From: an uncultured SAR116 cluster alpha proteobacterium
GTDB taxonomy: Bacteria > Pseudomonadota > Alphaproteobacteria > Puniceispirillales > GCA-002684695
Reading direction: 5' to 3'
Length of the DNA: 64,000 nucleotides
Assembly (NCBI GenBank): GCA_902612965.1
Contig: CACMFN010000006.1
Location: forward strand, 1 to 64,000
Below the pieces are notes generated by a model. The model saw nothing but the letters and a program-made list of their open reading frames with translations, was not told where the DNA came from and searched no databases. Every line of letters begins with the position of its first letter. The first letter of the stretch is position 1. The position numbers and the translations under genes are program-made. Shown piece by piece: positions 1 to 64,000 of the stretch.

Positions 1-1186
1 ATATAAACCTATTATTCTAGTTAAAGAATTTAATATTCTTGGGGAAAATAACTCTGATAATTCTATTGGTATCGGTCTTACTGAAAGTATGATCGCTACA
101 TTAACACAATTCAATGGAATTAAAGTACTTTCTAGAAGTACAAGCACACACGTTTCTCAAAATAAACTTACTGACAGAGAGATTCGAGATCTTTATAATA
201 TTGATTATACAATTGAAGGATCAATTCAAAAAATTGGTGATAAGGCAAGAATAACAGCCAGTTTAAATGATTTAAAAAAAGAAAATATTGTTTGGTCAGA
301 AAAAACAAATTTTGATTTTGTAAATATTTTTGATATTCAAGACGATTTTAGCAATAAAATTTTGTCAGAATTACAAGTAAATACTTTTTTAGGAGAGGGT
401 AAAACAAGCTTATCAAAGTATTTTCCATCCTTTGAACTTTACACTAAATATTTAAATGTACATACACTATGGACAGAATTTAATCCTGAATCTAATACCA
501 AGGCATGGAAAATTCTGGAAGATTTAGAAAAAGAAATACCAAACAACACACAAGTAAATTATGTGAAGGTTAATCTTATAATGCAAACAATCTGGTTAGG
601 TTTATCAAATGATCCAAAAGTTGATGAACAAAAAATGATAACTTTATCAAATGAAAATTTAAAAAACAGAGGTAATTTTGACGATTATGCAAACAAAGCA
701 ATAGTTGAGTTATGGCACGGATCAAAAGATTGTAAACTTGTAGTCGATTTAATGGATAAATCTCTTGATTTGGGTAAGCATAGGTGGAATTTATACCCTG
801 CGTCAGCAGTGTATTCACATTGTGGTGAATATGATAAAGCCCTTAGCTCAGCCCGTTTAGGGTTAGAATTGCTTCCAAATGATCCTAGATGGGCAATAAC
901 TAGTTCACTTGTTAGTACTCTCTTCAAAATGAGTAAATTTAAAGAAGTAGTTGAAGCACTTGAAAAAAATATAAATGCACCTGATGTGGGCGGGCTTATT
1001 TTGGGAGTTTATACGGCATCACAAATTGAACTAGGAAATATGAATAAAGCCAAGAAAATGTTTTCTAGAATTCAAAAAAATGGGAGATTGAAAAAAAGTA
1101 TAATTAAAACGAGGATGTTTCCTAAAGGTGATACAGCAGATAGATTAATTGATAGTTTAGAGAAAATTGGCCCTATACCAGATTAA
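1..1186 (+). CDS. TolB-like/TPR protein, C-terminal part (5' end outside window)
   Basis: The frame is open from base 2 to the TAA at 1184-1186, so the Met at 89 is internal and the gene starts upstream. The first ~100 residues resemble the TolB-like region found after the catalytic or DNA-binding domain in adenylate/guanylate cyclase-type and CadC-type bacterial proteins (a GLTES segment, then KVLSRSTS, then a DYTIEGSIQ stretch). The remainder is helical with TPR-like repeats, for example around the YDKALSSARLGLELLPNDP segment. The missing N-terminus would decide between a class III nucleotide cyclase and a winged-helix regulator. The stop is followed by a short spacer and then a tRNA gene on the other strand. 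The domain assignment is by motif recognition only; the function is open. Confidence 0.6.
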   Translation, partial: YKPIILVKEFNILGENNSDNSIGIGLTESMIATLTQFNGIKVLSRSTSTHVSQNKLTDREIRDLYNIDYTIEGSIQKIGDKARITASLNDLKKENIVWSEKTNFDFVNIFDIQDDFSNKILSELQVNTFLGEGKTSLSKYFPSFELYTKYLNVHTLWTEFNPESNTKAWKILEDLEKEIPNNTQVNYVKVNLIMQTIWLGLSNDPKVDEQKMITLSNENLKNRGNFDDYANKAIVELWHGSKDCKLVVDLMDKSLDLGKHRWNLYPASAVYSHCGEYDKALSSARLGLELLPNDPRWAITSSLVSTLFKMSKFKEVVEALEKNINAPDVGGLILGVYTASQIELGNMNKAKKMFSRIQKNGRLKKSIIKTRMFPKGDTADRLIDSLEKIGPIPD

Positions 1187-1258
1187 TTTAAAAAAGATTA
1201 AAAACTAAATTGCAAGTTTACTTAAATTACAAGGCTGTTACTGGTGACCCCCCTTTTG

Positions 1259-1278
1259 TTGGTTCCAGTTTGGTTCCA
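1259..1278. repeat. two copies of TTGGTTCCA beside tRNA-Pro
   Basis: TTGGTTCCA occurs at 1259-1267 and again at 1270-1278, an 11-base period, in a locally GC-richer spacer about 40 bases from the 3' end of tRNA-Pro. No function is evident. It could be a remnant of an integration site, but no integrase or second partial tRNA copy is visible. Confidence 0.4.
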
Positions 1279-1315
1279 AATCCATACCAGTAATCAATAA
1301 AATCAATGAGCTAAA

Positions 1316-1392
1316 TGGTCGGGGTGACCAGATTTGAACTGATGACCTCTCCACCCCCAGCGGAGCGCGCTACCAGGCTACGCCACACCCCG
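1316..1392 (-). tRNA. tRNA-Pro (anticodon GGG), CCA encoded
   Basis: The reverse strand folds as a full cloverleaf. The acceptor CGGGGTG pairs with CACCCCG, the discriminator is A, and CCA is encoded at 1318-1316. The anticodon stem is CTCCG/TGGAG with the seven-base loop CTGGGGG, giving anticodon GGG after U33. The T arm contains TTCAAAT. The gene lies 12 bases downstream of the merR stop on the same strand, so it is probably read from the ihfA-merR transcript. A GGG-anticodon tRNA-Pro decodes CCC and CCU; another isoacceptor would be needed for CCA and CCG. Confidence 0.95.
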
Positions 1393-1404
1393 ACAATTAT
1401 TTAT

Positions 1405-1725
1405 TTATAATTTTTTGATTATATTATCAATATCCTTAAGAATGCTAGAAAGTTTTTCTTTAATAATATTTTTTTCATTATTTTTATTATCATTTTCTTT
1501 TAAAAGTTTTTGTACACCTTTTACAGTATATCCATTATCATATAATAAAGTTTTAATTTTGATTATATTTTTAACATCTTCAGGCCTATAATACCTTCTA
1601 TTACCTGATCTTTTCAAAGGATTTATATTTGGAAATTTTGTTTCCCAAAATCGTAATACATGTGCTGGTATATTAATTTCACTAGAAACTTCAGAAATAG
1701 TTCTAAATGCTTGAGGAGATTTCAT
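1405..1725 (-). CDS. MerR-family transcriptional regulator
   Basis: This 106-residue protein has the MerR N-terminal winged helix (roughly residues 5-75), with the recognisable RFWETKFP segment followed by RRYYRPEDV. The C-terminus is short, lysine-rich and probably coiled. It has no cysteine-based metal site and no large effector domain, so the sensed signal cannot be read. It follows ihfA by about 25 bases on the same strand and precedes tRNA-Pro. The order plsX-fabH-ihfA-merR is a known alphaproteobacterial arrangement. Its target genes are unknown. Confidence 0.9.
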
Positions 1726-1749
1726 AATAAATTAAAATTAAGTATATAT

Positions 1750-2037
1750 TCAATTTTTAATTTTTTCTTTAACATGCCTTGAAGGTTTAAATGTAACAAC
1801 TTTTCTAGATGAAATTTTTGCTTCAATGCCAGTTTTTGGATTTCTTCCAATACGCTCTTTTTTATTTCTAATCTTAAAAGTACCAAAAGATGTTAATTTT
1901 ACCTCTTCACCTTTTTCAAAACATAGAAGAATTTCTTCAAAAAACATTTCAACTAATTCTGCAGATTCATTGTGGGACAAACCAATTGTCCTGTAAAGCT
2001 CATCTGCAATATGTGCTCTTGTGAGTGTTGATGACAT
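1750..2037 (-). CDS. ihfA: integration host factor subunit alpha
   Basis: This is a 95-residue HU/IHF-family DNA-bending protein. It has the family pattern of an N-terminal helix pair, then GEEVKLTSFGTF, then the DNA-binding arm with RIGRNPKTG and KVVTFKPS. The alpha-subunit assignment rests on the HIADELYRTIGLS start and on its position downstream of fabH. IHF binds DNA as a heterodimer with IhfB, bends it sharply, and helps replication, recombination and promoter architecture. No ihfB is seen in this window. A separate HU homologue lies at 42838-43113. Confidence 0.93.
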   Translation of the reverse strand: MSSTLTRAHIADELYRTIGLSHNESAELVEMFFEEILLCFEKGEEVKLTSFGTFKIRNKKERIGRNPKTGIEAKISSRKVVTFKPSRHVKEKIKN

Positions 2038-2080
2038 AATTATAATCCTAATTGCATTAAATACAAAAATTTAGCAAACG

Positions 2081-3055
2081 TCAATCAGGTTTCCCGTATT
2101 TAATAATTGAAGCACCCCAACTTAAACCTCCCCCTATAGCATTTAAGGCAATAATATCACCATTTTTAATTTTACGATTTTCAAGAGCGTTATCAAATGC
2201 TAAGGGTATGGAAGCGGCTGAAGTATTTGCATGAACATCAACAGTGTTAATAATCTTGTTAATTGGAATATCTAATTTTTTTGATAAAGCCTCAATAATT
2301 CTAAGGTTAGCCTGATGCGGTACTAAAAAATCAATATCCTGAATTTTTAAGTTTGCAGAATACATAGCCTCAATTAAACAAGAAGAAAGCTTTTCAACAG
2401 CATGTTTAAATACTTCTTTACCATTCATTCTGACCTTTCCAACCTGTGAATTTAAGCTAGGCCCCCCATCAGTGTGCAAAATGTCACTAAAATTACCATT
2501 GGAGTAAAAATTTGATGATAAAATTCCCCATTCTGAATTTTCATTACTTTTTTCTAATATAAACGCACCTGCTCCATCTCCAAATAATACTGATGTTGAT
2601 CTATCAGACCAATCAAGAATTTTTGAAAAAGACTCTGAACCAATTATTAATGCTTTACTAAAATTAGATGTCTTTAATAAAGAAGAACCCACATTCAGCG
2701 CATATATAAAACCAGCACAAACAGCCTGAATGTCAAATGCTGGGCCAATACCAATATTTAATTCTGATTGAACCATGACGGCAGTTGCTGGAAATGTTTT
2801 ATCAGGTGTTGTTGTAGCAACAATAATTAAATCTATATCTTTATTATCAATATTAGCATTTTGAAGAGCTTTTTTTGCAGCAGCTATAGCCATAGTCGAT
2901 GTCAATTCACCTTCTGTAACTAAATGTCTTTGTCTTATGCCAGTTCGTTTTTTTATCCATTCATCATTTGTGTCTAGGTTTACAGGAAGTTCGTTATTAG
3001 AAATTACTTTTTTTGGTAAATATGAACCTACACCCGTTATTAGTATATTACTCAT
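2081..3055 (-). CDS. fabH: beta-ketoacyl-ACP synthase III
   Basis: FabH condenses acetyl-CoA with malonyl-ACP to start type II fatty acid synthesis in the cytosol. The 324-residue protein has the normal length. The catalytic triad is visible: Cys113 in AVCAGF, His247 in VPHQAN and Asn277 in NTSAAS. The C-terminus has the usual GGGLSWG loop. It sits 25 bases downstream of plsX, the usual alphaproteobacterial pairing of fatty acid and phospholipid initiation. It starts with ATG and nothing looks abnormal. Confidence 0.97.
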   Translation of the reverse strand: MSNILITGVGSYLPKKVISNNELPVNLDTNDEWIKKRTGIRQRHLVTEGELTSTMAIAAAKKALQNANIDNKDIDLIIVATTTPDKTFPATAVMVQSELNIGIGPAFDIQAVCAGFIYALNVGSSLLKTSNFSKALIIGSESFSKILDWSDRSTSVLFGDGAGAFILEKSNENSEWGILSSNFYSNGNFSDILHTDGGPSLNSQVGKVRMNGKEVFKHAVEKLSSCLIEAMYSANLKIQDIDFLVPHQANLRIIEALSKKLDIPINKIINTVDVHANTSAASIPLAFDNALENRKIKNGDIIALNAIGGGLSWGASIIKYGKPD

Positions 3056-3080
3056 TTGATTGTCTCTTTTAAATTAGATT

Positions 3081-4094
3081 TTACGTAGAAATATTTCTTT
3101 TTAAATCTTCAATAAAGTTCCCACTTACCATCTCATATCCAACTTTTACTGCATTTGAAAACCCTATAGGATCTGTATTACCATGAGATTTTACTACTAT
3201 ACCATTTAGGCCTAATAAAACTGCACCATTATACTTTCTAGGGTCTACTCTGTCTTTCATTTTTTTTAACCCATTTTTAGATAGTAAATAACCAATTTTT
3301 GAAAAGATAGAGCTTTTAAAACTTCTCTCTAGTAAAAAAGTAACTAATTTAGCAGTTCCTTCTGCAGTTTTTAACGCAATATTACCAGAAAAGCCATCTG
3401 TAATAATAACATCAACATTACCTTCTGCTATATCATTACCCTCAACAAAACCATAGTAATTAACTTTATTTTCTAAATTGTTTAACAATGCAGCTGCATC
3501 TTGAATAATAGAGTTACCTTTTTGTGACTCCTCCCCTACATTTAATAATCCCACTGATGGGTTTGAAGACTTTAGAATTATTCTACTAAATGCGCTACCC
3601 ATTAGAGCAAAATCAACTAGGTTCTTTTGATCACACTCAATATTAGCACCTAAGTCCAACATAGCAGTTTTACCTTTCATGGTTGGAAAATAAGCTGTCA
3701 TAGCAGGCCTAGAAATACCATCAATAGTTCTTAAAACAATATAAGAAATTGCCAATAAAGCACCTGTATTACCAGCTGAAATTACTGCATTAGCTTTACC
3801 ATCCTTAACTAAGTCAACGGCTATTCTCATTGAAGATTCTTTCCCAGATCTTAGTGCGTCAGAACCTTTTGCATTTGCTTTAATATAATCTAAAGTGTTT
3901 ATTATATTATAAGATTTTAAATTTTTTGATTTATTTATCAAAGGAGTAATTAAAGATTTATTTCCTACAAAAATAAAAAAAACATTTAACTGGTTTGCAA
4001 TATAATCACAACCATCTATTACAACACTCTCTCCACCATCAGCACCATAAGTGTCAATAGCTAAGATTATTTGATTTTTATTATTTTCTATCAT
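3081..4094 (-). CDS. plsX: phosphate acyltransferase PlsX
   Basis: PlsX converts acyl-ACP and phosphate to acyl-phosphate, the donor used by PlsY for glycerol-3-phosphate acylation. The 337-residue protein has the family start AIDTYGADGG, the central SAGNTGALLA and LLNVGEE segments, and the GFSGNIALKTAEG region. It is the first gene of the visible fabH-ihfA-merR run and is preceded, 51 bases upstream on the same strand, by a bc1-complex chaperone gene. The DUF177 (YceD) gene that normally precedes plsX in alphaproteobacteria is not here. Confidence 0.97.
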   Translation of the reverse strand: MIENNKNQIILAIDTYGADGGESVVIDGCDYIANQLNVFFIFVGNKSLITPLINKSKNLKSYNIINTLDYIKANAKGSDALRSGKESSMRIAVDLVKDGKANAVISAGNTGALLAISYIVLRTIDGISRPAMTAYFPTMKGKTAMLDLGANIECDQKNLVDFALMGSAFSRIILKSSNPSVGLLNVGEESQKGNSIIQDAAALLNNLENKVNYYGFVEGNDIAEGNVDVIITDGFSGNIALKTAEGTAKLVTFLLERSFKSSIFSKIGYLLSKNGLKKMKDRVDPRKYNGAVLLGLNGIVVKSHGNTDPIGFSNAVKVGYEMVSGNFIEDLKRNIST

Positions 4095-4145
4095 TTAAGG
4101 CTGTATTATACTTTAATTATCAAGATTTTAATATAAATAATTGTT

Positions 4146-4658
4146 TCAATCTAAAAAGATCTTTTTATCTATTAATGAATTAAAATTTAATTTTTGTAGA
4201 TATAGATTTTGTTTATGAACATAACTTTCTAATAAATTGATTTTTTTATCTATTGTATTGAAAATAAAGAACTTATTTAAAATATTTCTTAACAATTTTT
4301 TATCATTTATAGACTCTTTATATTGAACAAATTGATAATTTACCAAATTTGAAATTTCAAAAATTTTTTTTTCAATTATTTTATCACCAAGGCCTTTTTC
4401 ACGGAAATCCAGATCAAAATTATTTAAAAATGCTTTAAATATTTTTTTTTCTAAATAATATTTATTTTTATAAATATTTAAACTTAATAATATGAGCGAT
4501 AGATGGAGAATTTGAAGGTTTAATCTGTTTTGAAAATTATCTTCAATTTTAAATAATATATATAAATCTCTTTTTCTTGACTGATTAACAATATGAAAAT
4601 TTATATTTTCAATAAGTTTATTGGTTTTATTGAAAACATGGAAAAATTTTTTAAACAT
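4146..4658 (-). CDS. CBP3-like ubiquinol-cytochrome c chaperone family protein
   Basis: This 170-residue, lysine- and phenylalanine-rich helical protein carries the family core around residues 82-100. FDLDFREKGLGD corresponds to the LREMGVGD signature of the ubiquinol-cytochrome c chaperone family, the bacterial relatives of mitochondrial Cbp3 that assist bc1 complex assembly. The flanks agree: in alphaproteobacteria this gene stands between the bamE/omlA gene and plsX, as here. Sequence divergence is high, probably an effect of AT pressure. It is divergent from bamE across 48 bases, which must hold both promoters. Confidence 0.8.
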   Translation of the reverse strand: MFKKFFHVFNKTNKLIENINFHIVNQSRKRDLYILFKIEDNFQNRLNLQILHLSLILLSLNIYKNKYYLEKKIFKAFLNNFDLDFREKGLGDKIIEKKIFEISNLVNYQFVQYKESINDKKLLRNILNKFFIFNTIDKKINLLESYVHKQNLYLQKLNFNSLIDKKIFLD

Positions 4659-4706
4659 AAAATGTTAATAATAGATTTATAGATTTCTTATATATATAAT
4701 GATTAT

Positions 4707-5153
4707 ATGAGTTTTCAATTTTCTAAAATAACAATTTTTTTATTCGTTGTCAGTTTATTATTTTTTTCTTGTACGCCAAAACAAAATATTCACGGTATTA
4801 TGATATCACAAAAAGATATAGAAAACATTGTTGAAGGTGAAACAAATATAAATTTTTTAATTACTAAATATGGTGAACCAACTTTCACAGGAGCATTCAA
4901 TAAAAATGCTTATTATCAAAATGAAACAACAAGAATACTACCAGCAGGTAAAAAAGAAATAATTTCAAGAACCATATTAGCGTTAGAAGTTAATGAAGAT
5001 GGTACAATAGTAAAAAAAAGTATATTGGATCTAAAGGACGGTATAAGAGTTAAAAAAGCTTTAGGTAAAACAGAAACAGTAGGATCAGATTTTACATTTT
5101 TTCAACAAATATTTTCTAACTTAAGATCTGGAAGATTTGCCTCAGTAGAATAA
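4707..5153 (+). CDS. bamE: BamE/SmpA/OmlA-family outer membrane lipoprotein
   Basis: This 148-residue lipoprotein has a hydrophobic signal segment at residues 8-20 and a lipobox ending in Cys22 (FFSC). The mature part carries the SmpA/OmlA fold, with the YGEPTFTGAF segment early and LALEVNEDGTI later. The protein is an accessory subunit of the BAM complex that inserts beta-barrel proteins into the outer membrane, anchored by acylated Cys22. It is divergent from the bc1 chaperone gene, an arrangement conserved in alphaproteobacteria. A strong intrinsic terminator follows directly. Confidence 0.9.
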   Translation: MSFQFSKITIFLFVVSLLFFSCTPKQNIHGIMISQKDIENIVEGETNINFLITKYGEPTFTGAFNKNAYYQNETTRILPAGKKEIISRTILALEVNEDGTIVKKSILDLKDGIRVKKALGKTETVGSDFTFFQQIFSNLRSGRFASVE

Positions 5154-5154
5154 C

Positions 5155-5185
5155 GGTAGGACAATTAAAATTGTCCTACCTTTTT
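5155..5185 (+). terminator. Rho-independent terminator of bamE
   Basis: A perfect 11-bp stem (5155-5165 with 5170-5180) with loop TAAA is followed by five T's at 5181-5185, starting two bases after the bamE stop. The same hairpin lies just past the hppA stop on the opposite strand, where the T-run is poor. Confidence 0.93.
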
Positions 5186-5190
5186 ATTAA

Positions 5191-7233
5191 TTAATGCGTT
5201 CCAATGGCAGCAAGTAATAAAATTGCTACTATATTTATAATCTTTATCATTGGGTTTACTGCTGGACCCGCAGTATCTTTATAAGGGTCACCAACTGTAT
5301 CGCCAGTCACTGCAGCCTTGTGAGCTTCAGAACCCTTACCTCCATGATTACCATCTTCAATATATTTTTTAGCATTATCCCAAGCACCACCACCAGCAGT
5401 CATTGAAATTGCAACATAAAGACCAGTAACAATTGTACCTAACAGCATTGATCCAACAGTTGTTAGTGCTGCACTTTGGTCATATAAAGAAATTATAAAG
5501 TATACAACTATTGGTGCTAAAACTGGTAATAAAGATGGAATAATCATTTCGCGAATTGCAGATTTAGTTAGCATATCAACAGCTCTACTATAGTCTGGTC
5601 TAGTTTTTCCTTCCATAATACCTGGCATTTCCTTAAATTGTCTTCTTACTTCTTCTACAACAGCACCACCAGCACGTCCTACAGCTTGCATACCCATAGA
5701 ACCAAATAAATAAGGGAGCATGCCTCCAATAATTAGACCAACTACAACATATGGATCAGATAATAGAAATGATATTTCCAAATCTGGGAAATAGTGTTCT
5801 AAATCATATGTATAAGCAGCAAACAAAACTAAAGCAGCTAATCCAGCAGAACCAATAGCATAACCTTTTGTAACTGCTTTTGTTGTGTTGCCTACAGCGT
5901 CAAGAGCATCAGTAGTTTTTCTAACATCTTCTTCTAGACCACTCATTTCAGCAATACCACCTGCATTATCAGTTACTGGACCATATGCATCTAAAGCCAC
6001 AACCATGCCTGCAAGGGCTAACATTGTTGTTGCAGCCAAAGCAATTCCATAAATTCCTGCAAGATTATAAGAAAATATAATACCTAAAGCTATTATAATT
6101 GCTGGGACAGCTGTTGCTTCCATTGAAATCGCCAAGCCCTGGATAACATTTGTACCATGCCCTGTCTCAGATGACTGAGCAATAGATTTTACAGGTCTGT
6201 ATTCGGTAGATGTATAATATTCAGTTATCCAAATAATTGCTGCAGTTACAACTAAACCAACAATAGAACTCCAAAATAATGGCATGCTTTCAGTACTGTC
6301 GTCGAACATAAAATCTACTGCAAAATAAATAAATATTGCTGATAGAACAGCAGTAACTATAAAACCTTTATAAAGCGCACCCATAATATTTTCTGATGAC
6401 CCTAATCTAACAAAAAAAGCACCAATAATAGATGCAATTATACATACTCCACCTATAAATAATGGAAGTTCAACATAATTAGTTTGGCCAGAAAACATGA
6501 TTGTTCCTATGAGCATTGTTGCCACTATTGTTACTGCGTAAGTTTCAAATAAATCAGCAGCCATACCAGCACAATCTCCAACATTATCACCAACATTATC
6601 AGCAATTACAGCCGGATTTCTTGGATCATCTTCAGGAATACCTGCTTCAACCTTTCCAACTAAATCAGCACCAACATCTGCACCCTTAGTGAAAATACCA
6701 CCACCAAGACGTGCAAAAATTGAAATTAATGAAGCTCCAAAAGATAATGCAACTAAAGATTCTATAAGCAATCTTGTTTCAACATTAGCAGATAATAAAA
6801 ACGCATAATACCCAGCAACACCTAGCAAACCTAAACCAACAACTAACAAACCAGTAATAGCGCCAGATTTAAAAGCAATGTCAAGGGCAGGTTGAAGACC
6901 TTCTGTTGCGGCTTGTGTTGTTCTTACATTAGCTCTAACGGAAACATTCATACCTATGTAACCTGCTATACCAGATAAAACAGCTCCAATGAGAAAACCA
7001 ATTGATACATATAGCCCTAAAGTTAAAAATAATATTATAGCAACAATTACACCAACAATAGTAATTGTTGTATATTGTCTATTTAAATATGCAGCCGCAC
7101 CTTCTTGAATGGCACCGGCAATTTCTTGCATTTTTTCTGAACCTGCACTTGATGTTAAAATGCTTTGACTAGCCCAAAGACCATAAATCAAAGCACAAAC
7201 TCCGCAAGCAATAGTTATTGTTAAAACAGTCAT
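5191..7233 (-). CDS. hppA: membrane-bound H+-translocating pyrophosphatase, K+-independent type
   Basis: This integral membrane enzyme couples pyrophosphate hydrolysis to proton export. The 680-residue protein has about 16 hydrophobic segments. The substrate-site motifs are intact: DVGADLVGK at 186-194 and DNVGDNVGD at 212-220, plus the late [13 protein letters not shown] loop. The K+-dependence position reads GNTTKA with Lys452; alanine there marks K+-dependent enzymes, so this is predicted K+-independent, as in Rhodospirillum rubrum. It lies downstream of nusB but after a 93-base gap holding a plausible promoter. In a streamlined cell it may recover energy from biosynthetic pyrophosphate. 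Confidence 0.97.
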
Positions 7234-7274
7234 TAATTTTTTCCATTATTGTTAAAGGATTTTTGAAATACCGC

Positions 7275-7303
7275 CTTATACAATACCAATCTATTTCACG
7301 CAA
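7275..7303 (-). promoter_or_regulatory. candidate sigma70 promoter for hppA
   Basis: On the minus strand TTGCGT (7303-7298) and TATAAG (7280-7275) are separated by 17 bases. The start would fall about 35 bases before the hppA ATG. The -10 match is good and the -35 match is weak. AT-rich sequence gives chance matches, so this is tentative. Confidence 0.4.
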
Positions 7304-7326
7304 TAATATAAGACGTTAAATTTGAA

Positions 7327-7779
7327 TTAAATTGTATTTAATATTTTTGTTTTTGATATTTTATCTAATAATTTGTTAATAAATTTAGCCTCACCGCCCA
7401 TTTGTTCAGCTATTTCAATATATTCAGAAATAATTATGTTTTTTGTTAAATTATTATCCAAATTTAATTCAATAATTCCTGCAAATAAAATTGCTTTATC
7501 CACTGCTGATATTCTTTCTATTTTCCATTCATTGTTTAATAATTTTTCAATTTCTTTATTTAAATTAATGTTAAATCCTAAAACTAATGAATTTAAATAT
7601 TCTTCATTTAATGTTTTAATTTCAAATTCATTTTCTAAATCACCTTTAAATGAAATAATATAATCTTGAAAAACATCAGATATATTTCTTTTCGAAATAA
7701 TTGTATTGTAAAAAATTTGTACAGCAGCAATCCTAGCAGCTGTTTTACTAACAATTGTTAAAGGTTTTTTTTGGGGCAT
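7327..7779 (-). CDS. nusB: transcription antitermination factor NusB
   Basis: This 150-residue all-helical protein of the NusB family has the N-terminal AARIAAVQIFY helix, the WKIERISAVDKAILFAGI stretch and the C-terminal NKLLDKI end typical of NusB. It acts with NusE (S10) on boxA RNA in rRNA antitermination. It follows ribH by six bases, the widespread ribH-nusB arrangement. In many alphaproteobacteria thiL comes next; here the next gene is hppA. Confidence 0.95.
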   Translation of the reverse strand: MPQKKPLTIVSKTAARIAAVQIFYNTIISKRNISDVFQDYIISFKGDLENEFEIKTLNEEYLNSLVLGFNINLNKEIEKLLNNEWKIERISAVDKAILFAGIIELNLDNNLTKNIIISEYIEIAEQMGGEAKFINKLLDKISKTKILNTI

Positions 7780-7785
7780 TAAAAA

Positions 7786-8208
7786 TTATAATAAATTGAA
7801 AGATTCAATTAATTCAATGCATGCTTTTGCAGCGTGACCTCCATTATTTTTTTTGGTCTTACATGCTCTAACTAAAGCTTGCTCTTTATTATCAACTGTT
7901 AAAATACCATTTGATATCGGAATTGTATTATTAATTGCCAAATCAATTAGCGCTTTTGCAGAGTAATTTGACACAATATCATAATGACTAGTTTCACCTC
8001 GAATAACGCAACCCAAAGCTATAAACCCATCATATTTGTCTAAAATAATAGCCTTTTTTATTAATATTGGAATTTCTAAAGCGCCTAAAACTTCTATCTT
8101 TTCAAACTTGACATTGTAAAAATTTAACTGTTCAATTGTTGCTTCCAACAAAAGATTAGCTATATCTTTATAGTATCGGGATTCAACAATGAGCACTTTT
8201 TTAGACAT
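7786..8208 (-). CDS. ribH: 6,7-dimethyl-8-ribityllumazine synthase
   Basis: RibH condenses the ribitylaminopyrimidine with dihydroxybutanone phosphate, the penultimate step of riboflavin synthesis. The 140-residue protein has the lumazine synthase landmarks: the substrate loop LGALEIP, GCVIRGETSHYD with the catalytic-region histidine, and the late ISNGILTV and AAKACIELI segments. It lies between ribE (18 bases upstream) and nusB. Length and motifs are normal. Confidence 0.96.
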   Translation of the reverse strand: MSKKVLIVESRYYKDIANLLLEATIEQLNFYNVKFEKIEVLGALEIPILIKKAIILDKYDGFIALGCVIRGETSHYDIVSNYSAKALIDLAINNTIPISNGILTVDNKEQALVRACKTKKNNGGHAAKACIELIESFNLL

Positions 8209-8226
8209 AATAGTATTAAAAATAAT

Positions 8227-8826
8227 TTATTTTTTCATATAATTTTCAATATGTCTGCTAACATATCTAGAAATTATATCAACCTCTAAGTTTATAAAGC
8301 TTCCTATTTGATAATTAGGTAGATTTGTATTATTCCAAGTATGCTGTATTATATTCACCGAAAAAAAATTATTCTCTACTTTGTTTATAGTTAAACTAAT
8401 TCCGTTTAATGCCACCGACCCTTTTTCAGCTAAGTATTTTGTTATTTCCTTACTTACTTTAAACCAAAGTTCATAAGAACTTTTAATTTGTATTATTTTC
8501 GTTAACTTAGCCAATCCATCAATGTGACCAGTAACATTATGACCTCCTAATTCATCACCTATTTTTAGTGATTTCTCCAAATTAATTGCATTATCTAATT
8601 TCATGAACTGAAAGTTTGTTCTTTTAATAGTTTCATTACTCAGCTCAACGCCAAAATAATTTAATTTTTTTTCAATAACAGTTAGGCAAACTCCATTGCA
8701 ACAAACAGAAGAACCAATAATTAGATCATCGTTCCAATTTATGTCAATTCCAATATAAGTATCATTTTTATCAGATGCTTTAATTTTTGATACTTTTCCT
8801 ACATGTGTAATAAGTCCAGTAAACAT
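8227..8826 (-). CDS. ribE: riboflavin synthase (alpha subunit)
   Basis: This enzyme dismutates two 6,7-dimethyl-8-ribityllumazine molecules to riboflavin. The 199-residue protein shows the family's internal duplication: two lumazine-binding beta-barrels, the first starting MFTGLITHVG with CCNGVCLTV, the second from about residue 95 with GHIDG and VALNGISLTI. It lies between ribD and ribH. In many alphaproteobacteria ribBA would be found between ribE and ribH, but the 18-base gap leaves no room for it. Confidence 0.96.
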   Translation of the reverse strand: MFTGLITHVGKVSKIKASDKNDTYIGIDINWNDDLIIGSSVCCNGVCLTVIEKKLNYFGVELSNETIKRTNFQFMKLDNAINLEKSLKIGDELGGHNVTGHIDGLAKLTKIIQIKSSYELWFKVSKEITKYLAEKGSVALNGISLTINKVENNFFSVNIIQHTWNNTNLPNYQIGSFINLEVDIISRYVSRHIENYMKK

Positions 8827-8831
8827 ATTAT

Positions 8832-9962
8832 TTATTCTTTAAATACCCAGTTTTCAATTATATCTTCATCTAAAGTAAAACTATCTTTAAAAAAAAATTT
8901 TTTGCTATGTTTAATCTCTTTAATATTAAGATTATTTACAATTGATCTCCCATCATTTCCAAAAATACGTCCAGATCTACAAAGTATAATTTCATCAATC
9001 AAATTTTCTTTAATCAGACTAGAATTAATATCAGAACCCGCTTCTATAAAAAGATTATTAATTTTTTCTTCATATAGTTTTTTAATAACTTCTTTTAATA
9101 ACACTTGGTTATTTTTATTATGTTTAACTAAAATAACATTAATACCTTTATTTCTAAGTATTTTTTCTTTTTTCTTATTAAAGAAAACAGTTGTAAATAT
9201 ACTAATATTTTTTCTATTCAAAATTTTAGATTTAATATTAATTTTTAATTTACTATCTAAAATAAAAACATGTGGGGAATATTTTTTTAGTCCTTTTATT
9301 CTACAATTAAGCGTTGGATTATCATCATTTACAGTATTAACACCGGTTAAAATTCCATCACTTCTTAATCTATATAAATGGATAAATTTTCGAGCATTTG
9401 TTCCTGTGATCCACTTGCTTATTCCATTTGATAAAGATATTTTTGAATCTAGTGATGATGCAATTTTACTTTTAATATATGGACGTTTAAAGTTTAATCT
9501 CTTTATAAATCCTTGAATTAATTCCAAGGCCTTAAATTCTTCGCACCCCAAAGATACAGATATATTTTTTTCTAATAGATATTTAACTGCTTTTCCATTT
9601 GTTCTTTTATCGGGGTCTAGGCATGCTATAACAACTCTTTTTATTGAAGCTTGAACAATTTTTTCCATACATGGAATAAATCTTTCATAATGTGCACATG
9701 GTTCAAGTGTCACATATAAAACCGCACCTTTAGATTTTTCCCCTGCAAATTTTAATGCATTTTCTTCGGCATGAGGTCGACCTCCTGGTGAAGTTGTTCC
9801 AAACCCACATAATTCATTATTTTTAACAATTACACATCCAACACATGGATTTTTACCTGTAAAACCTACATTTCGTAATCCATAATTGATTGCGACTTTC
9901 ATCCATCGAGAATCTTCATCCGTATATGATGATATTAAATGAACAAAATTATGATTGTTCAT
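8832..9962 (-). CDS. ribD: bifunctional pyrimidine deaminase/reductase RibD
   Basis: RibD deaminates and then reduces the pyrimidine product of GTP cyclohydrolase II. The N-terminal ~150 residues form the zinc deaminase (HAEENA with the zinc His and catalytic Glu; zinc cysteines in LEPCAH and four-to-eight residues on in FIPC). The C-terminal half is the NADPH reductase, with SKIASSLDSKISL and TGVNTVNDDNP. The 376-residue length is normal. It overlaps neither neighbour: nrdR ends one base upstream and ribE starts five bases downstream, so the genes are probably translationally linked. Confidence 0.96.
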   Translation of the reverse strand: MNNHNFVHLISSYTDEDSRWMKVAINYGLRNVGFTGKNPCVGCVIVKNNELCGFGTTSPGGRPHAEENALKFAGEKSKGAVLYVTLEPCAHYERFIPCMEKIVQASIKRVVIACLDPDKRTNGKAVKYLLEKNISVSLGCEEFKALELIQGFIKRLNFKRPYIKSKIASSLDSKISLSNGISKWITGTNARKFIHLYRLRSDGILTGVNTVNDDNPTLNCRIKGLKKYSPHVFILDSKLKINIKSKILNRKNISIFTTVFFNKKKEKILRNKGINVILVKHNKNNQVLLKEVIKKLYEEKINNLFIEAGSDINSSLIKENLIDEIILCRSGRIFGNDGRSIVNNLNIKEIKHSKKFFFKDSFTLDEDIIENWVFKE

Positions 9963-9963
9963 T

Positions 9964-10416
9964 TTATTTTTCTAATTCTTGACCAAGAAACTTTTGAAAA
10001 TCTGATGCTTCGGAGAAATTCCTATAAACTGATGCAAACCTTACGTAAGCAATTTGATCAATTTGTCTTAAAGCGTCCATAACTTGCTCACCAATTAAAG
10101 ATGATGAAATTTCAGCATCACCTTTAGATTCCAAACTTCTAGAAATACCATTAACTGCGCGGTCAATAACATCTTCTGATATTTTCCTTTTTCTTAAAGC
10201 TAATCTCATCGAATTTTCAACTTTATTTCTATCATAAATAGACTTTTCACCATTTCTCTTTATTACAACGAGTTCCCTTAATTGAACTCTCTCAAAAGTA
10301 GTAAATCTAGCTCCACAGACTGAACATTGTCTTCTTCTTCTTATTGAAGAATTGTCATCAGCAGGTCGAGAGTCTTTAACCTGAGTATCTTCATTACTAC
10401 AAAAAGGGCATCTCAT
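9964..10416 (-). CDS. nrdR: transcriptional repressor NrdR
   Basis: NrdR is a zinc-ribbon/ATP-cone repressor of ribonucleotide reductase genes that binds NrdR boxes according to (d)ATP state. Of the 150 residues, the first ~45 are the zinc ribbon with two CxxC pairs (CPFC and CSVC) and the RRRRQC stretch. Residues ~49-139 are the ATP cone ([17 protein letters not shown]). The glyA-nrdR-ribD order is conserved in alphaproteobacteria. No ribonucleotide reductase gene is present in the window. Confidence 0.97.
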
Positions 10417-10451
10417 TTTAAATCTCTCAATTAATTATATAATAGTTATAT

Positions 10452-11717
10452 CTAATAAATTGGAAACTGATAACATAAATTTTTGATTTTGTCTTTTACC
10501 TCTAATTCTACTTTTGAAGAAATTTCACTTTTCTCATTAAGTGAATCTAAAACATCGCATATCAAGTTTGCAATTAGAGAAAATTCAGCTTGACCAAAGC
10601 CTCTTGAAGTTCCAGCTGGCGTTCCCAACCTTATTCCAGAGGTAACAGAAGGTTTTTCAGGATCAAATGGAATACCATTTTTATTGCATGTAATACCAGC
10701 TCTTTCGAGAGCATCCTCAACTATATTTCCAGTTAAATTTTTAGGACGCAAATCAACTAAAACTACATGTGTGTCAGTTCCACCACTTACAATATCAAGA
10801 CCACGTTTTAAAAGTTCTTCTGATAAGGTTCTAGCATTTCTTAAGACAGAATTAATATACTCTTTAAATTCAGGCTTTAAAGCTTCTCCAAAGCCTACAA
10901 CTTTACCTGCAATTGCATGCATGAGTGGCCCACCTTGCAAACCAGGAAAGACAGCAGAATTTACCTTTTTAGCAATATCTTCGTCATTGGTTAAGATCAT
11001 GCCACCTCTTCCGCATCTTAATGTCTTATGAGTTGTTGAGGTTACAACATGAGCATGTGGAATTGGACTTGGGTGAACACCAGTGGCTACCAAACCAGAA
11101 ATATGAGCCATATCTACTAAAAGCATTGCTCCACATTTATCGGCAATTTGTCTAAACCTCTTAAAGTCTAGAGTTCTTGGGTAAGCTGATCCACCAGCAA
11201 TAATCAATTTAGGTTGATACTTCATGGCATCAGCTTCTAAATGATCAAAATCGATTAAAGCATCCTGCTTTCTTACACCGTATTGAATAGCATTAAACCA
11301 TTTCCCTGATAAATTTGGCGGCGCTCCATGTGTTAAATGTCCACCAGCAGCCAAAGACATACCTAAAATTGTATCACCTGGTTTGATAAGCGACATAAAT
11401 ACGGCTTGGTTAGCTTGAGCACCAGAATGTGGTTGTATATTGGCATATTTACAATTAAATAATTCTTTAACTCTATTTATTCCTATCGTCTCTAAATCAT
11501 CGATAAACTCACATCCACCATAATATCTTCTTCCTGAATATCCCTCAGCATACTTGTTTGTTAAAATGCTTCCTTGAGCATCTAAAACTGCTTGTGAAAC
11601 AATATTTTCAGATGCAATTAGTTCAACTTGTTCTTTTTGTCTTATTTTTTCTTTTTCAATTGCATTTGAAATTTCAGGGTCTGTTATTGAAAGTTGATTA
11701 TTAAAAAAACCATCCAT
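10452..11717 (-). CDS. glyA: serine hydroxymethyltransferase
   Basis: GlyA interconverts serine and glycine with tetrahydrofolate and is a main source of one-carbon units. The 421-residue protein is normal in length. The PLP lysine sits in [14 protein letters not shown], and the [20 protein letters not shown] substrate loop is intact. The gene lies 14 bases after rpiB and 35 before nrdR on the same strand. No glycine riboswitch fits in the short leader. Confidence 0.98.
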
Positions 11718-11731
11718 ATTTAAATCTCCAT

Positions 11732-12172
11732 TTATATTTTTGGTGGATTAGACAACTTATTTATCCTATTAATATGTCTTCCACCTTCAAATTTTGTATT
11801 AAAAAAAGTATTAATGCAGTCTATTGCTAAATTTTCGTCTGTACTTCTGCCACTTAAAACCAATATATTAGCATCATTATGCAAACGAGATAATTTAGTT
11901 GTTTCAATGTCATTACATAATGCAGCGCGTATATGATTATAACGGTTTGCAGCTATACTTATTCCAATCCCAGAACCACAAATTAAAATACCAAAATCAA
12001 TTACTTCTTTTTTAAATCTCATTGCTACATTATAAGCAAAATCTGGATAATCTACAGAAACTAAACTATTTGTACCTAAATTAATAATTTCATGATTATT
12101 TTGATTTAAATAATCAATTATACCATTCTTTAAAACAGTCCCAGCATGATCATTTGAAATTATTATTTTCAA
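11732..12172 (-). CDS. rpiB: ribose-5-phosphate isomerase B, TTG start
   Basis: RpiB interconverts ribose-5-phosphate and ribulose-5-phosphate in the pentose phosphate pathway. The 146-residue LacAB/RpiB-family protein has the N-terminal ISNDHAG, the [13 protein letters not shown] phosphate/anion loop and the [12 protein letters not shown] segment. The first codon is TTG at 12172-12170. A TAG stop lies two codons upstream and the family N-terminus begins here, so TTG is the likely start, with GGA about ten bases upstream as a weak ribosome site. rpiB directly before glyA is common in alphaproteobacteria. Confidence 0.94.
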
Positions 12173-12187
12173 TATCTATATCCAAAA

Positions 12188-12415
12188 TTACAATGTAAAA
12201 AAATTATTGCTTATAATATAATAAGTTAAAATCCAAAGCAAACCAGATATAATTGTGGTAGCAAAAAATTTATAAAAAATATATGGATTTTTTGGGGCAC
12301 TAGTAGCATGACCAATATCAGGATTATCTGGTGCATTTGCCTTAATTGGTAAAAGCATAAATAATACCCACCACCATAAAAGGATATAAACTACAATACC
12401 TGATACAATACCCAT
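12188..12415 (-). CDS. DUF1467-family small membrane protein
   Basis: This 75-residue protein has two predicted membrane helices (about residues 3-24 and 48-70) joined by a loop with the family-specific GHATSAPKNP segment before the second helix. DUF1467 proteins are almost confined to alphaproteobacteria and have no established function. It starts four bases downstream of rnj; in many relatives it lies between rnj and proS, whereas here rpiB follows. It is probably cotranscribed with rnj. Confidence 0.85.
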   Translation of the reverse strand: MGIVSGIVVYILLWWWVLFMLLPIKANAPDNPDIGHATSAPKNPYIFYKFFATTIISGLLWILTYYIISNNFFTL

Positions 12416-12419
12416 AAGG

Positions 12420-14075
12420 TTATAGCCCTCTTATAATATGCACATCTATTAAAGGCTTTATATTAAAAAAAAGTTTTGTTACAGATCTAATTGAAGACCT
12501 AACCTTGTCTTCAATAATTTTATCATCAGTCAATTGATTTTTTGAGAGACTGTTAACAGTTTCTTCAATATCATCTTTAACCTCTGAGACCCATTCCAAC
12601 TCACTTTTTCCCTCAGTAATTCCATTATGAGATAGTTTAATTGGTAAATGTAAGTCTAAATCAAAATCAAAAGCTAAAACTACTGAAATTGAACCATTCC
12701 ATAACAATCTTCTTCTTATAGAAAAAATATTTGAATCAGATTTAATAATTTGGTTGCCATCTGGTACAGAAGATTTTGTAGGTATTTGATAGATTATAGA
12801 AGGAGAATTTCCAGATAATTTTATCACAGATCCATTCTCAGGTTGTATTGATAATGAAACACCACAATTTTCGGCAATTTCACAGTGCTCTCTGAGATGT
12901 TTTGATGTACCATGAACTGGAATAGATATTTGAGGCTTTATTAGATTATATAATTTTATTATATCATCTTTTCCAGGGTGCCCGGAAACATGAACAAGTT
13001 CATCTTCATCTGTTATGACTTTTATACCATTTTTTAACAAAGCATTATGAACCCTTTCTATTGCGAGCTCATTTCCAGGAATTTTACTACTGGAAAATAT
13101 AGCTGTATCTCCAGGTTTTAATTTGATCTGTTCATGTTGTGAGTTGGCAATCCTTGTCATTGTTGATCTAGTCTCACCTTGTGATCCACCAGCAACAATA
13201 ACTGCATTGTTATGACTAAAATTTTCTAAATTTTTGAAAGATTTTTCTATCCCTTCAACTCGATAACCCACTTCATTTGCAGCTTCAATTGCTCTATTTA
13301 ATGATCTTCCTGCTATAAAAACTTTTTTATTATTTTCAATTGAAGCCTCTATAATAGATTTTATTCGTGCTACATTTGAAGCAAAACAAGTTATTACAAT
13401 TCTACCATTCGAAGATTTAATTACTGACTTTAGGCCTTCGTATGCATCGTTTTCTGATTGAGTTTTACCCTCTACAAATGAATTTGTTGAATCGCCAACA
13501 ATCGCTAAAACCCCTTTGTCTCCAATAGACTTTAAATTATCTAAATTTGTTTTAGTACCAACTTTTGGATAGTTATCAAATTTCCAATCACCTGTATGAA
13601 AAACTGTTCCACTTTCTGTAGTGATTGATAGAGACAAAGGATCTGGTATTGAGTGAGTGATACTTATGGGCTTAATTATAAAAGGGCCTAAATTAATTTC
13701 TTTATCTTCGTTAATAATTATTAATTCAACATTATTTAAAAGTCCGATATCTTTTAATTTTTTTTTGAGTAATGCTATAGTAAAAGCACTTCCATAAATT
13801 GGAACTCTAAGTTTATCCCAAATATATTGAATAGCTCCCATATGATCCTCATGACCATGAGTTAAAAAAATTCCTTTTAGTTTATCTCTTCTTTGAACAA
13901 TAAAATCTATATCAGGCAGTAAAATATCAACACCAGGCATTGTCTCATCTGCAAAACTTATCCCCAAATCAACCATAATCCAATTATCATCATAGTGGTA
14001 TAAATTTGAATTCATGCCTATTTCAGATGATCCTCCCAATGGAAGGAATATAAAATCTTTTTTCTCTATCTTCAT
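12420..14075 (-). CDS. rnj: ribonuclease J family metallo-hydrolase
   Basis: This is an RNase J-type 5'-3' exoribonuclease/endonuclease of RNA processing and decay. The 551-residue metallo-beta-lactamase/beta-CASP protein carries the metal motif HGHEDH at residues 73-78, then HSIPDP, HTGDWK and the late VSGHPGKDD and PVHGTSKH segments. The length is typical for alphaproteobacteria. It lies between coaX (six bases) and DUF1467, the conserved nuoN-birA-coaX-rnj order. Confidence 0.95.
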   Translation of the reverse strand: MKIEKKDFIFLPLGGSSEIGMNSNLYHYDDNWIMVDLGISFADETMPGVDILLPDIDFIVQRRDKLKGIFLTHGHEDHMGAIQYIWDKLRVPIYGSAFTIALLKKKLKDIGLLNNVELIIINEDKEINLGPFIIKPISITHSIPDPLSLSITTESGTVFHTGDWKFDNYPKVGTKTNLDNLKSIGDKGVLAIVGDSTNSFVEGKTQSENDAYEGLKSVIKSSNGRIVITCFASNVARIKSIIEASIENNKKVFIAGRSLNRAIEAANEVGYRVEGIEKSFKNLENFSHNNAVIVAGGSQGETRSTMTRIANSQHEQIKLKPGDTAIFSSSKIPGNELAIERVHNALLKNGIKVITDEDELVHVSGHPGKDDIIKLYNLIKPQISIPVHGTSKHLREHCEIAENCGVSLSIQPENGSVIKLSGNSPSIIYQIPTKSSVPDGNQIIKSDSNIFSIRRRLLWNGSISVVLAFDFDLDLHLPIKLSHNGITEGKSELEWVSEVKDDIEETVNSLSKNQLTDDKIIEDKVRSSIRSVTKLFFNIKPLIDVHIIRGL

Positions 14076-14081
14076 ATATTT

Positions 14082-14858
14082 TTAACTTTTATTAATGTTA
14101 TAAATGTGAATAAGCCCATTTAATGTCAGTTCATTATCAACTTTTTCTATAATTGAACAGTTTTTTGAAAACAAATTTGATAGTCCCCCAGTAGCTATAA
14201 TATAATAGTTAAAATTTTTTTCTTCGTTAATCCTTTTAACTAAACCTTCAATTAATGAAATATATCCCCAATAAATTCCAGAATACATTGAATCTTTGGT
14301 ATTTTTACCAACAACTTTTATATTTTTAGTGTTATCAACTTTTATTCTAGGCAATCTACTAGCAGCCATATATAAAGCCTCAAGAGATAAATTCACACCA
14401 GGGGCAATTATACCACCCTCATAACTTCCACTCTTACTAACAATATCAAACGTAGTCGCCGTTCCAAAATCAATAACAATACTAGGTTTATTATAAAATT
14501 TTTTAACAGCAACAGCATTTACAATCCTATCAGCACCAGCTTCAGATGGGTTATCTATGTTGATATCAATTCCTATTTTTAAATTATTCTCACCTACAAT
14601 AAATGGTTCTATTTTTAAATATTCCTTGTTAAAACTAAGTAACGAAAAAAGTGCATCAGGTACAACTGAAGCTATAATACAATCTGAAATAGATAATAAA
14701 TTTATATTTTCAATTTCAAGAAGTTTAATTAACCAAACATAATACTCATCTGCTGTTCTTTTTGGATCAGTATTAATTCTCCATTTCTTTAAAATACGAT
14801 CATTTTGTGCAATGGCAAAAACTATATTTGTATTACCACAATCTATTAACAATAACAT
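14082..14858 (-). CDS. coaX: type III pantothenate kinase
   Basis: CoaX phosphorylates pantothenate, the first step of coenzyme A synthesis. The 258-residue ASKHA-fold protein shows the P-loop-like start LLIDCGNTNIVFA, the substrate site PSEAGADRIVNAVA, and the second nucleotide motif IDFGTATTFD followed by GGIIAPGV. It is six bases downstream of birA and six bases upstream of rnj. Motifs and length are normal. Confidence 0.97.
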   Translation of the reverse strand: MLLLIDCGNTNIVFAIAQNDRILKKWRINTDPKRTADEYYVWLIKLLEIENINLLSISDCIIASVVPDALFSLLSFNKEYLKIEPFIVGENNLKIGIDINIDNPSEAGADRIVNAVAVKKFYNKPSIVIDFGTATTFDIVSKSGSYEGGIIAPGVNLSLEALYMAASRLPRIKVDNTKNIKVVGKNTKDSMYSGIYWGYISLIEGLVKRINEEKNFNYYIIATGGLSNLFSKNCSIIEKVDNELTLNGLIHIYNINKS

Positions 14859-14864
14859 AATTAC

Positions 14865-15596
14865 TCATTGATTAATTGGAATAAAAGTCCCCGAAGAAAT
14901 GTTTAATGAATTATTGGATTTGTCTTTTATAATCATTTGTCCTAAATCATCGATACCTAAAAATTCACCAATAACTCTATTTTTCAAATCAGTTGAATGC
15001 AATTCTTGTTTCAAAAATAAAACGTTTTTAAGCCATAGTGCTTTAATATATTCAAACCCTTGTTCATACCAAATATTCACAAAATTAATTATTTGCTCTA
15101 ATAATTCTAGAGATAAATTTTCTGGAATCAATTTAAAACCAGAAACATCATATAAATTCGTACTCTTCCAAAAATTTCCTTTAATTTCAGGATTGCTAAT
15201 TAAATTTATTCCTATTCCAATAATAATAGCTTTTTTGTCATCAGTTGGTTCTAATAAAATTCCAGATACTTTTTTTAAGTCTATCATAAGATCGTTAGGC
15301 CACTTAAACTTTACATTACAATTAATATTATTATTAATTACTGACTTAACTGCTAAAGCTGCTACAAAACTCATTTGTGGCCAATAATTAATATGATATT
15401 TAGGTTTTATTAAAGTTGAAAAATATAAATTACCCGCAGGTGAGTGCCATTTTCTTGTTAACCTCCCCCTACCATTAATTTGTTTTTTTACTACACAAGT
15501 AGAAAACTCTTCATAGTTTTGAAAGTAAAATTGTTTTGCTAAGTCAGAACTAGAAGTTGCAACATCAAAAAAATGTATTTTAGATTTTAAATTAAT
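14865..15596 (-). CDS. birA: biotin--[acetyl-CoA-carboxylase] ligase with apparent ATT start
   Basis: BirA attaches biotin to the acetyl-CoA carboxylase carrier protein. An ATG-only reading gives a 169-residue protein from 15374, but the same frame stays open upstream to a TGA at 15618-15620 and encodes the essential biotin/AMP-binding segment NGRGRLTRKWHSPAGNLYFS. The full frame contains no ATG, GTG or TTG before that segment. The best start is ATT at 15596-15594, with GGGA about nine bases upstream, overlapping the nuoN stop and giving 243 residues, the usual short BirA length. ATA at 15578-15576 is an alternative. There is no DNA-binding domain, so it is a mono-functional ligase. Confidence 0.85.
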   Translation of the reverse strand: MNLKSKIHFFDVATSSSDLAKQFYFQNYEEFSTCVVKKQINGRGRLTRKWHSPAGNLYFSTLIKPKYHINYWPQMSFVAALAVKSVINNNINCNVKFKWPNDLMIDLKKVSGILLEPTDDKKAIIIGIGINLISNPEIKGNFWKSTNLYDVSGFKLIPENLSLELLEQIINFVNIWYEQGFEYIKALWLKNVLFLKQELHSTDLKNRVIGEFLGIDDLGQMIIKDKSNNSLNISSGTFIPINQ

Positions 15597-17008
15597 GAAA
15601 CAATTCCCATTGTAGTTTCAACAAACCAATTCAAAAATATACCAAATGATAAAGTTAAAAATAACATTAACCCTAAAATAGCCATTGAACTTTTATTCTC
15701 AACAACGTCCAAATTAACATCGTTTTCATCAAAATACATAATTTTTATAATTCTTAGATAGTAGAATGCACCAACAACACTTGTTAAAACACCAATAATT
15801 GCAAGAAAAATAAGATTAGCATTTACCGCTGAATAAAATACAAGCCACTTACCAAAAAAACCCGCTAGCGGGGGTATTCCAGCCATTGAAAACAAAATTG
15901 TTACAAAACTAAAAGCAAGGAATGGATGAGTTTTAGAAATTCCTTTTAAATCATAAATCTCTTCAACTATTTGATTATCACGCCTCATTGACAAAATAAT
16001 AATAAACGCACCCACATTCATAATAATGTAAATAGCCATATAAATAAGTACGCCTGAAACCCCCTCTAATAATCCTGATGCGACACCAACTAAAGCATAA
16101 CCCATATGAGCAATAGACGAATATGCCATCAGTCTTTTTAAATTATTCTGCATAATGGCAGCAAAAGATCCTAATATCATTGATAAAAGTGAAAGAAAAA
16201 TAATTATTTGCTGCCAAGATGTAATGGCATTATCAAAAGCTGAAAATGTAACTCGGACCAAAATTGTAATAGCCGCAATTTTAGGAACGATAGCAAAAAA
16301 AGCTGTAACTGGAGTAGGCGCACCTTCATAAACATCAGGTGTCCACATATGAAATGGCACTAAAGATATCTTAAAGGCCAAGCCTGATAGAATAAAAACC
16401 AAACCCACCAAAAGTATACTTGACATATTTTGACTTGAAACTTCAGAGATTAACGAAAACGAGGTATCACCAACAGCTCCATAGACCAAACTCATACCAA
16501 AAAGTAAAAGCCCTGAACTTAAAGCTCCTAAAATAAAATATTTTAACCCAGCTTCACTACTTTTTAAATTATCTCTATTGATTGCAGCTATTACATATAA
16601 TGGTAAAGATTGGAGCTCAAGTGCCATGTATAAGCTTATTAAGTTCTTTGATGAACTCATCAAAACCATACCCAAAACAGAAAATAAAATTAAAACAGGG
16701 TATTCTGGCTGATTGAAACCATCAATTTTCTGAGGTTTGCTTCCTATAAGAAGGGTTAATATAGTTCCTAATAAAATTAATGTTTTTGAGTAAAGTGAAA
16801 GACCATCGTAAACATACATTTCATTAAATAAATAACCTGAATTTTGATGAGATAAAACTATCAAAATTAAAGATATTAATAATGATAAATTACAAAACCT
16901 TGTTGTAATTTTTAAACTTGAATCCTTACTGGAAAAAACGCTAATTAAAAGAGCAATCATACCAGAGATTGCTAGAAAGATTTCACCAGATATCCCGTAT
17001 AAATTCAT
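15587..17008 (-). CDS. nuoN: NADH-quinone oxidoreductase subunit N
   Basis: This antiporter-like membrane subunit of complex I helps translocate protons. The 473-residue protein has about 14 hydrophobic segments. The family features are visible: the glutamate-bearing ALELQSLPLYV helix, the broken-helix FKISLVPFHMWTPDVYEGAP region and the lysine/histidine helix around AYSSIAHMGYA. Its start overlaps the nuoM stop by one base. It is the last nuo gene; birA overlaps its 3' end. Confidence 0.97.
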   Translation of the reverse strand: MNLYGISGEIFLAISGMIALLISVFSSKDSSLKITTRFCNLSLLISLILIVLSHQNSGYLFNEMYVYDGLSLYSKTLILLGTILTLLIGSKPQKIDGFNQPEYPVLILFSVLGMVLMSSSKNLISLYMALELQSLPLYVIAAINRDNLKSSEAGLKYFILGALSSGLLLFGMSLVYGAVGDTSFSLISEVSSQNMSSILLVGLVFILSGLAFKISLVPFHMWTPDVYEGAPTPVTAFFAIVPKIAAITILVRVTFSAFDNAITSWQQIIIFLSLLSMILGSFAAIMQNNLKRLMAYSSIAHMGYALVGVASGLLEGVSGVLIYMAIYIIMNVGAFIIILSMRRDNQIVEEIYDLKGISKTHPFLAFSFVTILFSMAGIPPLAGFFGKWLVFYSAVNANLIFLAIIGVLTSVVGAFYYLRIIKIMYFDENDVNLDVVENKSSMAILGLMLFLTLSFGIFLNWFVETTMGIVSLI

Positions 17009-18543
17009 TAAATAACCCCTAAATCTTTTAAAGCAGCTATTTGAGATACTTTATTTTTATTTTGATGGAACTCAGTAATATTAAGAATATTATTTATTGA
17101 TAATTGAGTAATATCTAATAAAGGTGTTGCGTATATTCCAAAAATTAAGATCAATGCAGTAATTGGAACAAATATAATTATTTCTCTCTTACTTAACTTT
17201 TCTAAGCTAACTATTTCTTCTTTAATTGCTTTACCAAACATTACTCGCCGGTAAAGCCATAGCATGTAAATTGCTCCTAAGATCAAACCAGTTGCACAAA
17301 AAATAGCTACAATAGGATAAGCTTTCCAGATGCCTACCAATACAAGTAATTCTCCAACAAAACCAGAAGTGCCTGGTAATCCAACAGATGCCAACATCAT
17401 AAACATAAAGAAAACGGCAAAATTAGGCATAACATCAGTAACACCTCCATAAGCATTAATTTCTCTGGTGTGAAGTCTGTCATATACTATACCAACACAT
17501 AGAAACAAGGCGCCAGAAATAAGTCCATGACTTACCATTTGATATACAGAACCAGCCATTCCTTCATTCGTAAATGAAAATGCACCAATAGTTACAAAGC
17601 CCATATGAGCTACAGAAGAATAAGCAATCATTTTCTTCATATCATTCTGAACTAACGCTACTAAAGAGGTGTAAATAATAGCAATTACTGAAAGGACAAA
17701 AACAAAAGGAGCAAATAATATAGAAGCATCTGGAAACATTGGTATAGAGAATCTTAAAAAACCATAACCACCCATTTTAAGTAAAACCCCTGCCAAAATT
17801 ACAGATCCAGCAGTAGGAGCCTCAACATGAGCATCAGGTAACCATGTGTGTACTGGCCACATTGGAAGTTTAACTGAAAAGGAGGCAAAAAATGCTATAA
17901 ACAACAAAATTTGGACTTCATATGGAAAACTGAATTTTACAATCTCATTAATTTCTGTAGTACCTGTTTTAGAAAAAATATAGAAAATTGCAATTAACAT
18001 TAAAACAGAGCCTAATAGTGTATAAAGAAAAAATTTAAAGGCTGAATATACCCTTCTAACACCACCCCAAATACCAATAATTAAAAACATTGGAATAAGA
18101 ACGGCTTCAAAAAAAATATAAAAAACTAAGATATCCATTGCACAAAAAGTACCAACCATCAGCACTTCTAAAATTAAGAAGAGCGACATAAATAATGGAA
18201 CCTGTTTTTTAATACTTTGAAAACTAGCGAATATACAAACAGGTATTAAAAAGGTAGATAATATAACAAAAGGAAGAGAGATGCCATCAACACCCATATG
18301 ATAAGAAACATTTGACAATGGTATCCAACTTGCTTTTTCAATAAATTGAAAGTTATTTAAATCGTTATCAAAATTAAATAGAACAAAAAGAGAAAGTATA
18401 AAAGTAATCAAACTTGTCCATAAAGCTACGAATTTTGAATTTTTTCCACCCTGTTCATCATCCGAACAGGTTAACAATATTATTAAAGCGCCAAACAAAG
18501 GTAAAAATGTTATAGATGACAATATAGGAATACTACTCAACAT
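17008..18543 (-). CDS. nuoM: NADH-quinone oxidoreductase subunit M
   Basis: This is an antiporter-like proton channel subunit of complex I. The frame could begin at 18555, inside nuoL, but the fifth codon (ATG at 18543-18541) begins one base after the nuoL stop and has GGA about ten bases upstream, so I prefer it (511 residues). Diagnostic segments are MGVDGISLPFV, WPVHTWLPDAHVEAPTAGSV and AYSSVAHMGF. About 14 hydrophobic helices are present. Confidence 0.96.
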   Translation of the reverse strand: MLSSIPILSSITFLPLFGALIILLTCSDDEQGGKNSKFVALWTSLITFILSLFVLFNFDNDLNNFQFIEKASWIPLSNVSYHMGVDGISLPFVILSTFLIPVCIFASFQSIKKQVPLFMSLFLILEVLMVGTFCAMDILVFYIFFEAVLIPMFLIIGIWGGVRRVYSAFKFFLYTLLGSVLMLIAIFYIFSKTGTTEINEIVKFSFPYEVQILLFIAFFASFSVKLPMWPVHTWLPDAHVEAPTAGSVILAGVLLKMGGYGFLRFSIPMFPDASILFAPFVFVLSVIAIIYTSLVALVQNDMKKMIAYSSVAHMGFVTIGAFSFTNEGMAGSVYQMVSHGLISGALFLCVGIVYDRLHTREINAYGGVTDVMPNFAVFFMFMMLASVGLPGTSGFVGELLVLVGIWKAYPIVAIFCATGLILGAIYMLWLYRRVMFGKAIKEEIVSLEKLSKREIIIFVPITALILIFGIYATPLLDITQLSINNILNITEFHQNKNKVSQIAALKDLGVI

Positions 18544-18544
18544 A

Positions 18545-20476
18545 TTAAATTCCATAATCCATTAGAAGCCATGTAATTAGAACAACTAATCCAATTAACA
18601 TAGCAAAAGCATAATGATAAATATATCCAGATTGAATTATGATGCTTTTTGAAGAAATATTTTTTACTAGATTTGAAATTCCATTTGGACCAAAACGATC
18701 TATTGTGCCTTCATCGCCTTTTTTCCAAAAGAAATTACCAAACTTGATAAAACTTTTTACGAACAAATAATCATACAATTCATCAAAATACCATTTATTG
18801 AAGAACAGATTATAAATTGGAGAGAATTTCTTTGACAAAATTTTTGGCAAATTTGGATTTAATACATAGAATAAATATGCACAAAGTATACCTAAAATCG
18901 CTAAAAATATAGGTAGATATTTAACCCATAAAGGCACGTAATGAGCTAATTTAAATGCTTTGTTTTTTTCTGAAATAAATATTGAATTTCCCCAAAATTC
19001 TTTCCAATTATAACCAACAAAATCATAATAAAAAAACCAACCTGAAAATATAGCTCCTAAGGCCAATACAAATAAAGGTATTAACATCACAATTGGTGAC
19101 TCATGGACATGATCTAAACCCTCTTTTGAAGAATTAAAATTTCCATGAAAAGTCAATAACAATACTCTCCAGGAATAAAATGCTGTCAAAAACGCTGCCA
19201 AGCAACCCAACCAAAATGCAAAATATCCTGAATTAGAGCTAGCAGCCCACGCTGCTTCTAATATTAAATCTTTAGAATAATAACCTGCAAAAAACGGTAT
19301 TCCAGCTAACGCTAGTGAGCCAACCCACATCAATGCATAAGTGATTGGAATTTTTTTCCAAATGCCTCCCATTTTTCTCATGTCTTGTTCGTCAGACATT
19401 GCATGAATTACAGATCCGGCCCCTAAGAAGAGAAGAGCTTTAAAGAAAGCATGAGTGGTAAGGTGAAACATTGAAGCAGGATAAGCAGAAACCCCGGCAG
19501 CAAAAAACATATAACCTAATTGCGAACAAGTTGAATAAGCAATAACCCTTTTTATGTCAAATTGTGTTAGTCCAATTGTAGCAGCAAAAATAGCTGTCAT
19601 TGCTCCAACAATAGTAATTACATTCAAAGCAAATGGAGCAAACTCTAAAAGAGGCGACATTCTACATACAAGAAAAACACCGGCTGTAACCATAGTGGCT
19701 GCATGTATTAATGCTGAAACAGGAGTAGGACCCTCCATTGCATCAGGTAACCAAGTGTGCAGACCAATTTGTGCTGATTTCCCCATAGCACCAATAAAGA
19801 GCAGTATTGCTATAAGTTCGATTACATTTATTTTGAATCCAAGCATCACAATTGAAAGTTTATGCAAACCTTCAACATCACTAAATATTTCGTCAAAATA
19901 TAATGATCCAAAAACAGAATATATCGCTATAATTCCTAAAATAAAACCAAAGTCACCTACCCTATTTACAATAAACGCTTTCATAGCTGCAGTATGTGCT
20001 GATGGTTTATGATACCAAAAACCAATTAGTAAATATGAGGCTAACCCTACACCCTCCCAACCAAAAAATAATTGAATAAGGTTATCCGAAGTAACTAACA
20101 TCAACATTGCAAAAGTAAATAAACTTAAATATGACATAAACCTAGGTTTTGAGTTGTCATGAGACATATAACCAATAGAATAAATATGAACCATTGCTGA
20201 AACAGTTGTAATTACAATCATCATTACAGCTGAAAGCATGTCATGCCTTAAAGACCAAACAACATTAAAATCACCAATATTCATCCATTCCATCAGTGGA
20301 TACACTTTATCAACATGATTTGATGATAGTTGCCAAAATGTAATCCATGAGAGTGTCATTGAGATTAAAAGCAAAGTAGATGTCAAATATAGGCTAAGTT
20401 TTTCACCAAGTCTTCTCCCCCAAAAACCAGCGATAATAGAACCAAGCAAAGGTAAAAACACTATAAGATATACCAT
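18545..20476 (-). CDS. nuoL: NADH-quinone oxidoreductase subunit L
   Basis: NuoL is the distal antiporter-like subunit of complex I, with the long lateral helix at its C-terminus. The 643-residue protein carries FFGWEGVGLASYLLIGFWY, the IGLHTWLPDAMEGPTPVSALIHAATMVTAGVFL region (read in two parts), and the YSTCSQLGYMF helix. The C-terminal ~100 residues form the lateral helix and final transmembrane segment. It follows nuoK with a one-base gap. Confidence 0.97.
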   Translation of the reverse strand: MVYLIVFLPLLGSIIAGFWGRRLGEKLSLYLTSTLLLISMTLSWITFWQLSSNHVDKVYPLMEWMNIGDFNVVWSLRHDMLSAVMMIVITTVSAMVHIYSIGYMSHDNSKPRFMSYLSLFTFAMLMLVTSDNLIQLFFGWEGVGLASYLLIGFWYHKPSAHTAAMKAFIVNRVGDFGFILGIIAIYSVFGSLYFDEIFSDVEGLHKLSIVMLGFKINVIELIAILLFIGAMGKSAQIGLHTWLPDAMEGPTPVSALIHAATMVTAGVFLVCRMSPLLEFAPFALNVITIVGAMTAIFAATIGLTQFDIKRVIAYSTCSQLGYMFFAAGVSAYPASMFHLTTHAFFKALLFLGAGSVIHAMSDEQDMRKMGGIWKKIPITYALMWVGSLALAGIPFFAGYYSKDLILEAAWAASSNSGYFAFWLGCLAAFLTAFYSWRVLLLTFHGNFNSSKEGLDHVHESPIVMLIPLFVLALGAIFSGWFFYYDFVGYNWKEFWGNSIFISEKNKAFKLAHYVPLWVKYLPIFLAILGILCAYLFYVLNPNLPKILSKKFSPIYNLFFNKWYFDELYDYLFVKSFIKFGNFFWKKGDEGTIDRFGPNGISNLVKNISSKSIIIQSGYIYHYAFAMLIGLVVLITWLLMDYGI

Positions 20477-20477
20477 T

Positions 20478-20786
20478 TTAACCTCTTAATTTATTTATTT
20501 CTTCAACAGAAATTGAGCCACTATTTCTGTAATAAATAACTAATATTGCCAATCCAATAGCTGCTTCAGCAGCAGCAACAGTTAAAACAAAAATTGTAAA
20601 AATCTGGCCTTGTATATCATTTAAATATGATGAAAAAGATACTAAATTTATATTTACTGCTAAGAGCATTAACTCAATAGACATCAAGATTGTAATGACG
20701 TTCTTTCTATTTAAAAAGATACCAAACACACCTAGTGTAAATAGTACGGCACTTAAACAAAGATAGTGTTCTAAAGAAACTATCAT
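20478..20786 (-). CDS. nuoK: NADH-quinone oxidoreductase subunit K
   Basis: This small three-helix membrane subunit of complex I, 102 residues from the ATG at 20786, has the typical length and starts as relatives do (MIVSLEHYL). A TTG four codons upstream would add residues without family support. The conserved glutamates in [11 protein letters not shown] and [10 protein letters not shown], important for proton transfer, are present. It lies 21 bases after nuoJ and one base before nuoL. Confidence 0.97.
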
Positions 20787-20807
20787 ATTAATACACAACT
20801 AACTTCA

Positions 20808-21392
20808 TTATGAACTTTCCTTTTTAACAATAGAAATAACATCTGAAACTTTTCTTGTGTTTTGACTAATGATATCTTGTTTTTTGACGCCAGGTCTTTC
20901 TCTTAAAGTAAGGACTATTGCTCCAACCATCGCTACTAAAAGTATCAATCCTGATAATTGAAAAACATAAATATATTCAGTGTATAGTAATGACCCTATC
21001 TTATGAGTATTAGGAATATTATCATTTAATTCATTATTTTTATTGACCAGCAAATCACCACTAAACACCATTAATATAATTTCAATAAATAAAATAAATC
21101 CAATTAATGAACCAATTGGAAAATATTTTTGAAAACCTTCTTTAATCTTTGAAAAATTAATATTGAGCATCATTACAACAAATAAAAAAAGAACTGCGAC
21201 CGCTCCAACATAAACAATTACAAGCATCATGGCTAAAAATTCAGCACCTAAAATAACAAATAGAGCACCAGAATTAAAGAAAGCTAAAATCAAAAAGAGA
21301 ACTGAATGAACTGGATTTCGAGAAGATATTACCATTACAGCACATGCTGTAATTATAAATGAAAATAGATAAAAAAAGAGTGAAGTAACCAT
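20808..21392 (-). CDS. nuoJ: NADH-quinone oxidoreductase subunit J
   Basis: This five-helix membrane subunit of complex I has 194 residues. Recognisable segments are SRNPVHSVLFLILAFFN in the second helix and EFLAMMLVIVYVGAVAVLFLFVVMML in the third (read in parts), where the pi-bulge lies. The C-terminal tail from about residue 165 is charged and cytoplasmic. It follows nuoI by five bases. Confidence 0.97.
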   Translation of the reverse strand: MVTSLFFYLFSFIITACAVMVISSRNPVHSVLFLILAFFNSGALFVILGAEFLAMMLVIVYVGAVAVLFLFVVMMLNINFSKIKEGFQKYFPIGSLIGFILFIEIILMVFSGDLLVNKNNELNDNIPNTHKIGSLLYTEYIYVFQLSGLILLVAMVGAIVLTLRERPGVKKQDIISQNTRKVSDVISIVKKESS

Positions 21393-21397
21393 ACAAG

Positions 21398-21886
21398 CTA
21401 TCTAAAATTATTTTCTTTCTCTAAATTACGCGCAATTTCATCTTCCCATCTATCGCCATTAGCAAGTAATCTTTCTTTGTCATAAAAAAGTTCTTGCCGA
21501 GTCTCTGTAGAGAATTCAAAATTTGGCCCTTCAACAATTGCATCTACTGGGCATGCCTCTTGACAAAATCCACAATAAATACACTTAGTCATGTCTATAT
21601 CATAACGAGTTGTTCTTCTACTACCATCGGGCCTTGGTTCAGCTTCTATAACTATTGCTTGTGCAGGACACACGGCTTCACATAACTTACATGCTATGCA
21701 CCTTTCTTCACCATTAGGGTATCTGCGTAAAGCATGTTCACCTCTGAACCTAGAACTTATGGGATTCTTTTCATAAGGGTAATTTATAGTAACCTTTTTT
21801 TTAAAAAGGTATTTCAGCGTTAAAGATAGACCCTTCGATAATTCGAGCAATAAGAAACTTTTAATAAATTTTAATACTTTATTCAT
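21398..21886 (-). CDS. nuoI: NADH-quinone oxidoreductase subunit I (2 x 4Fe-4S)
   Basis: This peripheral-arm ferredoxin-like subunit carries clusters N6a and N6b. The 162-residue protein has two complete CxxCxxCxxxCP motifs, [12 protein letters not shown] and [12 protein letters not shown], in the middle. The N-terminal amphipathic helix contacts the membrane arm, and [17 protein letters not shown] is the typical lead-in. It lies between nuoH (eight bases) and nuoJ. Confidence 0.97.
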
Positions 21887-21894
21887 AATAATAC

Positions 21895-22920
21895 CTAATA
21901 TAAGACAGGTGCACTACCTGTATAAACTAAGAAGCCTGCTGTTAAAACTAGCCATAATAAAGAAAAAGGTAAAAATACTTTCCAACCTAAACGCATTAAT
22001 TGGTCATACCTATATCTTGGTGTTGTCGCTCTTACCCAAAGAAAAACGAATAAACATAAAGAAATTTTTAAAATTAACCAAACAGGTCCAGGTATATAGT
22101 TAAAGGGGGCAATATCAAATAATGGCAACCAACCTCCCAAAAATAAAACTGAGGTCATTGCACTCATAAGTATCATATTTGCGTATTCACCAAGAAAGAA
22201 TAAAGCAAAGCTCATTGAGGAATATTCTACCATGTAGCCAGCAACTAATTCAGATTCTCCTTCAGGCAAATCAAATGGAGCCCTATTTGTTTCAGCAAGC
22301 GTTGAAATAAAAAAAACTACAAACATTGGAAAAAGAGGAATAACAAACCATAAATTTTTCTGTGCATTGATAATATCACCAAGATTTAATGAACCAACAC
22401 ACAACAAAACTGATACCATAACAAATCCTATCGAAACTTCGTAGGAAACCATTTGTGCTGCAGATCTAAGAGCTCCTAAAAATGCATATTTTGAGTTTGA
22501 AGCCCATCCTGCCATAATCACTCCATATACACCCAATGAAGAAATTGCAAACAAATACAATATGCCTACGTTAATATCTGCAATTACAAAATCTTCTGAA
22601 AAAGGTATTACAGACCAGGCGATCATGGACAAAATAAATGTTAGCATAGGCGCTATAATAAAAACAACTTTACTGGAACCAGATGGAAGTATTGTTTCTT
22701 TAGAAAGTAACTTCAAGGCATCAGCCCATGGTTGCAATAAACCAAATAAACCAACTACATTTGGCCCTTTCCTAAGTTGCATAAATCCAATTATTCTTCT
22801 TTCAGCAAGTGTAAGATATGCAACAAAAAGCAAGAGGGGAATTAGAACTATAAGAATCTTAAAAACAGACTCTAATATTAAAATCAGACTACTGTTTGAT
22901 GTAATTAAGCTTAAATCCAT
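21895..22920 (-). CDS. nuoH: NADH-quinone oxidoreductase subunit H
   Basis: NuoH is the membrane subunit joining the peripheral and membrane arms and forming part of the quinone cavity. The 341-residue protein has eight predicted helices, with the conserved [19 protein letters not shown] loop, the acidic [18 protein letters not shown] loop near the quinone site, and the [19 protein letters not shown] segment near the end. It follows nuoG by five bases. Confidence 0.97.
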
Positions 22921-22925
22921 TAAAG

Positions 22926-24980
22926 TTATTCCGCTGCAATTTTACCATTAAGTTTTTCATTACAAAGAGACATAGTTTCTGAAGCTCTGCTTATTGAACA
23001 TGTCTTATAAAAATTTGTTATAGGTGATTTCATTTCAAAATCATTAATTTTTCCTTTACGACCAAATTTAGATAATTTGGATTTTTTTATAATATCAGTA
23101 TCTTCAAAATGTGGGAAATCGCTGTAAATTTTTTCTCTTAAGGTGTCTAATGAATCAAAAGGAAGTTTACAATTAACATAATCTGAAAAAGCTCTTAAAA
23201 TTTTCCAGTCCTCTTTAGCCTCTCCAGGTGGAAAGACAGCTTGTTTTAATAATTGCGGCCTTCCCTCAGTGTTAACATATGTGCAATTTTTTTCTGTATA
23301 CGCTGCTCCAGGCAAAATAACATCTGCAACATGTGCTCCCACATCTCCGTGATGACCTTGATATACAACAAATGGTTTTTTCAAATTTAAAACTTCTTTA
23401 TTGTCAACGCCGATTAACCATATAAAAGATAGACTACTGTTTTCACTCTCTGAAAAAATTTGTTTCGCGCTTAAGCCTTTTTTTGAAGGTAAGCAACCAA
23501 CGTCTAAAGCGCCCGTTCTGCCTGCACTAGTATGTAAAACGTTAAAACCATTCCAATCTTTTTTAATAACTCCAAAAACTTCTGCTAATTCTCTTAATTC
23601 ATAGAACAATGCTTGACTACTGTCATCTGTAAGTGCACCCATTCCAACAATTATCATTGGTCTTTCTGCGTCCATTAATGTTTTGTAGACTATATTTTTT
23701 TTATCTCTCAATTTTTCTATATCAATTGATTTAGAGCCTAAATAATTTACCGGATAGGTTAAATTATTATTTTCTCCAATTAAAGATATTGGAAAATTTC
23801 CCTGCAAATATCTTTTTCTTATTCTGGCATTCAAAACAGGGGCTTCAAGTCTGGGATTAGAACCAAAAATTAATAGAGCGTCGGCTTCATCTATACCATT
23901 AATTTGTGAGTTAAATATATAACCTGCCCTTCCATGCTCACCAATTTCTGCACCATCAATTCTACAATCAATATTGTCCACATTAAGTTTTTGAAATAAA
24001 ACTTTAGCAACATAAGCTGCTTCAACGTCAACCAAATCACCAAGAAGGCAAGCAATTTCATTTGGCTTAATTTTATCTATATTGTCTTTAATTTTATTAA
24101 AGGCTGTATCCCAATCAGCCTCTTCTAAAGAGCCATTTTCATTTCTTACATAAGGTTTATCTAGTCTCTGGTTTTTTAAACCATCGATTGCGTATCGTGT
24201 TTTATCTGAAATCCACTCTTCATTAATATCTTCGTTTAATCTTGGAAGAACTCTTAAAACCTGATTACCCTTAGTATCAACTCTGATATTACTTCCAATA
24301 GCATCCATTACATCGACAGTTTCAGTATGACTTAATTCCCAAGGTCTAGCATTGAATGCATACGGCTTACTTGTAAGTGCACCAACAGGACATAAATCAA
24401 TAACACAAGCAGATAATTCTGAATCGATTGATTTTTCCAAATAAGTAGTTATTTCCATGCTCTCCCCTCGACCAAGGGCTCCAAGATCATTTACACCGGC
24501 AACTTCAGTTGAAAACCTCACACATCTAGTGCAGTGAATGCACCTTGTCATATTTGTTTTAATTAATGGTCCCATTGATTTTTCTTCAACCGCTCTTTTA
24601 TTTTCTAAAAAACGTGTTTTATCAGAACCAAATGACATAGCCTGATCTTGTAAGTCACACTCACCACCTTGATCACATATTGGACAATCTAAAGGATGAT
24701 TAATTAAAAGAAATTCCATCACACCTTTACGCGCATCACGAACCATTTTTGAATTTGTAGAAATAATCTGTCCATTAGTAGCTGGCAATGCGCAGCTTGC
24801 TTGAGGCTTTGGTGGACCGGGTTTAACTTCCACTAAGCACATTCTACAATTTCCAGCTATAGAGAGCCTATCGTGATAACAAAACCTTGGAATTTCAACA
24901 CCTGCCATCTCACATGCTTGGAGAACAGTACACCCTTCTTCAACTTCTATTTCCTTATCGTCAACTGTTAATTTAATCAT
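22926..24980 (-). CDS. nuoG: NADH-quinone oxidoreductase subunit G
   Basis: This is the large iron-sulfur subunit of the NADH dehydrogenase module. The 684-residue protein has an N-terminal ferredoxin-type 2Fe-2S domain ([15 protein letters not shown] and its later Cys), the His/Cys N5 ligand set [18 protein letters not shown], and CIHCTRC with a later CPVGAL for N4. A molybdopterin-oxidoreductase-like domain follows, as in other complex I 75-kDa subunits, without visible cofactor ligands. It follows nuoF by 12 bases. Confidence 0.97.
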
Positions 24981-24992
24981 TATTATTATTCT

Positions 24993-26282
24993 TTATTCAG
25001 CAGCTTTTGTGCTTTTTGTGTTAAAATCATTAATACGTTCTTCTATTAATGGCCTAAAATTTTTAATTAATCCTTGAATTGGCCATGCTGCCGCATCACC
25101 CAAGGCACAAATTGTATGTCCTTCAACTTGCTTTGTTACTTCAAGCAGCACATCAATTTCTTCAATTTCTGCATTTCCGGTTACAAGCCTCTCCATCATT
25201 CTCCACATCCAACCGGTACCCTCACGACATGGAGTGCATTGGCCACAGCTCTCATGTTTATAAAAATGTGATAATTTAGTTATAGCATTTATAACATCTG
25301 TTGACTTATCCATGACAATTACACCTGCAGTCCCCAAACCTGAACCAGCATTTTTAAGAGAGTCAAAATCCATTAAAATAGTATCACAAATATTTTTTGT
25401 TAATAATGGAGTAGACGAACCACCTGGTATGACTGCTAAAAGGTTATTCCAACCGCCCTTAACACCTCCAGCATGTTTTTCAATTAAATCTCTCAGAGAA
25501 ATCCCCATTTCTTCTTCAACATTACACGGTTGATTTACATGACCAGAGATACAAAATAATTTTGATCCAGTATTGTTTTCTCTACCAAGGCTTGCAAACC
25601 ATTTAGCTCCACGTTTCAAAATTGTTGGTGACACGGCAATCGTCTCTACATTATTTACAGTTGTAGGGCAACCATATAAACCAACACCAGCTGGAAAAGG
25701 GGGTTTTAAACGGGGTTGACCTTTTTTACCTTCTAAAGACTCTAAAAGGGCTGTTTCTTCACCACAAATATAAGCTCCAGCTCCTCTGTGAAGAAAAACA
25801 TCAAATTTCCAACCACTTCCACATGCATTATTTCCTAAAAGTTTTTTATCGTAAGCCTCGTCTATTGCTTTTTGAAGAATAAATGCTTCATTATAAAATT
25901 CACCCCTTATGTAAATATACGCACAGTGAGCTCTCATAGCAAAACCAGCAAGTAAGCACCCTTCAATTAACTTATGTGGTTCATGCCTAATAATATCCCT
26001 ATCCTTACAGGTTCCGGGTTCAGATTCATCTGCATTTACAACTAAATAGTGGGGCCTATCTTTAACTTCTTTAGGCATAAAAGACCATTTTAATCCTGAT
26101 GGAAAACCTGCACCACCTCTTCCTCTAAGCCCTGAATCTTTAATTATTTCTATAATCTTGTCGTGGCCAAGTTTTATTACTTCTTTTGTTCCTTGCCAAT
26201 CACCTCTAGATTGTGCACTTTTTAAGTCTGATCCATGCCAACCATAAATATTTGTAAAAATTCTATCTTTATCTTTAAGCAT
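24993..26282 (-). CDS. nuoF: NADH-quinone oxidoreductase subunit F
   Basis: This subunit binds NADH and FMN and carries cluster N3. The 429-residue protein has the NADH site [16 protein letters not shown], the FMN loop [13 protein letters not shown], the [13 protein letters not shown] segment, and the 4Fe-4S ligands [12 protein letters not shown] plus a later Cys in HTICALGD. Its start overlaps the nuoE end by eight bases, which suggests translational coupling. Confidence 0.98.
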
Positions 26283-26889
26283 TTTTTTTACCTTTAATGC
26301 TCAACAATACTGTAGCGCCATTTTCAGGGTCTGATTTTCTATTTTTTGTTGAACCAACATTTGGTTTTGTTCCTTTTTTTAAACTTTCAATTAATTTTTT
26401 GGTAGTGTCATAATCTAAATCTTCATAAAAATCATCATTAACTTGAAGTATGGGAGCATTTACACAAGCTCCTAAACATTCAACAGGTGTCAATGTAAAG
26501 TCACCATTTTTAGAAGTTTCATTTGGCTTAATTTGCAATGTATCATAAATAGCTTTTAAAATATCGTCAGAACCTCTCAACCAGCATGGAGTTGTTCCAC
26601 ATATTTGCAGATGCCATTTGCCTACTGGATTTAAATTATACATTGTGTAAAAACTAGCAATCTCTAGAACTCTCATATATGCCAATCCAACTTTTTGCGC
26701 AACTGCCTCTAAAGCAGTAATTGGCAACCAGCCACCTGCCTCTCTTTGCGCTAAATCAAGCAAAGGCATTACCGCACTTGCTTTTCTTTTAGGAGGATAT
26801 TTTTTTAAAATTAAAATAATTTCTTTTTCAGCTTCTTTAGAAAAAGTAAATTCAAACTGATCTTTTGTATTAATTGTTAAATTACTCAC
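26275..26889 (-). CDS. nuoE: NADH-quinone oxidoreductase subunit E, GTG start
   Basis: This thioredoxin-fold subunit carries the 2Fe-2S cluster N1a. The 204-residue protein, starting at GTG 26889, has the ligands in [10 protein letters not shown] (two cysteines) and [11 protein letters not shown] (two cysteines). About 35 residues follow the conserved domain, a tail rich in Lys, Gly and Ser that is common in alphaproteobacterial NuoE. The start overlaps the nuoD stop. Confidence 0.97.
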
Positions 26890-28064
26890 CGATCAATTTC
26901 TCCAAATACAAGATCCATAGAACCAATTACCGCAACTGAGTCTGCTAGCATATGACCTTTACACATATGTTCAGTTGCAGCTAAAAATTGGAAACCAGGA
27001 GCTCTTAGTTTAGCTCTATATGGTTTGTTAGTCCCATCAGAAACTAGGAAAACTCCAAATTCACCTTTTGGTGCTTCAACTGCAGTATAAGTTTCAGCTT
27101 CAGGCACGTGAACACCTTCAGTATATAATTTAAAATGATGGATAAGTGCTTCCATAGAACCCTTCATCTCTTTTCTTGATGGTGGAGCCATTTTAGCGTC
27201 ATTAGCTAAGACGATGCCTTTTGGCATATTATTAATGCACTGCTCTATAATTTTACAAGACTGTCGCATTTCTTCCACTCTTACTAGATATCTCGCGTAG
27301 CAATCACCAGTATTACCAATAGGAATGTCAAAATCCATTTTGGGGTATACATCATATGGTTGATCTTTTCTTAAATCCCATGCATGTCCAGATGCTCTTA
27401 AAGGGGGGCCAGAAAATCCTAGATTAAGCGCATCTTCTTTGCTTACAACACCTATATCGACTGTTCTTTGTTTGAAAATTCTATTTTCCGTAAGTAAAGT
27501 TTCAAGGTCGTTAATAAAGTTAGGAAAGTTTTTTAACCACTTATGTATATCATCAAGCAATTCTTCAGGTATGTCTTGATGTACACCACCAGGCCTAAAG
27601 TAGGCAGCGTGAAATCTTGCACCTGAAGCTCTTTCATAAAAACTAAGTAGTATCTCTCTTTCCTCAAAACCCCATAAAAGAGGCGTCATGGCCCCAACAT
27701 CAATAGCGAATGCAGTTAGGTTCAAAATATGATTTAAAATTCTGCCTAACTCACAAAATAGAACTCTTATATACTGCCCTCTTTCAGGCACATTTATGCT
27801 TAAAACTTTTTCAACAGCTAATGACCAAGCGTGCTCTTGGTTCATTGGAGAGACGTAATCAAGTCTATCAAAATATGGAAGCGCCTGTAAGTATGTTTTA
27901 TTCTCTATAAGTTTTTCAGTACCCCTGTGCAAAAGGCCGATATGTGGATCAGCTCTTTTTATTATTTCACCATCCATCTCAAAAACAAGTCTTAACACAC
28001 CATGTGCCGCAGGATGCTGAGGACCAAAATTCATTGTAATTGGCTTTATTTCAGTTTCACTCAA
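26886..28064 (-). CDS. nuoD: NADH-quinone oxidoreductase subunit D, TTG start
   Basis: NuoD is the 49-kDa-type subunit forming the quinone site with NuoB. The 392-residue protein has [15 protein letters not shown] near the N-terminus, [14 protein letters not shown], and the FGEIDR C-terminus typical of the family. The TTG at 28064 overlaps the nuoC TGA. I prefer it to the internal ATG at 28034 because the ten extra residues match the usual N-terminal extension before NFGPQHP. Confidence 0.97.
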
Positions 28065-28675
28065 TTTTTATCGCCTGTATCATTCATTTCTTTATTATGA
28101 GGTCTTTCCCAAGGACTCAAAAAGTCAAAATCTCTGTATTCCTGAACCAAATTAACAGGTTCATAAATCACTTTATTTTGGTCAGTATCATATTTAACTT
28201 GAACTCTTCCAGTTAAAGGGAAATCTTTTCTCAAAGGGTGTCCTTCAAAACCATAGTCAGTTAAAAGTCTTCTCAAATCTGGATGTCCGGAGAAAAATAT
28301 GCCAAACATATCCCAAATTTCTCTTTCACTCCAATTAGCAGATTTAAATATACTTACAGAAGATTGTATCAACTCTCCTTCATTAACATAAATTTTTACA
28401 GTTAATCTTTGGTTAGTAATGGTACTTAATAAAAGATAAACAACTTCAAATCTTGTTGATTTTTCCGGATAATCAATCGCAGTAATATCAATCAGCTGAT
28501 CAAAAGCAAAGTAAGAATTACCATGTAATTTAGTTAAAACATCAAATATTTTTTTTGAAGGAACAATTATTTGATAATCATTGAAGAAAGTCTTTGTTTC
28601 AATGATATCTTTACCAATTGTACTTTTAATCGTTTTAAGAAATTGATCATTTTCTTTATTTAAAGAATTATTCAT
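28061..28675 (-). CDS. nuoC: NADH-quinone oxidoreductase subunit C
   Basis: NuoC is the 30-kDa-type subunit of the peripheral arm that stabilises NuoD and NuoB. The 204-residue protein carries the family signature [15 protein letters not shown] and the following [24 protein letters not shown] segment (read in parts). It is a separate gene, not the NuoCD fusion of enterobacteria. It follows nuoB by 14 bases and overlaps nuoD by four. Confidence 0.97.
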
Positions 28676-28689
28676 GAGTCTTCCAAATA

Positions 28690-29223
28690 TTATCTTGCAA
28701 TAGTAGCAGTTCTTCTAATTTTTTTCTGCAGTTGTAATAAACCATAAATTAATGCTTCAGCAGTTGGTGGACATCCTGGAACATATACATCAACAGGCAC
28801 AATTCTGTCACACCCTCTCACAACAGAATAAGAATAATGATAATAACCACCTCCATTAGCACATGAGCCCATTGACACAACCCAACGAGGCTCTGCCATC
28901 TGATCATAAACTCTTCTTAATGCAGGAGCCATTTTATTAGTTAACGTACCTGCAACTATCATGACATCAGCCTGACGAGGGCTTGGCCTGAATAACATTC
29001 CGTAACGATCCATATCATATCTTGATGCTGCCGCGTGCATCATTTCAACTGCGCAACACGCTAATCCAAAACTCATAGGCCACAGAGACCCACTTCTTGC
29101 CCAATTAAATATTTTATCGGCACTGGCAATAATAAAGCCTTTATTTCTTATATCGCTTGCTGCAGCATTCAATAAAGTATCTTGATCAGATGACAGGATG
29201 TTTTCATTTATATCTACTCCCAT
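28690..29223 (-). CDS. nuoB: NADH-quinone oxidoreductase subunit B
   Basis: NuoB carries cluster N2, the last electron carrier before quinone. The cluster ligands are visible in [20 protein letters not shown] and the late VPGCPP. An ATG at 29244 is available, but that start lies well inside nuoA. The in-frame ATG at 29223 overlaps nuoA by only ten bases, is preceded by a purine-rich AAAAAGGGCG, and gives the usual MGVD start, so I use it (177 residues). Confidence 0.96.
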
Positions 29224-29579
29224 TCCAAGGCGCCCTTTTTCCATTCATAAATAAAACCAATAGTTAATACTCCAAGAAAAACCATCATTGACCAAAAACC
29301 AAATAATCCAATTGATCCTAAAGACACCGCCCAAGGAAACAGAAATGCTACCTCCAAATCAAATATTATAAATAGTATAGCCACTAAATAAAATCTAACA
29401 TCGAATTGTGACCTGGTATCTTCAAAAGCGTCAAAGCCACATTCATAAGGTGACAACTTTTCCTCATCTGGATTTTGTTTGGCTACAATCCAAGAGGCAA
29501 TCATAATTAAAGAAGCCATACCAATAGCAATCCCAAGAAAAATAATTATCGGAATATAATCTAATAAAAACGTGTTCAT
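29214..29579 (-). CDS. nuoA: NADH-quinone oxidoreductase subunit A
   Basis: NuoA is a three-helix membrane subunit next to the quinone cavity and the first gene of the 14-gene operon. The 121-residue protein has the cytoplasmic loop [12 protein letters not shown] with the conserved Cys, and [20 protein letters not shown] in the second helix. The 82 bases upstream are extremely AT-rich and should hold the operon promoter; no single -35/-10 pair stands out. Confidence 0.96.
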
Positions 29580-29661
29580 CTGAATATTTATTTAAGACAG
29601 TAAATGTTTAACATATAAATATACAAATTATAAAAAGAAACAAGTTGTTCTTTAAAAAAAA

Positions 29662-30780
29662 TCATGAAAAATTAAAGTAATTTTCACACTTGCCTTCCCT
29701 AAAAACATCTGCAGTTGCGCAATGCAACCCTCCTCCAAAGGGGTAAGCATCTCTGAATGGTATAGGAACAACTTCAAAACCTAATTTATCAAGTTGTTCA
29801 ATTTGATTAGTTTCACTCGCTTCAACACATACAGTTTTAGGATCAAGAACTAAAACATTCATCGAAAGCCAAACAGATGAGTAGCACAAAGGTGGTGGTG
29901 AATTATGTGCAGGCCTCGCAGCATCAATAATTTCCCAGTCATTTTTTTCAAAAAACTTTCTTTGATCTTCAGGAAGTCTTCTATCTGGATTGTTGATAAT
30001 TAATCCAGGCCTTAAAGGAGAAAAAGTAGCATCTATATGTATTGGATATGGGTCACCAGGAAAATTTACAGCGTGAACGTTGTGATCTTTAAAGTGCCGT
30101 CTTAACCAATCTATACCTTTCAAATTAGTTGTAAAACCATGCTGAACTACCAAGTCTTTACCAAATCTTAATACATCTGCAGCATCAAATAGAGGCTCTT
30201 CCTCAGTTGTTACAAAATATTTTTCTGCTGTCCATTTTAGTCTTTTTTCAACGCCAATTTTTTCTGAAAGATAGTCCTTTCTATAATCTAAGTCAGTTAG
30301 TCTTGGTTTAGGGGCTGCTTCATGAACCATATTTTGGTCTTTATTAGAATACTTTTTAATTAATGGCCTATAGCATAAATACTCAAACCATCTACATCTA
30401 TACGACATAGTAGCCTCAAGCATTTGGTTGCCTACTGTTAAAATTACATCTCTCGGAGGCATTGATCCAAACATTGAACCTGTCTCAAAATCAGGAGTTA
30501 CTACTTTTTGTGAAAAGTCTATAGGAGTAGGTCTGTCTACTTTTATTCCTCTGTTTTCTAAAATTTTTACAAAATTATCTAATTGTTCATTAGCTTTAAA
30601 AATACTTTCCTCGGACCTTGGTCCCCAATCACCTTTCATATCAGAATCTTCAGGCACCTTAGCGTCAAGTGCAGGTTCAGCGGGCGGTATATGCGTTCCG
30701 TCGGCCACCCCTACTATCACATGCTTCAAAGGATCCCATTCATTCCAAGAGTTAACAATTGTTTTATTTTGCTTAGACAA
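29662..30780 (-). CDS. glycine-amidinotransferase-like enzyme, TTG start with perfect SD
   Basis: This enzyme is predicted to transfer the amidino group of arginine to an amine acceptor. The 372-residue protein is colinear with human arginine:glycine amidinotransferase. It has FDAADVLR at 198-205, the catalytic His248 in PIHIDATFSP, SSVWLSMNVLVLD, and the catalytic Cys354 in GGGLHCATADV. The residues just before the His (Tyr245, Ile247) differ from the Asn and Met that line the human acceptor site, so glycine may not be the acceptor. The TTG start has a textbook AGGAGGT four bases upstream. It follows an MFS gene by 11 bases on the same strand. Confidence 0.88.
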   Translation of the reverse strand: MSKQNKTIVNSWNEWDPLKHVIVGVADGTHIPPAEPALDAKVPEDSDMKGDWGPRSEESIFKANEQLDNFVKILENRGIKVDRPTPIDFSQKVVTPDFETGSMFGSMPPRDVILTVGNQMLEATMSYRCRWFEYLCYRPLIKKYSNKDQNMVHEAAPKPRLTDLDYRKDYLSEKIGVEKRLKWTAEKYFVTTEEEPLFDAADVLRFGKDLVVQHGFTTNLKGIDWLRRHFKDHNVHAVNFPGDPYPIHIDATFSPLRPGLIINNPDRRLPEDQRKFFEKNDWEIIDAARPAHNSPPPLCYSSVWLSMNVLVLDPKTVCVEASETNQIEQLDKLGFEVVPIPFRDAYPFGGGLHCATADVFREGKCENYFNFS

Positions 30781-30784
30781 TTAA

Positions 30785-30791
30785 ACCTCCT
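30785..30791 (-). promoter_or_regulatory. consensus ribosome binding site fixing the TTG start
   Basis: On the minus strand AGGAGGT stands four bases before the TTG at 30780. It is the best Shine-Dalgarno match noticed in the window and strongly supports TTG initiation of the amidinotransferase. Confidence 0.85.
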
Positions 30792-31970
30792 TTATTTAAT
30801 TAAATTCCAATGTATAACTGAAGATGAATAAATTGCTAAAAAATTTAATAAAATAATAATTATTATACATAAAGCAAAACTTTCATCACCTCCGCAAGCA
30901 ATAATAAAAGTTCCCAAAATTGCAGCAAAAGTCATTTGAGCAGCACCGGCAATCCCAGTTGCCGTGCCTGATAATTTTCCAGTAGCAGAAATCCCTCCGA
31001 TAATTGAGTTAGCTACTGTTATACCATTAAAAAGACCAAAAATAAAAAGAGGTAAGGATATGAAAAATGGATACTTAAAATTTAATAAATGAAAAACAAT
31101 CATCAAACTAAACGCAAATGAAGTTCCAAAGCAACCTATAAAACACATCTTAGATATACCAATTTTAGAAGCGTAATTTCCATTAATTATATTTCCTGTA
31201 AAATAACCAAGACCAGTAAAAGCTAGCCAAATACTGAATTCTGTTGAAGAGACGCCCATCCGCTCGAATTCATAAGGCATAAAACTAAAAGTTGAAAAAA
31301 ATATTGCTGTTTGGGTTGCTCCTAAAATTGTAAAATTTAAAAAGGTTTTATTAGAAATTACTTTATAATATGAATTTAATATTTCTGAGTTAGAAAATTT
31401 TTCAAAATTCAATGGTTTTGTTTCTGGTATAAACTTCAGTGTGCATAAAAAAAGAAAAAATCCAAAAATACTTAAAGTAAACATTGAACCCCTCCAACCG
31501 ATTGTGTCAGCAATTATTCCACCTGAAATAAGAGCTACATTAGGAAATATAACCATAACAGCAGTTATAAAAGACAACTTTTGTGCTGCCTCTTCTCTTA
31601 GAAAACTGTCATTAACTATTACTCTAGCCATTGACAAACAAGCTGCAGCGCCAAGTCCTTGAATAATTCGCATCAAAATCAAAAACTCAATATATGGAGA
31701 AATTATTGCTAGCAATCCCCCAATTGAATAGAGAAAGGCACCAAAAATAATAATTGGTCTTCTTCCAAGTTTATCGGACAATGTCCCAAAAAGTAGCTGT
31801 CCAATAGCAACAAAAAATATAAATGAGGTTAAAATTAATTGTGTCTTGTCCGCAGAAGCTTCAAAATTTGATTTAATCATAGTTAATGAAGGCGTAATTA
31901 GTGTCATGCCTATAACTGAACCTGCATTAGCTAATGCTAAAATGACTATTGCAAAACGATTTAAAGACAA
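30792..31970 (-). CDS. MFS transporter, Bcr/CflA drug-exporter type
   Basis: This 392-residue protein has 12 predicted membrane helices. The MFS motif A lies between helices 2 and 3 (FGTLSDKLGRRPIIIFG), and RIIQGLGAAACLSMARVIVND is the Bcr/CflA-type helix 4. Such proteins are proton antiporters exporting small molecules; no substrate can be read. The first codon is TTG at 31970 with a TAA two codons upstream, and later ATGs would truncate helix 1. With the amidinotransferase 11 bases downstream it may export that enzyme's product or a related guanidino compound, but this is inference. Confidence 0.88.
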   Translation of the reverse strand: MSLNRFAIVILALANAGSVIGMTLITPSLTMIKSNFEASADKTQLILTSFIFFVAIGQLLFGTLSDKLGRRPIIIFGAFLYSIGGLLAIISPYIEFLILMRIIQGLGAAACLSMARVIVNDSFLREEAAQKLSFITAVMVIFPNVALISGGIIADTIGWRGSMFTLSIFGFFLFLCTLKFIPETKPLNFEKFSNSEILNSYYKVISNKTFLNFTILGATQTAIFFSTFSFMPYEFERMGVSSTEFSIWLAFTGLGYFTGNIINGNYASKIGISKMCFIGCFGTSFAFSLMIVFHLLNFKYPFFISLPLFIFGLFNGITVANSIIGGISATGKLSGTATGIAGAAQMTFAAILGTFIIACGGDESFALCIIIIILLNFLAIYSSSVIHWNLIK

Positions 31971-32096
31971 AATTTAACTTTCAGCAAAAATTAAAAGAAA
32001 ATATTTAAAGTGCTACTTTTAAAGAGCTTTTTTAATTTAACAAGTTATTAATATCTTAAATTACTTCATTTATTTGGCTCGAAAGCATGGGTACAA

Positions 32097-32333
32097 ATGA
32101 ATGGACAGAATGAAATTATCACCTCATTTATTAATCAAAAACCTAAAACAAAACAATTCTCTGATGCAAACATTGAGAGACTTGAGTTAAAGAGATTTGC
32201 TCAATCCATTCTAAATCCTATTTCTTATCCAGTTTCAGAGGAAGAAGTCTTAAATGGCGTTTCAACATTTGAGGCAATTTCAAAGTCTATAAAAGAAAAA
32301 GGAAATAAAGTATTTACTGGCGAGATTAAATAA
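32097..32333 (+). CDS. hypothetical 78-residue protein
   Basis: This is a small open frame on the plus strand between the MFS and PhyH genes, ending two bases before the convergent PhyH stop. The translation is soluble, rich in charged and polar residues, largely helical by appearance, with no signal peptide, cysteine motif or known domain. No convincing Shine-Dalgarno precedes the ATG. An ATG 12 bases upstream in another frame gives only eight codons. The amino acid composition looks protein-like, but I recognise no family. Confidence 0.5.
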   Translation: MNGQNEIITSFINQKPKTKQFSDANIERLELKRFAQSILNPISYPVSEEEVLNGVSTFEAISKSIKEKGNKVFTGEIK

Positions 32334-32335
32334 AT

Positions 32336-33211
32336 TTATTTATTTTTTACCTTCTTCTGCTGCCCAAAAAAAGATGCCTCTTTTGGAAACTCAGGAAGCT
32401 CTAAGGTAAAAGAGGATGAACGGACAAGACCAGTTCTTTTACCTCTAACAATTTCACCTTCAAACTTATTAGGAAGAGGGTTTTTGTCCAGAGGCATAGC
32501 GTCCTCTGCAACGTAAGTAATAATAAATAAATTTCTATTTTTATTAGTTGAATTGGGCAACGAACCATGAAGAAGTCTTGAATGCATTAAACAGGCATCT
32601 CCAGCTTTACCAGTACATTTTACAGATAAATTTCTATATTTATTCTCAATTGCCTTATCGACTGCGCCAGTAAATACTCCATCCTGCCATAAACTATAAA
32701 TTGCCCCTTTATGGCTTTTGGGGACAACTTCCAAAGGACCATTTTCAAATGTAACATCATCCAGAAAATATAAAACCGTCATAATGTCGTCATTTGAATG
32801 CGGTTCAAACGGAAAATCCTGATGATATTTAACCGCTGTTCCAGAACCAGGCAATTTAAGATTTATTTTAGTCGCAAGTAATTTTACATTAGGTGAAAAA
32901 ATTTGAGTTATTAAATCTAATGCGAGGTTATCTCTTGTAAATGAAAGAAATGTTTCGGAAATTTCAATAGGAGAGGCTATTCTTCTTAATGCAGGATTGT
33001 CATTTGAATGAGTGTTAAGCTCAAGGTCAAAACGAGGTCTACCATCAATTGTCACGCCAAAATTTTTATTATGACTTTTCGAATCCTCTATCCAGGCACT
33101 GACTTCATTATTCATAATTTCTAAAGTTTTGTAATCGACAGCATTTTTAAATAAAACGTATCCGTTTTCATTAAAAAATTGTCTATAGTCCTCAAAATCT
33201 TGTTTTTCCAT
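32336..33211 (-). CDS. phytanoyl-CoA dioxygenase (PhyH) family oxygenase
   Basis: This Fe(II)/2-oxoglutarate oxygenase hydroxylates an unidentified substrate. From the ATG at 33211 (291 residues) the facial triad is visible: His130 and Asp132 in KYHQDF, and a distal His, most likely His215 in RLLHGS. Arg226 follows as the likely 2-oxoglutarate anchor. A TTG 12 codons upstream (33247) keeps the frame open but overlaps a decayed gene start and adds residues unlike the family. The gene is convergent with the 78-residue ORF and divergent from the creatininase gene. Marine alphaproteobacteria carry many PhyH paralogues, so the substrate cannot be inferred. Confidence 0.88.
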   Translation of the reverse strand: MEKQDFEDYRQFFNENGYVLFKNAVDYKTLEIMNNEVSAWIEDSKSHNKNFGVTIDGRPRFDLELNTHSNDNPALRRIASPIEISETFLSFTRDNLALDLITQIFSPNVKLLATKINLKLPGSGTAVKYHQDFPFEPHSNDDIMTVLYFLDDVTFENGPLEVVPKSHKGAIYSLWQDGVFTGAVDKAIENKYRNLSVKCTGKAGDACLMHSRLLHGSLPNSTNKNRNLFIITYVAEDAMPLDKNPLPNKFEGEIVRGKRTGLVRSSSFTLELPEFPKEASFFGQQKKVKNK

Positions 33212-33243
33212 TTTCAGCCAAACCCTAATTAAACTCAAATCTC

Positions 33244-33327
33244 TCAATCTGATAAATAAAAAAACTCATCATTTTTTGTATCAAAAGTTCCAATAACCAG
33301 TATTGTTTTACTAGAATTCTCACTCAT
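33244..33327 (-). pseudogene. 27-codon N-terminal remnant of a Tm-1-like/UPF0261 gene
   Basis: On the minus strand an ATG at 33327 with GAGAGG seven bases upstream (33340-33335) opens a 27-codon frame ending in TGA at 33244. The peptide contains TILVIGTFDTKNDEFFYLSD, which matches the conserved N-terminus of the Tm-1-like ATP-binding (UPF0261) family, normally about 400 residues. The rest of that gene is absent: the PhyH gene begins 33 bases after the stop. It is either a decayed remnant or now serves as a short upstream frame for the PhyH gene. Confidence 0.6.
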
Positions 33328-33417
33328 ATAAAAGCCTCTCAAAAAATTCGATTTACAAATACTAAAAAGCACTCATTATTGATTAAAACACTTTAACGAA
33401 AAGATTAAAACAGCAAA

Positions 33418-34167
33418 ATGCGATTAGAACAAACAGGCTGGATGGAAGTCCGTGACAAGCTTAAAAACTCTCAGGGAATAATTATGGCAACAGGTTCAAC
33501 AGAGCAACACGGTCCAATCGGCTTAATAGGAACTGATACGATTTGCTCTGAGACTATAGCGTCAAGTGTAGCTTCAAAGGCAAATATGTACCTCGCACCT
33601 TCGATAAGTTTTACACCCGCTGAATTTAACATGAAATTCCCAGGAACAATATCAATATCGGCACAAACATTTAAATCACTTTTAAGAGAGGTAACATCCT
33701 CTTTACTCAACCATGGATTTAAATACGTGCTTATCGTGAACGGACACGGTGCCAATATCGATTCAATAAAGGATGTTATGATCGATTTTAACAACAAACT
33801 ATTTTTTAAAAGCTGGTGGGATTTTCCAACAGTCAATGACATTAGAAATAAAGAATTTGGAGACTGGGAGGGAATGCATGCAACTCCATCTGAAATATCA
33901 ATAACACAAATAAATCAAAGAGTTATTGAAAATACTGAATTTAAAAAAATAGCTGAAAATCCACCTCAAAAATTAACAAAGGACTTCATTATTGCTCATT
34001 CGGGGGATAAACACGGCACTGCTGAAGAACATCATAGAGCTTTTCCAGATGGCCGCGTTGGATCGCACTCGGCAATGGCAAATCCCGAAATAGGAAAGAA
34101 AATTGTAAATGCTTCTGTCGAAGGTTTTTTAGAAGAAATTGAGAAACTTAACTCAACTCTTTTATAA
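33418..34167 (+). CDS. creatininase-family metal-dependent amidohydrolase
   Basis: This 249-residue protein belongs to the creatininase/MftE family, which opens cyclic amides such as creatinine. Metal ligands are visible in order: Glu29 and His31 in STEQHG, Asp40 in GTDT, His110 in NGHGAN, and Glu159 in HATPSE. Family members also act on other lactams and in F420/mycofactocin and purine-like pathways, so creatinine is not assured. Its 3' end overlaps the convergent Rieske oxygenase gene by 20 bases, and it is divergent from the PhyH gene across about 200 bases. An amidinotransferase lies 3 kb away. Confidence 0.9.
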   Translation: MRLEQTGWMEVRDKLKNSQGIIMATGSTEQHGPIGLIGTDTICSETIASSVASKANMYLAPSISFTPAEFNMKFPGTISISAQTFKSLLREVTSSLLNHGFKYVLIVNGHGANIDSIKDVMIDFNNKLFFKSWWDFPTVNDIRNKEFGDWEGMHATPSEISITQINQRVIENTEFKKIAENPPQKLTKDFIIAHSGDKHGTAEEHHRAFPDGRVGSHSAMANPEIGKKIVNASVEGFLEEIEKLNSTLL

Positions 34168-35473
34168 ACTCACGACTGCTTTCCTCAGCTTTTTTCCTTC
34201 TCATCTCTGGGCTTAACTGGCTATTTTCTTTAACATTTTTGATCAAGTTTCGGCTGAATTTTCGCTGGTCGACGACATTTAATTTAGCTTTAATCACTGT
34301 ATCCTGCGTGTAAGTTGAAATATGGCCAAATTCATTTTTCTGAGGATGAATGATTTCGCCGCCTTCTGCAAGATTACGGACATGCTTCCTTACTAGATTT
34401 CTTAATTTGGCAACACCTGTATCAGATGATGCTAAATTCTCCATTTTATGGACAGCAATTGGCCTTTGCGATACTTGCGCTTCATAGTCACCAGGCTGTC
34501 TCTGACTATCTTCATATGACCTTTCATTTTTGGTTTGACCAATAAAGTCAATTTTTTCAACACCAACTGAAGATGCGTCACCCTGTTCTCGAGGATCGAG
34601 CTCTTTTGAAAAGTAACGCCATCCAATTGTTTTGGTGTTAGAATTATCTAAAGGCACCATCCACCTTAGCATTGAAGTCCTCTGGAAGAATTTTTCACTC
34701 TCCGCTTCTTCCCATATGGCTCCTGTCTGATTTCCATTCGGCAAAATTGATTCAGTTGTACGTGTCCAAACATATCCGTCTACCTGGCGTGTTTGAATAT
34801 TGATCATACCTAAAGGCGTATCATCGTATTCAATAATTTGGTCTACACCAGACGCAACTCCAAATTGGACACCGCTTGATCGTGCATGAAGATGCACAAC
34901 ATGGATTGGATCCTGTGTGTTTTCATAGACTTGCATCCAATTACAAGGCGTCTCTATTGTAAAAGGTATTTTTTTAACTGTTTTATCCAATTGCGTATCA
35001 TAAATCGGAAATTCAGGTGTATGCTCTGGAGGCCCTAAATAGGCAAATATAATACCTTCCTTTTCGTATGTCTGGTATGCGCCCTGCTTTACTCTTTTAT
35101 GGACAGGGCTTTTACACGGCTCAGAGCCAGCTTTTATGAGTGTTCCGTCAATATCGTATTGCCAGCCATGATAGCTGCATATTAGACCGCAATCGGCAAT
35201 AATACCGTACTCTAATGAAGCACCTCTATGAGCACAATGCTTGTGTAAAAGTCCAATTTGACCTGATTTATCCCTAAAAAGTACAAGTTCTTCACCAAGA
35301 ACTTTAATTAATTTAGGAAGTTCTCCAAGCTCCTCTGATAAAAGAACAGGATGCCAGTAACGTCTTAGTAATTCACCACAAGGTGTGCCTTTTTCAACAA
35401 AAGTAATTTCTTCGTCAAGATCACTTAAATCTGTAACTGTATTATACCCATCAAATTTATATTTTTTTAACAT
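34148..35473 (-). CDS. Rieske non-heme iron oxygenase, alpha-subunit type
   Basis: This 441-residue oxygenase is similar in layout to phthalate dioxygenase-type and vanillate demethylase-type enzymes. The Rieske 2Fe-2S site has Cys80/His82 (CAHRGA) and Cys99/His102 (CSYHGW). The catalytic iron site follows with Asp188, His191 and His196 in the QDPIHVVHLH segment. A TTG at 35494 extends the frame, but the ATG at 35473 has AGAGGA directly upstream and is preferred. No reductase or ferredoxin partner is adjacent, so electrons must come from a protein encoded elsewhere. The substrate is unknown; N- or O-demethylation is common in this group. Confidence 0.9.
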   Translation of the reverse strand: MLKKYKFDGYNTVTDLSDLDEEITFVEKGTPCGELLRRYWHPVLLSEELGELPKLIKVLGEELVLFRDKSGQIGLLHKHCAHRGASLEYGIIADCGLICSYHGWQYDIDGTLIKAGSEPCKSPVHKRVKQGAYQTYEKEGIIFAYLGPPEHTPEFPIYDTQLDKTVKKIPFTIETPCNWMQVYENTQDPIHVVHLHARSSGVQFGVASGVDQIIEYDDTPLGMINIQTRQVDGYVWTRTTESILPNGNQTGAIWEEAESEKFFQRTSMLRWMVPLDNSNTKTIGWRYFSKELDPREQGDASSVGVEKIDFIGQTKNERSYEDSQRQPGDYEAQVSQRPIAVHKMENLASSDTGVAKLRNLVRKHVRNLAEGGEIIHPQKNEFGHISTYTQDTVIKAKLNVVDQRKFSRNLIKNVKENSQLSPEMRRKKAEESSREFIKELS

Positions 35474-35566
35474 TAATCCTCTAAAACCTAACAAATTGTA
35501 TTATTTATAATATTTTATTATTTGTGAATTAAACAAGTAATTTTAAAAATAATAATTATTATTTTT

Positions 35567-37408
35567 TCAAAAATTTTTTATTTCCTCTAATTCAAGCCAT
35601 CTATTTTCAAAATACTCTAAATCCTCTTTTGATTTTTCTAATTTTTTTGTGATTTCAAAGAAAATATCAGGTTCATTTAAATATAAATTAGGATCGGAAA
35701 GTTTTTCATTAAAGTCATTGATATCATTTTCTAAGTTCTTGATTTTTGAAGGTAAGGAATTTAATTCAAATTCAAGCTTATAAGTTAATTTTTTATTATT
35801 TTTATTTTCTCCAGATTTAGCAATAACTTTAAATTTACTATTCTTTTCTTCATTTTTATTTTTTGAATTTTGAGTTAGTTTAGAATTTTTAAATGAAAGA
35901 TAATCTGAATATCCACCAATAGTTTCCTCAACCACGCCATCACCTTCGAAAGACAAAATTTTAGTAACTGTCTGATCTAAAAAATCTCTATCATGAGAAA
36001 CTAATAATAAAGTTCCTTTATAACTTATCAAAATTTCACCCAACATGTCTAAAGTTTCCATATCAAGATCATTAGTTGGCTCGTCAAGGATTAAACATGA
36101 CTTTGGATTTGCAAGAACCTTGGCGAGTTTAAGTCTATTTTTCTGTCCACCTGAAAGAGAGGAAACCCGCTCTAAAATGATACTTGGATCAAACATGAAA
36201 TCTTTTAGATAACCATATACATGACGCATTTTACCTCTAACTTCTATATAATCTCCTCCGTTTGGCACCATCACATCTTTTAGAGTATCTTTTGGCTTAA
36301 GGTCGCTTCTGTTTTGATCAAAATAAGAAAACTCAATATTTTTATTAATTTTAATACTTCCTTTGTCAGCCTTTAATTCATTCAGAACAAGTCTTAAAAA
36401 TGTTGTTTTACCAGTTCCATTAGGACCAATAATACCAATCCTGTCTCCTCTTTTAATTCTAAGATTAAATCCATTTAATATACATAAATTTTTATTATTT
36501 TCTTTAAACTCTTTATAAACTCTAAAAAATTCAGCTATAATTTTTGAGTTTGTTTCAATATCTTTAATAGGTTCAAAAGCAATTTTTTTAGTTGCTTGGC
36601 GAAACATAGACTCGTCAGCTTTCAGCTTTTCTCGCATTTGCTTCACTTTATTTAGCCTATTTATGTTTCTTTTAACTCTTGCCTTAACACCTCTTGAAGC
36701 CCACATAACCTCTTCAGCTACTATTTGTTTTCGTCTCTGTAATTCTCTGGCCTCTTGATCCAAAAGCATTTCCGACCACTCATCAAAATATTTAAATCCC
36801 TTTGGACTTACTCTGAGTTTACCCCTGTCCAGCCAAAAAACTTGATTAGTTATGTTTTCTAAAAACTTCTTGTCATGAGATATACAAAGTAATGAACCTT
36901 TATAATTATTTAAGTATTGCTCTAACCAATTAATAATATTTAAATCTAAATGATTGGTAGGTTCATCCAGTAACAAAATATCAGGCTCTTCCACTAAAGC
37001 TCTAGCAATACCAGCACGCCTGATTTGCCCACCAGAAAGCATTTTCATTTGTTTTTTTACATCTAAACTAAGAGCCTCTGCTATTATATCAACTTTATAT
37101 TTATAAAGTTCACGCTCTTCACCTAAAATATTACTAAAAATAAAATCAAAAACTGTTTCAAAATTATTAAACTCAAATTCTTGACCAAGGTAACCTACTG
37201 ATATCCCAGGCTCTTCCCACTTTTCACCATCATCCAACTCTTTTAGGCCGGATATAATGTTCATAATGGTCGATTTACCTGCGCCATTCTTACCAATCAA
37301 AGCAATTCTTTTTCCTTGGTGGATGTTAAGAGATAAATCTTGAAATACAGGTATTTCTTTATATCTAACACTTGCATCTTTTATAGAAAATAATAATTGA
37401 GAGCTCAT
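35567..37408 (-). CDS. uup: ABC-F family ATPase, Uup-like
   Basis: This 613-residue soluble protein has two ABC domains and no membrane segments. Domain 1 has GKNGAGKST near residue 38, LSGGQIRRAG and LLLDEPTNHLD. Domain 2 has GPNGTGKTT, LSGGQKNRLK and LILDEPTNDLD. The linker between them is charged and helical, and a lysine-rich coiled C-terminus from about residue 520 fits Uup, which binds branched DNA and ribosomes and affects transposon excision. It is a housekeeping-type gene within the accessory block, 22 bases downstream of the P450 gene. Confidence 0.9.
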   Translation of the reverse strand: MSSQLLFSIKDASVRYKEIPVFQDLSLNIHQGKRIALIGKNGAGKSTIMNIISGLKELDDGEKWEEPGISVGYLGQEFEFNNFETVFDFIFSNILGEERELYKYKVDIIAEALSLDVKKQMKMLSGGQIRRAGIARALVEEPDILLLDEPTNHLDLNIINWLEQYLNNYKGSLLCISHDKKFLENITNQVFWLDRGKLRVSPKGFKYFDEWSEMLLDQEARELQRRKQIVAEEVMWASRGVKARVKRNINRLNKVKQMREKLKADESMFRQATKKIAFEPIKDIETNSKIIAEFFRVYKEFKENNKNLCILNGFNLRIKRGDRIGIIGPNGTGKTTFLRLVLNELKADKGSIKINKNIEFSYFDQNRSDLKPKDTLKDVMVPNGGDYIEVRGKMRHVYGYLKDFMFDPSIILERVSSLSGGQKNRLKLAKVLANPKSCLILDEPTNDLDMETLDMLGEILISYKGTLLLVSHDRDFLDQTVTKILSFEGDGVVEETIGGYSDYLSFKNSKLTQNSKNKNEEKNSKFKVIAKSGENKNNKKLTYKLEFELNSLPSKIKNLENDINDFNEKLSDPNLYLNEPDIFFEITKKLEKSKEDLEYFENRWLELEEIKNF

Positions 37409-37429
37409 AGAGTTTTAACTAACAATACT

Positions 37430-38992
37430 TTATAATTCAGAAAATGAAGAAAAACTCATTCCTTTTGCCATAATTGGAACCATGTCCACATTCGCTTTAA
37501 CCCCTCCACGCAGATGCTTCAAATCATAGTCAACTTCTAGTTCATCATCACTTCTCAAAACATGAACATTAGCTAATACATCTTCATCAAAGCTCCATTG
37601 ATAGCGACTAATCAATAGACGAAGAAATGCCTTGAGGAATACTGGAACAAGTGGAAGAAACGGGCATTGGTGATCATTTTTAACTTTCTTAGATCGATCA
37701 CTCTTATGAATTGGACAACCAAACCCCAGTGTCGGCAAAGGCTCTCCTAATTGCTCGTAAGATACACCTGATACATTATTAAATGAACTCCCAACAAAAC
37801 GTCTACTTCGAAAAATAGAAGGATCCTTCCACTGACTTGCATCTCGTTGCGCCATTGAAGTACTACATAACACAATTGTACCAGTTCGTAATTTGTGATG
37901 CTTTCCTTCTGTAGTTTCAATCATTGTATCTTCCATTAAGGGCATCATTACAGTTGGACCGTTGTGACGAAGCAACTCCCATACAAAACTAGTTAGGTGC
38001 TCATCATCATCCAATAGCTGTTTACCATGATCTGGCATCAATGATGTCAGCAAAATTCCATTTAATATTGAATTGGATAATCCTGCAGCATTAAATGTTA
38101 TTGCTGTAAAAAGTTTTTCAAAGGCCTCGCGCTCCGTAAGATCTGCTTCTACAGCTTTGGTGGAAATTTTCTTCCAATTATCAGTTTGCTTCGACATTTC
38201 AAACATCTCATTAAGTGCTGACTGCATATTGTAAAATGAAGGCAAAAGAATAACAGGTATTTTTGGATAACGAGGTAAATAATTTGGTATTGGGAAAACC
38301 TTATTTATCAATTTTTGTTGAAGGGGAGACCCTAACAATAGGCAACCTGCAAAATTATAAATTAATTCTCCAACAGCCTCTTCTAAAGATAATTTTTTTA
38401 GTTCCGTTTCTGAAAATTTTGTCCATTCTTCCAGTTTTAAACTAATATTTTCCATAGCAAACCGAAAATTGTCTGTATTTTCATCGGGTGGAAGCAGTGA
38501 TAAAATAAATTTCCGTGCATTTTGTGCCTGAATACCATTTGTAGTAAAAATTGGCTTCGATTGACGAGTAGTCACAAGATTTATGAAATGAGCCTGAGTA
38601 AGATTATCAACATCAGCAAACAGTGCTTCTGCTGATTGATGGTCACAACATACTACAACTGGTGTACCTACATTCGTAGAGAATACAGTCTTACCGATCA
38701 ATTTTGAGTGTTTTCCAAGAGAATTTGGACCACCCTTGAATATATAATAAAAATACCCAAAAATATCCCCGAGATAATTGCCAATAGAAGGCACAGGTTG
38801 AATTAAGGTTATATTTTGGTTTAAAGAAACTTCTTCATGTAAAGTATTGTCTAATAAAGTAGAATCGGGTTTTGATTTAATTAATATAGATTTAAAACGT
38901 ATTAAAAGCCCCCAGAACATATGCGTTAAAAGGTTTAGAAGAACTACTGGGATAAGCAATAAATATAAGAATTTCAAAGTAGTCGGCTTCAT
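37430..38992 (-). CDS. cytochrome P450-like protein with N-terminal membrane anchor, CYP74-like features
   Basis: This 520-residue protein has a P450 layout. The K-helix ExxR is ELLR at 339-342, the PERF-like region is FRSRRFVG at 394-401, and the probable heme ligand is Cys443 in DHQCPF, followed by a 20-residue L-helix; Cys426 in GFGCP is an alternative. The I-helix lacks the usual (A/G)Gx(D/E)T and instead reads FNAAG at 300-304, as in CYP74-type allene oxide synthases and hydroperoxide lyases, which need no O2 or reductase. Residues 6-31 form a membrane anchor, rare in bacterial P450s. It is downstream of, and likely cotranscribed with, the seven-helix gene. Confidence 0.72.
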   Translation of the reverse strand: MKPTTLKFLYLLLIPVVLLNLLTHMFWGLLIRFKSILIKSKPDSTLLDNTLHEEVSLNQNITLIQPVPSIGNYLGDIFGYFYYIFKGGPNSLGKHSKLIGKTVFSTNVGTPVVVCCDHQSAEALFADVDNLTQAHFINLVTTRQSKPIFTTNGIQAQNARKFILSLLPPDENTDNFRFAMENISLKLEEWTKFSETELKKLSLEEAVGELIYNFAGCLLLGSPLQQKLINKVFPIPNYLPRYPKIPVILLPSFYNMQSALNEMFEMSKQTDNWKKISTKAVEADLTEREAFEKLFTAITFNAAGLSNSILNGILLTSLMPDHGKQLLDDDEHLTSFVWELLRHNGPTVMMPLMEDTMIETTEGKHHKLRTGTIVLCSTSMAQRDASQWKDPSIFRSRRFVGSSFNNVSGVSYEQLGEPLPTLGFGCPIHKSDRSKKVKNDHQCPFLPLVPVFLKAFLRLLISRYQWSFDEDVLANVHVLRSDDELEVDYDLKHLRGGVKANVDMVPIMAKGMSFSSFSEL

Positions 38993-39042
38993 AACTTTAA
39001 AATCTTATATTAATAATAATAACATTCGTTATGAAAAGATAC

Positions 39043-39858
39043 TTAAGCAACCTGCTTCTCCGATGAATCAATACTTGGAACTGGCATTAGGAATGGGGCA
39101 GTGAGCGCCATCAAAACCCAGATTAAGTCCATCGGCTGTGAAATTGAGGGAGGTACAGGCCCAAAATTTTCAAATTGAATAAGTGCTATAGAAGCAAAAA
39201 TAACTTTTATAATTGAAACCATCATAAATACTGTACATGCAACTATAAAGATCATCTTACGGTTCTGGTCTTGAAAACAATGCAATACAAACACCAATGG
39301 CATGGCAATCATCAAAGCAACAAAAGGTGAAGTATGCATAATCATATTCTCTTCTGGGCCTATAGCAAGACAGAGAGAAAATGTAGCTGCAACTGCAACC
39401 AAGAAAACATTAGCTCCATATGATATACGTCTCAAATTAACGGAGATATGTTTCATCTGCATCAAACGCTTTGTATCTTCTACGGCAAATCTCACAATCA
39501 AATATGCCACAAAAAACCAAAAAATTGGTGTGACATATGTTGATGGAGCTGTGTCAAAAAGGATGCAAACGTGATTGTATCCATAATAGTTAATAATTGG
39601 ATTATTTTCAAAATCAAGGCGAGAAAATGTAAATGTCAAAACCGCACTAGTAAAGACCATAGCAACAAAAGAGTGAATAGCTGCACCCAGAAAACGCTCT
39701 GGTGACGGCATAGGAGTTAAATTAGGTTTTTTAAACCAAGGTTTGAAATTTTGATATAAAACAACAGATTGTAAAACTGCACACATTGTCAGCCCAGTCA
39801 GAATTCCCAGCGTCAGTTCAGATCCAGCCAGTTCTAAATGTGTGTGGCCTGCAGACAT
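39043..39858 (-). CDS. unknown seven-helix membrane protein paired with the P450
   Basis: I do not recognise this 271-residue protein. It has about seven hydrophobic segments (roughly residues 15-35, 56-80, 107-126, 145-167, 173-195, 201-226 and 240-260), a short N-terminus with GHTHLE that could bind a metal, and a polar C-terminal tail. The loop between helices 2 and 3 carries two Asn, two Tyr, a His and a Cys. It lies 50 bases upstream of the P450 gene on the same strand and is divergent from the patatin gene. Both members of the pair look somewhat less AT-rich than their neighbours, which may mean transfer. A receptor, carrier or membrane enzyme is possible. Confidence 0.75.
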   Translation of the reverse strand: MSAGHTHLELAGSELTLGILTGLTMCAVLQSVVLYQNFKPWFKKPNLTPMPSPERFLGAAIHSFVAMVFTSAVLTFTFSRLDFENNPIINYYGYNHVCILFDTAPSTYVTPIFWFFVAYLIVRFAVEDTKRLMQMKHISVNLRRISYGANVFLVAVAATFSLCLAIGPEENMIMHTSPFVALMIAMPLVFVLHCFQDQNRKMIFIVACTVFMMVSIIKVIFASIALIQFENFGPVPPSISQPMDLIWVLMALTAPFLMPVPSIDSSEKQVA

Positions 39859-40094
39859 AATAAGCTCCCAAATAAAAAAAATACTATTAATTCTAAATCA
39901 TTCAATCTTCTGATTTTATAAAAATATTAAAATAAAGTAAAATTTATATTAATAACGAATATATTTAATGAAACTTATTATATTAAAATTTTTTTTATAA
40001 TATCTATCTTTTTTCTAAAAATTATAGAAAAATATTTATATCAATTTTACTGAAAATAAAATTATTGATCTTTAAGAAATCAGGATGAATTTAT

Positions 40095-41795
40095 ATGACA
40101 AAAGAAAATAAAAGCCAGTTTGATAATTTAATTAACAAGATATTAAAAAAAAATAAAGATGCTAAGCTTAGCAAAAAATCTCTCCAAAACTTATTAAAAA
40201 ATGGTAAAATTTTATCTTTTGAAAAAGACGATAAACTTTTTAAACAGGGTGATCCCACTGTATCAGTTTACATAACAATTACTGGTTCATTTTCAGTTTT
40301 AATTAATGATGACACTAGTCAAATAAGCATAGCCGATATTGGAGTTGGGGAACTTATAGGAGAAATGGGTTCAATAACTGGGTTATCAAGATCAGCAACA
40401 GTTATAGCAAATAGAAAAAGTAAAGTACTTGAACTGAATTTAAAAGATATAAAAAATTCTGCTGAAGACAACTCTGAATTCTTATTACTTTTGGCAAGGG
40501 TTGCAATTGCAAGATTACTCCACAGTCAAAATGGAAAAACTGTTGAACACTTACCATCAGTTTATTGCTTGCTTGGACCTAATGCAAAAGATATAACCTC
40601 AACTATTTCAGGATATATGAAAAAATTTGGTTCTGTTGATATATTCAGTGACAATCAACTTGAGAAAAAAACATTAATTGACAGAGAAAATTCCCAAGAA
40701 AAAGCCGATTTTACAATTTATTTTTCTGAAAATATTTCCAATCAACCAACAGAAACAATAATATGGATGATCCAAAACAGTGATAGGTCAATTTTGATTT
40801 ACAATGGAGAAGAAACAAAAGAGCAGCAACAACTTAAATTTAATAAACTTATAAATTATTTAGGAAATTATGATGCAATAATCCATTGGCCTAATTCAAA
40901 AATTATTCCAGGTGTTACTGGTTGGCTTTTAGATTCATCAAATATAAATAATCACTACCATTATATAGATTCTTTGGATCTAAAAAGAATATCTCGTATT
41001 TTAACAGGCAATGGAATAGCTCTAGTTCTTTCTGGTGGGGGGGCAAGGGGAATGGCACACATAGGCTTTTATAAATACGCAATAGAGAACAAATTCGAGT
41101 TTGACCTTGTGGTTGGAACCAGTAGTGGTTCATTAGTTGGTGCTGGCATTGCACTTGGATGGTCTTTTGATGAAATAGTCAAAAACTTGGGGATGATGGC
41201 TAAAGTTAACCCACTACTAAATTTACATATTCCAAAAACTTCAATATTTAAAGACAAGGTACTAAAAAATTATAGTGCAAAGTGGTTTTCAGATATAAAC
41301 ATTGAAGACACCCGTATTCCATATAGAAATATTTCTGTGGATGTTGAACATTCAAAAGAATCAGTAAATTCCAGAGGACGAATTGAAGCATCTGTAAGAG
41401 CATCAGGCGCATTACCTGGTATTTTTCCTCCTGTAAAAATGGGAGACACATTGCATGTTGATGGTGGAGTAATGAATAATCTACCAACGGATCAGACCAA
41501 AGGTTTAGGAATTTCAAAAATTATAGGAATAGACATTGGCGCAAATGCATCACCCGAAAGCTCTGGACAAGAACAAAAGGAGCCAGGTTTATTTAGTTTA
41601 ATAACTTTAGTAGCAACTCTTGGTGATAGTGCAGGCGCTGATTTACATAGGAAACAATGTGATGTTCTTTTATTACCTGAAGTTTCAGAGATTAAAATTT
41701 TTGATTTCAAACTTTATGAAAAAGCAATTTCAATTGGATACGACTGTTCAGTAAAGAACAAGAATAAGCTCCACGAAATATTCAAAATTATTTAG
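40095..41795 (+). CDS. patatin-like phospholipase with cyclic-nucleotide-binding domain
   Basis: This is a predicted serine acyl hydrolase of the NTE/RssA group. Of 566 residues, about 30-145 form a cNMP-binding domain (GELIGEMGSITG, then RSATV). Residues ~150-290 form the linker region seen in bacterial homologues. Residues ~308-480 form the patatin domain, with oxyanion loop GGGARG 314-319, nucleophile Ser343 in GTSSG and catalytic Asp456 in DGG. There is no signal peptide. It is probably a cytosolic or membrane-associated phospholipase whose activity is set by a nucleotide or similar ligand. An AGGA about ten bases upstream supports the ATG. It converges with the PlsC-like gene. Confidence 0.93.
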   Translation: MTKENKSQFDNLINKILKKNKDAKLSKKSLQNLLKNGKILSFEKDDKLFKQGDPTVSVYITITGSFSVLINDDTSQISIADIGVGELIGEMGSITGLSRSATVIANRKSKVLELNLKDIKNSAEDNSEFLLLLARVAIARLLHSQNGKTVEHLPSVYCLLGPNAKDITSTISGYMKKFGSVDIFSDNQLEKKTLIDRENSQEKADFTIYFSENISNQPTETIIWMIQNSDRSILIYNGEETKEQQQLKFNKLINYLGNYDAIIHWPNSKIIPGVTGWLLDSSNINNHYHYIDSLDLKRISRILTGNGIALVLSGGGARGMAHIGFYKYAIENKFEFDLVVGTSSGSLVGAGIALGWSFDEIVKNLGMMAKVNPLLNLHIPKTSIFKDKVLKNYSAKWFSDINIEDTRIPYRNISVDVEHSKESVNSRGRIEASVRASGALPGIFPPVKMGDTLHVDGGVMNNLPTDQTKGLGISKIIGIDIGANASPESSGQEQKEPGLFSLITLVATLGDSAGADLHRKQCDVLLLPEVSEIKIFDFKLYEKAISIGYDCSVKNKNKLHEIFKII

Positions 41796-41842
41796 ACATC
41801 TTAAATTAAAAATAATATTTTAAGGTATCTTTATATTTGTAA

Positions 41843-42460
41843 TTAAATGTTAAGATCGCCTGGAGCCAAATGCCTTGAAGGGTGTCGACCCCTATAATCT
41901 TTAAATATGTATTTTAGAGCTAAAATATCTTTTTCATTGTTTCCAGTTGGATTAAAAGCTTTCTCTAACCTAAATGTCTTAGTTGGATAATCTAGCCCCA
42001 TAGGAATTATTATAGAATTGGAGATCTTAGCAATTCTTAAAAATCCAGTTTTCCATTTTGTAACTTTTTTTCTTGTCCCCTCTGGTGTAACCACTATCAA
42101 AACACCTTCGTTATTTTTTGAATAATCCGCTATTGTTTGTACCAAAAGTTCAGGATTGTTTCTGTCAACAGGAATTCCTCCTAATCTATTAAGTATAGTT
42201 CTAAAAATAGGAACAAAAGCAGATTTTTTTATTAAGTATTTTGCATTTATGTCAATTCCAAAAAGTATCATCATTCCAAAAATAAAATCCCAATTAGAAG
42301 TATGGGGTGCACTCACGACAACTATTCTTTTCACATTTGGTAACGTTCCTTCTATTTTCCAGCCAGTAAGATATAAAAGAAACTTTCCTATCAGATGAAG
42401 GATAAATAATCTATTTGCTCGATAAATTTTTGGAACAAAAATTTGTTTTTCTTTCTTCAA
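41843..42460 (-). CDS. PlsC-like 1-acylglycerol-3-phosphate acyltransferase, TTG start
   Basis: This 205-residue protein of the LPLAT superfamily has the catalytic H(x)4D motif at His53-Asp58 (HTSNWD), the substrate motif GGIPVDR at 94-100, and PEGTR at 126-130. It lacks clear full transmembrane helices beyond a hydrophobic N-terminal stretch. It probably acylates a lysophospholipid or a related lipid. The frame has no ATG near the N-terminus; TTG at 42460 is the likeliest start. Its stop lies about 50 bases from the convergent patatin gene. Confidence 0.88.
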   Translation of the reverse strand: MKKEKQIFVPKIYRANRLFILHLIGKFLLYLTGWKIEGTLPNVKRIVVVSAPHTSNWDFIFGMMILFGIDINAKYLIKKSAFVPIFRTILNRLGGIPVDRNNPELLVQTIADYSKNNEGVLIVVTPEGTRKKVTKWKTGFLRIAKISNSIIIPMGLDYPTKTFRLEKAFNPTGNNEKDILALKYIFKDYRGRHPSRHLAPGDLNI

Positions 42461-42564
42461 AATTTTACTTTCAACATAATTATCAACACGGCACTAATCA
42501 CAGATACTTCTTTTTGTAAAGTTGATCAAGTTTGCATCTAATTAATATAACTCATTATAAAAAC

Positions 42565-42600
42565 CAAAAAAAAGACTTTCTAGTAATATCTAGAAAGTCT
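42565..42600 (-). terminator. Rho-independent terminator of the tRNA-Val-tRNA-Asp transcript
   Basis: A perfect 11-bp stem (42573-42583 with 42590-42600) with a six-base loop is followed on the minus strand by a run of T's (A's at 42573-42566 on plus), 32 bases past the 3' end of tRNA-Asp. Confidence 0.93.
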
Positions 42601-42631
42601 CTAAAATAAGTAATTTTTCTAACTAAATTAG

Positions 42632-42708
42632 TGGCGAGAGTGACGAGACTTGAACTCGCGACCTCTGGCGTGACAGGCCAGCGCTCTAACCAACTGAGCT
42701 ACACCCCC
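42632..42708 (-). tRNA. tRNA-Asp (anticodon GTC), CCA encoded
   Basis: The reverse strand gives a complete cloverleaf: acceptor GGGGGTG with CACTCTC (two G-U pairs), D-arm with GTTGGTT, anticodon loop CTGTCAC giving GTC, and T-loop TTCAAGT. The discriminator is G followed by encoded CCA. It lies eight bases downstream of tRNA-Val. Confidence 0.96.
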
Positions 42709-42716
42709 TTATAATA

Positions 42717-42792
42717 TGGTGGGCGGTAACGGGCTCGAACCGCTGACCCTCTCGGTGTAAACGAGATGCTCTACCAACTGAGCTAACCGCCC
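42717..42792 (-). tRNA. tRNA-Val (anticodon TAC), CCA encoded
   Basis: The reverse strand folds with acceptor GGGCGGT/ACCGCCC, anticodon stem TCTCG/CGAGA around TTTACAC (anticodon TAC), T-loop TTCGAGC, discriminator A and encoded CCA. It starts 45 bases after the hup stop and is probably cotranscribed with tRNA-Asp, or with hup. Confidence 0.96.
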
Positions 42793-42837
42793 AACAAAAA
42801 ATTAAAGATGATTTAATATATACAGCTTTAATAAATA

Positions 42838-43113
42838 TTAAGAGTTTACAGCACTCTTTAAAGGAGCGCCTGCTTTAAATTTTGGTTGCTTTGAAGCAGG
42901 AATCTGAATTTCTTCGCCAGTACGAGGATTTCTTCCTGTGCTCGCTGCTCTATTAGCAACTGAAAAACTACCAAAACCGACTATTCTAACATCATCACCT
43001 GATGCTAAAGCTGAAGCAATTGAATCAAACACACCATCAACAGCACGACCAGCGTCTGCTTTTGTTAGACCTGAAGATTCTGCGACACTTGAAATTAAAT
43101 CATTTTTATTCAC
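42838..43113 (-). CDS. hup: HU-family DNA-binding protein, GTG start
   Basis: This 91-residue histone-like protein compacts and bends DNA without strong sequence preference. The family pattern is complete: the N-terminal helices with AESSGLTKADAGRAVD, the core VRIVGFGSFSV, and the arm RNPRTGEEIQIPASK. The start is GTG at 43113 with AGGGAG upstream on the minus strand. It lies about 135 bases downstream of lon in the conserved lon-hup-tRNA order. The gene is less AT-rich than most neighbours, as expected for a highly expressed gene. Confidence 0.97.
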   Translation of the reverse strand: MNKNDLISSVAESSGLTKADAGRAVDGVFDSIASALASGDDVRIVGFGSFSVANRAASTGRNPRTGEEIQIPASKQPKFKAGAPLKSAVNS

Positions 43114-43247
43114 TTAACACTCCCTAAATTTATTATTTGTTATTGTAATAGGTAAATGACTGTTACCAATACCTCAACTTAAATTTATCTAGTCTGAACG
43201 TCAATTAATAAATAAAAAAAAAAGAAATATTTATAAATAAAATGAAA

Positions 43248-45659
43248 TTAATGAGCAGTAATTTCATTTTTTGAAACAGAAGACTGTATATTAATGCTTT
43301 CATCTGAGGTTTTTTGGTGATCTTTTGGGTCTTCCTTAATAGGAATCAAGGGGTTTGCCAAAGCTATTTCTAAAGCTTCATCTACTACAGAAATCGGTTT
43401 AATATCTAACCCATCTTTAATATTATCTGGAATCTCAGATAAATCTTTCTCATTCTCTTTAGGAATTATAACAGTTTTAATACCTCCCCTAGAAGCGGCC
43501 AAAAGCTTTTCTTTTAATCCTCCAATTGGAAGTACCCTACCCCTAAGTGTCATTTCACCAGTCATTGCGACTAAGCGCTTAACAGGATTACCAGTTAATG
43601 AGGATATAATAGAAGTAATCATTGCAACTCCAGCTGAAGGACCATCTTTTGGAGTTGCACCTTCAGGAACGTGTAAATGAATATCTGATTTTTCAATATC
43701 TTTAAAACTTATACCAAATAAATTAGCCCTAGACTTTACAAAAGCTTCTGCTGCTTGAATTGATTCTTTCATAACATCACCAAGCTTTCCAGTAGAAGAT
43801 ATCTTACCTTTTCCAGGTGAAAGGGCAGATTCAATTGTTAATAACTCTCCACCAACTTCTGTCCAAGCTAGACCTGTTGTTATTCCAACCAAATCTTTAT
43901 CTTCAATTTCAGAATGCTTAAATTTAGGCACACCAAGAAAATTACTTATTGCTTTAAGATCAACTTTAATTTTTTTCTTATTTTTAGTTAAAATTTCAGT
44001 AATTAACTTTCTTGATAACTTAGAAATTTCTCTTTCCAAGCTTCTAACTCCAGCTTCTCGAGTATATGAACGAATAACTTCTAATAATTCTTTATCTGAT
44101 AGAGAAAATTCACTTTTATTTAGGCCATGTTCTTTAATAACTTTTGGAAGTAAATGATGTTTAGCAATTTCAAGCTTTTCCAACTCAGTGTAACCAGACA
44201 ATCTAATGATTTCCATTCTATCTAATAATGGTTTGGGCATATTTAAAGAGTTGGCAGTAGTTACAAACATTATATTTGATAAGTCACAGTCAACTTCTAA
44301 ATAGTGATCTTGAAATGTGTTATTTTGCTCAGGGTCAAGGACCTCAAGTAATGCAGAACTAGGATCTCCTCTCCAATCAGCACCTAACTTATCAACTTCG
44401 TCTAATAATATTAAAGGGTTGTTAGTGCCAGCTTTTTTGAGAGCTTGAATTATTCTACCAGGCATAGATCCAATATAAGTTCTTCTATGACCTCTTATCT
44501 CAGCCTCGTCTCTTACTCCACCTAAGGACATTCTAACAAATTTTCTACCCGTAGCATTAGCGATAGATTTACCTAATGAAGTTTTTCCAACACCAGGAGG
44601 TCCTACTAAACAAAGTAATGGACCTTTAATTTTTCCAGTTCGCTTCTGAACAGCGAGGTATTCAATTATTCTTTCCTTTACTTTTTCAATGCCAAAATGA
44701 TCATTGTCTAAGATTTTTTGAGCATCAGGTAAGTTACTCTTTAATTTACTTTTTTTCGACCAAGGAACAGCTAAAATCCAGTCTAAATAATTTCTTATAA
44801 CAGTAGCCTCGGCGGACATCGGAGACATGTTTTTTAACTTTTTAATTTCCGATTGTGTTTTTTCTAATACATGTTTTGGTAGTTTTGACTTTTTTATTAA
44901 ATCATTAATTTCATCAAATTCACTTTTACCGTCCTCACTATCACCAAGTTCCTTTTGGATAGCCTTCATTTGCTCATTTAGGTAATAATCTCTTTGTGTT
45001 TTTTCCATTTGTCTTTTAACACGATTTCTAATTCTTTTTTCAGCTTGAAGAACGCCTTGTTCTTCTTCAATGAATTTTAAAATTTTCTCTAAACGATCAG
45101 TAACGTTATCTAACTCCAGGAGATCTTGCTTAGAAGACATTTTAAGTTCTAAATTAGAACATATTATATCTGAAATTTTCGAAGGAATATCATTTTCATC
45201 GATGGAATTTAAAACCTCTGGAGTAATTTTTTTATTTAACTTGGAATAATTTTCAAATTGAGATTTTACAGCTCTTAGCATCCCAATAAGATTATCATCT
45301 TTTTCAGTTGATTTTTCATTAATTATGTCAACGTCAGCTAATAGAAAATCGTCATTTTTAAATGTTTTTATTTTTGCCCTAGAAACACCTTCAACTAAAA
45401 CCTTAACTGTTCCGTCTGGTAACTTTAATAATTGAAGAATGTTTCCTAAAGTGCCAATTCTATATAAATCTTTTTCGCCAGGATCTTCAACTGATCCATC
45501 TTTTTGCGCGATAAGGAAAACTTTTTTATCCTCACTCATTACAGTTTCCAGTGCTTTGATTGATTTATCTCTACCAACAAATAAAGGCACTATCATATGT
45601 GGGAATACAACAATATCTCGGAGGGGTAAAATCGGAAGAAAGTTTTCTAACTTAGACAT
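43248..45659 (-). CDS. lon: ATP-dependent endopeptidase La (Lon)
   Basis: Lon degrades misfolded and regulatory proteins. From the ATG at 45659 (803 residues) the protein begins MSKLENFLPILPLRDIVVFP, the normal Lon N-terminus. A TTG ten codons upstream is not supported. The AAA+ domain has GPPGVGKTSLG and LLDEVDK. The protease domain carries the catalytic Ser in PKDGPSAG and the Lys in GGLKEKLLAA. The last ~30 residues are a variable polar tail. The order tig-clpP-clpX-lon-hup is conserved in proteobacteria. Confidence 0.97.
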   Translation of the reverse strand: MSKLENFLPILPLRDIVVFPHMIVPLFVGRDKSIKALETVMSEDKKVFLIAQKDGSVEDPGEKDLYRIGTLGNILQLLKLPDGTVKVLVEGVSRAKIKTFKNDDFLLADVDIINEKSTEKDDNLIGMLRAVKSQFENYSKLNKKITPEVLNSIDENDIPSKISDIICSNLELKMSSKQDLLELDNVTDRLEKILKFIEEEQGVLQAEKRIRNRVKRQMEKTQRDYYLNEQMKAIQKELGDSEDGKSEFDEINDLIKKSKLPKHVLEKTQSEIKKLKNMSPMSAEATVIRNYLDWILAVPWSKKSKLKSNLPDAQKILDNDHFGIEKVKERIIEYLAVQKRTGKIKGPLLCLVGPPGVGKTSLGKSIANATGRKFVRMSLGGVRDEAEIRGHRRTYIGSMPGRIIQALKKAGTNNPLILLDEVDKLGADWRGDPSSALLEVLDPEQNNTFQDHYLEVDCDLSNIMFVTTANSLNMPKPLLDRMEIIRLSGYTELEKLEIAKHHLLPKVIKEHGLNKSEFSLSDKELLEVIRSYTREAGVRSLEREISKLSRKLITEILTKNKKKIKVDLKAISNFLGVPKFKHSEIEDKDLVGITTGLAWTEVGGELLTIESALSPGKGKISSTGKLGDVMKESIQAAEAFVKSRANLFGISFKDIEKSDIHLHVPEGATPKDGPSAGVAMITSIISSLTGNPVKRLVAMTGEMTLRGRVLPIGGLKEKLLAASRGGIKTVIIPKENEKDLSEIPDNIKDGLDIKPISVVDEALEIALANPLIPIKEDPKDHQKTSDESINIQSSVSKNEITAH

Positions 45660-45732
45660 AAAATCACCATAAAAATTATATCTATTCAAATGTAAACTTA
45701 ATTTAAAAAATCAAGCCCTGGGAAAGAAATAT

Positions 45733-46998
45733 TTAAGCTTGAGCTCCAAGGTCTTTCTTTTTATCAGAATGAACCATAATTGGTAATTTTCCGCTTTCGA
45801 CTGTTTCAGGACTAATTATTACTTCTTGAAGGTTTTCATGAGATGGAAGATCAAACATAGTATCCATAAGAATTGTTTCAAGTATAGATCTAAGACCCCT
45901 AGCACCAGTTTTTCTTGATATAGCAAGTTTAGCAATAGATTTTAATGCGTCTTTTCTGAACTCAAGATCAACTTTTTCCATTTTAAACAAGCTTTGATAT
46001 TGTTTTGTTAATGCATTTTTTGGCTCTGTAAGAATTTTTATTAAAGATTCTTCGTCTAAGTCTTCTAATGTAGCAATTACTGGCAATCTTCCGACAAATT
46101 CAGGTATAAGACCATATTTTACAAGATCTTCTGGTTGTAAATTTTTTAAAATGTCACCTATTTTAGAGTCTTCATCAGACCTAACATCAGCACCAAATCC
46201 AATAGCTGTGCCTTTTTGTCGATGTTTGATAACTTGATCCAATCCAGAAAATGCACCACCACAAATAAATAATATGTTTGTTGTGTCAACTTGTAAAAAT
46301 TCTTGCTGAGGATGCTTGCGACCGCCTTGAGGTGGTACAGATGCAACTGTACCTTCCATTAATTTTAAAAGAGCCTGCTGCACACCTTCACCTGAAACAT
46401 CTCTAGTAATGGATGGATTATCAGACTTTCTTGATATTTTATCAATTTCATCAATGTAAACGATACCACGCTGAGCTTTTTCAACATTATAATCAGAAGC
46501 TTGCAGCAATTTTAAAATAATATTCTCCACGTCTTCACCAACATAACCTGCTTCGGTGAGTGTCGTGGCGTCTGCCATTGTAAATGGAACATCAAGAATT
46601 CTTGCTAGAGTTTGGGCTAATAGAGTTTTTCCGCATCCCGTTGGGCCAACTAACATTATATTTGATTTCGATATCTCAATATCTGATTTTTCTGAATTAT
46701 TTAATCTTTTGTAATGGTTGTGCACAGCAACAGAAAGAACTTTTTTTGCTCTTGACTGACCAATAACATAATCATTCAAAATATTAAAAATTTCTTGTGG
46801 AGTATAATTATCTTTCTTCTCTACGGAGTTATTATTTTTATTTTCTTCACGAATAATATCCATGCAAAGTTCAACACACTCGTCACAGATAAATACAGTT
46901 GGACCAGCAATAAGCTTTTTAACCTCATGCTGAGATTTACCACAAAAAGAGCAATATAATGGGTTTTTACCATCTCCAGACTGATCGGATTTACTCAT
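45733..46998 (-). CDS. clpX: ATP-dependent Clp protease ATP-binding subunit ClpX
   Basis: ClpX is the unfoldase partner of ClpP. The 421-residue protein has the N-terminal zinc domain (CSFCGK and CDECVELC), Walker A GPTGCGKT, Walker B VYIDEIDK, and the IGFGADV loop typical of ClpX (ClpP contact). An AGGAG lies about ten bases before the ATG. It is 92 bases downstream of clpP on the same strand. In alphaproteobacteria ClpXP degrades CtrA and other cell-cycle proteins; GcrA, another cell-cycle factor, is encoded in this window. Confidence 0.98.
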
Positions 46999-47090
46999 AT
47001 TTAATTAACTCCTTGTAAATTAGGCTATTCTCTCCATTATGATAAAGCAAGAAAATAATTATTTTTTAAACATGCATTTTACATGCCGAT

Positions 47091-47702
47091 TTATTTTTCA
47101 GAAGTATCTCTTTTATCAACGACATGGTCTATCAAACCAAAATTTTTTGCGTCTTCAGGCTTTAAAAAGTTATCTCTTTCAAGAGCTTTTTCTATATCTT
47201 TAATCGGTTTACCTGTATGCTTATTGTAAATTTCGTTAAGCCTAGATTTTAAATCTAAAATTTCTTTAGCGTGAATTTCTATATCGGTAGCTTGGCCTTG
47301 AAAGCCTCCTGAGGGTTGATGAAGCATAATCCTACTATTAGGCAAACTATACCTTTTACCTTTTGCGCCAGAAGTTAAAAGTAAACTTCCCATAGACGCT
47401 GCTTGGCCAAAACAAACAGTAGAAATATCAGGCTTAATATACTGCATAGTATCATAAATAGCTAAACCTGAAGTCACAATGCCACCGGGAGAATTAATAT
47501 ACATAGAAATATCTTTTTTGGGATTTTCAGATTCTAGGAATAATAATTGCGCACAAACTAAAGTTGACATCATATCGTCTACGGGGCCAACAACAAAAAT
47601 TATTCTTTCTTTAAGCAATCTTGAGTATATATCAAAAGCTCGCTCACCTCTTGAAGTTTGCTCAACAACCATTGGAACGAGTGCTGATTTAATATTATCC
47701 AT
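47091..47702 (-). CDS. clpP: ATP-dependent Clp protease proteolytic subunit
   Basis: ClpP forms the tetradecameric serine protease chamber. The 203-residue protein shows the nucleophile Ser in [11 protein letters not shown] and the His in [15 protein letters not shown], with the normal IYMNSPGG-type segment here MYINSPGG. It follows tig by about 107 bases and precedes clpX by 92. Confidence 0.98.
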
Positions 47703-47809
47703 ATCATCTAAACCTATTTATTTTTGAAAAATTTTTACGCATTGTTTTCCATTTTGAATAAAAATACATATGGGGTGAAAATTAAACATTTCAATATAGA
47801 ATTATTCAT

Positions 47810-49177
47810 TTATTTTTGTTTTTTTGTTAATTTCTTTTTACCTTCACCCTCTTCTTTGTACAAATCTTCAACAGAAACTGTTTTTTCTTTAATTTCAGAC
47901 ATTTCACAAATAAAATCAAATACCTTTTCCTCAAATAATGGCCCAGCGAGATTTTGCGATGCTTCTTTATTTTTTTCATAATACTCTAATACCTGTTTTT
48001 CTTGGCCAGGATATTTTTGCGCTTCCATCATAACAGCCTGTTTAATCTCTTCTTCTGATACGTCTATATTATTGTTTCTGCCAATATCGCCCATAAGCAA
48101 ACCTAATTTTACTCTCCTTTGAGCAATATTTTTAGCGTCTTCCTTCTCATCTTTTGACATTTTTTCATCTGGCTTTGTATTATTTTCTTTATTATCATTT
48201 TTTGGATCAGTTTTATTTTTATTAAGGGAATTGCAAACTGAAATATATTCTTGTTCAACCATTCCCTCTGGTAAATCGAAATTATATTTTTTATTTAAAA
48301 TATCGAGCAACTGCAGTTTCAGCTTAGATCTAGTGACATTACTGTGTTCATTGGAAATTTGATCTGATATTGCTTTCTTCAAATCTTTCATAGAAGGCAT
48401 TCCAAGATTTTTAGCAAAATTTTCGTCATATTTTACAGGTACTGGCTCTCTTATTTCTTTAATCTTAACGTCAAATGTAACTTTTTTACCTGCTAACTTT
48501 TCCATTCCATAATCTTTAGGAAAACTTAATTTTAACTTTTTTTCTTCATTAACATTAAGCCCGACAAGACCTTCTTCAAATCCAGGAATAAAACTATTTG
48601 AACCAAGAGCTAGGTGATGTCCTTTACCTGTGCCACCATCAAAAGCTACATTATTCATTTTACCTTCAAAATCTATAACTAAGGTATCACCAAGTTTACT
48701 CTTACGTGCTTTTTTTAATGGTTGCGTTTGCTGGTTTTGTTTAGCTATTCTGTCTAATGCCTCGTTTACATCCTTGTCAGATACTTTTGCAATGAATTTT
48801 TCTAATTTAATTTTAGATAAATCAATATGTTTAATAATTGGCATGATTTCTAATGATAGTAAGGCTTTTAAATCTGAACCCTCATCATATTTTTCTATAT
48901 CAATCGAAGGCTTCATAACAGGCTTTAAATTTTCATCTTGAATCGCCTTTTTTGATGCTTCATCAATAGATGTTTGTAAAATTTCACCTCTAACTTCTTT
49001 GCCTATTCTTGCTTTTAATATTGAGGTTGGTATCTTACCTGGTCTAAATCCTGGAATCCTTGCTGTTAATGCAATTTCAGATAACTTTTTATTAATTTTA
49101 TCTTCAATTTCCTTTGCTGAGATTACTATATTAAATTCTCGTTTAAGTCCTTTTGAATTTTTTTTTGTTATTTTCAT
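47810..49177 (-). CDS. tig: trigger factor
   Basis: This ribosome-associated chaperone and prolyl isomerase has 455 residues. Residues ~1-125 are the ribosome-binding domain, with the signature GFRPGKIP at 43-50. Residues ~160-243 are the FKBP-type isomerase domain (GDTLVIDFEGKM). The rest is the C-terminal chaperone domain. Residues ~318-348 are a highly charged Lys/Asp/Asn stretch inserted in the C-domain, and the C-terminus ends in a lysine-rich tail. It heads the clpP-clpX-lon run. Confidence 0.96.
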   Translation of the reverse strand: MKITKKNSKGLKREFNIVISAKEIEDKINKKLSEIALTARIPGFRPGKIPTSILKARIGKEVRGEILQTSIDEASKKAIQDENLKPVMKPSIDIEKYDEGSDLKALLSLEIMPIIKHIDLSKIKLEKFIAKVSDKDVNEALDRIAKQNQQTQPLKKARKSKLGDTLVIDFEGKMNNVAFDGGTGKGHHLALGSNSFIPGFEEGLVGLNVNEEKKLKLSFPKDYGMEKLAGKKVTFDVKIKEIREPVPVKYDENFAKNLGMPSMKDLKKAISDQISNEHSNVTRSKLKLQLLDILNKKYNFDLPEGMVEQEYISVCNSLNKNKTDPKNDNKENNTKPDEKMSKDEKEDAKNIAQRRVKLGLLMGDIGRNNNIDVSEEEIKQAVMMEAQKYPGQEKQVLEYYEKNKEASQNLAGPLFEEKVFDFICEMSEIKEKTVSVEDLYKEEGEGKKKLTKKQK

Positions 49178-49197
49178 TTTTTCTATTCTTTTTTAGG

Positions 49198-49602
49198 TTA
49201 TTTTATTTTTTGCCAAACTTGGGAACTACATAGTAAAAGTATACACCCACTGACTTTTAGATTATCACCTTCAACTTCCATTTTTGAGTTAAATGTTTTG
49301 TTATCTGTAGGTCTCCAAATTTTTCCTTTTTTAAATTTCCCTGGAGAAATATTTTTCATACCCCATACGATTGGTTTGTTTAGATGTTCATAATCATGAA
49401 TTTTTGATGAGTTATCTTCCCAAAAGGCATCTTTAATAACTCCACAAGTTAGGTTTTTATTTTTTTGACATGGTCCCATTTCAACTATTAAATACCCACC
49501 TTTATCACTTGTTTCTGTCCTAAACAATCCAGAAATATTTTCTGTGTGAGCGTACAATGGAAATAATAAAATAATTAAAATACTGTATGTAAAATTTTTC
49601 AT
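49198..49602 (-). CDS. DUF2147-family secreted protein
   Basis: This 134-residue protein has an N-terminal signal peptide (hydrophobic residues 6-16, probable cleavage near residue 20). The mature region follows the DUF2147 plan: an opening GLF/GxW-type strand, the GPCQKNKNLTCG segment, HDYEHLNKPIVWGM, and the terminal VSGCILLLCSSQVWQK. The four or so cysteines suggest periplasmic disulfides. No function is established for the family. It is 20 bases upstream of tig on the same strand and downstream of tRNA-His. Confidence 0.78.
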   Translation of the reverse strand: MKNFTYSILIILLFPLYAHTENISGLFRTETSDKGGYLIVEMGPCQKNKNLTCGVIKDAFWEDNSSKIHDYEHLNKPIVWGMKNISPGKFKKGKIWRPTDNKTFNSKMEVEGDNLKVSGCILLLCSSQVWQKIK

Positions 49603-49633
49603 AAAATAAAGCCGATATTATTAACGCATTTAA

Positions 49634-49711
49634 TGGGGCGAGTGACCGGAGTTGAACCGGCGACCTCAAGAGCCACAATCTCGCGCTCTAACCAACTGAG
49701 CTACACCCGCC
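49634..49711 (-). tRNA. tRNA-His (anticodon GTG), CCA encoded
   Basis: The reverse strand gives a cloverleaf with the extra 5' G (G-1) opposite discriminator C73, the identity pair of tRNA-His. The anticodon loop is TTGTGGC (GTG), the T-loop TTCAACT, and CCA is encoded. No intrinsic terminator is apparent before the DUF2147 gene, about 30 bases downstream. Confidence 0.96.
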
Positions 49712-49827
49712 ATAATTTTAAATTTAATTACATTTTAAGATAACTCCCGTCAATAAAATATGTAATATTTATTTTTTTATATATAAATAATTAATTTAAA
49801 GCCTTACTTAAAAAAAAATTGAACTTT

Positions 49828-50985
49828 ATGATCAAAAATATAGATTTAATGGAAAACGAAAATGCCTTTAAGGTTTTATCTAGGGCCCAGGAATTAGAAG
49901 AGACAGGAGAGAAGATAATTAATCTTGGCATAGGTCAGCCTGACTTAAATCCTCCTAAATATGTAATTGAAGAAGCAATAAATGCTTTAAAAAATGAAAA
50001 TCATGGTTACTCTAACGCCAAAGGAATGTTAAAACTTAGAGAAACCATTTCAAATGAATATCAATCTCTTTATAAGCAGAATATAGATCCAGATAATATA
50101 ATTGTTTCACCAGGCGCAAAACCGATTATTTACATGGCTATTTCTATGTTAAGTGAATATAATTGCGAAATATTATTATCTAACCCAAGTTTTCCAATTT
50201 ATTCATCGGTTATTAAATATTGTGGTGCAAGACCCGTATATTATGATTTAAAAGAAGAAAATAATTTTGATTTTATAGCTGATGATATTATTGAGAAAAT
50301 CACTGACAAAACAAAACTAGTAATTTTAAATTCACCTTGCAATCCAACTGGGAGTGTAATCAAAACAAAAGAATTAAAAAAATTATTAAATTTTATTGAA
50401 AATTTACCTTATAAAGTTTATATTTTGAGTGATGAAATCTATTCAAAAATAATATTTAATCCAAATATTCCAACAAGTGTCCTACAATATTCAAACAATC
50501 TTGAAAATCTAATAATTATTAATGGATTATCAAAATCATTTTCAATGACAGGCTGGCGAATTGGCTGGGGAATTTTTCCTCATTGCCTAATTAACAATGC
50601 TGAAAAATACGCCGTAAACATATTTTCGTGTGTAAATAATTTTACACAATTTGCAGCAATATCCGCTTTATTAAAAGATTTTAATTATACTAAAAATCTA
50701 AAAAATATTTTCAATTCTAGAGTAAGTTTGATGGTTAAAGGAATAAATCAAATAAATGGATTTCAGTGCAAGCATCCAAGTGGTTCTTTTTATTGTTTTG
50801 TAAATATTAAAAATACAAACTTAAGCTCATCAGAAGTACAAGATATTTTATTAGAAAAATTAGGCATAGCTACAATAGATGGTAATAATTTTGGTTCTTA
50901 CAATGGTTATCTAAGAATTTCATGTTGCACTTCAAAAGAAAATATTAAATTAGCATTAGAAAAGATTGGTAATTATTTTAATTAA
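49828..50985 (+). CDS. class I/II PLP-dependent aminotransferase
   Basis: This 385-residue enzyme of the aspartate/alanine aminotransferase group has the early NLGIGQPDLNPP, the NSPCNPTGS substrate segment, YILSDEIYSKI, the PLP-binding Lys in NGLSKSFSMTGWRIGW, and the late LRISCCTS with the substrate-carboxylate Arg. A TTG at 49819 extends the frame by three codons; the ATG at 49828 is preferred. The exact amino donor cannot be read. It is followed by a 12-bp inverted repeat and then glnB-glnA, which suits a nitrogen-metabolism context. Confidence 0.9.
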   Translation: MIKNIDLMENENAFKVLSRAQELEETGEKIINLGIGQPDLNPPKYVIEEAINALKNENHGYSNAKGMLKLRETISNEYQSLYKQNIDPDNIIVSPGAKPIIYMAISMLSEYNCEILLSNPSFPIYSSVIKYCGARPVYYDLKEENNFDFIADDIIEKITDKTKLVILNSPCNPTGSVIKTKELKKLLNFIENLPYKVYILSDEIYSKIIFNPNIPTSVLQYSNNLENLIIINGLSKSFSMTGWRIGWGIFPHCLINNAEKYAVNIFSCVNNFTQFAAISALLKDFNYTKNLKNIFNSRVSLMVKGINQINGFQCKHPSGSFYCFVNIKNTNLSSSEVQDILLEKLGIATIDGNNFGSYNGYLRISCCTSKENIKLALEKIGNYFN

Positions 50986-51001
50986 TTTGACTATTATATA
51001 G

Positions 51002-51028
51002 TATTTTGCCTATTTTATAGGCAAAATA
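51002..51028. repeat. 12-bp perfect inverted repeat, possible terminator
   Basis: TATTTTGCCTAT (51002-51013), loop TTT, then the perfect complement (51017-51028), about 17 bases after the aminotransferase stop. It could terminate that gene, but no T-run follows on either strand, so a protein-binding site in the glnB leader is an alternative. Confidence 0.5.
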
Positions 51029-51067
51029 AATTGCAGCTTACAAAAAAATGCTTAAACAGAAAAATAA

Positions 51068-51463
<396 letters not shown>

Positions 51464-51511
51464 GTAATTTAAATGGGAGTTTAGATTAAATTTAATTTGG
51501 AGAAAATAATA

Positions 51512-52921
51512 ATGACAGATGTAAAAAAGATATTAAAAGCCATTAAAGATAACGATATAACTTATGTAGATCTTAGATTTACTGATCCTAGGGGTAAATT
51601 ACAGCATGTTTCACAACATGTTAGTACTATTTCTGAGGAAAGTTTAAATGAGGGTTTTATGTTTGATGGTTCATCAATTGCTGGTTGGAAGGCAATAAAT
51701 GAATCTGATATGTTAATGAAACCTGATTTCAATAGAACTTTTATTGACCCATTTTATGCCCAACCAACTTTGTCAATTTTTTGTGATATTTTAGATCCAA
51801 TAACTGGGGCTCCTTATGATAGAGACCCCAGATCTACAGCAAAAGGTGCATTAAATTATATGAAAAGTGTAGGAATAGGTGATAATGCTTTTTTTGGGCC
51901 AGAACCCGAATTTTTTATTTTTGATGATGTAAAAATGGAGGTTTCAAGCACTGTAAGTTATGCTGAAGTGGATTCTTCTGAAAATCCAGGGAACAGCGCG
52001 CGTGACTATGATGCTGGTAATATGGGGCATAGACCTGGTATAAAAGGTGGTTACTTCCCAGTACCGCCAGTTGATAGCGGACAAGATATTAGAAGTGAAA
52101 TGGTGTCAGTATTGTCAGACATGAATGTCCCTATGGAAAAACATCACCATGAAGTTGCACCTGCTCAACATGAATTGGGATTAAAATTTGGAACATTAAT
52201 AGATACGGCTGACAATGTGCAACTTTATAAGTATGCAGTTCATATGGTAGCCCATTCATATGGAAAAACTGCAACATTTATGCCTAAACCAGTAGCAGGA
52301 GATAATGGTTCAGGAATGCATGTTCACCAATCAATTTGGAAATCAGGTAAACCACTATTTGCTGGCAATGAATACGCTAATCTCTCTGAAACTGCTCTTT
52401 TCTATATTGGTGGTATTATTAAACATGCAAAAGCTATTAATGCATTTACAAACCCCTCCACAAATAGCTATAAAAGACTAGTTCCAGGTTTTGAAGCGCC
52501 TGTACTTTTAGCTTATTCTTCCAGAAATAGATCTGCGTCTTGCCGTATCCCCTTTGCACAGAGCCCAAGTGGAAAAAGAGTTGAAATAAGATTCCCTGAT
52601 GCAATGGCAAATCCTTATTTAGCTTTTGCCTCTATGCTTATGGCAGGACTTGATGGCATCCAAAATAAAATTCATCCGGGTGAGTCTATGGATAAAGATT
52701 TGTATGATTTGCCTATTGATGAATTAGCAAATGTGCCAACAGTTTGTGGGTCTTTAAGAGAAGCTTTGGAATCTTTACAAACTGATAATAACTTCCTTAC
52801 ACAGGGAGGTGTATTTTCTAAAGATCAGATTAATGCATATGTAGAATTAAAAATGGAAGAAGTGATTAATTTTGAGCACGCTCCACATCCCATTGAATAT
52901 CAAATGTATTATTCATCCTAA
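51512..52921 (+). CDS. glnA: glutamine synthetase type I
   Basis: GlnA makes glutamine from glutamate, ammonia and ATP. From the ATG at 51512 (469 residues; GGAGAA lies nine bases upstream, so the TTG at 51497 is rejected) the class I landmarks are all present: FDGSSIAGW, GPEPEFFIF, NGSGMHVHQS, and the adenylylation Tyr in DKDLYDLP. Control by GlnE-type adenylylation is therefore likely. It follows glnB by 48 bases and ends in a strong terminator. Confidence 0.98.
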   Translation: MTDVKKILKAIKDNDITYVDLRFTDPRGKLQHVSQHVSTISEESLNEGFMFDGSSIAGWKAINESDMLMKPDFNRTFIDPFYAQPTLSIFCDILDPITGAPYDRDPRSTAKGALNYMKSVGIGDNAFFGPEPEFFIFDDVKMEVSSTVSYAEVDSSENPGNSARDYDAGNMGHRPGIKGGYFPVPPVDSGQDIRSEMVSVLSDMNVPMEKHHHEVAPAQHELGLKFGTLIDTADNVQLYKYAVHMVAHSYGKTATFMPKPVAGDNGSGMHVHQSIWKSGKPLFAGNEYANLSETALFYIGGIIKHAKAINAFTNPSTNSYKRLVPGFEAPVLLAYSSRNRSASCRIPFAQSPSGKRVEIRFPDAMANPYLAFASMLMAGLDGIQNKIHPGESMDKDLYDLPIDELANVPTVCGSLREALESLQTDNNFLTQGGVFSKDQINAYVELKMEEVINFEHAPHPIEYQMYYSS

Positions 52922-52940
52922 TAATATTTTTATTAAAAAA

Positions 52941-52967
52941 AAAAGACTGGAAACAGTCTTTTTTTTT
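52941..52967 (+). terminator. Rho-independent terminator of glnBA
   Basis: A stem AGACTG/CAGTCT (52944-52949 and 52954-52959), extended by A-T pairs, with loop GAAA is followed by nine T's from 52959, about 20 bases after the glnA stop. Confidence 0.92.
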
Positions 52968-53035
52968 GCCTGAAAACAATATATACACTAAGAAATTTAA
53001 AATTATACTATATTAGCTAATTTTTTTCTTTTTGA

Positions 53036-55015
53036 ATGACAGATCTTTTTACCCAAACCAAAACAAGAAAACTAAAAAAAGACAGTTACAATTCCGATGA
53101 CATTATAGTTCTAGAAGGTCTTGAGCCAGTTAGAAAAAGACCTGGGATGTATATTGGTGGCACAGATGAAAAAGCCTATCACCATTTAATAATTGAAGTT
53201 TTAGACAATTGTATTGATGAGGCTATTGAGGGACATGCAAACTTAATTGAAATAGAACTTTTATCATTAAATACTATCAAAATAAGTGATAATGGTAGGG
53301 GGATACCAATTGACAATCATCCAAAATACCCAAATAAATCAGCACTTGAAGTAATTTTAACAACTCTGCATTCGGGAGGAAAATTTAATGATAAAAATTA
53401 TACTACCTCAGGCGGACTTCATGGAGTTGGTGTATCTGTAGTTAATGCACTTTCAAGTGAGCTAATAGTAGAAATAACCAGAAATAATAGAGTTTATAAA
53501 CAAAAATATACTAGGGGACTTGCAACAAACAAACTTTTAGAAATTTCAAAAGTTTCAAAAAAATCTGGTACTAGCATCCAATTTACTCCAGATAATGAGA
53601 TTTTTTATAAATGCTCTTTTAATCCTAATACAATAATTAATATGGCCAAAATTAAGGCATACCTCACAAAAGGAATTGAAATAACTTGGAAGTGCGATAA
53701 GAGCTTAGTAAAAAATTATAATATTGAAGAAAAATTAATTTTTAAATTTCCTAATGGAATTTTAGACTTTCTTCACAATTCTACTTCAGGTAAGTCTTTT
53801 CTTTCTTCAGAAAATTTTTTTGGCTCTATTCCGTTCAATAATAATAGAATTGATTGGGTAATGAATTGGCTAGGACCGAGTGAAGATGGCTTTTTTAAAA
53901 GTCATTGTAACACAATAAGCACACCATTAGGTGGAACTCATGAAAATGGTTTTAAAAATGCTATTTTAAAGGGATTTAAAAATTGGGGTGAACTATCTGG
54001 TATTAAGAAGTCACAAGAATTAATTGTAGAGGATATTTTTTCAGAAACGGCTGTAATAATTTCAATTTTTTTAAGCAATCCTCAATTTCAAGGACAGACA
54101 AAAGAAAAACTAGTTAACAACGAATTAAGTAAAATTCTATCCAACATTATAAAAGATGCATTTGATTATTGGCTGTCTTCAAATCCAACTAGAGCAAATG
54201 ATTTACTTAACATAGCAATTAATAAATTAGAAGAAAGAAAAAGGAGAAAGCAAGAAAAAGAAATTGATCGTAAAACCTCAACTAAAAAATTTAGACTTCC
54301 TGGCAAATTAGCTGATTGCTCATCATCAAATTTTAATGAAACTGAATTATTTATAGTCGAGGGAGATAGTGCTGGAGGTAGCGCCAAACAAGCACGAGAT
54401 AGAATTACGCAGGCGATCCTTCCATTACGAGGTAAAATCTTAAATGTTGCAACTGCAACTAAAGATAAATTAATTAATAATCAAGAACTTTCTGATCTTA
54501 AGCTTGCACTTGGTTTTAGAAATAATAAAGATTTTGAACTAAGGTATGGAAAAATAATAATTATGACAGATGCTGATGTGGATGGTGCACATATAGCTGC
54601 TTTATTAATGACCTTTTTTTATTTAGAAATGCCTTCAGTTATAGAAAATGGTCATTTATTTTTGGCTCAGCCTCCCCTTTACAGATTATCATTAGGAAAT
54701 GTTACTGAGTATGCTTCAGATGAAAATGAAAAAGAACTTTTAATTAGCAATAAATTTAAAAATTCTAATAATCTTGAAGTAAGTAGATTTAAAGGATTAG
54801 GTGAAATGCCACCAAAACAATTAAAAGAAACCACTATGTCAAAAACAAATAGGTCATTAATAAAAGTAAGTTTGCCTAAAAGGAATATTGTTCAGGCTGA
54901 TGAAAGAAGGTCAATTGACAATCTTGTGGATACATTGATGGGCAAAAAAGCTGATCTTAGATTTGAATATATTAAAACCAATGCTATATCAATTTTAGAT
55001 GAGATTGATATCTAA
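53036..55015 (+). CDS. parE: DNA topoisomerase IV subunit B
   Basis: ParE is the ATPase subunit of topoisomerase IV, which decatenates daughter chromosomes. The 659-residue protein has the GHKL ATPase start VLEGLEPVRKRPGMYIGGTD, the GRGIPID and GGLHGVGVSVVNALS motifs, and the TOPRIM segment ELFIVEGDSAGGSAKQARDR with DADVDGAHI. The GTDEK reading, the short length and the RFEYI C-terminus separate it from GyrB. No parC is adjacent. Confidence 0.94.
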   Translation: MTDLFTQTKTRKLKKDSYNSDDIIVLEGLEPVRKRPGMYIGGTDEKAYHHLIIEVLDNCIDEAIEGHANLIEIELLSLNTIKISDNGRGIPIDNHPKYPNKSALEVILTTLHSGGKFNDKNYTTSGGLHGVGVSVVNALSSELIVEITRNNRVYKQKYTRGLATNKLLEISKVSKKSGTSIQFTPDNEIFYKCSFNPNTIINMAKIKAYLTKGIEITWKCDKSLVKNYNIEEKLIFKFPNGILDFLHNSTSGKSFLSSENFFGSIPFNNNRIDWVMNWLGPSEDGFFKSHCNTISTPLGGTHENGFKNAILKGFKNWGELSGIKKSQELIVEDIFSETAVIISIFLSNPQFQGQTKEKLVNNELSKILSNIIKDAFDYWLSSNPTRANDLLNIAINKLEERKRRKQEKEIDRKTSTKKFRLPGKLADCSSSNFNETELFIVEGDSAGGSAKQARDRITQAILPLRGKILNVATATKDKLINNQELSDLKLALGFRNNKDFELRYGKIIIMTDADVDGAHIAALLMTFFYLEMPSVIENGHLFLAQPPLYRLSLGNVTEYASDENEKELLISNKFKNSNNLEVSRFKGLGEMPPKQLKETTMSKTNRSLIKVSLPKRNIVQADERRSIDNLVDTLMGKKADLRFEYIKTNAISILDEIDI

Positions 55016-55074
55016 TTTATATATTTTATTCAAATTATTTTTTTTAAAACTTTAATCATAATCTTATTGTGTAA

Positions 55075-56271
55075 ATGAATAAATTTAATAATCTTGGCTT
55101 ATCAAACGACTTAGTCTCATTACTTAGTGAATTAGGCTATAAAGAACCAACTAAAATTCAATCTTTATCAATACCCTTAGCTTTAATGGGGCGGGATATA
55201 CTTGGTTGCGCGCAAACCGGGACAGGAAAAACTGCCTCATTTGTTTTACCTATAATTGAAATTTTAAATAATCAAAAGTCGAAGGCTAGAATGCCTCGTT
55301 CATTAATTTTAACGCCTACTAGAGAATTGGCTGAACAGATTTCTATCTATTTCAAAAAAATTTTAAAATACAATAAGTTGAATTTTTGCTTACTTATTGG
55401 AGGAACAGCATTAACTGATCAAGATAAATTATTAAATAAAGGGGTTGATATTTTAATAGCTACTCCTGGCAGACTTATAGATCATATTAATAGGGGTAAC
55501 ATACTATTTAATGATTTAAAAATTTTAGTTATTGATGAAGCTGATAGAATGCTAGATATGGGTTTTATTCCTGATATAGATCAGATTTCTGAAAATTTAC
55601 CAAAAATAAGACAAACTTTATTTTTTTCAGCAACTCTTAACAAAGAAATACTAAACATTGGTAAAAGATTTGTGATTAACCCAAAATTGATTGAAGTTTC
55701 TCCACCATCATCTACTTCTAATACCATCGATCAGTATATAATAAAATGCAATAATGAAAATAAGCTAAACACTCTAGAAAATATTTTATCAAATATAGAA
55801 ACAAAAAATACAGTGATTTTTTGCAACAAAAAAAAAGATATTGGTTCATTATATTCAGATTTAAAAAGAAAAAATATTTCTTCCATAATATTTCATGGAG
55901 ACCTATTACAATCAAAGCGACAAGAAGCATTAAATGAGTTTAAAAATGGCAATAATAAAATTTTAATTGCATCTGATGTTGCAGGAAGAGGCATCGATAT
56001 CGAAAATATTTCTCATGTCATTAATTTTGATGTGCCAATAAATCCAGAAGATTATGTTCACAGAATTGGAAGAACAGGAAGAGCAGGAAAAAATGGTACT
56101 GCAATCACATTTGTTTTAAAAAAAGATACCAAATACCTTCAAGAAATTGAAAAGCTAATAAAAAAGAAAATTAAAATTTTAAATATAAATTTAGAAGAAA
56201 AAATATTAAAAGATTATGAATTTGACACTTTATATGAAAGTAACCAAATTCCAAATTTTTTAAAAAGGTAA
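55075..56271 (+). CDS. DEAD-box RNA helicase, RhlE-like
   Basis: This 398-residue ATP-dependent RNA helicase has all core motifs in order: Q motif PTKIQSLSIP, motif I AQTGTGKT, Ia PTRELAEQ, Ib TPGRLIDH, DEAD (VIDEADRMLDMG), SAT (FFSATL), then ASDVAGRGIDI and HRIGRTGRAG. The C-terminal extension is only ~50 residues, so the RhlE group is most likely. Its stop abuts the convergent gcrA stop with no spacer. Confidence 0.93.
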   Translation: MNKFNNLGLSNDLVSLLSELGYKEPTKIQSLSIPLALMGRDILGCAQTGTGKTASFVLPIIEILNNQKSKARMPRSLILTPTRELAEQISIYFKKILKYNKLNFCLLIGGTALTDQDKLLNKGVDILIATPGRLIDHINRGNILFNDLKILVIDEADRMLDMGFIPDIDQISENLPKIRQTLFFSATLNKEILNIGKRFVINPKLIEVSPPSSTSNTIDQYIIKCNNENKLNTLENILSNIETKNTVIFCNKKKDIGSLYSDLKRKNISSIIFHGDLLQSKRQEALNEFKNGNNKILIASDVAGRGIDIENISHVINFDVPINPEDYVHRIGRTGRAGKNGTAITFVLKKDTKYLQEIEKLIKKKIKILNINLEEKILKDYEFDTLYESNQIPNFLKR

Positions 56272-56670
56272 TTAATCTTTACTGTTATTATAAGCTAAAT
56301 CACAATGCTTTAAACAATAAGGTTTTCCTGACAATACTGGTTCACCACAAAACTTAAAGTCTAAATTTTTTGGATCACCATATGGCCATAGACATTTATT
56401 TCTTGACCAGTCCAAACTTCTTAAAACTAATCTCAGAGGCATGGGACCACGTAAAGTCTCATCCCACTCATTTTTTTGCGTTTTTGGTTTAATTGAAGGC
56501 TTTATTGGAGACTGTCTCTTTTCTAAACCTAGTCTATGTGCCTTCCCAGCTACAGCATTTCTTGAAACACCAAGTTCTTCACCGATTTTAGTAATCGATA
56601 ATTTTTTATCCCAAAGCTCTCTTAATTTTGCTAATCTGTCTTCTGTCCATCCACTTTGAGCTTTATTCAT
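56272..56670 (-). CDS. gcrA: GcrA cell cycle regulator
   Basis: GcrA is an alphaproteobacterial sigma70 cofactor that responds to CcrM-methylated GANTC sites. The 132-residue protein has the N-terminal helix-turn-helix with GWTEDRLAKLRELW, then GVSRNAVAGKAHRLGL at about residues 34-49. A variable basic linker follows, and the C-terminal sigma-binding domain has CLWPYGDP, FKFCGEPVLSGKPYCLKH. This architecture is specific to GcrA. It is the last gene of the LysM-to-aroE-like run, about 36 bases downstream of that gene. No CcrM gene is in the window. Confidence 0.95.
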   Translation of the reverse strand: MNKAQSGWTEDRLAKLRELWDKKLSITKIGEELGVSRNAVAGKAHRLGLEKRQSPIKPSIKPKTQKNEWDETLRGPMPLRLVLRSLDWSRNKCLWPYGDPKNLDFKFCGEPVLSGKPYCLKHCDLAYNNSKD

Positions 56671-56706
56671 ATATAACCTATTAATTAAATTTTATTGTCT
56701 TAAACA

Positions 56707-57504
56707 TTATAAAATATCTTTGGTCAAGAATTTTTCCATTAATTCTATCTGATAATCTAACATATGCTTACCTAAATGGATTTTTCGATTAATTAATTTT
56801 GCTTCATTGAGAAGTCTAGTCATTGCAGGTTTCATGATAATATCAGCAATTAATGAACTAGAAGAAGATTTTTCAACATCAAATGGAAGTTCATCACTTT
56901 CTTTTAGGCCTAGTGATGTGGTATTAATAAGAATATCACATTCAGAAAAATCTTTATATAATTTAATATCTAAGTCAGGATACCATTTTAAAACAGAGTT
57001 GCATAAATCACTAGCAGTCTCTTCTGTTCTATTTATAATATAAATTGAGTTAACTTGATTTTTTGCTAATGAAAAAGCTATCGCCCTTGAAGCTCCTCCT
57101 GCTCCTGCTAAAAATATTCTCTTTCCTGTTACATCATAACCTTGCGACTTCAAACCGGAAATAAATCCGTCACCATCAAAATTATTTCCAATGAGCTCTC
57201 TTTTTTTATTAAAATAAGCAACATTTACCGCACCTATCATTTCTGCATTAGGCAATAATATATCGCAATATTTAGCAACATCTACTTTGTGAGGTATTGT
57301 AACGCAAAATCCATAAAAATTAGTAAACGATCTTAAACCTTCAATAGTTAGCTGTAAATTTTCTTTTTTCACATGAATTGGAATCATTAATTGATTTTTG
57401 TTATTGTATATCCATTTTTCATTATAGATATCAGGCGCTCTAACATGCTCAATCGGATCTGCGAGTACGCCAAAAAGTTTAGTCTTAGCATTAACTTTTA
57501 ACAT
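56707..57504 (-). CDS. shikimate dehydrogenase-family protein lacking the shikimate-binding serines
   Basis: This 265-residue NAD(P)-dependent enzyme has the AroE fold. Catalytic Lys73 in TIPHK, Asn94 in GAVNVA, Asp110 in NNFDGDG, the nucleotide loop GAGGASR (134-140) and the late YQIELM Gln are present. But the substrate motif, normally SxS in HSxSP, reads HVRAP (residues 20-24), so both shikimate-contacting serines are gone. It therefore resembles AroE-like paralogues rather than canonical AroE, and may act on another cyclic polyol or acid. It is eight bases downstream of msrB and upstream of gcrA. Confidence 0.85.
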   Translation of the reverse strand: MLKVNAKTKLFGVLADPIEHVRAPDIYNEKWIYNNKNQLMIPIHVKKENLQLTIEGLRSFTNFYGFCVTIPHKVDVAKYCDILLPNAEMIGAVNVAYFNKKRELIGNNFDGDGFISGLKSQGYDVTGKRIFLAGAGGASRAIAFSLAKNQVNSIYIINRTEETASDLCNSVLKWYPDLDIKLYKDFSECDILINTTSLGLKESDELPFDVEKSSSSSLIADIIMKPAMTRLLNEAKLINRKIHLGKHMLDYQIELMEKFLTKDIL

Positions 57505-57512
57505 AATTATGT

Positions 57513-57911
57513 TTATTTATTATTTTTTGTAAAATCCAATGATAATGAATTGATACAATACCGTAAACCATTTTGGCCTGGGCCATCGGGGAAAACATGA
57601 CCTAAATGAGCATCACAATTATTGCATCTAACCTCAGTTCTAACCATAAAATGAGATCTATCTTCTAAAGACTTTATTAAATGGTCAGATAGAGGTTCAG
57701 TAAAACTTGGCCAACCAGAATTACTGTTATACTTCTTATCGCTATCAAATAACTCAGTTTCACAACATACACAGACATAAATTCCATTTTCATTATTATC
57801 TAAATATTTACCACTGAAAGGCCTTTCTGTTCCACCTTTTCGTGTAATATAGAACTGCTCAGTTGAAAGTTTGTCTTTCCAATAATTTTCATCAAATTTT
57901 TTTTCAGTCAT
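57513..57911 (-). CDS. msrB: peptide methionine-(R)-S-oxide reductase
   Basis: MsrB repairs the R-epimer of methionine sulfoxide in proteins. The 132-residue cytosolic enzyme has both zinc CxxC pairs (CVCC and CNNC), the [10 protein letters not shown] substrate loop, [10 protein letters not shown] and the catalytic Cys in LRYCINS. It is eight bases downstream of the CDP-alcohol phosphatidyltransferase gene. The resolving Cys is not obvious, as in several zinc-type MsrB enzymes. Confidence 0.96.
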
Positions 57912-57919
57912 AAAAAGCC

Positions 57920-58522
57920 CTAATCACTATCTAATATTATATAAGCATAAAATATTCTTTCAATAGTACCTAGTATACATAAAACTGAAAAAATTAATGC
58001 TATTAAGTTGAATTTTTCAGGAAATATGAACATTAAAGATAGAAAAAAAATTGTAATAGCCCCCCCCATAAAACCACCGACATGATAAAAACCTTTTTTA
58101 GGGTTCCTCTTAATAAATCTATTGTTTTCAAAAATTGCAATTCCAAAAAAAGCACTTGATGTGCCAAAAAATGTTGCAAGAAGTATTGAACCAAAAATTG
58201 CATTTGAATTATCTTTTAATATAAATGCCAATGGAACCAATGAGTAAGAAATTAAATCAAACACAATATCTATAAAACCTCCAAATTCAGTTATTCTTGT
58301 TTTATTTGCTATAATTCCATCAACCCCATCCAAAATCCTTCCCAAAAGAAATACAAATAAAGCTATGTTATTTAAGCCTTCCAATATCAGATAAAAGGAT
58401 AGAAATGACATGCTTAGTCCAAACAATGAAATATAATTAGCATTTACACCAAATTTATAAAAAGGAGTCGCCACCAATTCTAAAAAAGGTTTAAAAATTT
58501 TTATAAAATATTCATCTATCAT
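57920..58522 (-). CDS. CDP-alcohol phosphatidyltransferase family protein
   Basis: This 200-residue membrane protein has about six helices and the family's catalytic signature: Asp68-Gly69, Ala72, Gly81, Asp85 and Asp89 in their proper spacing. The usual Arg after Ala is replaced by Asn73 (AN instead of AR). Family members transfer a phosphatidyl or phospho-alcohol group, for example in PgsA, PssA and inositol-phosphate lipid synthesis; the alcohol here is unknown. The start overlaps the LysM gene stop by four bases. Confidence 0.85.
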
Positions 58523-59580
58523 TTTTTAGGTGGGATAGAAAATAACTGTCCTGGAAAGATTAAATCTGGGTTAGTAATTTGATCTTTATTCTCTTCAAAA
58601 ATTTGAATGTATTTAAAAGGATCCCCGTAAAGTCTGTAAGCTATTGTCCATAACATATCACCTGGTTTTATTAATATGAAATTTTCTGGTACATCATTAT
58701 AAGGTATCTCAACCCTCATAAAAGGAAAAGTAATTTTATCTAAAATTTCATCTTTATCAGATTTCAAAACTACTAGTAAATCATGCAAACCATAATCAAA
58801 TATTGTATCTGAATTATATTGCCATTTTGAATTTTCAATTTTTATAGTTTCCATTATTTTTTTATTAATATATAATTCAATTCTTTTTCCAAAATTTACT
58901 TCTCCCTGTATAGAAACAAAACCATTTTCATTAAAAAAAATTGTTTTTACATTAAAAATTTTTTTATTACTTTTGATTTTTTTCTGAATAACAAGGTCAT
59001 TTTCAACTTTATAAATTTTTTGTTTTTCTAATGGCTGTTGAATAATGTTAATATTTTCTCCATTTTTGTTTGGTACTGATATTACCAAAGGCTGATCTTT
59101 TTTTAGCTTATCAATTTTAGTAATAAATAAATGCTTGTGCTTAAGTACTAAACCATTGTTATTTATCTGATCTATAGAAATTAAATTATCTCCAGTTTTT
59201 AAATTTTCTTTTGAAATAACAACCCAGTTTCCGTCACTATCTACAATTGAACTATCTATTAAATCACCTTTATTTAAAATATTGATATTAGAATTTGGTT
59301 GCCCTTTACCAGCAATTACAAAACTTCCATCTGGAGATACTTTAATAATATCTATTTCAGGCAATAATTCTTTTTCAAAAGAAAGATTATTATTTTTTTG
59401 AAAGTTTTGAGTATCTGAGAAATTATCAAATTCTAAATTTTGTTTTTTATTAGTTTTGAGATTAAAATTATCTTCGAAAATTTTTGTATTTGATTGATGA
59501 GAATTGGAATATAGTGTATAAAAAAAATAGCTTCCATACATCAATATAAAGCCAAAAACTAAATATAGGATAAATTTCAT
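58519..59580 (-). CDS. membrane-anchored LysM-domain protein
   Basis: This 353-residue protein has an N-terminal membrane anchor (residues 2-23) and a long polar, Asn/Lys-rich periplasmic part. Two beta-type repeats in the middle (around residues 80-150 and 205-290) look like Ig-like or bacterial big domains. A C-terminal LysM domain at about 303-350 has PGDMLWTIAYRLYGDP and PDLIFPGQLF. The LysM part should bind peptidoglycan. It heads the minus-strand run ending in gcrA and is divergent from icd. Confidence 0.85.
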   Translation of the reverse strand: MKFILYLVFGFILMYGSYFFYTLYSNSHQSNTKIFEDNFNLKTNKKQNLEFDNFSDTQNFQKNNNLSFEKELLPEIDIIKVSPDGSFVIAGKGQPNSNINILNKGDLIDSSIVDSDGNWVVISKENLKTGDNLISIDQINNNGLVLKHKHLFITKIDKLKKDQPLVISVPNKNGENINIIQQPLEKQKIYKVENDLVIQKKIKSNKKIFNVKTIFFNENGFVSIQGEVNFGKRIELYINKKIMETIKIENSKWQYNSDTIFDYGLHDLLVVLKSDKDEILDKITFPFMRVEIPYNDVPENFILIKPGDMLWTIAYRLYGDPFKYIQIFEENKDQITNPDLIFPGQLFSIPPKK

Positions 59581-59707
59581 TTAAACAATTTATTTTAAGA
59601 CAAAAATCTAAATTTACATAATTATAACATAAATTAGATACACTATTAAGTTAAGAAATATAAATACTTAAATTCCAGTTAAGTTATTATTTTTAAAGGG
59701 AAATACT

Positions 59708-60925
59708 ATGAGCAAAATTAAAGTTAAAAATCCGTTAGTAGAAATTGATGGAGATGAAATGACTAGAATCATATGGAAGATGATTAAAGAAAAGTTTATT
59801 TTCCCATATTTAGATATTGATTTAAAATATTTTGACCTTGGTATTGAGTATAGAGATAAAACAACTGACAAAGTTACCATAGACGCTGCTAATGCAATTA
59901 AGCAATATGGTGTTGGCGTTAAGTGTGCAACAATAACACCCGATGAAGATAGAGTTAAAGAATTTAACCTTAAAGAAATGTACCGATCACCTAATGGGAC
60001 TATAAGGAATATTCTTGGCGGAACAGTATTTAGACAACCAATAATTGCAAAAAATGTACCTCGGTTAGTGCCTGGATGGACCATGCCTATTGTTATTGGA
60101 CGACATGCATTTGGTGATCAATATAGAGCTACAGATACAATAATACCAAGCTCAGGCAGGCTAAGTATGGTTTTTGAACCAGACGATGGAAGTAAAAAAA
60201 TACAGCATCAAATTTTTAACTTTCCTGGTCCTGGCATAGCCATGACAATGTACAATCTTGATGAATCTATTAAAGGATTTGCGAGAGCATGCTTTAATTA
60301 CGGATTGGATTTAGGTTGGCCTGTATATCTATCAACAAAAAATACTATTTTAAAAGTTTATGATGGCAGGTTTAAAGATATTTTTAATGACGTTTATGAA
60401 AGAGAGTTTAAGTCTCAATTTGAAAAAAAGAAAATTACTTATGAGCATAGATTAATTGATGATATGGTTGCTTGTGCTTTAAAATGGGATGGGGGCTTTG
60501 TATGGGCATGCAAAAATTATGATGGTGATGTTCAATCTGATACGGTTGCTCAAGGCTTTGGCTCACTTGGCCTTATGACTTCAGTGCTTCTCACACCAGA
60601 CGGCAAAACCGTAGAAGCAGAGGCTGCACATGGAACGGTTACAAGACATTACAGGCAGCATCAAGCTGGAAAACAGACTTCTACTAACCCAATTGCATCA
60701 ATTTTTGCTTGGACACGTGGCCTTTCTTATAGAGCCAAGTTTGACAATAGTGAAAAAGTTGAGCAGTTTGCTAAAAACCTCGAAAGGGTCTGTATTGAAA
60801 CTGTTGAAAGTGGATACATGACAAAAGATTTGGCCCTTCTTGTTGGTAGTGACCAACCATGGTTAACAACAACCCAATTTTTAAATAAAATTGATGAAAA
60901 TTTTAAAAAAGTAATGTCTGATTAG
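59708..60925 (+). CDS. icd: NADP-dependent isocitrate dehydrogenase
   Basis: This citric acid cycle enzyme oxidises isocitrate to 2-oxoglutarate. The 405-residue protein is of the eukaryote-like homodimeric class common in alphaproteobacteria: it starts [16 protein letters not shown], has [19 protein letters not shown], the metal-site DDMVA, and [16 protein letters not shown]. An AAGGGAAATACT precedes the ATG. It converges with alaS, the two stops overlapping by four bases. Confidence 0.97.
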
Positions 60926-63573
60926 TTTAATTTTTTAATATGTTTAATCAATGTCTCAATTGTTGCATTTGAAGCATTTATGTCATTTCCTCCAGATTGT
61001 GCCATCATTGGTCTTCCACCACCTCCTTTACCACCAAACTGAGAAGAACCAATCTTTACTAAATCAACGGCATTTATCCTATTGCTAAGTTCGCTTGTAA
61101 CACCTACAACTAGAGATATTTTATTACTTTCAATTGTAATTACTGCCACAACACAATCACTTTGATTATAAAGAATTTTATCAGCTATTCCTTTGAGATT
61201 TTTAGGGGATACATCATTAAAAACTTTACTAATAAATTTTACATCACCGATTTGAACTACTTTCTCATTACTATTAGAAGGCTGCGAATTGTTATTTTTA
61301 TAATTATTAAATTCTTTTTCAATTTTCCTTTTATCTTCGTTAAGAGAAATGATTTTTTCAACCAAATGTTCATCAGAAGACTTCATTAATTCACTTAAAT
61401 TTTTTAAAATATCATATTTTTCGTTTACCCATTCTAATGCTTTTACGCCAGTAATTGCTTCAATTCTTCTTATGCCAGAAGATACAGAGCCTTCACTAAT
61501 AATTTTTAGTAAACCTATTTCACCTGTTCTTTTAACGTGTGTTCCCCCACAAAGTTCAATTGACCAATAAGATTTGTTCGTGTCTGAACTTTTACCAAAT
61601 GAAACAACTCTAACAATATCTCCGTATTTTTCTCCAAACAAAGCGGTTGCACCTTCATTTTTTGACTGAGAAATCTCCATTTCACGAATTAAAACCTCAG
61701 AATTATCTCTAATTTTTTTATTGATATGGTCCTCAATTTTAAACAAATCTTTTCTTGTTAATGGATAATTATGACTAAAATCAAATCTTAATCTCTCCGA
61801 AGAAACTAATGATCCCTTTTGTGATATATGCTTACCTAAAATATCTTTTAGTGACTGGTGTAAGATATGAGTTGAAGTATGATTAGTTGCTGATAATTTT
61901 CTTTCATTTGCATCTATAGAAAGTTGTATATTATCATTAATTTGTAGGTTTCCTTTTTCAATTAAAATTTTATGAAGATAAACGCCATTTTTAGTTTTAT
62001 CGCAATCCAATACTATTGCAGAAAGATCATTATTTTTATTTAATTTTCCTTTATCAGCAAGTTGACCTCCAGAAGTTGCATAAAATGGAGTTTGATCAAA
62101 AACAACTAAAGCTTCAGTTCCCTTTTTAGCAACATTAACAAAACTAGAATTGATAATTATACTTAAAACCTTTGCGTTACAAAATTCATTATCATAACCA
62201 ACAAAGCTAGTAGGTTGGCATTTGTTTTCAATTTCTGAAAATAATTTATCATATGAGATATCTCCTGAACCTTTCCAGGAAGAGCGGGCTAATTTTTTTT
62301 GTTTATTCATTTCTTTTTTAAATTCAACTTCATTTATATTAATTTTTTTTGACTTTAAAATATCCTGAGTTAAGTCAAACGGAAATCCATATGTATCATA
62401 AAGCTTAAACGCAACCTTTCCATCAAGCATTTGACCAGATGTTAGCCCTTTGGTTTCATCATCAAGAATTTTTATCCCACGTTCTAAAGTTTCTTTGAAT
62501 TTATTCTCTTCAGTTTCAAGTGAACTATAAATAAGTTCTTGTGCCTCGATTAATTCAGGAAAGGCATCTCCCATCTCTTCAATTAGATCTGGTACTAATT
62601 TACATAACAATGGATCCTTACAACCTAAAATATGCGCATGCCGCATTCCTCTTCTCATAATCCTTCTTAAGACATAACCCCTTCCCTCGTTAGAAGGCAA
62701 AATTCCATCAGCAATTAAAAAACTCGATGACCTTAAATGATCAATAATAACTCTATGAGAAACTTTATATTTTCCATCTTTACGTGTTGATGACTTTTCA
62801 GCACTTGATGTAATTAACTTGTCCATAAGGTCTATATCGTAATTATCGTGCTTTCCCTGAAGTATTGCTGCTAATCTCTCTAGCCCCATACCTGTATCAA
62901 TTGAAGGCCTAGGCAAATTAATTCTTTTTTGATTATCTAATTGCTCAAATTGCATGAACACCAAGTTCCAAATTTCAATATATCTATCACCATCTTCATT
63001 TTTACTACCTGGAGGGCCCCCAAAAATACTCTCACCGTGATCATAAAAAATTTCAGAGCATGGACCACATGGGCCTGTATCACCCATTGACCAAAAATTA
63101 TCATTCGTATTTATAGCAATGATTTTTTTATCATCTAAACCAGAAACATTTTTCCATATTTTTTTGGCTTCTATATCATCATGATAATAAGTAACCAATA
63201 ATTTATCTTTTGAAAAACCAAATTCTTTAGTCAATAAATCCCAAGCAAAATAAATTGCTTTTTCCTTAAAGTAATCACCAAACGAAAAATTACCTAGCAT
63301 TTCGAAAAAAGTATGGTGCCTTGCTGTATGACCAACATTTTCTAGGTCATTATGCTTACCGCCAGCCCTAACACATTTTTGACTTGTCACTGCCCTTTTA
63401 TACTCACTATTTTCTTGGCCAGTAAATATATTCTTAAATTGAACCATACCTGAGTTAACAAACATCAGGGATGGATCGTTGTCAGGTACTAAACTACTAG
63501 ATCGTACAATTTCATGATCATTTTTGTTGAAATAACTAATGAAAGTTTTTCTAATATCTGAAACACTTGTCAT
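60922..63573 (-). CDS. alaS: alanyl-tRNA synthetase
   Basis: AlaS charges tRNA-Ala and edits mischarged Ser and Gly. The 883-residue protein starts with [20 protein letters not shown], has the class II motifs near [15 protein letters not shown], the editing domain metal ligands HTSTH and CGGTH, and the glycine-rich C-terminal [16 protein letters not shown]. The recA-alaS neighbourhood is typical for alphaproteobacteria. Confidence 0.98.
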
Positions 63574-63656
63574 AATTATTACCTAGAAAATATTAGATTT
63601 AGGTATTTATAACAAGTTTCAATTATTTATCAATTTTAAGTTTGTATCAAAATAGT

Positions 63657-64000
63657 TTATTCTTCTTTGTTATCTATTTTTTCTTCAAGCATTTTTTCGT
63701 TAACTATTCCAGAATTCTGCCTTATCAATGTTTCTATTTCTTCAGCTATATCAGGATTTTCTTTTAAAAAAGTCTTGGCATTTTCTCTGCCTTGACCAAT
63801 TCTTTCAGTTTTATATGAATACCATGAGCCTGATTTTTCAATTATTTCAGATTCAACTCCCAAGTCAACAAGTTCACCAGTTTTAGAAATTCCCTCACCA
63901 TACATAATATCAAATTCTACTGTTCTAAATGGAGCTGATACCTTATTTTTAACAACCTTAACTCTAGTTTGATTTCCAATAATATCATCTCTTTCTTTAA
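63657..64000 (-). CDS. recA: RecA recombinase, C-terminal part (5' end outside window)
   Basis: The frame is open from the window end down to the stop at 63657; the Met at 63905 is internal. The visible ~113 residues match the RecA C-terminal half, with [18 protein letters not shown], then the [11 protein letters not shown] segment, and an acidic tail ending NKEE. RecA forms the recombination filament and activates LexA cleavage. It lies 83 bases upstream of alaS on the same strand. Confidence 0.96.

Follow-up and report, generated by a model that had tools for sequence, protein, structure and literature searches.

Gene loss by deletion between short direct repeats is a well-known process in bacteria. 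A gene affected at the locus described here belongs to the Tm-1-like or UPF0261 proteins, which combine the domains PF06792 and PF23189 and are covered by the NCBIfam models NF002676 and PRK02399.1-4; solved structures among the relatives comprise PDB 9mpy and Tm-1 (3wrw, 3wry), and Tm-1-like genes are the subject of a published paper (PMC5028733). For the surrounding genome the closest described setting is a low-GC SAR116 subclade, for which passages of one study report streamlining and a G+C content of about 30% (PMC8547437). In the window, by which is meant the whole 64,000-nucleotide stretch of DNA that was analysed, only the start of a UPF0261 gene is present. This arrangement is very probably the result of two deletions in the window's lineage, read from the junctions in one assembly, which cut down a gene cluster shared by the genus and left an inert stump in a decaying catabolic locus.

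The comparison set consists of five genomes of the genus, G000 to G004: G000 is the window's own genome (83% complete), G002 (AG-899-J15) and G001 (AG-343-K16) carry SAR116 cluster record titles, and G004 is titled a MAG. UPF0261 matches number two in each of G001 and G002, one in each of G000 and G004, and none in G003, which is 61% complete. In a class-wide search, 12 of 385 genomes have a UPF0261 homologue at E <= 1e-60, G000 being included by virtue of a paralogue elsewhere in the genome. A gene for an OYE-type flavoenzyme, which adjoins UPF0261 in the close relatives, does so in only one of the 14 loci fetched for the class-wide matches with about 1.5 kb of flank (L095, from G367), and no PhyH gene was found in the longer stretches taken from four of the genomes with class-wide matches, the G367 stretch reaching the end of its contig just past the OYE gene.

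Table 1. Features of the locus, in window coordinates.
Feature	Position	Strand	Details
Left deletion junction	32053..32062	.	about 9.2 kb of G002 (C1 217678-226870) replaced by about 10 bp; left edge uncertain by about 20 bp
Gfo/Idh/MocA oxidoreductase stump, last 89 codons and stop	32064..32333	+	92% amino acid identity to G002 residues 246-334; pN/pS 0.92
PhyH-family gene (Fe(II)/2-oxoglutarate dioxygenase type), intact	32336..33211	-	291 aa; HQD at 130, H at 215; 97% identical to G002
OYE-type flavoenzyme remnant, last 8 codons and TAG (QIERFEFN, stop)	33225..33251	-	same reading in window and G002
UPF0261 gene stump	33244..33327	-	27 codons and TGA; 24 whole codons precede the 9-bp repeat
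Right deletion junction, single copy of 9-bp direct repeat ATCAGATTG	33245..33253	-	repeat flanks 3,181 bp in G002 (L011 9236-9244 and 6055-6063)
Divergent intergenic region, creatininase / UPF0261 start	33328..33417	.	SD-like GAGAGG 33335-33340; 0 of 90 bases differ from G002
Creatininase-family gene, retained	33418..34167	+	
Rieske-type oxygenase gene, retained	34148..35494	-	

The UPF0261 stump and the right-hand junction

The stump is a frame on the minus strand which runs from an ATG at 33327, 7 nt behind the SD-like site, to a TGA at 33246-33244 and encodes the 27-mer MSENSSKTILVIGTFDTKNDEFFYLSD. In an hmmscan search of Pfam-A that allowed E values up to 10, this peptide matches a single family, UPF0261 (PF06792; E 4.1e-4), with stump residues 7-27 aligned to profile positions 1-21 of 176; at 20.8 bits the match does not reach the curated cut-off (27 bits), as is expected for a stump, and PF23189 is absent, the frame ending after 27 codons. 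Any doubt about the identity of the peptide is removed by comparison with G002: window positions 33450-33245 match the beginning of an intact UPF0261 gene there, with its upstream region, at 205 of 206 bases, the 9-mer ATCAGATTG included. The first-pass annotation, which had read this SD-preceded frame as a UPF0261 N-terminus, is thus borne out by both the Pfam match and the DNA identity, and its proposal that the remainder of the gene had been deleted, to be checked against close relatives, agrees with the finding of the intact copy at exactly this site (G002 C1, L011 9363..8077, minus strand). The G002 protein (413 aa) contains both domains, with 202.7 bits for PF23189, and passes NF002676 at 587.5 bits (cut-off 556). 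A recent origin of the stump by duplication of the second UPF0261 gene in the genome was considered and rejected: that gene (G000 C1:252332) shows about 50% identity and has its own counterpart in G002.

The intact order in G002 is creatininase, divergent from UPF0261, followed by the OYE-type flavoenzyme (680 aa) and then PhyH, and G001 has the same UPF0261 - OYE - PhyH order; in both genomes Gfo/Idh faces these genes. The OYE protein of G002 matches Oxidored_FMN, while its best NCBIfam models, mycofactocin OYE 2 and BaiCD, both score under their cut-offs. Past the 9-mer, the window resumes in G002 sequence 3,181 bp away, in the last eight codons of the OYE gene, and because the missing G002 segment has the 9-mer at either end, the event can be described as a deletion between direct repeats. 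When breakpoint pairs at least 500 bp apart were drawn at random in a 7-kb stretch, 22 of 400,000 shared at least 9 bp. At this site G002 keeps UPF0261 and OYE intact, and its flanks are about 97% identical to those of the window. Two genes were accordingly lost on this side, UPF0261 and OYE, where the annotation had envisaged the loss of one full gene: the deletion of UPF0261 stands, and its extent was larger. The stop codon of the stump is supplied by OYE tail sequence read out of frame, and the peptide LRDLSLIR, formerly suggested as a further UPF0261 remnant after a frameshift, is ruled out as such, being the OYE tail and stop in a third frame. The distance from the stump's TGA to the PhyH ATG at 33211, previously given as 33 bases, is 32 by count of the bases between them.

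The opposite polarity, in which G002 is derived and the extra genes were inserted there, would account for their absence from the window, and the flanking repeats could be read as a target-site duplication. It is contradicted by the truncated 5' and 3' gene ends retained in the window: G002 and G001 have these genes in full, and G004 shows part of them. The reading is hardly credible.

The left-hand junction and sequence constraint

A second break lies 1.2 kb from the first, on the other side of PhyH. Collinearity of the window with G002 C1 breaks off after 32052 (G002 217677) and is restored at 32063 (G002 226871), a second alignment carrying the left-side match about 20 bases further than 32052. 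The 9,193 bp missing here encode a 163-aa frame with a weak GAF match, an amidohydrolase, hydantoinase A/B, a TRAP transporter (DctP, a 166-aa middle frame taken as DctQ, and DctM) and residues 1-245 of the Gfo/Idh oxidoreductase. No microhomology was found at this junction, and the two deletions may therefore have arisen by different mechanisms. The hydantoinase - TRAP - Gfo/Idh - PhyH order also occurs in G004 (C50, a contig ending inside PhyH), and G001 C20 is collinear from the genes at 26.8-32 kb of the window through the hydantoinases; since parts of the same order are found in both of these genomes, the long G002 layout is ancestral.

There is no support for a transfer of the lost genes to another place in the window's genome. 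DNA searches of G000 (83% complete, as above) with G002 C1 222000-231399 returned only the two flanks and two weak paralogue matches, and those with C1 215000-220000 recovered the left flank plus two other matches and nothing else, among the 40 candidates per genome that were scored in each case out of a larger initial number, and with C1 220001-221999 falling between the two queries. The best OYE protein match in G000 is a paralogue on C14, and the site itself is contiguous; paralogues of lost genes persist in the genome, at 50% identity for UPF0261 and 44% for OYE.

The Gfo/Idh stump shows drift. Relative to G002, its 89 codons contain 7 nonsynonymous and 2 synonymous changes, against 8 and 17 in PhyH (pN/pS 0.12), 7 and 21 in the Rieske gene (0.09), 24 and 50 in the ABC-F gene (0.12) and 13 and 13 in the creatininase gene (0.27). 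One-sided Fisher tests of the stump give p 0.007 against PhyH and Rieske together (15/38) and p 0.012 against all four neighbouring genes (52/101), both tests having been picked after the data were seen. Between full genes, the same 89 codons give pN/pS 0.16 for G002 against G004 and 0.47 for G002 against G001, the latter value indicating that this end of the protein drifts over longer distances anyway. When the changes are polarised with G004, E288K, S289R, N324K and S326N fall on the window branch and D269N on the G002 branch, while positions 329 and 331 cannot be polarised and no synonymous change is clearly the window's; E288, changed in the window, is common to G002, G004 and G001. This relaxed constraint is direct evidence that the left deletion is real and indirect support for the right one. 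The UPF0261 stump differs from G002 by one nonsynonymous change (L22F) and no synonymous change in 27 codons, at a position which is L or I in 14 listed homologue N-terminus rows, and a single change in so few codons is too little to show anything alone.

If the window's genome derives from a single cell, as G002 appears to, the right-hand junction could instead be an in vitro chimera of whole-genome amplification, on which the drift of Gfo/Idh has no bearing. The relatives G002 and G001 carry AG- names, which are taken here to denote single amplified cells. Passages of a study of MDA chimeras describe frequent short complementarity at the joint, reaching 21 bp and seen especially where the joined segments lie less than 10 kb apart (PMC1855051), a pattern which a 9-bp match over 3.2 kb fits. 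In the E. coli data given in those passages, however, 406 of 475 chimeras were inversions, and direct joins within 10 kb, most of them with matching bases, were rare (11 of 475). In about 176 kb of G000 aligned to G002 (C1, C6 and 40 of the 46 kb of C14 against G002 C1 and C2), which form 10 blocks of at least 300 bp at more than 85% identity, none of the seven block junctions is inverted, and each G000 contig keeps one orientation across the blocks. The locus was, moreover, already decaying, as is seen at the left break 1.2 kb away, where the Gfo/Idh stump has accumulated amino acid changes, one of them at E288. An amplification artefact is therefore improbable at the right-hand scar, and even more so at the left-hand one.

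Other differences from the relatives were observed further away. Collinearity with G002 C1 ends right after the ABC-F gene, from window position 37410 onward, and the next 19.6 kb have long matches to G001 and G004 and match G002 in short pieces only. On C14 of G000, near 6916-6928 (L093), about 33 kb of G002 (C1 83069-116458) are absent; the first 17 kb of that segment, searched in G000, gave the edge and weak matches only, and, judged by eye, the edge resembles the 3' end of a tRNA, which would fit an island integrated at a tRNA gene.

PhyH and its upstream region

Between the two scars the PhyH frame is intact (Pfam PhyH, E 6.4e-25), with the HQD and H residues placed as in G002 and G001; these HxD...H residues are presumably the metal ligands. 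The low pN/pS of the gene cannot show selection since the deletions, because the value spans the time both before and after them. Among 18 PhyH loci in genome contigs, several of which end nearby, UPF0261 and OYE were seen beside PhyH only in the G002 and G001 records, so PhyH also occurs outside this cluster. A PhyH gene 63% identical to that of the window lies beside frames resembling nuo genes by eye in L035 4878-10915 (MED-G116), and the window's PhyH is 2.8 kb from nuo-like frames, so that PhyH and nuo may be old neighbours.

It had been suggested that the deletion brought PhyH newly under the translation signals of UPF0261. This does not hold, because in both G002 and G001 the UPF0261 and OYE genes already precede PhyH on the same strand, and in the window PhyH keeps its own ATG and spacer: the 42-43 bases ahead of the ATG differ from G002 by the loss of one T and by two substitutions, and the AGGG-containing spacer is kept. 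The identity of the 90-bp divergent region to that of G002 suggests that the former operon promoter can still serve PhyH, in which case transcription would run through the stump.

The other suggestion of the first-pass annotation was that the short frame now acts as a leader, translation-coupled or regulatory, for PhyH. Translation of the stump, with termination 32 nt upstream, would then re-initiate or tune PhyH synthesis, and the deletion would have made PhyH, once a gene of a catabolic operon, a stand-alone dioxygenase under leader control. The unchanged upstream region, the stump's own SD-like site and the nearness of its stop to the PhyH ATG are compatible with such a role. A consensus scan of 33150-33500 yielded no support for it, revealing no terminator-like site and no more promoter-like sites than expected (1 found against 1.6); PhyH retains its own upstream spacer, the divergent creatininase gene shares the unchanged upstream region, and the peptide is a passive consequence of where the break fell. 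In place of the short frame, G001 and G002 have the full UPF0261 gene. A leader function is very improbable, and the 27-residue peptide probably has no function.

Probable loss of the cluster and comparison with known systems

Under the preferred reading of two deletions, the ancestral cluster would have comprised amidohydrolase, hydantoinase A/B, TRAP transporter and Gfo/Idh genes facing PhyH, the OYE flavoenzyme and UPF0261. Recombination or slippage between the 9-bp repeats would have reduced UPF0261 to its first 24-27 codons and OYE to its last 8, after which the UPF0261 frame enters the OYE tail and stops at once, and the other deletion would have removed the whole segment ahead of the final 89 codons of Gfo/Idh. 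Flanked by the two scars, PhyH survives with its own start codon, preceded by the former upstream region of UPF0261. The presence of hydantoinase, amidohydrolase, creatininase, Rieske and TRAP genes suggests a role of the cluster in the uptake and breakdown of a nitrogen-containing small molecule. What the locus provides is the exact scar of an accessory catabolic cluster being lost in a marine SAR116-type lineage, in which PhyH, creatininase and the Rieske oxygenase outlive the rest, together with a warning to annotators that the 27-codon frame should not be called a gene.

The case is one of ordinary gene loss. Compared with full UPF0261 proteins, the stump is the start of such a gene, in which 21 of the 176 N-terminal profile positions are left and the C-terminal domain is lost. 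As in known deletions between short direct repeats, 3,181 bp have been lost here between 9-bp repeats with stumps left on either side; nothing about the right scar is unusual in that comparison, while the neighbouring second break differs in having no repeat. The window's G+C content of 31%, and the fact that accessory genes are also being lost, resemble what passages of the study of the low-GC SAR116 subclade describe (PMC8547437), a likeness by G+C rather than a placement in that subclade.

Follow-up and report, generated by a model that had tools for sequence, protein, structure and literature searches.

A rare four-gene neighbourhood in SAR116 bacteria encodes a P450 with a putative CYP74-type active site, a seven-helix membrane protein and a cyclic-nucleotide-binding patatin

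In CYP152 enzymes, an I-helix Arg-Pro binds the fatty-acid carboxylate. Within the CYP74 clan, Asn321 of AOS lies near the heme and touches the peroxide group (PMC13049297, PMC6627107), the Cys loop carries an insertion of nine residues (PMC6627107), and the lancelet enzyme CYP440A18 has VMFNAV at the I-helix position (PMC8124189). Bacterial CYP74-clan enzymes have already been described from Methylobacterium (PMC10813956), so that even full membership of another bacterial P450 in this clan would not be a first.

The window, a stretch of 64,000 nucleotides (31% GC) from a 2.1 Mb SAR116 genome (G000), contained a block of four genes encoding a P450, a seven-helix (7TM) membrane protein, a patatin-like phospholipase and a PlsC-like acyltransferase (Table 1). 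All four open reading frames were located at the places and on the strands given by the sequence-only reading from which this analysis started, with domains assigned by Pfam, including both the patatin and the cNMP-binding domain of the phospholipase. The patatin gene is divergent from the 7TM-P450 pair, in which the 7TM gene lies 50 bp upstream of the P450 gene on the same strand. This spacing fits, but does not prove, the cotranscription first claimed for the pair. The block is flanked on the left by genes for an ABC-F-type ATPase, a Rieske oxygenase and a creatininase-like protein, and on the right by tRNA-Asp and tRNA-Val, followed by genes whose products were read as HU, Lon and ClpX. Neither searches of plasmids for the P450 and 7TM proteins nor scans of viral contigs gave any match. 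Elsewhere in the window (29662-34167), genes for a glycine-amidinotransferase-like protein, an MFS transporter, a PhyH oxygenase and a creatininase family hydrolase were grouped, which hints at guanidino-compound metabolism.

Table 1. Positions of the block genes, their motifs and the nearby gene group in the window.
Feature	Position	Strand	Remarks
Glycine-amidinotransferase-like protein	29662-30780		identity read from sequence; no Pfam match at 1e-6
MFS transporter	30792-31970		
PhyH oxygenase	32336-33247		
Creatininase family hydrolase	33418-34167		
P450, membrane-anchored, divergent, 520 aa	37430-38992	-	Pfam p450 E=5.8e-8
P450 proximal loop, F424 to presumed heme ligand Cys443 (HQC)	37664..37723	-	12-residue insertion
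P450 ExxR motif, E339-L-L-R342	37967..37978	-	
P450 I-helix motif, F300-N301-A-A-G304	38079..38095	-	replaces AGx(D/E)T; alignment with ordinary P450s and AtAOS FN321TWG
Seven-helix (7TM) membrane protein, 271 aa	39043-39858	-	no Pfam family match
Conserved 7TM motif GYN..C..FD.xP.T.V.P..W, residues 93-114	39517..39582	-	invariant columns in SAR116, MAG genus and Colwellia homologues
cNMP-binding-domain patatin-like phospholipase, 566 aa	40095-41795	+	Pfam Patatin E=3.8e-31, cNMP_binding E=4.6e-14
cNMP-binding domain, phosphate cassette GE...RSATV	40215..40457	+	
Patatin domain, nucleophile motif GTSSG (341-345), DGG (456-458)	41022..41495	+	
PlsC-like acyltransferase, 205 aa	41843-42460	-	Pfam Acyltransferase E=1.6e-13

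The gene neighbourhood is real and rare, and its recurrence exceeds what chance would give. Order and orientation of the four genes were repeated in a second SAR116 species, the single-cell genome AG-343-K16 (G001), whose locus (L003) reads PlsC(+), NADH dehydrogenase with a C-terminal cNMP domain(-), patatin(-), 7TM(+) and P450(+) up to the contig end, i.e. the window order on the opposite strand with one gene, the NADH dehydrogenase, added. Since this second species also carries all four genes, the objection that they might not occur together outside the window genome falls away, with one further genome only. Out of 136 genomes of the order, 2 contained the P450, and among 31 relatives the full-length patatin was confined to these same 2; the P450 was not found in the three other congeners (genomes 61-88% complete).

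Between G000 and G001, the block proteins shared 73-87% identity (73% for the P450, 87% for the patatin), compared to 53-76% for core proteins (n = 5). Core proteins of G000 and G002, a genome from which the block is missing, shared 84-92% identity (n = 3). As the host is thus closer to G002 than to G001, transfer is likely, and the block appears to be a rare, lipid-related accessory of one SAR116 genus, acquired by horizontal exchange; the alternative would be differential loss under unusual constraint. The nucleotide identity between G000 and G001 differed between the block halves (86-88% vs 75-77%), so that a single shared history may not hold. In G001, GC3 reached 0.45-0.47 in the 7TM and P450 genes and 0.16-0.28 in the patatin, PlsC and core genes, and the 7TM-P450 pair may be read as a unit of foreign composition in that genome.

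The P450 had been described as membrane-anchored and devoid of the oxygen-activating motif, and both traits were recovered: a hydrophobic anchor spans residues 3-31, and the acid/alcohol pair of AGx(D/E)T is missing, with A303 and G304 occupying those positions. Since these oxygen-activating residues are lost, the enzyme may act on lipid peroxides. In a profile alignment, Asn301 and Gly304 were in register with FN321TWG of AtAOS; in the multiple alignment, the AOS rows were out of place at the I-helix motif, so that the register is based on the profile alignment and the comparison with ordinary P450s. ExxR and Cys443 are kept, and with them the heme-thiolate anatomy, but the loop signature FxxGx(H/R)xCxG is interrupted by the insertion, with a spacing of 19 residues from F424 to Cys443, compared to 7 in the canonical FxxGxHxC and 16 in AtAOS. 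An L-helix-like stretch follows Cys443. The ERR triad (E339, R342 and RF at 398-399) is present as well, which is common to most P450s and hence not CYP74-specific. Neither a PPV domain after ExxR, where GPTV was found instead (345-348), nor the NKQCxGKD feature of CYP74 was found in the P450, and its segment beside FNAAG contains no Arg, the CYP152 I-helix Arg-Pro thus being absent. The reference sequences (AtAOS, P450BSbeta, PGIS, OleT, SPalpha) were checked against PDB chains. The AlphaFold2 model of the P450, built on a two-row alignment, had a pLDDT of 31, too low for structural comparison. Overall, there is good reason to consider the active site as CYP74-type, of the oxygen-independent kind.

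The non-canonical proximal loop, a weak match to the P450-derived activator family TIGR04515 (E=6e-4) and the tight pairing with a seven-helix membrane protein lacking a family match would also suit a P450-fold protein that is not an enzyme but binds heme or plays a structural part alongside the 7TM protein, e.g. as a lipid or peroxide sensor. However, both copies retain Cys443, ExxR and the RF that follows the K-helix region, and such a role is considered very unlikely.

Concerning descent, pairwise z-scores of the P450 were 4-5 with AtAOS, 1-3 with guayule AOS, 7-8 with PGIS, 6-13 with P450BSbeta and 1-15 with ordinary bacterial P450s, and profile comparison at similar depth gave E=2.6e-4 to 2e-10 for the ordinary sets, 1.3e-4 for CYP152 and 3e-3 for AOS, some of the ordinary P450s having been preselected for matching. 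A PDB profile search returned ordinary P450s as best matches, AOS being missing even at E=10, and a plasmid search with AtAOS yielded short P450 matches only (23-30% identity) and no CYP74. The P450 joined AOS in a first tree (support 91/99), P450BSbeta in a second one (81/80), where the AOS union was lost (p-AU 0.145), and AOS again in a third one with three CYP152 rows (91/86), with long branches in all three and without MnHPL or metazoan CYP74-clan members. The trees do not allow a choice between CYP74, CYP152, prostacyclin synthase and ordinary P450s. Given conflicting trees and background similarity, a CYP74-type active site is claimed here and not CYP74 membership: the initial description of the protein as CYP74-like held for the active site (Asn301/Gly304 and the Cys-loop insertion) but not for descent, global similarity being only at P450 background.

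The profile comparison favours ordinary bacterial P450s over AOS and CYP152, as expected if the protein were a divergent ordinary P450, the P450-7TM pair having been transferred as a unit of two genes that acts on a substrate of its own, perhaps not a lipid, and patatin and PlsC belonging to no shared pathway. The pair is unlike patatin and PlsC in composition and divergence in G001, and the 7TM and PlsC homologues have different neighbours elsewhere, which points in the same direction. This reading has to accommodate the missing acid/alcohol pair for O2 activation and a four-gene order maintained in two species. AU tests on the third tree rejected the union with a single ordinary P450, L019 (p=0.005), but kept the other groupings, including the union with all ordinary P450s (p=0.13). 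An ordinary P450 beside unrelated neighbours is regarded as possible, though rather unlikely.

Several matches instead point to a CYP152-like peroxygenase, which, using H2O2, would hydroxylate or decarboxylate the fatty acids set free by the patatin. The NCBIfam CYP152 model matched with E=8e-6 (24.6 bits, far under the cut-off of 600), P450BSbeta reached a z-score of 13 with the window protein and 6 with its G001 counterpart, the Cys regions are alike (KGHRCPG...VMKASL vs NDHQCPF...FLKAFL), and the two were joined in the second tree. The carboxylate-binding Arg-Pro is missing, however, OleT and SPalpha scored at background, and inclusion of three CYP152 rows shifted the P450 to AOS; peroxygenase activity is considered quite unlikely.

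Concerning the partner of the P450, its AlphaFold2 model (pTM 0.76) showed seven long helices, in agreement with its initial description as a seven-helix protein. No family match was obtained in Pfam or the further family libraries searched, and a rhodopsin, a GPCR-like protein or another known fold was rejected as no fold match was significant. Scanning genome contigs with the conserved motif gave three loci. Distant relatives were found in one alphaproteobacterial MAG genus (G422, G803, G804) and in Colwellia sp. TT2012 (L024), where a patatin gene lies directly upstream of the 7TM homologue; none of these four genomes contained a P450. In the intact neighbourhood of G804, neither patatin nor P450 was seen beside the homologue, and the contigs of G422 and G803 end close to it. 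A search of the Colwellia family gave no further convincing members. In both block-bearing species the 7TM and P450 genes occur together, and the older association, if any, would be that of 7TM with patatin, based on one unrelated example (Colwellia). This family, unmatched in the libraries searched, could be named and tested.

Two settings of the 7TM homologues were observed in addition. In Colwellia (L024:5017-11928), the patatin-7TM pair and two small genes lie between two copies of a REP-associated-type transposase gene, nearly identical and equally oriented; a frameshift apparently splits the first copy, and the segment looks like a mobile cassette. In two alphaproteobacterial MAGs (L016:4857-8299, L029:5833-9219), genes for a cupredoxin-like secreted protein, a HAMP-type nucleotide cyclase and a DUF218 protein are conserved upstream of the homologue.

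The patatin domain of the phospholipase scored 109 bits (cut-off 27.7) with intact catalytic Ser (GxSxG) and Asp (DGG) motifs, and the phosphate cassette of its cNMP-binding domain is also intact. The nearest solved patatin was PlpD, and the NCBIfam RssA model matched with E=3e-22, under its cut-off. An anti-phage role (CBASS/Pycsar) was considered and rejected, no cyclase being found among the four genes or their annotated neighbours and PADLOC giving domain-level patatin matches only. cNMP-binding domains occur on several membrane or lipid proteins of G000, including a mechanosensitive-channel-like protein with such a domain at its C-terminus (C1; L017:7577-9277). The gene inserted between PlsC and patatin in G001 and missing in the window block (L003:7268-8887, minus strand) encodes a type II NADH dehydrogenase-like FAD oxidoreductase, also with a C-terminal cNMP-binding domain (E=6e-21), and has an elevated GC3 (0.39).

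The PlsC-like protein at the far end of the block was confirmed as an acyltransferase by its domain (51 bits, cut-off 23) and by both motifs, HTSNWD (HX4D) and PEGTR. In G002, G004 and, as a second copy, G001, close homologues lie between dimethylargininase-like and homocysteine-methyltransferase-like genes (names read from sequence), unaccompanied by the other three block genes; in G000 the corresponding locus is without PlsC. PlsC is thus a genus-level gene with a weak link to the block, a separable and perhaps incidental neighbour.

As a whole, the block might form an oxidised-lipid pathway for repair or signalling, in which the P450 would rearrange a lipid peroxide; this is plausible and proposed tentatively, with PlsC as the weakest member. 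At the membrane, the P450 would rearrange a fatty-acyl hydroperoxide without need of oxygen or a reductase, the peroxide being positioned above the heme by Asn301. The cNMP-responsive patatin would free the oxidised acyl chain, the seven-helix protein would act as a membrane partner of the P450 (scaffold, carrier or sensor), and PlsC would re-acylate the lysolipid; the repair and lipid-signal steps we only infer. Autoxidation, photo-oxidation or other organisms would supply the peroxides. Searches of G000-G004 gave no lipoxygenase or animal-type heme peroxidase/dioxygenase, but these genomes are incomplete and the control genomes of both searches were silent as well, so that the absence of a peroxide-making enzyme, asserted for lipoxygenase by the sequence-only reading, is unproven. 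The single pathway proposed there is in line with co-occurrence in G001 and with the patatin preceding 7TM in Colwellia, but an obligate four-gene pathway is not supported, as PlsC occurs without the other three genes and 7TM without any P450.

If the P450 does rearrange lipid peroxides, the block would be a compact bacterial route to handle, or signal with, oxidised membrane lipids in seawater, and the enzyme would offer an early-branching or convergent case for the origin of CYP74-type chemistry. A wider reading is a new marine bacterial P450 family that acquired CYP74-type hydroperoxide chemistry independently or anciently, is membrane-anchored and is coupled to a new 7TM protein and a cyclic-nucleotide-gated phospholipase, forming a bacterial pathway for oxylipins or lipid peroxides that is controlled by a second messenger. 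This is considered unlikely. The locus is of interest mainly because it offers a lead, open to testing, on P450 chemistry without oxygen in marine bacteria.

Compared to the CYP74 clan (plant AOS/HPL, lancelet CYP440A, bacterial MnHPL of Methylobacterium nodulans), the P450 shares the I-helix FN..G in register, the lack of the acid/alcohol pair, ExxR then RF (RFVG) and a Cys-loop insertion. It differs by an identity below family level and at P450 background overall, by the lack of PPV and NKQCxGKD, by the length of the insertion (12 vs 9 residues), by its N-terminal membrane anchor and in that no lipoxygenase was found with it. With CYP152 (P450BSbeta, SPalpha, OleT) it has in common the missing oxygen pair, Hx-Cys-Pro, a hydrophobic L-helix and a lengthened Cys loop, whereas it lacks the I-helix Arg-Pro, carries a membrane anchor and scores well with one of three CYP152 members. 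Prostacyclin synthase CYP8A1, a peroxide isomerase, likewise carries a membrane anchor and places an Asn (Asn287, PMC13049297) close to the heme, with a pairwise z of about 7-8, but its Asn belongs to another motif (TQGNMGP), it has no Cys-loop insertion and it is an animal enzyme acting on PGH2. RssA and neuropathy-target-esterase type patatins have, like the block patatin, a cNMP domain followed by a patatin domain with GxSxG and DGG, whereas the latter has a single cNMP domain and is divergent from the P450-7TM pair. Finally, the pair of Colwellia sp. TT2012, whose patatin is of another type (598 aa, no cNMP domain) and which is flanked by two REP-type transposase copies in a genome without P450, resembles the block in that a 7TM homologue, 28% identical, lies directly downstream of a patatin.
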